From a virus, in IMG/VR virus record IMGVR_UViG_3300032116_000916, positions 1-30,714 of that record: 30,714 nucleotides of DNA. One strand, given 5' to 3'. The translations under genes and the position numbers were made by a program. The notes below the pieces were generated by a model. The model was not told the DNA's origin and made no database searches. It worked only from the letters and a program-made list of their open reading frames with translations. Shown here one piece after another: positions 1-30,714 of this stretch; within the stretch, counting starts at the first letter, position 1, and the number at the start of each line of letters is the position of its first letter.

Positions 1-144
1 ATAAAGTTCAGCAAGCTTCTTTTGTTCTTTTTCTGACAACTTTGATGCCAAATCTTCAAGAACAACTTCGACTCTGGTTAAGTCTACACGGCGAGATACC
101 ATTGATGTATCTTCTTTGATTAAATCTTTAAAGCGAATACTCAT
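1..144 (-). CDS. Small phage protein, C-terminus cut by window edge
   Basis: The ATG is at 144-142, two bases past the TAA of the upstream gene, and a GGAG Shine-Dalgarno lies 8 bases before it. Only 48 codons are inside the window. The visible part starts MSIRFKDLIKED and continues as a charged, probably helical segment rich in Glu, Lys and Leu. I do not recognise the family. The N-terminal peptide resembles those of other genes in this run (775-1107, 1104-1259), and I infer a shared localisation signal. It is the last gene of the small-protein run in this window. Confidence 0.75.
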   Translation of the reverse strand, partial: MSIRFKDLIKEDTSMVSRRVDLTRVEVVLEDLASKLSEKEQKKLAELY

Positions 145-145
145 T

Positions 146-355
146 TTATTTCTCCACATACTTCTTCAGTAATGTATAATATTTTGGATTCTCTGTCAAG
201 TGGGCTGCTGCTATTTTTGCTGTTTTTACCACATTTCCGTTTGTTACATCTTGATGTTCCATTTCCACATTCATTCCTTTATGGAATTCTTCAGGGTTAA
301 ACTTATATCCCATTTTCTTTAATACAGCGTCAGATATCTTTCTGGAAACTTTCAT
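146..355 (-). CDS. Small conserved phage protein, DUF5661-like
   Basis: A 69-residue protein. I chose the ATG at 355-353 rather than one 19 codons upstream. The shorter form gives a TAA-T-ATG junction with the previous gene, as at two neighbouring junctions, while the longer form would overlap that gene by 56 bases. The core is FHKGMNVEMEHQD, then KIAAAHLTE and NPKYYTLLKKY. The pattern of EMEH followed by an AHL.E.P.YY motif matches my memory of the DUF5661 family, common in aquatic phages and of unknown function. The protein has no membrane segment and is basic at both ends. Its role is unknown; its position among small proteins near the terminase suggests a virion or head-associated protein. 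Confidence 0.75.
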   Translation of the reverse strand: MKVSRKISDAVLKKMGYKFNPEEFHKGMNVEMEHQDVTNGNVVKTAKIAAAHLTENPKYYTLLKKYVEK

Positions 356-356
356 A

Positions 357-773
357 TTACCACTTCCGACACGACCAATAGCGTGCTTTGGTACGTGGGC
401 CTGGGTTTGCACAATTATGACGAGCTCTAAATGACTTACGACGAGCTGGATTGGACTTCTTGATTCTCATCGTCTTGTCACCAAAGTTGACTTTCTTGAC
501 ATTACCAGTACTTGGGTCTTTGACGAATACTTTGAACTTCTTAACGTCCCCACGCATTGGTTTTCCAAGAGGAACCTTGCGACCGTGATATTCAGCTTCT
601 TGTAATGGTTGACCAGCTGCCCGTACAATTTCTGTGGCCAAACAACGTGGACAATATTCTTCAATAATATCTTCTTCGTTAATAGGTACGCAGTTGGGTA
701 CCATCTTTCCATCTTTCATCTTTCCACCAACTGCCTTATATCCTTCCCAACAGGCTTCATTTAAGTTTTCCAT
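357..773 (-). CDS. Small basic Cys-containing phage protein with two conserved modules
   Basis: A 138-residue protein. The start is the ATG at 773-771, with AAGGAAG 6 bases upstream and TAA-T-ATG spacing to the previous gene. A longer reading from 869 lacks this support. Residues 6-30 hold a short module with ACWEGYKAVGGKMKDGK and VPNC. C41 and C44 form a CPRC pair. Residues 79-138 form a very basic module (FKVFVKDPSTGNVKKVNFGD, RRKSFRARHNC, ARYWSCRKW) with C121 and C135. I recall both modules from aquatic T4-like phage proteins, where they can be parts of longer chains. Zinc binding by the cysteines is possible but not shown. Nucleic-acid binding or a role in the head is an inference from charge and context. 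Confidence 0.8.
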   Translation of the reverse strand: MENLNEACWEGYKAVGGKMKDGKMVPNCVPINEEDIIEEYCPRCLATEIVRAAGQPLQEAEYHGRKVPLGKPMRGDVKKFKVFVKDPSTGNVKKVNFGDKTMRIKKSNPARRKSFRARHNCANPGPRTKARYWSCRKW

Positions 774-774
774 A

Positions 775-1107
775 TTATTCTTCCTTTTTCTTAAATGTGG
801 ATACCATTGTTGGTTTTCCACCTGGATTTCCTGCCTTACGCTTTCTAACGACTGCTGACCGCTTTTCACCTTTACTCATCGCTGCTGCGGAGCGGGCTGG
901 GCGGCACTTTGGATATTTGGCAGAACCGCCCTTTCGTTCTCCCTTACCAGCTGAAGCTCCACATGGTGGATGCTTACCGGTTTTTGGGTCTTTACGAGAA
1001 ATATCTACCCACTTTTGACGAAGCCACTTACCAAGACTTCCTTTGGTCTTGTACTTTTCGTCAAGGTCAACAGATACTTCTACAAGTAAGTCAGCAAATC
1101 GTATCAT
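775..1107 (-). CDS. Small basic phage protein with Cys pair (CRP motif)
   Basis: A 110-residue protein. I chose the ATG at 1107-1105 because it overlaps the stop of the previous gene as ATGA, and because the resulting N-terminus MIRFADLLVE matches that of the neighbour (VIKLADLIPE). A longer form from 1161 would overlap that gene by 58 bases. No strong Shine-Dalgarno is visible, so translational coupling is likely. Residues 27-70 hold KWLRQKWVDISRKDP, PPCGAS and YPKCRP with C49 and C68. The rest is Lys/Arg/Gly rich and ends in FKKKEE. I recall this CG...YP.CRP pattern in phages and giant viruses, without a known function. The protein is probably a DNA- or head-associated basic protein. Confidence 0.78.
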   Translation of the reverse strand: MIRFADLLVEVSVDLDEKYKTKGSLGKWLRQKWVDISRKDPKTGKHPPCGASAGKGERKGGSAKYPKCRPARSAAAMSKGEKRSAVVRKRKAGNPGGKPTMVSTFKKKEE

Positions 1108-1259
1108 ACTGGTTTGGATTTGGTTTTGCCACCACGCTTTCGCTTTCTGCGACCAGCGCAATGTGCTCGTTGACTGAAACCTTTGGGGTTGCTACAATCA
1201 ATAGACTTCTTATATTTCTTAGTCCAAGTTTCTGGAATAAGGTCTGCTAATTTAATCAC
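1104..1259 (-). CDS. Very small basic phage protein (GTG start)
   Basis: A 51-residue protein. The start is a GTG at 1259-1257 that overlaps the previous stop as GTGA, with AAGGG 6 bases upstream. An ATG at 1313 would overlap the upstream gene by 58 bases and is less likely. The protein reads (M)IKLADLIPE, then a motif IDCSNPKGFSQRAHC, and ends in a run of Arg, Lys and Gly. C and H residues in the motif could bind a metal. I recall the NPKGFS..AHC motif from other aquatic phage proteins but know no function. The N-terminal ten residues are close to those of the next gene downstream. Confidence 0.72.
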   Translation of the reverse strand: MIKLADLIPETWTKKYKKSIDCSNPKGFSQRAHCAGRRKRKRGGKTKSKPV

Positions 1260-1570
1260 TTCTTTCCCTTTTTCCAACCACCACCCATACTCTTGTACTT
1301 CTTTGCTGCCCAAAGGTTGGCGTATGCCGATGGGTAGACCTTGAACTTAGAACGAGCGGCTGCCTTTGCTTTTGCCCACTTATCTGGACTGGTTGGGATA
1401 TTACGTTCTAAGATATCACTGATGCGTGTACTACGAACTGCTAAGTCTTCTGGGTCATCCGATGCGGTATTACCCGTTTGCGTTTCGCCATCAAAATCAT
1501 CTTTGGTAGCATTAAATCCGCCCCAAGGATATGCTTCATATAAATTAGAAAAGAAATCTTTATATTGCAT
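1256..1570 (-). CDS. Small phage protein with YPSAYAN motif
   Basis: A 104-residue protein with ATG at 1570-1568 in a TAA-T-ATG junction. It opens with MQYKDFFSNLYEA, close to the opening of the 1934-2818 protein (MQYKSFF). Residues 15-60 are acidic and polar with no clear fold. Residues 62-104 form a basic module (SPDKWAKAKAAARSKFKVYP, then SAYANLWAAKKYKSMGGGW). That module is one I recall from aquatic phages and giant viruses, without known function. The opening resembles the general form of T4 capsid-targeting sequences, short peptides that carry internal proteins into the prohead. That link is inference. No catalytic motif is visible. Confidence 0.8.
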   Translation of the reverse strand: MQYKDFFSNLYEAYPWGGFNATKDDFDGETQTGNTASDDPEDLAVRSTRISDILERNIPTSPDKWAKAKAAARSKFKVYPSAYANLWAAKKYKSMGGGWKKGKK

Positions 1571-1571
1571 A

Positions 1572-1934
1572 TTATTTAAGGAATTTGAGTTTGTAAACTG
1601 TACTGGAAATTAATCCTGCAATTTCATCTACGGTATTGTTTAATTCACCGTCTTGTGGAAGTTGACCACGCAGTTCGTCCACAAACTTTTGTAACCCCAT
1701 AAAATAGCTGACGGTTGAATCATCTTCCAAAATAGTGTTACTTGGCTTGTATCCCTTCAGAATACCATAACGACCTTGGTAAGATTCTACGTAGGTATCA
1801 ATCAAGTCCACAATATCTTCATAATATCCTTGTAATGCTTTGTGTTGCGCATATGAAGGAGTTTGAAGATGAAAGATGTGTGCTTGTTCTCTACTAGATA
1901 AAAGGATAGAGATAAACTTAACTACCGGTTCCAT
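1572..1934 (-). CDS. Helical ferritin/Dps-like phage protein (DUF5856-like)
   Basis: A 120-residue, almost wholly helical protein. The ATG at 1934-1932 overlaps the previous TAA by one base (TAATG). Visible landmarks are an N-terminal SSREQAHIFHLQT, then SYAQHKALQGYYEDIVDLID, YVESYQG, and a C-terminal DEIAGLISSTVYKLKFL. The spacing of H, D and E residues on amphipathic helices resembles small Dps/ferritin-like phage proteins that I know as DUF5856. In Dps proteins such H/D/E sets hold iron and protect DNA. Whether this protein binds metal is not shown. It lacks an evident signal peptide or membrane segment. It sits among head-type small proteins, so a role with packaged DNA is possible. Confidence 0.78.
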   Translation of the reverse strand: MEPVVKFISILLSSREQAHIFHLQTPSYAQHKALQGYYEDIVDLIDTYVESYQGRYGILKGYKPSNTILEDDSTVSYFMGLQKFVDELRGQLPQDGELNNTVDEIAGLISSTVYKLKFLK

Positions 1935-2818
1935 TACTTTTTACCTTCTTCTTTCTTATGTGGGCGGTATCCCTTTTTCTTCATCCAATTTGCTAATGCC
2001 CAAGGATTATCAATTTCCTTATGTTTCTTCATTGCTAATACAGTCTTTTCCCAACCTTCTGGAGCAACTTCATTGACAGATTCTTTCATAGCCGCCATAT
2101 CTTGGTCTACTGGCTTATCAGTCTTTTCCTCGTCCCCATATTCGTGATAACTGGTATTTGCTTGGTCGAGATTATTTTCAGCAACTGCGATATGGTCTTG
2201 AATCCATGCTGGAATATCTTTTTCTTCTGTTCCAATTTTACCCTTTAATTCCGTTGCATGCTTGATAATCGAATCAAGTGTTTTTGATGCCATTGAAACT
2301 TCGTGGTCTTCTCCCACTGCCTCATCTGTAGTTTTACCTGCACGAAGTTTTGCTAAATCGTCGGCTTCAATCTTTCCGTCCTTATCAACGTCAAGTTTCT
2401 TCTGACCAGCAGTTAATTCTTCCATTTGAACCAAAAGCTCATCAACCTTCTTTTCTTGGTCTGGGGTCATTTGCATTCCCTTGAGCTTCTTTAATTTCAT
2501 TCCAACCAACGACTTTTTATCAACAGCTGCAGTTGGAGCTGGTTCTTCGTGTGATTCTTCTTTTAATGCTTGTAGATTCACTAATCCTGACAATCTAATC
2601 ATGTTATTCTCCAACTTCGGTGTAGAAAATTCTGTGGATTTGGTACTCTTTTGTGCTGCTTGATATTGCTTATACAATCTTCTTTTTGCCATTATATACT
2701 TGTCATTTTTATCAATCTTACCATCATTATTGACATCAGCATCTTCGGACCCCGGTGGGTCGTGACGCTTATGTGCGTGCTTGTATTGTTCAAAGTTAAA
2801 AAATGACTTATATTGCAT
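1934..2818 (-). CDS. Multi-module phage protein with two EF-hand loops
   Basis: A 294-residue protein with ATG at 2818-2816 and GGAAG upstream. Modules in order are: MQYKSFF opening (1-7); EF-hand loop at 28-39 (D28, N30, D32, G33, I35, D36, D39); an internal MIRLSGLVNLQALKEE at 73-88; a second EF-hand loop at 143-154 (D143, D145, D147, G148, I150, D154); a helical module at about 173-227 (EVSMASKTLDSIIKHATEL, IPAWIQDHI, YHEY); and a C-terminal module at 255-287 (GWEKTVLAMKKHKEIDNPW, ANWMKKKGY). I recall the last two from aquatic phages. The loops should bind calcium by analogy with EF-hand and dockerin loops. A scaffold or internal head role is inference. The internal MIRL peptide could be an old fusion joint. 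Confidence 0.8.
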   Translation of the reverse strand: MQYKSFFNFEQYKHAHKRHDPPGSEDADVNNDGKIDKNDKYIMAKRRLYKQYQAAQKSTKSTEFSTPKLENNMIRLSGLVNLQALKEESHEEPAPTAAVDKKSLVGMKLKKLKGMQMTPDQEKKVDELLVQMEELTAGQKKLDVDKDGKIEADDLAKLRAGKTTDEAVGEDHEVSMASKTLDSIIKHATELKGKIGTEEKDIPAWIQDHIAVAENNLDQANTSYHEYGDEEKTDKPVDQDMAAMKESVNEVAPEGWEKTVLAMKKHKEIDNPWALANWMKKKGYRPHKKEEGKK

Positions 2819-2820
2819 TA

Positions 2821-3165
2821 TTACTTCCGTTTGTCGTCACTTTTAGAACTGCCACTCTGTCTAAATGCTGCCGACGAAGCAGCAGCCCAAAGATAATCCT
2901 TCCACTCATCACCATATTTCTTTCTAAACTTGCTGACTTTCTTTTCGTCACGCATCATTGCTTGACCAATTTTCTTACGAAGTTCAACTTGGGATTTACT
3001 CATTTTACGAGCACCCTTACGATTATATGGCTGTGGGACCGACTTTTCGTCTAAACATCCCTCACCTTCGCAAATTTCTTCGGTTTCTTGGCCCATAGTG
3101 GTCATCTTTCCAAGTTCTTCACGAATAATTTCACGAATCATATTCTTAAATTCTTCTATTTTCAT
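2821..3165 (-). CDS. Small charged phage protein, unknown
   Basis: A 114-residue protein with ATG at 3165-3163 and AAGG 1-2 bases upstream, just after a 53-base gap. The N-terminus MKIEEFKNMIREIIREEL is an amphipathic helix, similar in style to openings of neighbouring genes. A small acidic Cys pair follows (EEICEGEGC), then a basic region and a C-terminal module KFRKKYGDEWKDYLWAAASS. No enzyme motif is visible and I do not recognise a named family. As the first gene after the terminase it may start a transcript of the small-protein run, because the gap before it holds a motif shared with the gap at 18156-18216. Confidence 0.75.
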   Translation of the reverse strand: MKIEEFKNMIREIIREELGKMTTMGQETEEICEGEGCLDEKSVPQPYNRKGARKMSKSQVELRKKIGQAMMRDEKKVSKFRKKYGDEWKDYLWAAASSAAFRQSGSSKSDDKRK

Positions 3166-3218
3166 ACCTTATCTCGAAAAATGGTATATAAAGACACTAC
3201 TATATAAGTATAACGTAT
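3166..3218 (-). promoter_or_regulatory. Gap with shared motif TTATACTTATA, candidate promoter
   Basis: This gap separates the terminase from the small-protein run. On the minus strand it holds TTATACTTATATAGTAG (3213-3197). The gap at 18156-18216 holds the same string less one TA. TATACT would serve as a -10 box in the direction of the genes, but no good -35 is visible. On the plus strand the same bases read TATAAGTATAA, one mismatch from the T4 late promoter TATAAATA. Orientation and function are therefore open. Confidence 0.35.
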
Positions 3219-4802
3219 TTACAGTAACCACCGTAAATTTTCCTTTTCTTGACCAATTTGCATCTCATACGGATTCTTATTCATATTATTTGAACTGTAT
3301 ACCATAGTTCCTAATTGATACTTCGCCTTATCTATTGCTAATTTGGTCAGCTCGATACCCTCTTGACGTAATCTTAGGGCAGTATCCCGTACCCATAACC
3401 CGATACAAAGGGCCAGTACCAAGTCGTCATTGTACCCAGACAATGCTTCTGGACGGCCATTTTTCCAAATAAAAGTTTCTAATTCTGCTATTAATCGACT
3501 TGACCGAATGGTAAAAGAATTATCTAGCATATATTCCTTCAATCGGTTAATAATAAGTGGACGAGTACGTTGGGAAATCATAAATCCAGGCACCATACCC
3601 CGTTCTTCCTTATGATATTTTCCAGTCATCTGGTGTTCTACGTCTACATATTGTAAGTCTCTGGACATATAAAATAGATTTTTATACCCACGGTCAATAA
3701 TTTGTTGGATGGCGTTCCATCCTATACTGCTATTGTCTGGGATAAGGAGAGCGTCATTATATTCCGTTGCGATAGACACCAACATATTGCCAAACTGTTT
3801 GGTTTCGACTTTTCCTTTATATTCTGCTACTTGTATTGACCGTTCTATATCAATTACGTGAAAAGTGGAATAGTCCTCTCCATCTCCACGGGAAACGTCG
3901 GCACAGACAATATAGGACTTTCCAGCTTGAGGATATTCCCATATCCACGTATTTCCATCAAACCCGCCTTTTGTTATAGGGTCTTGTACAAACGAAGATT
4001 TATAAAATTCAAGAATTTCTGCGGGGATGACATTGTTACCAGAAAAGATAAAAGACGCGTCATGCTCTTGAATTGCTTGCATTTCACCCATCAGTTCTGT
4101 CTGACGGTCACGCCATGCTTGGTCACGTTCTGGATGAACTCTCCAATCCAACAAAATAGGATTGAACCCATTAGATTTTGATTCAGCTTGTTGCCACATC
4201 TTATGGAAGAAGTTACCAACACCATTTGGCGTAGACAGTAGAATTGCTTTTCCACCCGTTGACAGTGTACTGGATGCTGCCGTCCAGATGATTTCTGCGT
4301 CATCAATGAATGCACATTCGTCAAGAATGAGAAGTGACAATGCTTCAGAACGTCCGGCGTCTGGTGATGATGCGACCGCTTTAATTTGTGAACCATTTGC
4401 AAATTGTAAAGACAACTTATTGTCTGTTACCACGCTTCCTCGTAACCACACGGGAAGATTTTGATGCATAAACTTAACTTTTGTAACCAAGTTCTTCGCC
4501 GTTTCTTGTTTGGTTGCGATAACTAATATATTCTTATCTTTATGGAACAACATTAACCACAACGCATACCCTGCGACAAGTGTGGAAATACCAATCTGAC
4601 GACCTTTGAGAACAATATTATAATCACTTTGTTCAAAATCTTTTAATGCGTCCTTCTGATAGTGATATAAATCAAACAACACCCGACCACGAATCGGGTG
4701 TTGAATGTACGAATATCGTGATAAGAAATATGACGGGTCTAATGCACACTTCTTAAATTCTTCTTTAATCTTGTCACGTAACTGTTGCGCCGTAGCGTTC
4801 AT
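3219..4802 (-). CDS. terL: Large terminase subunit (gp17-like, ATPase and nuclease)
   Basis: A 527-residue packaging motor that would pump DNA into the prohead at the portal and cut it. The N-terminal ATPase has a Walker A region at 66-74 (KGRQIGIST). It lacks the usual Lys before Ser/Thr and instead has K66 at the front, as in the deviant P-loops of lambda-type terminases. Walker B is LLILDE (D161, E162), and the coupling motif STPNG is at 190-194. The C-terminal RNase H-type nuclease shows D302 (VCADVSRGD), D356 (IPDNSS) and D459/D460 (GYNDDLVLAL). Length is somewhat below T4 gp17 (610). AAGAGG precedes the ATG at 4802. No small terminase gene is recognised nearby. Confidence 0.97.
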   Translation of the reverse strand: MNATAQQLRDKIKEEFKKCALDPSYFLSRYSYIQHPIRGRVLFDLYHYQKDALKDFEQSDYNIVLKGRQIGISTLVAGYALWLMLFHKDKNILVIATKQETAKNLVTKVKFMHQNLPVWLRGSVVTDNKLSLQFANGSQIKAVASSPDAGRSEALSLLILDECAFIDDAEIIWTAASSTLSTGGKAILLSTPNGVGNFFHKMWQQAESKSNGFNPILLDWRVHPERDQAWRDRQTELMGEMQAIQEHDASFIFSGNNVIPAEILEFYKSSFVQDPITKGGFDGNTWIWEYPQAGKSYIVCADVSRGDGEDYSTFHVIDIERSIQVAEYKGKVETKQFGNMLVSIATEYNDALLIPDNSSIGWNAIQQIIDRGYKNLFYMSRDLQYVDVEHQMTGKYHKEERGMVPGFMISQRTRPLIINRLKEYMLDNSFTIRSSRLIAELETFIWKNGRPEALSGYNDDLVLALCIGLWVRDTALRLRQEGIELTKLAIDKAKYQLGTMVYSSNNMNKNPYEMQIGQEKENLRWLL

Positions 4803-4811
4803 AAGAACCTC

Positions 4812-5465
4812 TTAGAATATGAATACTTTCAGTAATATTCCACCAATCACACCACCGACGAATGCTTGTTTCCGAGTAATCATTGGAAACAATGGTGGTT
4901 TTGGTGGGGTCGGGATGTTGTTAACGACTCGTTGGAGACTATCACGGGAAAGTGTTAAAAGTGTGATAGTTGAATCTTTGTTGACGATTGCGTTGTTTAA
5001 ATTTTCAATTGCGGTTACTTGACTACTGATTGTTACGGTTTGTTGACTGATAATAGAATCTTGTTTAGGAATAATTAAACGTGCCATTTCAGTTGAGTCC
5101 GTAATAGTCTCCTTTAACGAGTCTAAATCTTCACGCAGCACCGTAGTTCTCATACGAGACGCCAATGCCGTTTGTTGTGCGGTTTCTGCCCGAGCCATAG
5201 CAGCACGAGCATTATTTTCTTGTATAACAATCTCTGTAGCGAGACTGTCCGCATACTTAGATGCGAGTTCGGATTGTTCCTTGAATTCTCTCATTTGGGC
5301 TAGGTAAGATTGTTCTTTCTTGTCAAAATAACTTGTATTGACAACCATTACTATTGCAAATGTTGCGATTGCAGTGAGAACCAGTTTAATATATGGCATG
5401 AGAGCGGTTAATGTCTCAGCCGTTAGTTTCGTCGCTTCTAGAAACTTCTTCACCGTTGGCTTCAT
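4812..5465 (-). CDS. Membrane-anchored coiled-coil protein
   Basis: A 217-residue protein. I chose the ATG at 5465-5463, six codons inside the longest reading, because GGAG lies 6 bases before it. Residues 24-43 form a strong transmembrane segment (LVLTAIATFAIVMVV). Residues 48-180 are a long polar coiled coil rich in Gln, Ser, Thr, Glu and Asp. A Pro-rich hinge follows (IPTPPKPPLFP), and residues 201-217 form a second hydrophobic Gly-rich segment at the very end. A spanin (Rz-like) has the first two features but not the second hydrophobic end. Lysis or membrane tethering are guesses. The gene overlaps the previous one by 50 bases and sits just upstream of the terminase. Confidence 0.8.
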   Translation of the reverse strand: MKPTVKKFLEATKLTAETLTALMPYIKLVLTAIATFAIVMVVNTSYFDKKEQSYLAQMREFKEQSELASKYADSLATEIVIQENNARAAMARAETAQQTALASRMRTTVLREDLDSLKETITDSTEMARLIIPKQDSIISQQTVTISSQVTAIENLNNAIVNKDSTITLLTLSRDSLQRVVNNIPTPPKPPLFPMITRKQAFVGGVIGGILLKVFIF

Positions 5466-6054
5466 CGTCTTCTCCAGTACCATATTGTTCTATCGTTACT
5501 CTTAAGTTTTCTTGTAACATTTCTATATCTTTTTTAAGGTCTGCCTTTACCTTTTCAATATCAACATCCCACTTTTCAACCATCAAAATTTTAGTTTCGT
5601 CCGCATTGATAAATTCTGGTTTACTGACTGTATCGTGGTAGTGCTGTAGTTCTACAATCTTATCACGAACTTCTGCAATATAATTGCGTAACATTATTTT
5701 ACGTTCATACTCCTCCCATTTTCCTTGGCGGCGAAGTTCGGTTTCATCCTTAATTACACAATCCATACAATGCCCACGAATACGCCAGAATTTCATATCA
5801 AATCTATGATTCATTGGTTTACTACACCGTGGGCACCACCATGGAGTTTTTGCTGAGTCCAATTTTGTTACTCTGGTTTTTACTCCGTTTTTCATTTCCC
5901 ACTCTTTTCCTTCGATGTCAGTCCATCGGTCACCTTCAGTACGAGTTGGTTCTGCTTGTCCCCTCCACCCAAATACTAATTTGCTATCATCTTTATTTAA
6001 CTTCTCAGCGACCTTACGGCGTACATCATTTAATGCCTGTTCATTTTTAAACAT
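5416..6054 (-). CDS. Zinc-ribbon protein with C-terminal coiled coil
   Basis: A 212-residue protein with ATG at 6054-6052 preceded by GAGG at 4 bases. The first 70 residues hold LNKDDSKLVFGW and WTDIEGKEWEMKNG. Next comes a four-Cys ribbon, WWCPRCSKPMNHRFD then GHCMDC, which should bind one zinc. A helical region follows with LQHYHDTVSKPEFINADE and EKWDVDIEKVKADLKKDIEML, ending in an acidic tail. I recall the whole arrangement from aquatic T4-like phages, where it is uncharacterised. Its place just before the terminase block makes a small-terminase or DNA-recognition role possible, but no helix-turn-helix is visible, so I leave the function open. Confidence 0.82.
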   Translation of the reverse strand: MFKNEQALNDVRRKVAEKLNKDDSKLVFGWRGQAEPTRTEGDRWTDIEGKEWEMKNGVKTRVTKLDSAKTPWWCPRCSKPMNHRFDMKFWRIRGHCMDCVIKDETELRRQGKWEEYERKIMLRNYIAEVRDKIVELQHYHDTVSKPEFINADETKILMVEKWDVDIEKVKADLKKDIEMLQENLRVTIEQYGTGEDDEANGEEVSRSDETNG

Positions 6055-6060
6055 ATAACC

Positions 6061-8838
6061 TCACTTGGTTGCGAATGTCTTTGCTCGTTCTTTACTACCA
6101 AAATACTTAATTTGATTCTTTTTATTTTTTCCACCCCAATTTCCACCAACAGTTTGCCACGTTTGACCAGGTTTGTATTGTGACGCGTCATTTGATGGTT
6201 GTGTATCAACTGTCGGTTTCTTTTTTGGTTTCTTTTCTAATTCTGGTGGTTTAACTTTTTTCTTTTCTGGTTTACCGTGTGTGTCAGTTACCTTACGTTC
6301 TTCTTCTGCTTTTGATGCGCCTTTCACAATTTTATTAAACATTTCTTGGTCAAACTTTCCATATACCTTGGTAAATATTTCTTGTTTCGCTCTATCGGTA
6401 ATATTATCATCGCCGAGTATCGCACGTAACTGTGTTCCACTAATATTCTTTCCATTAATAGTAAGCTGCATTTCTGGAGCCACTATAAAATATCCCTTTT
6501 TTTCATATCCAACTGTAGATGTTTTTGGGTCATACGGTTCGAAATATTTTCCACCACCCAATCTGTCTGCATCCTTCTGACTGACCGCAGTAACATATGT
6601 AGTATTTGGTGGGAGCGATTGTAATACTTCTACCGGAGCATATGGATTTTTAACCTGAACAATCATATCTTCTGGAATATCAAACATCCGCGTCATAATT
6701 TGTTCTTTGTCCTTAAATCCAAACGGTGACCGTCCAGCTTCGGTCTTATCACTCGTTGCAATAAAGACATTCTCTTTACCAAATTCCTTGACCATAGAAT
6801 CATAAATGCTGTAATGCCCAGAATGAAATGGTTGAAAACGTCCGGTAAAAATAGCGACAGTTCTACGTTCACCTGGCTTAGTTGGACGTTGAAGCGGTGG
6901 TTTTTCTGATGGTCGTTCTTTTGGTGGTTCTACAAATTCCGCATTTCCCTTATCAAATTTTAACGTACCCAAGATTTGATTAACGGGGGCAAATGCTCCA
7001 GTAAACTTATATGGCTTTCCATTATAAATGAATACCATACCTTCCGTTGGAACAACTTTATCTATGCCTACCGATTCCAATCGTTCGATTTGAGTTTGTA
7101 ACGCTGCGAGCTTGTTTCTATCGTCAGTTTGTCTAATTTGTTTGATGGTATCTAAAACTTCTTGCTTTAGCTTTGCAGCCATTTCTGGATTGTTTGCTGA
7201 TAGGAAGTCCGTGACGCGACGTAATGATAATGCGCCCGTCTTTAAGAAAATACTTTCCAAAGGACGAACAGCTTGTTGTTGCATTTGCTTTAGTTCACTT
7301 CCTTCAAACTGTCTAAACCACTTTTTCTTTTCTGGGTCTTCGATATTTTTAACACCAAATTTCTTATCGCCTAATGCCCATCTACGAATAATACCTTCAC
7401 GTTCTTCTGGTGTCCAGTCAATACCCATATTATCAACCGCGTTTCCCCACCATGCTAGCTTATAATCTTCTACTGTAGAATTGTCATCTAAATCATATTC
7501 TTGTTGTAATCGGGTGATTTGACGACCCATATCCTTTAATGCTTTTTTATTCTCAACCGTTTGTGCGTCACTAAAGCTGATAGTCTTGGGTCCACTAATA
7601 CCAAATGTTTTTTGTTGTTGTGCATTAACCTTGGTAATTTGATTTGACAACGTTCTTCCATCTTCAATAGAACGACCGGTTTCATTTCCTTCTTCGTCAT
7701 ATTCTACTGACCCGTGAAACACTAAAACAGACTTATCATATGGAATAACATTTTTAGTGTCGGGAAACACTATTTCCACATTCATAAATTTTCCACCGTC
7801 CGCAAACATCTTATCTCGTTCTTCTGGTGGTAGTTTATCTATTGCTCGTTGTAAATCTTCTGCTGCGCCGCCAAATGCTTTTTCAATATCGCCTCTACCG
7901 GCGAACATATTTTTGATTCCGGCTACATCTAACGCGTTCTTTCCTTTATTTTTTACTTGACCTTTATTACGTGCAAAGTATACACGACCATCCTTGACCG
8001 TGAACATAATATTCTGTCCATCGAGTTTTTCGGTTACTGGCTCCTCTGCGTCCAGCTCACCGACCAATCCTCGACGAACCATTTCCTTGACATCACGAAA
8101 TGACAATTCATCGTCTTCATATGGATGTGCCATATGTCCCGCTGCCCCACCCTCACTGATAAGAATCCAATTGTCGTATGGAACATTTCCTTCTAATAAT
8201 TCTTCAAGGTATACGTAATTTTCGTTTTTCTTATCACGGCCGTGGTCTTTTTTAGCCAACTTCCAGTTACCGTTTTGTGCACCATTTGGATGATGAACAT
8301 CGTGGTTTTTCATTTTCTTTTTTCCGTATTTCTTGACAGCTTTACGGCGGTCACGGTTACGAGCCACACGGTCTTTGACGGTATCCTTTAGATACTTACG
8401 TACCTTTTCTGGATGCCGCTTATAGTACCGACGAACACGTTCGGTACTGGAATCCGCTTCTCTAAGCTCCTCATCATCTTCTGGACCCAATGAATGAGGA
8501 AATGCGAAAGCGTTGTCTTTATTTTGTGGTTTAATTCCCTCGGCAGGTGCACCGTCACCTCCAGCTTCCCCACCTGCATCACCGCTTGGTCCGCTTGATG
8601 GAATTTCTGCCGGGGGGTTATCTGCCATATATTTATCCCATACCGGTGCATAATGCAACCCCCACACTTTTGCTTGCTTACACTTTTTACGAATTTGATT
8701 ACCCGAGTCGGTTGGGTAAATCGTACAAGCTTTACGCTTCTTTTCATCTAATTTATATAAACGACGATTGAACTCATCAATGTGAGTCTGCTCTATTGAA
8801 ACTTCCTCAAATAATAAATTTATGTCAGATAATTTCAC
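6061..8838 (-). CDS. Fusion: HNH-like segment + ligase-type nucleotidyltransferase + NMNAT-type nucleotidyltransferase
   Basis: A 925-residue protein. It starts with GTG at 8838-8836, overlapping the previous stop as GTGA. Residues 1-130 are charged, with a Gly/Ala/Pro linker at 80-100. Residues 131-205 are very basic and end in DVHHPNG (H182, H183), N191 and H199, an HNH-like order. Residues 235-620 look like the nucleotidyltransferase of ATP- or NAD-dependent ligases: motif I EKLDGQN (K271, D273, G274), MNVEIVFP (E355), EGMVF (E599) and YKFTG (K611). Residues 657-840 are a HIGH-type nucleotidyltransferase of the NMNAT/NadR kind: GRFQPFHSGH (666-675) and ISGTQLR (799-805). A Lys/Pro linker and a small module (GQTWQTVGGNWGGKN) end the chain. 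It may repair or cap nucleic acid, or make NAD. Substrate is unknown. Confidence 0.85.
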   Translation of the reverse strand: MKLSDINLLFEEVSIEQTHIDEFNRRLYKLDEKKRKACTIYPTDSGNQIRKKCKQAKVWGLHYAPVWDKYMADNPPAEIPSSGPSGDAGGEAGGDGAPAEGIKPQNKDNAFAFPHSLGPEDDEELREADSSTERVRRYYKRHPEKVRKYLKDTVKDRVARNRDRRKAVKKYGKKKMKNHDVHHPNGAQNGNWKLAKKDHGRDKKNENYVYLEELLEGNVPYDNWILISEGGAAGHMAHPYEDDELSFRDVKEMVRRGLVGELDAEEPVTEKLDGQNIMFTVKDGRVYFARNKGQVKNKGKNALDVAGIKNMFAGRGDIEKAFGGAAEDLQRAIDKLPPEERDKMFADGGKFMNVEIVFPDTKNVIPYDKSVLVFHGSVEYDEEGNETGRSIEDGRTLSNQITKVNAQQQKTFGISGPKTISFSDAQTVENKKALKDMGRQITRLQQEYDLDDNSTVEDYKLAWWGNAVDNMGIDWTPEEREGIIRRWALGDKKFGVKNIEDPEKKKWFRQFEGSELKQMQQQAVRPLESIFLKTGALSLRRVTDFLSANNPEMAAKLKQEVLDTIKQIRQTDDRNKLAALQTQIERLESVGIDKVVPTEGMVFIYNGKPYKFTGAFAPVNQILGTLKFDKGNAEFVEPPKERPSEKPPLQRPTKPGERRTVAIFTGRFQPFHSGHYSIYDSMVKEFGKENVFIATSDKTEAGRSPFGFKDKEQIMTRMFDIPEDMIVQVKNPYAPVEVLQSLPPNTTYVTAVSQKDADRLGGGKYFEPYDPKTSTVGYEKKGYFIVAPEMQLTINGKNISGTQLRAILGDDNITDRAKQEIFTKVYGKFDQEMFNKIVKGASKAEEERKVTDTHGKPEKKKVKPPELEKKPKKKPTVDTQPSNDASQYKPGQTWQTVGGNWGGKNKKNQIKYFGSKERAKTFATK

Positions 8839-10646
8839 GGTAATATACCTAAATCGATGTTAGAGCCGGTAAAGAAAGTTGGAATTGATACCACAGAAAG
8901 ATTTGTTGAGTTATTATTTATATCAAAAAATTCTATTTTATGTTGTAAATATTCGTTATGATATTCTGTGTTAGGTATCAATATTGTGGCTTCATCTGGA
9001 GAAAATAATTCATCAGATGCTGGTTTTAATGATATTTCTGAAAAATACCAGAACCCATTATTTACTACAAATCTTATACCCACACTTCCTTCTGTTGATA
9101 ATGCCGGAGTGAAATTAAATTGTTGGTCTTGAAACCAGCGCGTTTCCGTTCCAGCATCTATTGTAATCGTACCAATTTTTTGACCCAGCGGATTATTATC
9201 AATAATACTAGTTCCTGCTACTCCTATAAGATAAATATCAACTTTTGGCGTGATACCTATTAAATTTGCCGATCCTGATGATTTTTTGTAAAACGCATCG
9301 AATTGTAATGTGTATTCTGTTGTGGGGAACAGCAATAATGATTTTTTGTTTCCGATAAAATATCCACTTTGTGACACATATCCATCGTATTGTTGATTAT
9401 TATATATTGGTACTTCTGCTTTCATAGCTCGTAATAATACGTCATCACTCACTGCTAATGAAAAAGATGTAATTGTTACGCTTGGATTATAATATTCTAA
9501 CGATCCTGAAATTGGGTATATTGCATTTGAACTGGTTTCTAATCTATAGGAGTACCAATTTAATGATGCGGTGGGAGATATATTAAAATCTCCAATTGGT
9601 AAGTCTCCACGAATTGAACTTGTTACCAATAATTCCGTAGTATTTACCGGTACATCCGCTACTAATTTATAATCAGATATATCCGTTGAAACTTTACTGT
9701 ACACCTTAAATTTATATAGTTCGCCGCTCACTGTATTTAAATTAGTGATACGAAGCTTTGCATATGATATTGGAATGTTTGTATTATTTATACTTAATTT
9801 ATTATAAATTAATTTTGCACTTGATGTTACTGTAGATGTGGCGTTAAAAACTTGTGTAGAATAGCTTCCACTGTACAAATATAATTTATCAACAATTCTT
9901 CCGTCCGTGGTTTTTACCAATTGCCCAGAACTAAATGCAGTTGAGTTATTTAAAATATCGGTTATTGGAATGTATACGTTTGCGCTTACACCATCAACCA
10001 ACAAAGATCCAGTAATATAGGAACTATCGTAATCTGCAGAAAACGTTGTTGGTGCTTCTGCTTTAAGTAAATATCCTATCTGGTATCCGGAGTACATTGT
10101 AGGCGACAAACTTGCAGTAAATGTAATACTTGCAGACGCATATGATGATGTGTTAACATTATATAATCTGTTTTCCTCAGAAAATACAACCGGTGTGTTT
10201 TCTAAAATAAGAGGTGATGAACTTCTTATGTTTGGTTCTACTAAAATTCGTTTAGTCCAGCGAACATTATACGAACTTTGCCAGTTTGGAGGAATTGGAG
10301 CGCCATCAGCCATCACCGCTGCTTGTCCCATTATGATAATTGTTGCAAACCCAGCAACGGTTTTTTCATTTATTTCTACGGAAACTAATCTAGAATTTCC
10401 TTGTGTATATTTTAGTATGGGATTTTGAAATACCGGAAGGCCATCTGCGTCCAATATTTCTATCTGAATACTAGAGCCGGGCTTTAACAAAGGAGAACCT
10501 GCTAATAAAAACGAATTTCTACCACCAGTAAAAGATGGCGGTAGATTCGTTATTTGAAAATAAGTAGACGTAGAAGATGTATCTTCAATTAATACATCAT
10601 ACTTTGCTAGATTTTTTAGTTGTAAAGTCTTTCTAGTTTTTGGCAT
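8835..10646 (-). CDS. Beta-rich virion structural protein, unknown
   Basis: A 603-residue protein rich in Ser, Thr, Asn and Ile, as in phage fibres and baseplate appendages. Residues 50-110 hold a beta domain with IQIEILDADGLPVFQNP and NSRLVSVEI, a pattern I recall from structural proteins of large phages. Repeated beta segments follow (YAKLRITN, KFKVYSKVS). The C-terminal 180 residues (TEYTLQFDAFYKK, GIRFVVNNGFWYFSEISLKP) look like a jelly-roll carbohydrate-binding fold. It is isolated between replication and packaging genes, away from the main tail block. Three of the eleven GATC sites of the window lie here. ATG at 10646 follows a 41-base gap that holds a hairpin. A receptor-binding or decoration role is inference. 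Confidence 0.78.
   Translation of the reverse strand: MPKTRKTLQLKNLAKYDVLIEDTSSTSTYFQITNLPPSFTGGRNSFLLAGSPLLKPGSSIQIEILDADGLPVFQNPILKYTQGNSRLVSVEINEKTVAGFATIIIMGQAAVMADGAPIPPNWQSSYNVRWTKRILVEPNIRSSSPLILENTPVVFSEENRLYNVNTSSYASASITFTASLSPTMYSGYQIGYLLKAEAPTTFSADYDSSYITGSLLVDGVSANVYIPITDILNNSTAFSSGQLVKTTDGRIVDKLYLYSGSYSTQVFNATSTVTSSAKLIYNKLSINNTNIPISYAKLRITNLNTVSGELYKFKVYSKVSTDISDYKLVADVPVNTTELLVTSSIRGDLPIGDFNISPTASLNWYSYRLETSSNAIYPISGSLEYYNPSVTITSFSLAVSDDVLLRAMKAEVPIYNNQQYDGYVSQSGYFIGNKKSLLLFPTTEYTLQFDAFYKKSSGSANLIGITPKVDIYLIGVAGTSIIDNNPLGQKIGTITIDAGTETRWFQDQQFNFTPALSTEGSVGIRFVVNNGFWYFSEISLKPASDELFSPDEATILIPNTEYHNEYLQHKIEFFDINNNSTNLSVVSIPTFFTGSNIDLGILP
8915..8922 (-). promoter_or_regulatory. Possible T4-type late promoter TATAAATA
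   Basis: An exact TATAAATA on the minus strand, about 77 bases upstream of the 925-residue fusion gene, inside the end of the preceding coding region. In T4 this octamer alone defines late promoters. Further exact copies on this strand at 9785-9792 and 19152-19159 lie deep inside genes, so chance is a real alternative. Confidence 0.2.
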
Positions 10647-10664
10647 AGGTTCTCGTCTAAAGTC

Positions 10665-10691
10665 CTAACTCAATATAAATAGTTGAGTTAG
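10665..10691 (-). terminator. Stop-codon hairpin with CTATTTATA loop
   Basis: A perfect 9-base inverted repeat, CTAACTCAA and TTGAGTTAG, encloses the 9-base loop CTATTTATA (minus strand). The left arm contains the stop codon of the Mre11/Rad50 fusion gene. The stem is AT rich and is not followed by a long T run (GGACTTTAG), so it is a weak intrinsic terminator at best. It may instead stabilise the mRNA end or be a processing site. The hairpin at 30422-30450 is built the same way with the same loop core. Confidence 0.5.
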
Positions 10692-13600
10692 ACATTAATA
10701 TACGAGAATCCGTCCTCTCGTTTGATTTCAATTACCTTGTCCACCATATCCCGAGCGGTGTCCAAATGACTGATAAGGACAATAAAATCAAACTGCGACT
10801 TCAAGATACCCATCATCGTACCCATAGAACTGAGGTTTTCTGCGTCCAGAACCCCCAATCCTTCGTCAATAATCATAAAGTTCGGTTTTGGGAGATTGGA
10901 GGCGTTCAACAACGCTACACGGATAGCCAGACTACTGATGAATCGTTCCATACCCGACGAGTTCTCTAACGGCCAGATACGTTCGTGGTCGTAGTTCAAC
11001 TTCCCGACGATGTTCTTCCCATCCACTTCAAGAGAGATGGTAAATTCCACGATTTGGGTCAAAATATTATTGATTTCCGACTCAATTGCAGGAATGGCAC
11101 GGGACATCAGTTCATACGGAATACCGTCGCGACAGACTGCTTCCATATAATACTTGTAGGCTTCATAGGTATCTTCAAGTTCTTCAGCTTCCTTGATTTG
11201 ATTCATAATATCAGTCTTGGTTGCTTCCAACACCTTGATTTCTCCGTGGAGTTCCCGAAGTTCCTTCTCTAGCTTATCAACTTCCTTCTTGTTGATGGCA
11301 ATATCTTTAAGGACGCATTGAATCCGTCCCTCTATAATGAGATTATGTTTGATACTTTCTTCGTTTACCTTATGTAATTCAATGTCCTTTTCAATCTGTT
11401 CCCGATTGCGGTCGCACTTTTCAATACTGGTAATCAACTTCTGGATTTCCAGTTCTATTCCACTTGCCTTCTTTTGGAACTGTTGAATTTCGTTTTGTAA
11501 CTTTTCATAATATGCACACAGGTTGACCTTATCAACCAATGGCTCCATCTGTTGTTTGATTTCGTTGACCGCATCGTTTTGCTTGGATTGAAGTTCCCAC
11601 AAGTCAATCAATTCGTGGGTAACCGTCTCCATATCTTCAATAATTGACTTGTTGTTTTCTACGCAGACGTTACAATCTGGATTATATTTGTAACTTTCCA
11701 GTTTAGTCTTGAACTTTTCTTTTTCAGTGACCTTTGATGTGGTCAATTTTAATGCACTACCACCCTTGTTAAATAAAGTAGAAAGTCTGTTATATTCCTC
11801 AACCGATTGACGAAGTTCTGGAAGATTTGCGTCTACTAATTCTTCTGTCTTTTCTCTAATAATATTTTGTATTGATTGAAGTCTATTTTCTTCTTCCGAT
11901 TTACGAGTTTTATATACCCCAATCAGATTATTAGCGTCCACCAATCCTTCTTGTAACTTATCCATATTCAGTTCAATATTAGGAAGTGGACGCTTCTGGT
12001 CCTGTTGTTCCTTTAACTTAGTATCCAGAACATCTCGTTCTTCCTTATATTCCTTAATCTTTTCTTCCAAATTATAATGGTCTACCTTGGTAGTATCCAA
12101 CTTGGTCTGGGTATCCGACAACAGTTGACCGAAATCCATCTTCTTGAACTTCTTCAAGGCTCCTGTCAACTCCTTACTTTCTTCATTCGCAGAATCAAAC
12201 AACTTATCAAAGATATTTAATCCCATAAACTGGATAAGTAAGTCCTTCCGTTCGGAGTGTGACTTGTCAATAAACAGCGCGTTTGCCGTCTGACTACTCA
12301 ACGTGGTCAGTACGAAATCCTCATAACTACCGACATAGTTACGAATATTAGCATTAGTATCACGGCGGTCTTCACCGTTCAATGAGGTATGCGTACCATC
12401 CGAATGCTCCTTCCAGAACGATACGTCTACCTTTACATCACCCGTCTTTTTTCGTGTACCAGTACGACGAATATAGTAAATCTCTTGGTTGATTTCAAAC
12501 TTCAATTCACATTCAAACTGGTCCCGACGATTGTTCATAATATGGTCACCACGGAACGCACGTGGAGTCTTGTCGTAGAGACAGAAGATAAGTGCGTCCA
12601 TAGATGAACTCTTTCCAGATGCGTTCTGAGCAAAGATACCGTGGATGCCCTGCATATGTTCAAAGTCAATCTCGTTGTTCTCACCATACGAGAACATATT
12701 GGAGAACGTGAACTTCAACGGACGCCAGTGGATATTCCGTGACTGGTCATCGTGACTAACTTGTGCATTCAACATCGTGTTGACATTGATAATCTTCTTC
12801 ATCAATTCGTCATCAACGGTTTCGTGATTCCGTTGAATCCAATCTTGAATCAACGTATTCTGCGTATTAACGTTCGTTACATCCGTAGTAATATGATTGA
12901 CCTTTCTATCGGTCACCTTATTCTGGTTGAATCGGTTCTTATTGATACTCAGGTCAATGATGTTGTACCGCTTCCGTAATGCCGCAGTGGTCTTCTTAAT
13001 AAGTGACGTATCGGCGTTCCCCGTGAACAACCGAAGTCGAACATTCTTCGGCATATCCGATGGGAACGCAATCTTTCCTTCTTCCAATTCAAGGGTATAA
13101 TACCCATATGCGTTCGGAAGTTCGTTGAATACGTGTGTACAATCGTCCACATTCCACGAACACCATCCGTGATTCCGTAAGGATTCGCCGTGGTTCTGTT
13201 GGATAAGTGACGAGGAATAGACTATGGCGGGATTGCTTTCTTGGAGAATCTGATACTTGTGGATGTCACCGAGCAATACGATATCGTATCCCGCAAACGT
13301 GTCAACACTTACGTGACGATTGGTGATGACATACTTGATATCGGTCTGTGCGCCGTGGACTGGTCCGTGGTACATCGCAATCTTTTTTGCGGTTTTCCGA
13401 CAGTCGTGAACATCAGGCCATTGCTCACGATCATCCAAGATAGAGAATACTGCAAAGTCTACATCAGCAACTTGGTAAATACCAGAATGCTTGAAGTAGT
13501 GAAGATTTGGATGATTGAGATTCTTGATAATAGGCGTCAAACTATCCAGCCGATTCATATTGGACAGATTGAGGTCGTGGTTACCTGCGATGATAAAGGT

Positions 13601-13852
13601 CGGAGCGATATCGGCAAGATTACGGAGGAACTCTGACGCAAGTTCCACCATCTCTGGACTCATATCGGTCTTAGCGTGAAGGATGTCACCCGCAACGACA
13701 ATCACTCCGTCACTTAAATCTTTCTGACGGAGTTGGTCGTAGAATGTATTGAACGCTTCACGGTATTCATCGTGACGCTTGAACAGTCGGATATGGATAT
13801 CTGCGGTATGTTCTATTTTTCGTAACTTCTTAAATGGGACTTCAATCTTCAT
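10688..13852 (-). CDS. Single-chain Mre11/Rad50 (gp47-gp46, SbcD-SbcC) fusion
   Basis: A 1054-residue fusion of two proteins that T4 encodes separately. Residues 1-250 are a calcineurin-type nuclease: ADIH (D18, H20), AGDILH (D56), GNHD (N91-D93), YHGPVHG (H162, H166) and GDIHK (D196, H198). Residues 380-430 start the ATPase, with P-loop AQNASGKS (408-415). Two long coiled coils flank a zinc hook CNVC (C727, C730). The signature SSGMERF is at 965-971, and Walker B MIIDEGLGVLD has D996 and E997. In T4 the complex resects DNA ends for recombination-dependent replication and host DNA breakdown. The ATG overlaps the primase stop as ATGA. P-loop Gly positions 1 and 4 are both Ala. Confidence 0.95.
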   Translation of the reverse strand: MKIEVPFKKLRKIEHTADIHIRLFKRHDEYREAFNTFYDQLRQKDLSDGVIVVAGDILHAKTDMSPEMVELASEFLRNLADIAPTFIIAGNHDLNLSNMNRLDSLTPIIKNLNHPNLHYFKHSGIYQVADVDFAVFSILDDREQWPDVHDCRKTAKKIAMYHGPVHGAQTDIKYVITNRHVSVDTFAGYDIVLLGDIHKYQILQESNPAIVYSSSLIQQNHGESLRNHGWCSWNVDDCTHVFNELPNAYGYYTLELEEGKIAFPSDMPKNVRLRLFTGNADTSLIKKTTAALRKRYNIIDLSINKNRFNQNKVTDRKVNHITTDVTNVNTQNTLIQDWIQRNHETVDDELMKKIINVNTMLNAQVSHDDQSRNIHWRPLKFTFSNMFSYGENNEIDFEHMQGIHGIFAQNASGKSSSMDALIFCLYDKTPRAFRGDHIMNNRRDQFECELKFEINQEIYYIRRTGTRKKTGDVKVDVSFWKEHSDGTHTSLNGEDRRDTNANIRNYVGSYEDFVLTTLSSQTANALFIDKSHSERKDLLIQFMGLNIFDKLFDSANEESKELTGALKKFKKMDFGQLLSDTQTKLDTTKVDHYNLEEKIKEYKEERDVLDTKLKEQQDQKRPLPNIELNMDKLQEGLVDANNLIGVYKTRKSEEENRLQSIQNIIREKTEELVDANLPELRQSVEEYNRLSTLFNKGGSALKLTTSKVTEKEKFKTKLESYKYNPDCNVCVENNKSIIEDMETVTHELIDLWELQSKQNDAVNEIKQQMEPLVDKVNLCAYYEKLQNEIQQFQKKASGIELEIQKLITSIEKCDRNREQIEKDIELHKVNEESIKHNLIIEGRIQCVLKDIAINKKEVDKLEKELRELHGEIKVLEATKTDIMNQIKEAEELEDTYEAYKYYMEAVCRDGIPYELMSRAIPAIESEINNILTQIVEFTISLEVDGKNIVGKLNYDHERIWPLENSSGMERFISSLAIRVALLNASNLPKPNFMIIDEGLGVLDAENLSSMGTMMGILKSQFDFIVLISHLDTARDMVDKVIEIKREDGFSYINV

Positions 13853-14760
13853 ATAAGTTGTAACCTTTCGCTGATATAGCCTTTAAGGGAAGTAGATTCG
13901 CCTGCTTCTATACACTTCCACGTTTCATTGAAACCTAACTCCGATGGGTCTTTCTTGTCAAGGTTGACCAACTTCACGTGCATATCGTGTGAGGTCAGTT
14001 GACGTTCCATTTCCATCGCTTCGGTTCGTGCATCATTATCCAGTACAACATACACTTCTTTGACATTGTTCTTGACCATTTGCTTCAATAGCTTTTTGGG
14101 TATGAATTTACCCAAGATGGGTACGGCGTTCCGACGAATGGCGATAGCGTCAAACACCCCTTCACAAAGAACCAACGGCATCTTCCAATTGATTTGGTTC
14201 TCAAACATCACCACGTTCTTTGAGACTGGTGGATTCTTATATTTCATTCCACCGTCATAGAAACTTCTGGCGATGAAATAGTTCAACTTGTTGTTCGCAT
14301 CGTATGATGGAATGATGATACGATGTGCGTACGGACCCTCTATCGTATACCCCATCTGATACCGAATAATATCATACCCCGTGATACCTCTATTCTTCAG
14401 GTATCTAATAGCGTGATTGTAATGAATACTCTTGGTAGGAACCCACAACGGTTTGAATCCAGGCGGAAGATAGAGGTCGGTAACTTCATCTGCCGTTTCT
14501 ACATAATTCTTTACTTGGTCATCCGATAGGAGTGACCGTAGTTCTTTCATTTGAGACGGGGATACGTCCAGTCTCTTAAATAATGTTATTAAAGAACGAC
14601 CCTTTGCTCCACAATGCCAACAATGGAACATATTCTTCAATACATTAATAGCAAATTTTCTCTTGTGATTATGGCAGAAAGGACATTGGAAATAGTGTTC
14701 ACCATTTCCAAACTGTTTAAAATCACCTAATATTTGCGACAAAAGAGAGATTAGATTCAT
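13849..14760 (-). CDS. DnaG-type primase (CHC2 zinc finger + Toprim)
   Basis: A 303-residue primase that would make RNA primers at the phage fork. The N-terminal zinc finger has CPFC (C26, C29) and CWHC (C47, C50). A linker of about 90 residues precedes the Toprim core. Residues 195-245 hold the Toprim residues: LVLCEGVFDAIAI (E200) and VVLDNDA (D241, D243), with KKDPSE near 270. It is much shorter than bacterial DnaG (about 580) and lacks a visible helicase-binding domain, like other phage primases. The ATG at 14760-14758 is inside a hairpin, and GAGGGG is 14 bases upstream of it, unusually far. It is co-transcribed with the downstream Mre11/Rad50 fusion. Confidence 0.93.
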   Translation of the reverse strand: MNLISLLSQILGDFKQFGNGEHYFQCPFCHNHKRKFAINVLKNMFHCWHCGAKGRSLITLFKRLDVSPSQMKELRSLLSDDQVKNYVETADEVTDLYLPPGFKPLWVPTKSIHYNHAIRYLKNRGITGYDIIRYQMGYTIEGPYAHRIIIPSYDANNKLNYFIARSFYDGGMKYKNPPVSKNVVMFENQINWKMPLVLCEGVFDAIAIRRNAVPILGKFIPKKLLKQMVKNNVKEVYVVLDNDARTEAMEMERQLTSHDMHVKLVNLDKKDPSELGFNETWKCIEAGESTSLKGYISERLQLI

Positions 14761-14774
14761 AATATAGAATCTAA
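14751..14774 (-). promoter_or_regulatory. Hairpin over the primase start codon
   Basis: On the minus strand an 8-base perfect stem, TTAGATTC with GAATCTAA, encloses TATATTAT. The ATG uses the last two loop bases and the first base of the right arm. The Shine-Dalgarno GAGGGG lies just before the left arm. Folding would partly hide the start codon, or alternatively bring ribosome site and start together. Translational control of primase is an inference. Confidence 0.45.
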
Positions 14775-14796
14775 CCCCTCTTCGTCAAGTTGTCAA
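14761..14796 (-). promoter_or_regulatory. Candidate sigma70-type promoter before the primase
   Basis: On the minus strand TTGACA (14796-14791) is 17 bases from TAGATT (14773-14768). A second box, TTGACG (14788-14783), is 16 bases from TATATT (14766-14761). These are the best -35/-10 pairs I see in any gap of the window. Either would give a start very close to the primase ATG, so a leader would be short or absent. An early promoter here would suit replication genes set among late genes. Confidence 0.4.
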
Positions 14797-14806
14797 GTTT
14801 TTCTTT

Positions 14807-15157
14807 TTATTCAACGGTCTTTTTGTTGACCAATTGGAAGAAGTGTTCTGCGGGTATGACCGCGTACACTGGTGTATTGTTTCTCTTAAAGAAAAGAACG
14901 GGAGTCGTTCCATCTTTCGTATTCCCTTCTGCTTGTTCCAGAGAAGCCCAGATGTTCATCTTTTCTTGGTTCTTACATTCTGGAGAGTAAGGAAACACCT
15001 TGCGCGCCGCAGGTGACAACTTGATATCTGTCCCACTGTCACCCATCAGCGTTGAAACCACATCATCTGGTTCCAACTGTGTGAAGTTTTCCAAAATCAT
15101 ATCTCGTACTGCGTTTTGTAACCGTTTACCTTTGTTTTTAGCCGAACGTGGCTTCAT
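14807..15157 (-). CDS. PD-(D/E)XK-type nuclease, resolvase-like
   Basis: A 116-residue protein. It opens with a basic stretch NKGKRLQNAVRDMILE, then LEPDDVVSTLMGDSGTDI (D44) and YSPECKNQE (E60, K62), followed by IWASLEQAE and a beta-hairpin end (VLFFKRNNTPVYAV). The D...ExK arrangement after a helix with KGK is that of compact PD-(D/E)XK nucleases such as phage resolvase-like or VRR-type enzymes. It could cut branched DNA. AGAGG is 6 bases before the ATG at 15157. It immediately precedes the primase and repair-ATPase genes, which supports a DNA role. The exact substrate is unknown. Confidence 0.82.
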   Translation of the reverse strand: MKPRSAKNKGKRLQNAVRDMILENFTQLEPDDVVSTLMGDSGTDIKLSPAARKVFPYSPECKNQEKMNIWASLEQAEGNTKDGTTPVLFFKRNNTPVYAVIPAEHFFQLVNKKTVE

Positions 15158-15176
15158 AATAACCTCTTTATTTTAA

Positions 15177-15551
15177 TTAACTATTGGTACTGTATAATGC
15201 ACCTGGTGTGTTTCTTACTTTATCCGACGTAGCATACTTAGTCGTATCCGTTCCTTGTGCGTTATACAAATGTACTACTTTTGATTTAAATGTTTTTAAT
15301 GGACTACTATATAGCGTTGAATAGTACTTAAACGCCGAAGTGGTGTTAAACGTTCCGTTTGTGGTATCATCGCCGGTTGCTTGCGTGACAACTTTATCAC
15401 CAGGCGTACGGTTTCTAACTTCAGTTTGATAGGTATTTGGCAAATAATCTACCGCAACTTTTCCTTCAGATTGCTTGACAGGTGTATCACTTGCTCCTAC
15501 TCCTAAAATTGGTTTGAATGCCCAACTTTCGTAAATATCTTTAAGTGCCAT
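15177..15551 (-). CDS. Small virion-type protein, unknown
   Basis: A 124-residue protein rich in Thr, Ser, Tyr and Asn with no signal peptide, coiled coil or catalytic motif. It opens with MALKDIYESWAFKPILGVG and has a short conserved-looking stretch YSSPLKTFKSKVVHLYNAQG. It follows the paralogous structural pair with an 8-base gap, so it probably belongs to the same late tail or capsid-surface block. I recognise no named family. Confidence 0.7.
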   Translation of the reverse strand: MALKDIYESWAFKPILGVGASDTPVKQSEGKVAVDYLPNTYQTEVRNRTPGDKVVTQATGDDTTNGTFNTTSAFKYYSTLYSSPLKTFKSKVVHLYNAQGTDTTKYATSDKVRNTPGALYSTNS

Positions 15552-15559
15552 AAGAATCC

Positions 15560-16384
15560 TCAGGTGTCAAATTTGACAACAAATGTTTGAACTGCGTAAT
15601 CAGTACGCTGTATTGGGTTCGATATCTTTGCTACAGCCATTAATTCATTATCTTGATTATATAACCCAATTGTCGTAACGTATGGATACAAACTTTGTGA
15701 AGCCATTAACTCTAACGGAGTTGACGTAGATCCCGTAAACATTGATTTAACCGTTGATGGATTGTATATTGAGTACGTAAAATCGGTTGGGTTTAATTTA
15801 ACCCGAACCTTATGCTCAAATAACTTGACAGATGATGTAAATTGTACTTGAACATTTGTTCCACTAACAATACAAATTCCATCTTTTGTAAGTCCACCAC
15901 CAGAAATGCTTGATGTTGGTTTTAATACCGCAATACCTTTATCATAAAATATACGTCCAACTATACTTCCCGTCCCCGACGATGATGCTATTAAATTGCC
16001 AGACCCGTCGTCATATGATTGAGAAGTTCCAACATTTATCGTAAACGTTCCAGGCTTCACTTCTTCGCCAAAAATATCCTGTGTTATGCTTACGACAAAT
16101 ACAGAACCTGTTGGTAAATATGATGAAGTCAGTGTACCGTATGCCGCGTATGGTATGGGTGAATAAAAGGTTTGCAGTATTGAATCATATAATTCTTGTT
16201 GCGTATTTTCTACTCGCAAACCACTACCCGTCACATATTTAACACCTAATGATATTTGAACATCGACAGAATTACTAGTGGACCCCGAAACATATGTGTA
16301 ATTATGTGGAGCATAAGTACGAAACGGAGTTATGGTATATTCGTTCGGTGTTAAAGATTTATACGCAGTAACAGGAAGCGTCAT
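15560..16384 (-). CDS. Virion structural protein A of a paralogous pair
   Basis: A 274-residue beta-rich protein. Its C-terminal third aligns by eye with that of the next gene upstream (16409-17476): a VRVKLNPTDFTYSIYNPS element matches VRLKNRDYNYSNNPT there, and YVTTIGLYNQDNELMAVAKI matches the TTIGLYN and ELLAVAKL elements there. The middle also matches (GRIFYDKGIAVL against GTVFPDYGVIIL). I recall the NPT...GLYN..NELLAVAKL..P pattern from structural proteins of aquatic phages. The position after the baseplate block suggests a tail or fibre component. No enzyme motif is present. Function is unknown. Confidence 0.78.
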   Translation of the reverse strand: MTLPVTAYKSLTPNEYTITPFRTYAPHNYTYVSGSTSNSVDVQISLGVKYVTGSGLRVENTQQELYDSILQTFYSPIPYAAYGTLTSSYLPTGSVFVVSITQDIFGEEVKPGTFTINVGTSQSYDDGSGNLIASSSGTGSIVGRIFYDKGIAVLKPTSSISGGGLTKDGICIVSGTNVQVQFTSSVKLFEHKVRVKLNPTDFTYSIYNPSTVKSMFTGSTSTPLELMASQSLYPYVTTIGLYNQDNELMAVAKISNPIQRTDYAVQTFVVKFDT

Positions 16385-16408
16385 AAGTGTCCACCTGAAA
16401 AAAGCGGT

Positions 16409-17476
16409 TTAGTAATCTAAGCGAACGCGAATCAATGCTTCTTTATCAGTACTCTTTTGAATAGGTCTACTGAGTTTTGCGACTGCTAGTAATTCGTTTG
16501 AATCATTGTATAATCCAATCGTTGTAGCGTATGTAATCGGCTTAACACGGAATGGTTCTAATACTGTTTGTGGATTTGATCCTGTGTAATAAGTTGGGTT
16601 GTTTGAGTAGTTATAGTCTCTATTCTTTAGACGAACAAAGTAGTTTGTCGATGTAATACTTTCCGCAGAACGGGCGATAAATGCTTTTCCTGCTGCCATC
16701 GATCCGGAAATAGAACGTACCAATGCCACGTGTTGATATTGATAGTCAGTGGCCGCGCTTCCAGTATATGGAGCAAATGGTACAGTAAGTAATGTATCTG
16801 CATCTAATGTAGTTGAATTTGACCCACTAAATCCGACAGAAGAACTGATTGCGGAAGGATTAAGAATAATTACCCCGTAATCTGGGAACACCGTTCCATA
16901 AACTGTAGTGTCTGTAGTATACAATCCACTGTCGATTGACCCCGAACGAATATTATAGACGTTGTTTGCTATTAAATTCCCTACCACAGACGTACCCAAC
17001 CCACTGTCATCAATGAACGTAAATACGCCCTTTGAGCCAGACAATCCCAATTGCCAGTTACCTGGGTCTATAGCCTGGCGTAGTCGTGAGCGTTGCATGT
17101 TGATTACATAGATATCATTTGACTCAGTTCCGCCAAATGAAAAACGGTCTACGTCTTTTGCTAATAAAATGTTGCGATATTGTGCATACGTTACTTGTGT
17201 TGGTAAAGTTGACGTATTTAAATTAACAAGCGTAGGAGAGCCTCCTCCACTTACGTGACCGTATGCCACAGAAAATTGTATGTCGGATGTCGTTATATTT
17301 GACCCGTTGTAAAGGTCATAATAAAATTCACCAGAATTAGCAACTTGCGCACTTGATGTGTATATTGCCGATAAACTTCCAGTGTCCCCAGACCACATTC
17401 CGGTAGTTACTTCCGTACCACGGATTGACGTAATATCATTTTCTTGGTCTAGAATGGTAAATGTATTGTATGCCAT
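16409..17476 (-). CDS. Virion structural protein B of a paralogous pair
   Basis: A 355-residue beta-rich protein, the longer partner of the 15560-16384 gene. The C-terminal 80 residues hold VRLKNRDYNYSNNPTYYTGS, ATTIGLYNDSNELLAVAKLS and RPIQKS. The middle has VFPDYGVIILNPSAISSS. The N-terminal 130 residues differ from the partner and carry FSVAYGHVSGGGSPTL and DRFSFGGTESNDIYVIN. The two genes are adjacent with a 24-base gap, so a tandem duplication with divergence of the N-terminal part is likely. Context suggests a tail or fibre component. I cannot assign a T4 counterpart. Confidence 0.78.
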   Translation of the reverse strand: MAYNTFTILDQENDITSIRGTEVTTGMWSGDTGSLSAIYTSSAQVANSGEFYYDLYNGSNITTSDIQFSVAYGHVSGGGSPTLVNLNTSTLPTQVTYAQYRNILLAKDVDRFSFGGTESNDIYVINMQRSRLRQAIDPGNWQLGLSGSKGVFTFIDDSGLGTSVVGNLIANNVYNIRSGSIDSGLYTTDTTVYGTVFPDYGVIILNPSAISSSVGFSGSNSTTLDADTLLTVPFAPYTGSAATDYQYQHVALVRSISGSMAAGKAFIARSAESITSTNYFVRLKNRDYNYSNNPTYYTGSNPQTVLEPFRVKPITYATTIGLYNDSNELLAVAKLSRPIQKSTDKEALIRVRLDY

Positions 17477-17495
17477 ATAATATTCCTAAAATTAA

Positions 17496-18155
17496 TTATG
17501 ATGAAGCTACAGTGGACAACGTAAAGTTAAATACTGCGCCAGACGTTCCTCCAAAAATAGAAACTGACGTTGATCCTGTTTTGTCCTGTGCCTTGATTAT
17601 GAACGATTTACCATTCGCCACGATAGACCCTCTACTGTTTGTTGCCACTAGTCCAGTGGCAGGGTCTACTACTTCTACCGTTGCCAAACTACTATCTGCC
17701 AAAAGTAGGGTATAGCTACTTTCTGTTTCAGAAGCGTCCGACGTATACGTTGTTGTTGGTGTTAGTGGAAGTTCCCCTTCTCCTGTAGTCGAACTATAGT
17801 ATAGCGTAACCGTGGATGCTTGCGTTACGCCAGCGTTTCCAGAGCGAATTTGAGGTATTACAACGTTTCCGAATCTGGTTAAGTCGTCACCTGTAATAGT
17901 GACTAGCTTATATCGCATAATTTGAGTTTCGTCAGGAGTTGCTTCTAGTACAGGCATATTTTCAATAATAGCACCGTAGTAGTTTGACCCAAGTGGATGT
18001 GCGGTATTATAAAGTCCGTAATCTACTTCGTCATCTGCCACCGCAAACTTGGTAATTTGGAAATTACCTGTGCCGGTACCCTGCGACAAGAGTTCCCGTC
18101 CACGATTTGTTAAAATAGCGTCCACAGTGATTGTGGATTTATCTAGGTATCCCAT
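17496..18155 (-). CDS. Conserved virion structural protein, unknown
   Basis: A 219-residue protein. The N-terminal half is distinctive: STITVDAILTNRGRELLSQG, FQITKFAVADDEVDYGLYN, HPLGSNYYGAIIENMPVLEA. I recall this block from structural proteins of many aquatic phages, where no function is known. The C-terminal half is a beta-rich Ser/Thr region with VFNFTLSTV near the end, like an immunoglobulin-type fold. AGGAG is 9 bases before the ATG at 18155. It follows a 61-base gap with a candidate promoter and heads the run down to the nuclease gene. Tail-fibre or baseplate association is inferred from position. Confidence 0.82.
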   Translation of the reverse strand: MGYLDKSTITVDAILTNRGRELLSQGTGTGNFQITKFAVADDEVDYGLYNTAHPLGSNYYGAIIENMPVLEATPDETQIMRYKLVTITGDDLTRFGNVVIPQIRSGNAGVTQASTVTLYYSSTTGEGELPLTPTTTYTSDASETESSYTLLLADSSLATVEVVDPATGLVATNSRGSIVANGKSFIIKAQDKTGSTSVSIFGGTSGAVFNFTLSTVASS

Positions 18156-18216
18156 TTCTTAATCTCCTGAGTAAGGTACATCTACTATAAGTATAAAGTA
18201 TTTTGATTTAAATTCA
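18156..18216 (-). promoter_or_regulatory. Gap with shared motif TTATACTTATA, candidate promoter
   Basis: This is the longest gap in the window. It holds TTATACTTATAGTAG (18196-18182, minus strand), nearly the same as in the 3166-3218 gap. TATACT could be a -10 box; no convincing -35 is seen. On the plus strand it reads CTATAAGTATAA, close to a T4 late octamer. No hairpin terminator is visible. An AGGAG ribosome site for the next gene lies near the end. Confidence 0.35.
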
Positions 18217-21200
18217 TTATTGTTGAACGCTTAATGCTCCCCCGCCCCCAAACTTGATAGTATTTGTTTCGGTAGGAATGTTTACGGTACCTGTTCCCGA
18301 CTGTGCGGTTGCTGTAGTAGAATTTACCACCACAGTATTCGTACCAGATAGTGTTATAATAATTGGAGCTGATTCATCAAATATCGTACTTGTGATTTTA
18401 CATCCAATATAATTTCTTCTTTTTAGGGCAGTCGTATTATCTCTGTTGAACTTATAATGCCGTGGTAAATATCCCGTTGGTAGTAAATTTGCTGGTTCGT
18501 ATGCGAAATAGTGTAAGTCTATTACTGAATTTATACTGTTAGCTGTGGTGTTATCTATATTATAGTAAATATTAGAATCTGTGGTTTGGATTAGCGTATA
18601 TGGAAACACATCGGAAGTTCCGTCTAATACCGCGTCAAATAATACGCCTGAGTTTATCGTAGGCGCCGTACTAAAGCTTCTAGATGCATCTGCTGTCAAA
18701 TCCGTCAAATTTCTATACATTCTGATGCGTAGTCCGCTCGTACCTTCAACTGCGTATAAAGACAAAATATTTGCAGTTTTAATCACACCGGTGTTGTTAC
18801 TAGACCCGCTCGTATATGTTTTAAGTGGTATTGTAGCAGTGTCTCTAATCGGCGGATTTGGGATAGAACCTGAGTTTAATAAGGTAATCGGTGCAAATAA
18901 TTGATCGATTGGAGTATCCACAATCGTATCCAATTTTACTAAATATTCCGTTTTGTATTTAGTATAAATATCATAACTATAAATTCCAGTTGCTTTATGG
19001 AAATACGTAAATGTACCAACGTCTTCAAAATCTGAGCGTGGAGGAATATCGTAAAATGGAGTTAGTGTGTTTTGTTCGGTTGGAATAACCGGAGTCCCTA
19101 AATACGGTGCTCTTGCATATCCCGATGAAGTTGTACTGGAAGATACTCCGCTATTTATAATACTTTCTAACGTAGAATATGAACTATTTTGGTCTAATAT
19201 TGATGACGTTACGTAATAACTTCCAACGTTTTGTAGTACCCGTTGGAATGGCGGTAATTTATTTGATTTAGTACTTTCCTTAACATCAACACTACTTGAT
19301 ATTGCAATAACAGCCGTAATAGGTAGTGTATCTCCTAACGAGACTGGCACTAGACTTATTGGCTCCAATGGGGAATCAAAGTCATATGCCCCAATTCCTA
19401 TCGAACCGGACCCAGAGATATATGCATTAAACTTTTTGGTTTCCGTACCGTCCACCGCAAAACTACGTATAGTTCTGTCTCTGTTTCTGGACAACACCGA
19501 CGATTCGATAACGATACCGTCCAATAATTTACTGCGAGCCGGAACCATTTCTTCGGCCATTTCACTTGGGCCTTGCGTCAAATCTTTAAAGAATCTAATA
19601 TAATCGTTCGGTTTAACAGTTTTGTTGAAATATTTTATATAATCTTTTTCTATAGATTGAAGCGCAGAATAACCAGACCCCGTTATGTATCTGGGACTAC
19701 CAATTACATTATTTACGTCTACTACTCCCATAGAACGTATAATATTTTGATTAATAAAATCCGTCGGCGACACTGCAAATGAAATTAAATTTTGTCCGCT
19801 GTTATACTGCTTTTCTTGTACTTGTTTAATGCTTGTATTGGGGCTCAAAATGCGAGTACCCGTGTTATCTATGAATTGTTGATTAAACGTTGGGGGTGTC
19901 GCAACAACAACTTTTTTGTTAGTATATATTGTTGACCCTACAATTGGTGTAAATTGTTTGATACTTCTTAATAATCTTGTAAATGATGCTGTGGTAAATC
20001 CTGTAGCTGGTAATGTTGCTACGATGGCAACATTTTGATATGGACTCTCATTTGTTACCGATGACGTAATAGATGAAAGTGGTTGACTAAATGGTACATG
20101 TACATACAATTTTGCATACGACGAAGTATAATTAGTACCATAATATGAACCAGGATCATACGCTTGTGCTACAAAGTCATCATTCGAGATATTTTCTCCC
20201 CAAACGCGGAGTTCGTCTACAATTCCATCAAACTGATTGCCTAGTTGTATTGAACCCGACCCCCCAACATAAATGTAAGTGGTGCTATTCCACAATGATG
20301 ATAGGTTAACCGAAGCAGATTCTTGGAAGAGAATTTGGTCACCGTCTGTTTGAATAATTGATATGTCACCAGATTGACTACGTAACATAATGTTAGTATA
20401 GTCATCACTAAATAGTGGAAAATAACTACTAGTCGCAATAACGGTTCGACCGGACCCACTAACTACTTCAATTCTTCCGTATGTTATTCTTTTAGAATTG
20501 TCAAATGTAAAATATGTACCATTTATGTATTGGCTTGGTACAGCGGTTCCGGACGGATGTGGTACTAAATCCACCGCCCAACTATTCGCTGTTATAATTG
20601 AACTACTTCTACGTAATATTGGATTGAATGAAAGTTGTACCGAGGAAGCAGTTATAGAAGAAGATACAAATGGTACTCTTATATGATTTTCAGCTGACCC
20701 AGTAAATCGTAATCCGTATGTTAATTCATCCGATTGAATGTAATTATTAGCCGATGGAGATGTTGTTTCTTTTATTTGTAGAACTGGTGAGTTTATTCCG
20801 TAGGTATTAAGTAACGCGTCTAAAGACGTTCGTGACCCTTTTGTTTTATTAAAATATACCATGCTGTGGAGGAATCGCTTCCACGTTTCTGCTACATACG
20901 ACCGTGAACCACTTTCGCCAGTAAATTGTGCATTAAAAGTTTGTAAGCTTTCGAGTGCATATACATTTGGTAGCTTTAATCCAAATGATTGAGCAACTTC
21001 GTATACTTGGTCCATTGAAAGTACTTTCAATGGGTCTATATTTGTCGAATATATGTTAGGAAATTGGTCAACATATACCTTAATATTATCCATCAAGTGG
21101 CCAACCATATCAAATAATGTTAAGAAATCAGTTGACTGGCTATCTTCTTGGATATGTTTTGGTAAATTTAAAATTAAATAATTTGGATTATTATCGTCAT

Positions 21201-22626
21201 ACCTTTGAGCAATGGCAGATTGTGCCGTTAGCCAATTTATAGCAGGAGTACTATACGGACTATACGGAGTTCCGTCAGCTTGTTTTGGCCACGAACCAGT
21301 TACGTTATATTCTACTTCTCCCGTTACATAAAATGCACTGGCAGAATACGCTGTTGACTCTGTTGCATAGTATAAGAACTGTTCGTATGGGTCAAAATTT
21401 CTAATGATATTTTCTTTTTCTTGTGCCTTAAACTTTAGCGATATAGTACTACTTGACACACTAGATGAAATACTTGCCGATGTTAGCTCATCAATCTTTA
21501 TAAGTTTTTCATTAAATGCTTGTAATCTCTTATACGCAGAGCCAAAGTGCACGAAATTATTATAATCCGTAAACTCAATATTCAACTCTGATGACTTGAA
21601 GTCGCCGGTAAACCAACGACGAAACACAGTGTCGTCAAATGAAACCGTAGTACCATTAATAATCGTGCCCGCAGAGCCAGTGGCTAATCCAAGACTGGTC
21701 AACGTAGTGTTTGTCGCAAACATTTTACCGTCTATATAATTTCTGGAGTCGATATTATATGGACGTAAGTATGGAGTTGTATCTTTTAACGGTGCTAGTT
21801 CAAAATTAATGATATCGATTACGGTTTTTGCTATTTCTCTACTAATAAACGCAAACGTATCTGTTACTATGTTAGTGTCGAGCGGCCTAGTAAGTTTTAG
21901 TTGGATAGACCCAGAATCTTTAGGTGCAAATCTCCACGATTCTGCGATGTATTGTCTATCGTTGCCTAAATTCAGTAATGTTTTGTATTCTCTGTTTTCA
22001 TCGAAGAAGGTAGATGCTTTTGTAAAAATAGAAGTATTTACAGCACTAATCAAGGATTCCAGTAACGGTACTTGTAGTTTAGTAATAACTAATGTCACTC
22101 CTACAGTTACTTGCGTCTTTGATGCTGGGACTTCTACGAGCGTTGGAATAGTTTCTTGAGTATCCGCGTCTAAATATTCAGCCAATCCTTCTTGTCTATT
22201 TAATATACGTTGCGTGATATCCTTATATTGACCAAGAATATCCAACATATATTTCATTACGTTGGTTTTGGATTGTGATGTAGCAAATTTATCACTAAAA
22301 GGAAAATATGTGTATACGTCTGTTAGTTTATTTCTAAATAAAATTCTATTGAGTTCACGTTTTAACTTACGAACCATAGCTCCACTTAGACTTTCACCAC
22401 TTTCACGAAAATATTCTGATATTTGATTTGAATTAAACGCGCTCCATTGACTTATTAAACCTTCAAACTGAAGCTTTAAGTCATCCAACTCAGCAACATC
22501 AAATACTATTTCATATGGGTACTTAGAATCGATGGTATATCTATCACCGAGTCCTTTTTGACCCTTATTATAAGTTTGTTCTAAAAATGTTGGACTCTGC
22601 CAAGTGACACGTATTTTATGACTCAT
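18217..22626 (-). CDS. Large baseplate protein: gpI/gp7-like segment with LamG-like domain
   Basis: A 1469-residue protein with AAGAGAT before the ATG at 22626. Residues 1-480 are mixed helix and strand with no match I know. Residues about 495-620 (FLTLFDMVGHLMDNIKVYVD, WKRFLHSMVYFNKTKGSRTS, LDALLNTYGI) resemble the P2 gpI family, baseplate proteins placed like T4 gp7 next to gp6/J. Residues about 635-825 look like a LamG/concanavalin sandwich (SVQLSFNPILRRSS, FDGIVDELRVWGENIS). The last 640 residues are Ser/Thr-rich beta segments. It probably bridges the wedge and the fibres. The gpI assignment rests on weak similarity and gene order. Confidence 0.78.
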   Translation of the reverse strand: MSHKIRVTWQSPTFLEQTYNKGQKGLGDRYTIDSKYPYEIVFDVAELDDLKLQFEGLISQWSAFNSNQISEYFRESGESLSGAMVRKLKRELNRILFRNKLTDVYTYFPFSDKFATSQSKTNVMKYMLDILGQYKDITQRILNRQEGLAEYLDADTQETIPTLVEVPASKTQVTVGVTLVITKLQVPLLESLISAVNTSIFTKASTFFDENREYKTLLNLGNDRQYIAESWRFAPKDSGSIQLKLTRPLDTNIVTDTFAFISREIAKTVIDIINFELAPLKDTTPYLRPYNIDSRNYIDGKMFATNTTLTSLGLATGSAGTIINGTTVSFDDTVFRRWFTGDFKSSELNIEFTDYNNFVHFGSAYKRLQAFNEKLIKIDELTSASISSSVSSSTISLKFKAQEKENIIRNFDPYEQFLYYATESTAYSASAFYVTGEVEYNVTGSWPKQADGTPYSPYSTPAINWLTAQSAIAQRYDDNNPNYLILNLPKHIQEDSQSTDFLTLFDMVGHLMDNIKVYVDQFPNIYSTNIDPLKVLSMDQVYEVAQSFGLKLPNVYALESLQTFNAQFTGESGSRSYVAETWKRFLHSMVYFNKTKGSRTSLDALLNTYGINSPVLQIKETTSPSANNYIQSDELTYGLRFTGSAENHIRVPFVSSSITASSVQLSFNPILRRSSSIITANSWAVDLVPHPSGTAVPSQYINGTYFTFDNSKRITYGRIEVVSGSGRTVIATSSYFPLFSDDYTNIMLRSQSGDISIIQTDGDQILFQESASVNLSSLWNSTTYIYVGGSGSIQLGNQFDGIVDELRVWGENISNDDFVAQAYDPGSYYGTNYTSSYAKLYVHVPFSQPLSSITSSVTNESPYQNVAIVATLPATGFTTASFTRLLRSIKQFTPIVGSTIYTNKKVVVATPPTFNQQFIDNTGTRILSPNTSIKQVQEKQYNSGQNLISFAVSPTDFINQNIIRSMGVVDVNNVIGSPRYITGSGYSALQSIEKDYIKYFNKTVKPNDYIRFFKDLTQGPSEMAEEMVPARSKLLDGIVIESSVLSRNRDRTIRSFAVDGTETKKFNAYISGSGSIGIGAYDFDSPLEPISLVPVSLGDTLPITAVIAISSSVDVKESTKSNKLPPFQRVLQNVGSYYVTSSILDQNSSYSTLESIINSGVSSSTTSSGYARAPYLGTPVIPTEQNTLTPFYDIPPRSDFEDVGTFTYFHKATGIYSYDIYTKYKTEYLVKLDTIVDTPIDQLFAPITLLNSGSIPNPPIRDTATIPLKTYTSGSSNNTGVIKTANILSLYAVEGTSGLRIRMYRNLTDLTADASRSFSTAPTINSGVLFDAVLDGTSDVFPYTLIQTTDSNIYYNIDNTTANSINSVIDLHYFAYEPANLLPTGYLPRHYKFNRDNTTALKRRNYIGCKITSTIFDESAPIIITLSGTNTVVVNSTTATAQSGTGTVNIPTETNTIKFGGGGALSVQQ

Positions 22627-22636
22627 TTATTATCTC

Positions 22637-23134
22637 TTAAAATTCATTATTTTGTGTATCACCACCTGCATTATTACTTCCTCCACCACCAGGACGGATT
22701 CCTCCTGCTCCACCACTACCACCGGCCGTAGTACTCGTACCATTACTGTCTACCGCACCCGTAACTATTTGACGTATCATAGCTATTAAATCAAACGTTA
22801 TAGATTCTGATTTTGTTTGTGTTTCAAAATTTTCTAATGTGGTACCCAATCTTACTATTAATTCTCTTGATCCCGTTGGTGGGATAATTACTGGATTGTT
22901 TTCATTTACCAGAGCAGTACTTCCGGACCGATATACTTGTAGCACATCACTAGATACCATAGGAACTACTTTTATGTAAAAATCTGAAGAGGAATTTGCA
23001 ACAGTAATTGGTATGTCCGCTGGAATTGTGTTAGTATTCTTGATATACGTGACTGTCAAGTTATTTGTTACTAAATTTGTTGAGCCAGACGTTATACTAA
23101 ATGCTCTGGTTACGTCTGTTTGTGTAATCGCCAT
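22637..23134 (-). CDS. Small beta-rich virion protein with Gly-rich tail
   Basis: A 165-residue protein with GGGAG before the ATG at 23134. Residues 1-130 look like a compact beta sandwich of alternating Val, Ile and Thr (LTVTYIKNTNTIPADIPITV, FYIKVVPM, SRELIVRLGT). Residues 134-165 are a low-complexity Gly, Ser and Asn tail (GGSGGAGGIRPGGGG). It lies between two larger baseplate-block genes. I recognise no family. A flexible tail of this kind is common at the end of small surface or linker proteins of virions. Confidence 0.75.
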   Translation of the reverse strand: MAITQTDVTRAFSITSGSTNLVTNNLTVTYIKNTNTIPADIPITVANSSSDFYIKVVPMVSSDVLQVYRSGSTALVNENNPVIIPPTGSRELIVRLGTTLENFETQTKSESITFDLIAMIRQIVTGAVDSNGTSTTAGGSGGAGGIRPGGGGSNNAGGDTQNNEF

Positions 23135-23136
23135 AA

Positions 23137-23991
23137 TTAGTCTCCCACCACTAAGTCATACGGTAATTGACTTACTGCTAACTTATTTTGATTAATATAC
23201 ATTTCATACTCTGTAGCGAGAGAACTACTTACAATTAGTGATAATGTTTGTGTAGTAAAACGTGTTTTATTTTCATTTAACAAATTTGTAACTTTTTCTT
23301 TTGCAATTACGTAGGCTTTATCTAATATTTCTTGACTTATGCCGTACACGCTTTCAAAGTTATATTGGTCGATTTGAGCTTCCATACCTTCTGGTAATTC
23401 TAATCCAATTGATTGCGATGTTAGTACACTATTATCCGCTGGAATCATTATACTTTCTGACTGATTAAATGCCTGCTTTAAGGCGTCTATGACCCAAACC
23501 GAATTAATCGATGGTAAAACAAACTCTGTCATTAACTCTTGCTGATTTGTATCAATTAATTTTAATTCTATTTCAGTACGTGACGTAGAAATTCTATTTA
23601 CTTTCAACAATCTATCATCGTAACTTCCAATTTCATCTGCAAAAAAGTTAAGTGTAACCGAATATTGTCCTGACGGTAGATTTAAATCTTGAACTTTAGC
23701 AAAATCAATATACAATAATTTACGTAAACTATTATCGCTATATTGTAAAGTTTCAGTAAAAACCGACCCACTAATATTTTTTACGACATCAGAAAATATC
23801 AATGAGTTATCGGCTAAACTATATAAATTAACTTCAATATTGTTTTGCAACAATGCTTCAGAGAAATCCGCAGGGACTTCCATATCTAGCAAATCATCTT
23901 TCTTGTTTGCTATGACACGGGATACGTTATATCGGGTATACGAATCTGATAACTCTTGTAAATTAGTTTGATAATTTTCTTGTTCTGCCAT
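23137..23991 (-). CDS. Baseplate-block protein, unknown
   Basis: A 284-residue protein. The ATG at 23991 overlaps the previous TAG by one base (TAATG context). The first half is beta-rich and has SGQYSVTLNFFADEIGSYDD and RISTSRTEIELKLID. I recall the short ISxSRTEI.L motif from several tail and baseplate proteins of aquatic phages. The second half is helical (INSVWVIDALKQAFNQSES, QEILDKAYVIAKEKVTNLL). No enzyme motif is present. Its position between the DNRLRE protein and the large gpI-like protein argues for a wedge or wedge-fibre connector, but no T4 counterpart can be named. Confidence 0.78.
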   Translation of the reverse strand: MAEQENYQTNLQELSDSYTRYNVSRVIANKKDDLLDMEVPADFSEALLQNNIEVNLYSLADNSLIFSDVVKNISGSVFTETLQYSDNSLRKLLYIDFAKVQDLNLPSGQYSVTLNFFADEIGSYDDRLLKVNRISTSRTEIELKLIDTNQQELMTEFVLPSINSVWVIDALKQAFNQSESIMIPADNSVLTSQSIGLELPEGMEAQIDQYNFESVYGISQEILDKAYVIAKEKVTNLLNENKTRFTTQTLSLIVSSSLATEYEMYINQNKLAVSQLPYDLVVGD

Positions 23992-24266
23992 TAGTCTAGC
24001 TCTTCAAAATTTTTATTTATTCTTGTCAACCACACATTATAGTCTAACTTTTCTTTATAAATTGGAGTGTAATACAAACTACGGTTGACTAATTCTTCTT
24101 CTGGTATTGTTACTGTTTGAACCGTTGCGGAATAATTTGTAAATATTGAGGCACTGTATCCTGATGCAGATACTTCAAACAAAGACAACGAAATATCAAT
24201 TTGTTCTTTGTTAACTATATTTGCACTATCTGGATTAGTACTACTTGATAAAAATGTTATTGCCAT
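23991..24266 (-). CDS. Small baseplate-block protein, unknown
   Basis: A 91-residue protein. The N-terminal two thirds are short beta strands rich in Ser and Thr. The C-terminus (YYTPIYKEKLDYNVWLTRINK) is followed by NFEELD and looks like a helix-forming anchor. The stop is shared by one base with the next start. It lies three bases after the DNRLRE gene, so the two are translated from one message. I recognise no family. Confidence 0.7.
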   Translation of the reverse strand: MAITFLSSSTNPDSANIVNKEQIDISLSLFEVSASGYSASIFTNYSATVQTVTIPEEELVNRSLYYTPIYKEKLDYNVWLTRINKNFEELD

Positions 24267-24269
24267 AAA

Positions 24270-25313
24270 CTATTCAACTTTAAATAGAGTGTCTGTATCA
24301 ATTACTCTCGAATATTGTCCGCTTGCAACTTTCAATTTTAATTTATAAAATCTTCCTTTGTATAATGGTGATGTATCTAGCACTACATATGAACTAGTGG
24401 GGTCTGTGTCTATTTTACTATACTCATCGAATGGAACTATCGTTGTATTACTTTGTGCGTCTATAATTGAATAGTAAGATGACGACGGAAGATAATATTT
24501 GTTTTTATAACGTAAAGTTGAATCAAACGACCGCAATGGATATTGGTCACGGACAGTAAATGTCAACTTGTCTACGTCTCCCTTGGTATACGTTTGTCTT
24601 AGATTGCTCGGAACAACTTTTATATTTAAATTTGGAATAGTAGATAAGCTTCCAGTAGAAAATGTTTGATTGTCCCACGCAACCTCTAACGTGGGTTGGT
24701 GAATTGTATGAGTTTGTGTGGAAAATACTTTAATATTACCGCGATTCGTATAATCCGTTTCATCTGCTGTTGGGAACTGTACAGCCAATCCATAAAATGT
24801 ATTTTGTAATGATTGACTGACTATAGGTCTTAAAATATTTGTAACATCTACCCTAATGTCTTGTAATGGATATGTTGTAAGAGAAACACTTTGGCTAGTT
24901 GAGCCAGTTAAAAAATCTCCGCCGGCATTACTCCACGACACCGTTGATGTACATTTTGTCCAAGTTGCCCCATCGCTTGCGTTTTGAACATTTTGATAAA
25001 AAACACCACTACCTTCGTCCCACGAACGAGATACTTGATATATTACAAGCTGTTGATTTCTATTTAAATCGCTTGCATTTGCTAATTTTAGATTTAAAAA
25101 ATAACTTGCAGTTGCCGGCACACTAGCGGTTGTTGGTAAATCAAAATATATCAACGTTCTTGCTGACCCCGTTGCGTAAACGGTTGAGCTGGTAAAGTTT
25201 ACGTCGGTATTGATAACCTTACCGATATCAAGTATTTCATCTAGTCCCGCGTTACTACTAGTAAACGCTTGATAAACTGTAGTGTCTTTACTGGCGGTTA
25301 ATATTATTCTCAT
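24270..25313 (-). CDS. DNRLRE-domain protein of the baseplate block
   Basis: A 347-residue protein. Residues 1-215 match the DNRLRE pattern: SKDTTVYQAF, GLDEILDIGK, SARTLIYFDLP, LVIYQVSRSWDEGSG, a TW and SWSNAGGDF pair, and a final YTNRGNIKVFS and TLEVAW. In bacteria this beta-sandwich domain occurs on large secreted or surface proteins. The C-terminal 130 residues are a separate beta domain (DKLTFTVRDQYPLRSFDSTL, YYSIIDAQSN). The ATG overlaps the gp6-like stop as ATGA, so the protein is probably made in step with the wedge. A surface-facing binding role on the baseplate is inference. Confidence 0.82.
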   Translation of the reverse strand: MRIILTASKDTTVYQAFTSSNAGLDEILDIGKVINTDVNFTSSTVYATGSARTLIYFDLPTTASVPATASYFLNLKLANASDLNRNQQLVIYQVSRSWDEGSGVFYQNVQNASDGATWTKCTSTVSWSNAGGDFLTGSTSQSVSLTTYPLQDIRVDVTNILRPIVSQSLQNTFYGLAVQFPTADETDYTNRGNIKVFSTQTHTIHQPTLEVAWDNQTFSTGSLSTIPNLNIKVVPSNLRQTYTKGDVDKLTFTVRDQYPLRSFDSTLRYKNKYYLPSSSYYSIIDAQSNTTIVPFDEYSKIDTDPTSSYVVLDTSPLYKGRFYKLKLKVASGQYSRVIDTDTLFKVE

Positions 25314-27232
25314 TGGGTAGCGTTTCCTATAATATCAGTTGTTGGATATTTCAACTCAAAGATACTTGGGTCGAGACTTGGATAGATAACCCCATTAATA
25401 GTTGCTTCATCAATATCGTATCGATAATTTTGGTATCCTACGCCATCTTGATATTGATATTTATTAAAAATACGAACATTTTTTACTGTTTGGACTCCTT
25501 CCACCAATCCAATATTGTAAGATAAATCTGCTAAAACAATTGGTTGGTTGATACTCCACTTACTTGTATTAAAGAAATCTTGAACAGTACCGATACTTCT
25601 TGCCAGTACGTCATTAACGTTGTAGTTTCTCAATACAGAAATGTCAAATTGTACTCCAATATTGATAATAAACGCATCGAGAATATTAACATCATCGGTT
25701 AACATTCTAAATTGTTCAAGATATCGTGCTAGGTTTTCTTTAACTAATGTATTTAGTGTTGTTAAATTTCCATTCGTATCGTACCCTAATGTATATAAGT
25801 TGATGACATTTGGACGTACTGGGTTATCTACATACACTCTATCATTAGTTGCTGCTAAAATTCTATTAATTTGTTCGTCACGTACCGCAAATGCCTTAGA
25901 AATTTTTCCAAATTTTGACGGTAATGCATATGAACGAACCGCATAGTCTTCCACCGTAACTACACGATTTTGTGCATTAAAAAATGCTAAAGCGTTTTGA
26001 CGAATTTCATCAATCGACTCTCCGTCTCCGCCACCGGTAGCTGGTAAATCGTTATTAATTGTAATACTTTGTACCGATGCATTAAACGTACTAAGTTCTC
26101 CCGATGTATAATCAGTAGTATCGTTCAAAACTGTTATCTCTGCAACGCTGTTTATTGTATTTGATGGCGTATTTGTAGTTACTCCCCCACCTACCAAATA
26201 TGTTACCGTTAGCGTTGTATTTGCCGGAGATATTCCGTATGCATTGCTATTAAGAAAATTTACATTATTGATGGATACGTTACCCAAAATATTTTCGATA
26301 GTGTTTCCATACTGAGAATTTGCTACTTGTCTAGAATCTAACGTGGTGTTGACTTCCGCTTCGTTGTCTGTTCCAGAACCAAATGCCAACTCCATTCTAT
26401 TATTTCTATTAATTCTTGTTACAAATCTACGAGGAACTTTTCGAAGCCGTAATTTAGATGATGGTAAAGTTCCAGATTCACCGTTGTCGGTCACATCAAC
26501 CTCATCCATAATAACGTCTTGTGCCAAATAATCAACTTCGTACCACGTATTTCCATTAGAATCGACCACACTTTCAATGCCAATAATAGATTCTTCCGGC
26601 ATCAATACGGAAGTAAATCGTTGTGGGCTTCCAAACGAGAATGTGGTAGTTCTTTCTTCCGCAGATATTAATCGCGCTGATTTGCTGATAATAAATGTTG
26701 ATGGATTACCGCTAGAAAAAGTGTTTACAATGTAATCTTCTGCGGTAATATCAGAAAAGTCTACATCTTCACCCAATCTAAATTGCACCGAAGTTTGTCC
26801 CGTGGATACAAACGTACTACCCTTTCCTACTTTTACAAGGTATTTTGGGTCAGGAACATAAACTCCATTGTCAACTATCGCCGGTGCTAATTGATATAAT
26901 GTTGCTGTAGTCGTAGACGGTGATACCAACTTTGGCTTGTATCCGAGAAATTGCGCAATGGAAATAACATTTTCTTGTTGTTCGGCATATGCCAACAAGT
27001 TTTCTTTAAATTGATTATCAATATAAAACGAAAGGACATCACCTACATATGATGCCATTTCAATAAACATCATACCTGGCGACGTTTCATTAAAATCAGA
27101 ATATGAATTTGGGTAATACGCCTTTGCAAATTCTATAAGATTTTGTCTAAAGTCAGTAAATGTTTTAGCAATATAGTTGATTTGCTTTACATTTGGCCGT
27201 GGTTGTATATTTACCGGTTGGTTCGTTGCCAT
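25310..27232 (-). CDS. Baseplate wedge protein, gp6/J-like
   Basis: A 640-residue protein, close to T4 gp6 (660). The N-terminus is typical of the family: NYIAKTFTDFRQNLIEFAKA, then SYSDFNETSPGMMFIEMASY, VGDVLSFYIDNQFKENLL and ISIAQFLGYKPKLVSPSTTT. The middle is beta-rich, and the part from about residue 400 has GGGDGESIDEIRQNALAFF and NRVVTVEDYAVR, the classic Baseplate_J signature. In T4, gp6 dimers form the ring that holds the six wedges and rearranges on contraction. It follows the gp25-like gene with a 13-base gap, as J follows W in P2. Confidence 0.95.
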   Translation of the reverse strand: MATNQPVNIQPRPNVKQINYIAKTFTDFRQNLIEFAKAYYPNSYSDFNETSPGMMFIEMASYVGDVLSFYIDNQFKENLLAYAEQQENVISIAQFLGYKPKLVSPSTTTATLYQLAPAIVDNGVYVPDPKYLVKVGKGSTFVSTGQTSVQFRLGEDVDFSDITAEDYIVNTFSSGNPSTFIISKSARLISAEERTTTFSFGSPQRFTSVLMPEESIIGIESVVDSNGNTWYEVDYLAQDVIMDEVDVTDNGESGTLPSSKLRLRKVPRRFVTRINRNNRMELAFGSGTDNEAEVNTTLDSRQVANSQYGNTIENILGNVSINNVNFLNSNAYGISPANTTLTVTYLVGGGVTTNTPSNTINSVAEITVLNDTTDYTSGELSTFNASVQSITINNDLPATGGGDGESIDEIRQNALAFFNAQNRVVTVEDYAVRSYALPSKFGKISKAFAVRDEQINRILAATNDRVYVDNPVRPNVINLYTLGYDTNGNLTTLNTLVKENLARYLEQFRMLTDDVNILDAFIINIGVQFDISVLRNYNVNDVLARSIGTVQDFFNTSKWSINQPIVLADLSYNIGLVEGVQTVKNVRIFNKYQYQDGVGYQNYRYDIDEATINGVIYPSLDPSIFELKYPTTDIIGNATQ

Positions 27233-27245
27233 TTAAAACTCCAAA

Positions 27246-27734
27246 TTAATTAATTCTTCTTATGCGACGAGCATTTTTTACTTGATTATTTACTCGGTCA
27301 ACTTCGGTTTGGGTTGTTACGGGTTCCGTAGGAAATGCTACTGCTGGTGCTCCAAGTGCAGTTGTTAATATACTTATCTCATCTGTTACATTAGGATTGT
27401 TTCTAAACCTATAAGTACATTTTATATTAATAATATTTTCACCATCTGTTTGCGTAATTTCAAAATTAGTTAAATCAATAAACGGTAACCATCTGTCTAC
27501 TGCGTCGGCCACCGCCAATCTAGCATTTTCCAACGTCTCTTCGGTTAATGGCTCAAATAATATTTTCCACAAATCACATCCCAACTCTGGTTGTCCAACA
27601 CGCTCTCCTTTCTTTGTAAGAATTAAATTCTTAAAGTTAGAACGAACTTGTTGGATGACCGTAGTGGATTGGTCAAACATTCCAGTTTGTCCCAATCTAA
27701 TTGGTAATGTAATTCCGATGAACTTTTGGGCCAT
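27246..27734 (-). CDS. 25: Baseplate wedge protein, gp25/W-like
   Basis: A 162-residue protein. Residues 1-115 hold the GPW/gp25 fold with the landmarks QVRSNFKNLILTKKGERVGQ, PELGCDLWKILFEPL and LENARLAVADAVDRWLPFID. The last 45 residues are an extension beyond T4 gp25 (132 residues). In contractile tails gp25 sits at the tube-baseplate junction and seeds sheath assembly. The ATG at 27734 is in a TAA-T-ATG junction with the upstream gene. Adjacent spike and gp6-like genes agree with the assignment. Confidence 0.95.
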   Translation of the reverse strand: MAQKFIGITLPIRLGQTGMFDQSTTVIQQVRSNFKNLILTKKGERVGQPELGCDLWKILFEPLTEETLENARLAVADAVDRWLPFIDLTNFEITQTDGENIINIKCTYRFRNNPNVTDEISILTTALGAPAVAFPTEPVTTQTEVDRVNNQVKNARRIRRIN

Positions 27735-27735
27735 A

Positions 27736-28086
27736 TTACTTGCTTAATCCCATAGCTTTCATAACTTGGGAATAATCACGATTAATTGCCTGAACCGCTG
27801 GATTATCTTCCGACATTCCTTTTGGTAAATTTGGCATAATCTTATCGGTGGTTGCGATAATAGTGTCTCCGTGGCGTTCTAATCCCATCATTTCAGCTAA
27901 TTGGGACCGTGAAAGTTTTGATTTTGTGGTTGCAACGGTTTCACTATTTGGTTGCGCTTTCTTGATTTCTACAATAGCTTCCCCAAGAACTTCTGGAAGA
28001 ATCTTCTTTACCGCTTTTTCTACAGATTCTTCAATTTGTTCCTTGACTAACTCTTTAACATACGCTCTGAATAGTGCTTTATCCAT
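27736..28086 (-). CDS. Small helical baseplate-block protein, unknown
   Basis: A 116-residue protein with GAGGGT before the ATG at 28086. Residues 1-45 are an amphipathic, charged helix or coiled coil (ALFRAYVKELVKEQIEESVE). A Ser/Thr linker and a second region follow (LSRSQLAEMMGLERHGDTII, TDKIMPNLPKGM, YSQVMKAMGLSK). The RSQLAEMMGL part could be a small helical DNA- or protein-binding unit. I recognise no family. It lies between the spike and gp25-like genes, so a chaperone or hub component for baseplate assembly is possible. Confidence 0.75.
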   Translation of the reverse strand: MDKALFRAYVKELVKEQIEESVEKAVKKILPEVLGEAIVEIKKAQPNSETVATTKSKLSRSQLAEMMGLERHGDTIIATTDKIMPNLPKGMSEDNPAVQAINRDYSQVMKAMGLSK

Positions 28087-28097
28087 AGGTTTACCCT

Positions 28098-28643
28098 CTA
28101 TTGGTTATTAAATCTTCCAAGAACCGTATTTTGTGTTCCTTGGTTTTTCAGTGATTGTCTATACTTAAAAGGATTTTCTTGTTTTTTTAGTTCTGCGTTG
28201 AGTGCTTTAATCGATGCTTGTTGGCGTTGTAATTTAATTCTATCTATTTTAGTTTTAATATAATTTTTAATGTCACCATATGACGGTATTCTTGGTTTTG
28301 GAATTATAAACGCCGGTATAGAAGGAATCGTTGGTAACGATGGTAGTCCATTAATGTACGAGGTTACTACTCCCAACGTTCGTGCTCTAACTTGGTCGAT
28401 GCTTCCGGTAGCAAACAGGTTATCAGGTATAATCGAGTTTAGTATAGCAAATTGTGGTATTTTTGGTGTATTAATCGATGGTATGTTTCCAGCTAAAGAT
28501 TGAAAAGATGCCGAAATTTCACTTGTATTAATTCGTAATAAGTTATTCGGCAACCCCCCAACACTAGCCGTAGGTAAAATTTGTTCAGTTGCGTCTAATC
28601 GAAGCGGATTGTTTACGGTTAATAAATTACTCGGTATTACCAT
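28098..28643 (-). CDS. Baseplate-block protein with Pro/Ile-rich repeats, unknown
   Basis: A 181-residue protein. The first 60 residues have repeating LxIN/LLxxN elements (NLLTVNNPLRLD, NNLLRINTSEIS). Residues 60-125 are rich in Pro and Ile (SINTPKIPQFAILNSIIP, SLPTIPSIPAFIIPKPRIPS). The last 55 residues are a basic helix (KTKIDRIKLQRQQASIKALN) and a basic tail. No membrane segment or catalytic motif is seen. It is encoded directly after the spike, a place where contractile-tail phages often keep spike-tip or spike-binding proteins. It is not a recognisable PAAR protein. Confidence 0.75.
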   Translation of the reverse strand: MVIPSNLLTVNNPLRLDATEQILPTASVGGLPNNLLRINTSEISASFQSLAGNIPSINTPKIPQFAILNSIIPDNLFATGSIDQVRARTLGVVTSYINGLPSLPTIPSIPAFIIPKPRIPSYGDIKNYIKTKIDRIKLQRQQASIKALNAELKKQENPFKYRQSLKNQGTQNTVLGRFNNQ

Positions 28644-28645
28644 AA

Positions 28646-30025
28646 TCAGCTGTTTGTTTTAGAAGTAAAATTACTATTACTGTTAAATACTGCTTCAATC
28701 TTAGGTTCTTGTGATGTCCCAAGTTTTACCCGCAACTCCGTAATTGCCTTTATAAACGGTGTTGGGTTTAGTGTGGCAAATGACTTAGGTATTTCTACTA
28801 TAAAAGCATCCATTAAATTTCGTAACCATTCTGCCAACTCGCCACCAAGTACCATTGGTTGTGTAGTATCATTCGATGACGCCCCTATAAATATCTTTTT
28901 ACCAGATATTACGTAGTTTCCTGAAGTTCCTTGGGAAATATCTTTTGTTACGTTTACATTCATCGACCGTACATTTAATACCAAATCTTGCGGTGTGGTA
29001 ATTTCTATATCCCGTTCCGCTGTAATAAATACAGATTTACCCGAATCTATAGTAATTGATTCTACCGCACTTAAATTGATTTCCTTTTTCGCAAACAGAG
29101 ATATTTCGTTTGTTTTACTATTTAAAATAACTCTATCTGAATTAAGGAAAATCTGTGCTCCTGTGTATTTTGTAGAATCTGATGACTCCGTTGACCGTAA
29201 ATGCGCTATACTTGACTTAGTTGCTGGGTCCAGTATTACTTTTTCGTCTACTAACATCCAAATACTACTTTTATCCTTATTGATATCTTCGTAGGTTAAT
29301 CCGTATGGACCTCCAACGGCCGTTTCATTAGTACCATCAGTATTAATGTCAATTGAAGTAACTTTATCTGGACTCTGCCCGACCGAAAATATTAAATTTG
29401 CTTGAGGGGTTGTCGTACTTGGATTACTAAATAAACTAGAACCAAAACGAATAGTATTTCCGAACCGACCATTAATGATTAAATCTCCTTCGTTTGGACG
29501 AACCATACGAACATTTGGGTTTTCACTGAATTCATCTCCCAAACTGAATTGCTGTTTCATTCCCCAAGGACGGTATGGTGTACCGCCTTGTGCAGCAATT
29601 TGAGCTGCATCACTTTTGTTTCCCGCTGGCACTTGTGGAGAAAATCGTTGACTTAATCCTGGCCAAGAACTTTCTGTAGTTTTGTTTGTTGAATTTATTC
29701 TACGTGTATAAAACAGTCTTCCTAGTGAGTAAAACACCAATACTAGTTCATTTTTAAGTGGATATTCTCGTATACTAGAATCAATTGGTGCTGCCCAATT
29801 TAATTTATCTTTTGGAACCCCGCGGTCGCCTGGAATGAATCTTACTTGTATCATTCCTACGTTACTACCGTCAGTAGCATATTGAGGATGAACTTCATTT
29901 AAAATGATATCTTCTACCAATCCATCTTGGTATGGGGTTGGCTGCGTAATAGAAAATCTAGGAAACTGCGAAGCTCCTAGTTGATTAATATCTATGTTAT
30001 ATGCGGTTGGTCCAAACGATGACAC
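28646..30025 (-). CDS. Baseplate spike, gp5/VgrG-like, no lysozyme domain
   Basis: A 459-residue protein with a GTG start at 30025-30023; GGAG is 6 bases upstream and the TAA of the previous gene directly precedes it. Residues 30-120 form the OB-fold of gp5/gpV spikes (LVEDIILNEVHPQ, GMIQVRFIPGDRG, YPLKNELVLVFYSLG). Residues about 275-380 are short regular beta repeats (AQIFLNSDRVILNSK, NEISLFAKKEINLSA, VFITAERDIEITT), the pattern of the trimeric spike helix. The gp5 lysozyme domain is not visible between them, and length is below T4 gp5 (575). The protein would form the membrane-piercing spike below the tail tube. Confidence 0.9.
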   Translation of the reverse strand: MSSFGPTAYNIDINQLGASQFPRFSITQPTPYQDGLVEDIILNEVHPQYATDGSNVGMIQVRFIPGDRGVPKDKLNWAAPIDSSIREYPLKNELVLVFYSLGRLFYTRRINSTNKTTESSWPGLSQRFSPQVPAGNKSDAAQIAAQGGTPYRPWGMKQQFSLGDEFSENPNVRMVRPNEGDLIINGRFGNTIRFGSSLFSNPSTTTPQANLIFSVGQSPDKVTSIDINTDGTNETAVGGPYGLTYEDINKDKSSIWMLVDEKVILDPATKSSIAHLRSTESSDSTKYTGAQIFLNSDRVILNSKTNEISLFAKKEINLSAVESITIDSGKSVFITAERDIEITTPQDLVLNVRSMNVNVTKDISQGTSGNYVISGKKIFIGASSNDTTQPMVLGGELAEWLRNLMDAFIVEIPKSFATLNPTPFIKAITELRVKLGTSQEPKIEAVFNSNSNFTSKTNS

Positions 30026-30409
30026 TTATTTCTCCGCAAAAACGTCATCCAAGTCCTTCACATCTTCTTGAAGGTCTTGGATTTCGGTAGTAATATCTTT
30101 GAGCAACGCTTCTTTTTCCGATTCTGATAACAATCCGTCTAGCGAGGCATTGGATTTCACCCCGACCGACACTATACGTTGAGCGATTTGAGCAACACGG
30201 ACTAAATGTTCGTCATTTTTGACGTTGACTTCCAAGAATCCCTGCACAATTGGTCCAATCACAGCCGCATCTTCTGGAGTACGGATGAGTTGGACCATTT
30301 TCATAATAAACGAGTTGATTTGCGCCCGTTTACTGTCGGTATTTTTGTGTATTTCGGTGAATAAGTCGGCTAGACTCTTCCCATCGTACAATTCGGAATT
30401 AATATCCAT
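30026..30409 (-). CDS. Helical protein upstream of the spike, unknown
   Basis: A 127-residue, almost wholly helical protein. AGGGGG is 5 bases before the ATG at 30409, after a gap that holds a hairpin. It shows YDGKSLADLFTEIHKNTDSK near the start, a middle region IRTPEDAAVIGPIVQGFLEV, and a very acidic C-terminal coiled coil (DITTEIQDLQEDVKDLDDVF). I recognise no family. Its stop codon touches the GTG of the spike gene, so the two are translationally coupled. A role in assembly or a small-terminase-like helical ring cannot be told apart from sequence alone. Confidence 0.75.
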   Translation of the reverse strand: MDINSELYDGKSLADLFTEIHKNTDSKRAQINSFIMKMVQLIRTPEDAAVIGPIVQGFLEVNVKNDEHLVRVAQIAQRIVSVGVKSNASLDGLLSESEKEALLKDITTEIQDLQEDVKDLDDVFAEK

Positions 30410-30421
30410 AAAGACCCCCTA

Positions 30422-30450
30422 AAATCCTATATTATAAATAGATAGGATTT
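30422..30450 (-). terminator. Stop-codon hairpin with CTATTTATAAT loop
   Basis: A perfect 9-base inverted repeat, AAATCCTAT and ATAGGATTT, encloses CTATTTATAAT (minus strand). The left arm includes the last two bases of the TAA that ends the partial gene. It is followed by TAGGGGG, the ribosome site of the next gene. A run of four T is present at the right arm end. It may be a weak terminator or an RNA stability element. Its loop begins with the same nine bases as the hairpin at 10665-10691. Confidence 0.5.
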
Positions 30451-30714
30451 ACTTTTTATACGAGAAATAGTGGGTTGGGTCTGATAAATGTCCATACCGC
30501 CTGAATTCCCCTAGCATCTTCAAAATTTGGGGTCGCATCTTGTTGATGACTTTAGTAATATGAGCGGTTTTATAATTGGTCATTTCTCGTACCATTAGGT
30601 AGAGAGCTTTTTTATTGAAATTGTCAATATTATCAATTCGTTCGATAAGTTTGACTATCGCAGCGGCAATTTCCTTATCCCGTTTCTTCTTAAAAAAACG
30701 GTCAAGATTGAATT
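30449..30714 (-). CDS. C-terminal part of an unknown helical protein
   Basis: An open frame enters at the right edge and ends with TAA at 30451-30449, giving 87 visible residues. They are strongly helical and basic: FFKKKRDKEIAAAIVKLIER, IDNIDNFNKKALYLMVREMT, HITKVINKMRPQILKMLGEF. The chain ends in YFSYKK. The start codon lies outside the window. I recognise no named family. The even charge pattern, lack of stops and match to the flanking gene direction support a real gene. Confidence 0.7.
   Translation of the reverse strand, partial: FNLDRFFKKKRDKEIAAAIVKLIERIDNIDNFNKKALYLMVREMTNYKTAHITKVINKMRPQILKMLGEFRRYGHLSDPTHYFSYKK

What the first reader, a model, noticed from the sequence alone, without database searches (positions are those of the whole stretch)
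6061..8838. One chain joins an HNH-like segment, a ligase-type nucleotidyltransferase and an NMNAT-type nucleotidyltransferase
Seen: H182/H183-N191-H199 in a basic region; EKLDGQN, MNVEIVFP, EGMVF and YKFTG in the order of ligase motifs I, III, IV and V; GRFQPFHSGH and ISGTQLR of HIGH-type nucleotidyltransferases. Known: NAD-dependent ligases release NMN, and NMNAT makes NAD from NMN and ATP. Inference: the fusion could recycle its own cofactor, or it could add or seal NAD- or nucleotide-capped nucleic-acid ends. No family Ia domain of NAD-dependent ligase is visible, so an ATP-dependent or novel end-modifying enzyme is also possible. The gene sits beside packaging genes, not beside replication genes, so the enzyme may travel in the virion.
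Basis: partly seen in the sequence, partly recalled or inferred. Interest (0 to 1): 0.75.

Follow-up and report, generated by a model that had tools for sequence, protein, structure and literature searches.

The report
Phage protein pairing two nucleotide-transfer enzymes
A protein from a T4-like environmental phage joins an RNA-ligase-like enzyme to an NAD-synthesis-like enzyme; the same pair is kept together in every intact relative found, next to the DNA-packaging gene, which suggests a two-enzyme tool carried in the virus particle into the host, although its chemistry has not been tested.

Summary
The gene lies on the minus strand (8838..6061, GTG start, 925 aa). Residues 228-628 are a nucleotidyltransferase: AlphaFold pLDDT 92, top structural matches RNA ligases, Lys271 in 75/75 relatives. 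Residues 658-850 are a HIGH-superfamily nucleotidyltransferase whose nearest solved relatives by sequence are NMN adenylyltransferases; phosphopantetheine adenylyltransferases are equally close by fold. The 'HNH' segment keeps its histidines but not its Asn, so it is only HNH-like.

The ligase-like family has no Pfam or PHROG match above threshold, yet at least 590 IMG/VR stretches encode relatives. In a 90%-non-redundant set, all 65 ligase domains with untruncated context are fused (62) or adjacent (3) to a HIGH nucleotidyltransferase. Domain order swaps, genes split, and other HIGH types substitute. The gene sits just upstream of terminase. A likely related cyanophage pair, DUF6267 plus 'cytidyltransferase', is fused in S-PM2; its cytidyltransferase has been found in purified virions. 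Best reading: a polyvalent-type effector made late, packaged and injected, acting on RNA ends and adenine nucleotides. An NAD-dependent ligase recycling its cofactor is not supported. Substrates and activity are untested.

The parts
6061..8838 (-). whole gene, 925 aa, GTG start (upstream gene ends at 8835, 4-base overlap)
8461..8838 (-). residues 1-126: N-terminal region and low-complexity linker, no known family
8221..8460 (-). residues 127-206: HNH-like module (two helices plus a beta hairpin; H182, H183, D198, H199 invariant, N191 variable); also present in relatives in other positions and without the ligase domain (L017)
6955..8157 (-). residues 228-628: RNA-ligase-type nucleotidyltransferase domain (motifs I K271, Ia R290, III E355, IV E599, V K611)
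8026..8028 (-). codon of Lys271, predicted site of covalent nucleotidylation (EKLDGQ)
   Evidence: 75/75 relatives
7063..7665 (-). residues about 392-592: long, mostly helical stretch between motifs III and IV
   Evidence: secondary structure of model
6289..6867 (-). residues 658-850: HIGH-superfamily nucleotidyltransferase, NMNAT-like (GRFQPFHSGH, ISGTQLR)
   Evidence: PF01467 above gathering score, PHROG 395, PDB profile 1f9a 8.9e-9, fold
6064..6288 (-). residues 851-925: basic C-terminal tail
3219..4802 (-). terminase large subunit, conserved downstream neighbour
   Evidence: PHROG 2 1.5e-48; conserved in relatives
5416..6054 (-). 212-aa gene between this gene and terminase; relatives recur across the fetched loci
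4812..5483 (-). 223-aa gene between this gene and terminase; relatives recur across the fetched loci

Best explanation
The protein is a virion-delivered, polyvalent-type effector of T4-like phages, and its selected core is a pair of nucleotidyltransferases working in one pathway. It is made late with the terminase, packaged in the head and injected with the DNA (inferred). In the new host the RNA-ligase-type domain takes AMP from ATP onto Lys271 and passes it to 5'-phosphate ends, most likely of RNA broken by host nucleases (inferred). The HIGH domain joins an adenylyl group to a small phosphorylated partner, most likely NMN, giving NAD (inferred), so the pair restores RNA and NAD that host defence destroys. 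Shown here: fold and active-site conservation of both domains, their constant pairing, and the position beside terminase. Inferred: packaging of this protein, injection, substrates and function.
For: Ligase-type domain: pLDDT 92.1, pTM 0.88. Its best matches are RNA ligases: fungal Trl1 Z 9.7 (209 aligned, 4.9 A), Naegleria RNA ligase Z 9.4 (184 aligned, 3.7 A), T4 Rnl1 Z 8.5, T4 Rnl2 Z 7.9, above DNA ligases (about 6) and capping enzymes (about 5.5). Foldseek ranks 1-11 are all RNA ligases. Catalytic motif residues are invariant in 75 relatives. HIGH domain: Foldseek E 4.8e-5, prob 1.00 to archaeal NMNAT, Z 12.3 to NadM. Pairing: 65/65 untruncated non-redundant contexts, in both orders, split genes, or with other HIGH families; single copy in 8 genomes. 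Terminase is found at 0.5-3.3 kb on the same strand in 102 of 117 ligase ORFs. Some chains add HExxH, ParB-like and other modules, as in polyvalent proteins (PMC5512222). The likely related DUF6267 + cytidyltransferase pair is fused in S-PM2 and adjacent in other cyanophages. Its T4-GC190 member was found in S-SM1 virions (PMC3037559).
Against: Foldseek E-values of the ligase domain to solved structures are only about 0.003, and Pfam RNA_ligase matches are all below the cut-off. Motif V has one Lys (K611) with Thr613 where RNA ligases usually have a second Lys. No polynucleotide kinase or phosphatase domain is seen in this chain. Several relatives encode other RNA or DNA ligases. NadV is found in only 2 of 8 genomes. 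A strict T4-type capsid-targeting pattern occurs in 3 of 90 genes (0.37 expected), which is weak. DUF6267 homology to this domain is not significant by hhalign (E 0.026). No virion mass spectrometry was found for this exact family.
Confidence: 0.42

Rival explanations
1. NAD-dependent ligase with built-in cofactor recycling: the ligase domain uses NAD, releases NMN, and the fused NMNAT turns NMN back into NAD.
For: Constant pairing of the two domains; NMNAT is the nearest sequence relative of the HIGH domain; motif V 'YKF' has a single Lys.
Against: No Ia or DNA_ligase_aden match; listed structural matches are ATP-type RNA ligases; L086/L097/L183 and W03 pair the ligase domain with other HIGH types that are less NMNAT-like.
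Confidence: 0.12
2. Counter-defence by NAD repletion: the HIGH domain is a virion-carried NMNAT that restores NAD after host NADase defences, and the ligase-type domain is an independent passenger.
For: NMNAT-like proteins are reported in cyanophage virions (PMC10665884, PMC9602691); phages use NadV/NadM for this (PMC9503650).
Against: NadV not found in 6 of 8 records including the 190-kb Mel-JY01 genome, whereas PMC9503650 reports NadM always with NadV; one locus has NadV, a NadM-like gene and a separate member of this HIGH family (L157); 65/65 pairing argues against a passenger.
Confidence: 0.15
3. The HIGH domain makes a nucleotide-activated metabolite (CDP- or ADP-sugar or similar) and the ligase-type domain transfers it or nucleotidylates a protein or DNA end.
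For: HIGH enzymes of cyanophages have been read as NDP-sugar makers (PMC7824862); phosphopantetheine adenylyltransferases match as well as NMNATs by fold; other HIGH families can replace it.
Against: Sequence profile favours NMNAT over the others; no sugar-pathway gene was recognised in this window.
Confidence: 0.18
4. A DNA-end or nick-sealing enzyme acting on packaged or incoming phage DNA, given its place beside terminase and SbcCD.
For: Late packaging position; HNH-like basic module in the chain.
Against: No OB domain seen after the nucleotidyltransferase core; best folds are RNA ligases.
Confidence: 0.1

Closest known systems
DUF6267 (PF19782, T4-GC71) + cytidyltransferase (T4-GC190) pair of T4-like cyanophages, fused in S-PM2 (S-PM2d138)
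   Same: A ligase-like domain (KxDG, GTK, QGD, EG, K-VDR motifs) coupled to a HIGH nucleotidyltransferase, fused or adjacent; the T4-GC190 member is reported in virions (PMC3037559)
   Different: The ligase-like domains are only distantly alike (hhalign E 0.026; Foldseek BFVD E 2.4e-5); the HIGH domain is of the GRFNPPTTGH type; in S-PM2 the gene lies between mazG and primase/nrdA, not beside terminase
T4 RNA ligases 1 and 2, fungal Trl1 and Naegleria RNA ligase (RNA ligase superfamily)
   Same: Nucleotidyltransferase fold, motif I Lys, acidic motifs III and IV, motif V Lys
   Different: Long helical stretch between motifs III and IV, Thr in place of the second motif V Lys, no recognisable C-terminal domain, fused HIGH domain, Pfam match below threshold
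Archaeal-type NMN adenylyltransferase and NadM
   Same: GRFQPFHxGH, SPF, ISGTxxR, fold (Z about 12)
   Different: No Nudix or kinase partner; usually no NadV found in the same record; conserved K755-D756-R759 block of its own; substrate unproven
Polyvalent proteins of phages (Iyer et al. 2017, PMC5512222)
   Same: Long multi-enzyme chains near virion genes, with metallopeptidase-like and ParB-like modules in relatives
   Different: The passages I found in that paper do not describe an RNA-ligase plus NMNAT-type pairing

Membership tests
RNA ligase nucleotidyltransferase superfamily | Motif I lysine (KxDG) | tested here: met
   K271, D273, G274 in 75/75
RNA ligase nucleotidyltransferase superfamily | Motif III and IV acidic residues | tested here: met
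   E355 and E599 in 75/75
RNA ligase nucleotidyltransferase superfamily | Motif V KxK pair | tested here: not met
   K611 invariant but the second position is Thr613 in 75/75
RNA ligase nucleotidyltransferase superfamily | Fold | tested here: met
   pLDDT 92 model; RNA ligases head the VIA list, Z up to 9.7, followed by DNA ligases and capping enzymes of the same superfamily; Z values are moderate
RNA ligase nucleotidyltransferase superfamily | Pfam PF09414 above gathering score | tested here: not met
   38/75 members match weakly, best E 0.003, window member 14.2 bits against 27
RNA ligase nucleotidyltransferase superfamily | Self-adenylylation and strand joining | not testable with these tools
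   needs purified protein
NAD-dependent DNA ligase (LigA) | PF01653 adenylation domain with Ia | tested here: not met
   no match in P0001 at E up to 1; a strongly diverged domain could be missed
NMN adenylyltransferase (HIGH superfamily) | HxGH and SGTxxR motifs | tested here: met
   H675 76/76, R805 75/76, H672 66/76
NMN adenylyltransferase (HIGH superfamily) | Closer in fold to NMNAT than to other HIGH enzymes | tested here: inconclusive
   NadM Z 12.3, NMNAT 12.0, PPAT 11.5: tied
NMN adenylyltransferase (HIGH superfamily) | NMN specificity | not testable with these tools
   the profile alignment to 1f9a covers only the two ends of the domain and leaves out the middle
NadV-NadM NAD salvage of phages | NadV in the same genome | tested here: not met
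   PF04095 in 2 of 8 records; none in the Mel-JY01 record, titled complete genome
HNH endonuclease | conserved H-N-H | tested here: not met
   histidines invariant, Asn191 in 16/35; no Pfam HNH match
Polyvalent protein | several disparate domains in one chain, linked to virion genes | tested here: met
Polyvalent protein | present in the virion and injected | not testable with these tools
   reported only for the related cyanophage pair or NMNAT-like proteins (PMC3037559, PMC9602691)

The most novel reading that the evidence does not exclude
The two domains act in sequence on one RNA end: the HIGH domain adds or removes NMN at a 5'-triphosphate (making or undoing an NAD cap) and the RNA-ligase-type domain adenylylates or joins the same end, giving phages an injected RNA cap-editing and sealing machine.
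Probability: 0.08. Interest if true: 0.92.

Novelty: new variant of a known kind. Interest (0 to 1): 0.62.

Why it matters
A large phage family without a model in the libraries searched (at least 590 IMG/VR stretches, next to terminase) would gain a testable function, and so might DUF6267, a widespread unannotated cyanophage gene whose neighbour is carried in virions. The constant pairing of an RNA-ligase-type and an NMNAT-type enzyme suggests a link between nucleic-acid end repair and NAD-type chemistry at the moment of infection.

Tried and rejected
PDB sequence search with the ligase profile gave only chance hits. hhalign of the ligase family against DUF6267 was not significant (E 0.026), so I claim that relationship only as likely. 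A strict T4 capsid-targeting pattern was too weak to use (3/90 against 0.37 expected; other genes of the same loci also exceed shuffles, 18/754 against 1.9). I considered an artefactual gene fusion: rejected, because the chain is one open frame and dozens of distinct relatives have it. LigA did not appear among the listed fold matches; this is not evidence of absence. Paper searches for GRFQPFH, DUF6267 and ligase-NMNAT fusions returned nothing, in an open-access library only. tblastn against named phage records found only Mel-JY01 and two uncultured jumbo-phage genomes with the ligase domain.

Full report
What is there. The finding's coordinates hold a single open frame on the minus strand, 8838 to 6061, 925 aa from a GTG that overlaps the preceding gene by four bases. 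The window is an IMG/VR fragment of 30,714 bases with T4-like tail and baseplate genes (my reading), a terminase large subunit downstream, and a 603-aa gene, an SbcD-SbcC fusion and a primase upstream.

Ligase-type domain. No library model matches residues 228-628 above threshold: Pfam RNA_ligase gives 14.2 bits against a cut-off of 27 for the window's domain, and 38 of 75 relatives match it weakly. A profile of 75 relatives finds nothing credible in PDB sequences. AlphaFold gives a confident model (pLDDT 92.1, pTM 0.88). Foldseek against the PDB ranks RNA ligases 1 to 11, with E about 0.003-0.015. VIA-align gives Z 9.7 for fungal Trl1, 9.4 for Naegleria RNA ligase, 8.5 for T4 Rnl1 and 7.9 for T4 Rnl2, then DNA ligases near 6 and capping enzymes near 5.5. 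These Z values are moderate, but the list is made wholly of one superfamily, and its catalytic residues are invariant: K271, D273, G274, R290, E355, E599, G600, K611. Two peculiarities: a mostly helical stretch of about 200 residues lies between motifs III and IV, and the second Lys of motif V is an invariant Thr613. I therefore call it RNA-ligase-type, not a proven ligase.

HIGH domain. Residues 658-850 pass the Pfam CTP_transf_like gathering score. A profile of 76 relatives finds archaeal NMNAT 1f9a at 8.9e-9. The three-part model of residues 123-867 (pLDDT 87.4) matches archaeal NMNAT with Foldseek probability 1.00 and NadM at Z 12.3, but phosphopantetheine adenylyltransferases reach 11.5, a tie. 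H675 is invariant; H672 is not. NMN as substrate is the favourite, not a result.

HNH-like module. Residues 127-206 form two helices and a beta hairpin. H182, H183 and H199 are invariant in 35 distinct sequences but Asn191 is present in 16, and no Pfam HNH model matches. It is a mobile module that also occurs in NMN-HNH-LIG chains and without the ligase domain in L017.

The pair is the unit. In the fetched loci the chains read NMN-LIG, LIG-NMN, HNH-LIG-NMN, NMN-HNH-LIG and NMN-LIG-NMN. After removing near-copies, 65 of 65 ligase domains whose context is complete have a HIGH nucleotidyltransferase fused (62) or in a neighbouring gene (3: L136, L179, L020; L139 is a further split case among the near-copies); six more run off the contig start. 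Some loci came from the NMN-based scan, which biases the count, but the loci from the ligase-only scan show the same. In L086, L097 and L183 the partner is another HIGH type (GGFKPLTGAH ... ISAST) and in W03 (locus L020) the next gene carries a third. The tree suggests one main change of order, with an NMN-LIG-NMN chain (L062) as a plausible intermediate. Such persistence through order swaps, splits and partner replacement argues that the two activities serve one pathway.

Position and delivery. Terminase lies about 0.5-3.3 kb downstream on the same strand in 102 of 117 ligase ORFs; of the rest, only L020 and L136 have more than 5 kb of downstream DNA without it. Relatives add HExxH, ParB-like and a repeated 'NPET' module, as in the injected polyvalent proteins of PMC5512222. 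T4 internal proteins reach the head by a short N-terminal targeting sequence (PMC3012670, PMC5694885). A strict pattern for such a sequence is only weakly enriched here.

A likely cyanophage counterpart. The ligase model also matches, in BFVD, a 591-aa 'cytidyltransferase-like' protein of Synechococcus phage S-PM2 (E 2.4e-5). The 591-aa product of S-PM2d138 is DUF6267 (PF19782, 1.6e-111) fused to a HIGH domain; I take the two to be the same protein from length and description. In most cyanophages the two domains are adjacent genes, labelled T4-GC71 and T4-GC190 in P-HM1 and Syn33. T4-GC190 was detected in purified S-SM1 virions (PMC3037559). NMNAT-like proteins were found in other cyanophage virions (PMC9602691, PMC10665884), whose authors warn of possible carry-over. 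DUF6267 shares the motif order (KxDG, GTK, QGD, EG, K-VDR) but hhalign is not significant.

Mechanism. NAD salvage alone is unlikely: NadV is found in 2 of 8 records, and L157 carries NadV, a NadM-like gene and a separate member of this HIGH family overlapping a DUF6267 gene. An NAD-dependent ligase recycling NMN lacks a LigA match and does not explain the other HIGH partners. I favour an injected effector that adenylylates and seals RNA ends while the HIGH domain forms NAD or a similar dinucleotide. The folds, conservation, pairing and position are shown; packaging of this protein, substrates and biological role are inferred.

Noticed in passing
window 10688-13852 (-): SbcD-like nuclease and SbcC-like ATPase (T4 gp47 and gp46) are fused in one 1054-aa chain (Metallophos 5e-9 at 13-200, SbcC PHROG 77 at 286-1053).
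   Followed up: partly
L157 143-8676: One locus holds NadV, a NadM-like HIGH-Nudix gene, a separate HIGH gene, a DUF6267 gene and a likely Pol-beta-type nucleotidyltransferase gene, the last three overlapping: looks like an operon of nucleotidyltransferases.
   Followed up: partly
L166 5932-7644: The HIGH domain is fused to a different ligase-like domain (EKVDG ... IECEA ... DEGLVLY ... VVKIVDK), a further pairing of the same two kinds.
   Followed up: no
L014, L017, L055, L132 C-terminal regions: A short repeated module (IRNPETGNxIxVxSALxYxxxHPxxKAA, 'NPET') occurs in 79 ORFs of the fetched loci, sometimes twice in a chain; possibly a virion-targeting or DNA-binding unit.
   Followed up: partly
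window 1934-2818 (-): 294-aa protein with dockerin or EF-hand-like calcium loops (Dockerin_1 1.1e-7) in a cluster of small genes after terminase.
   Followed up: no
window 357-869 (-): Protein made of short modules (NCVP and KDPSTGN...KARYWSCR types) that match many unrelated phage families of unknown function.
   Followed up: no
L132 4795-8019: Chain with two HIGH domains, the first degenerate in several conserved positions, plus a Pol-beta-like nucleotidyltransferase and no ligase domain.
   Followed up: no
L020 9244-11214: Gene directly after the lone ligase-type gene ends in a HIGH domain (VGRFQPFTLGH ... ISASVVR) and has an upstream region of unknown fold with a SENLDGS stretch.
   Followed up: partly
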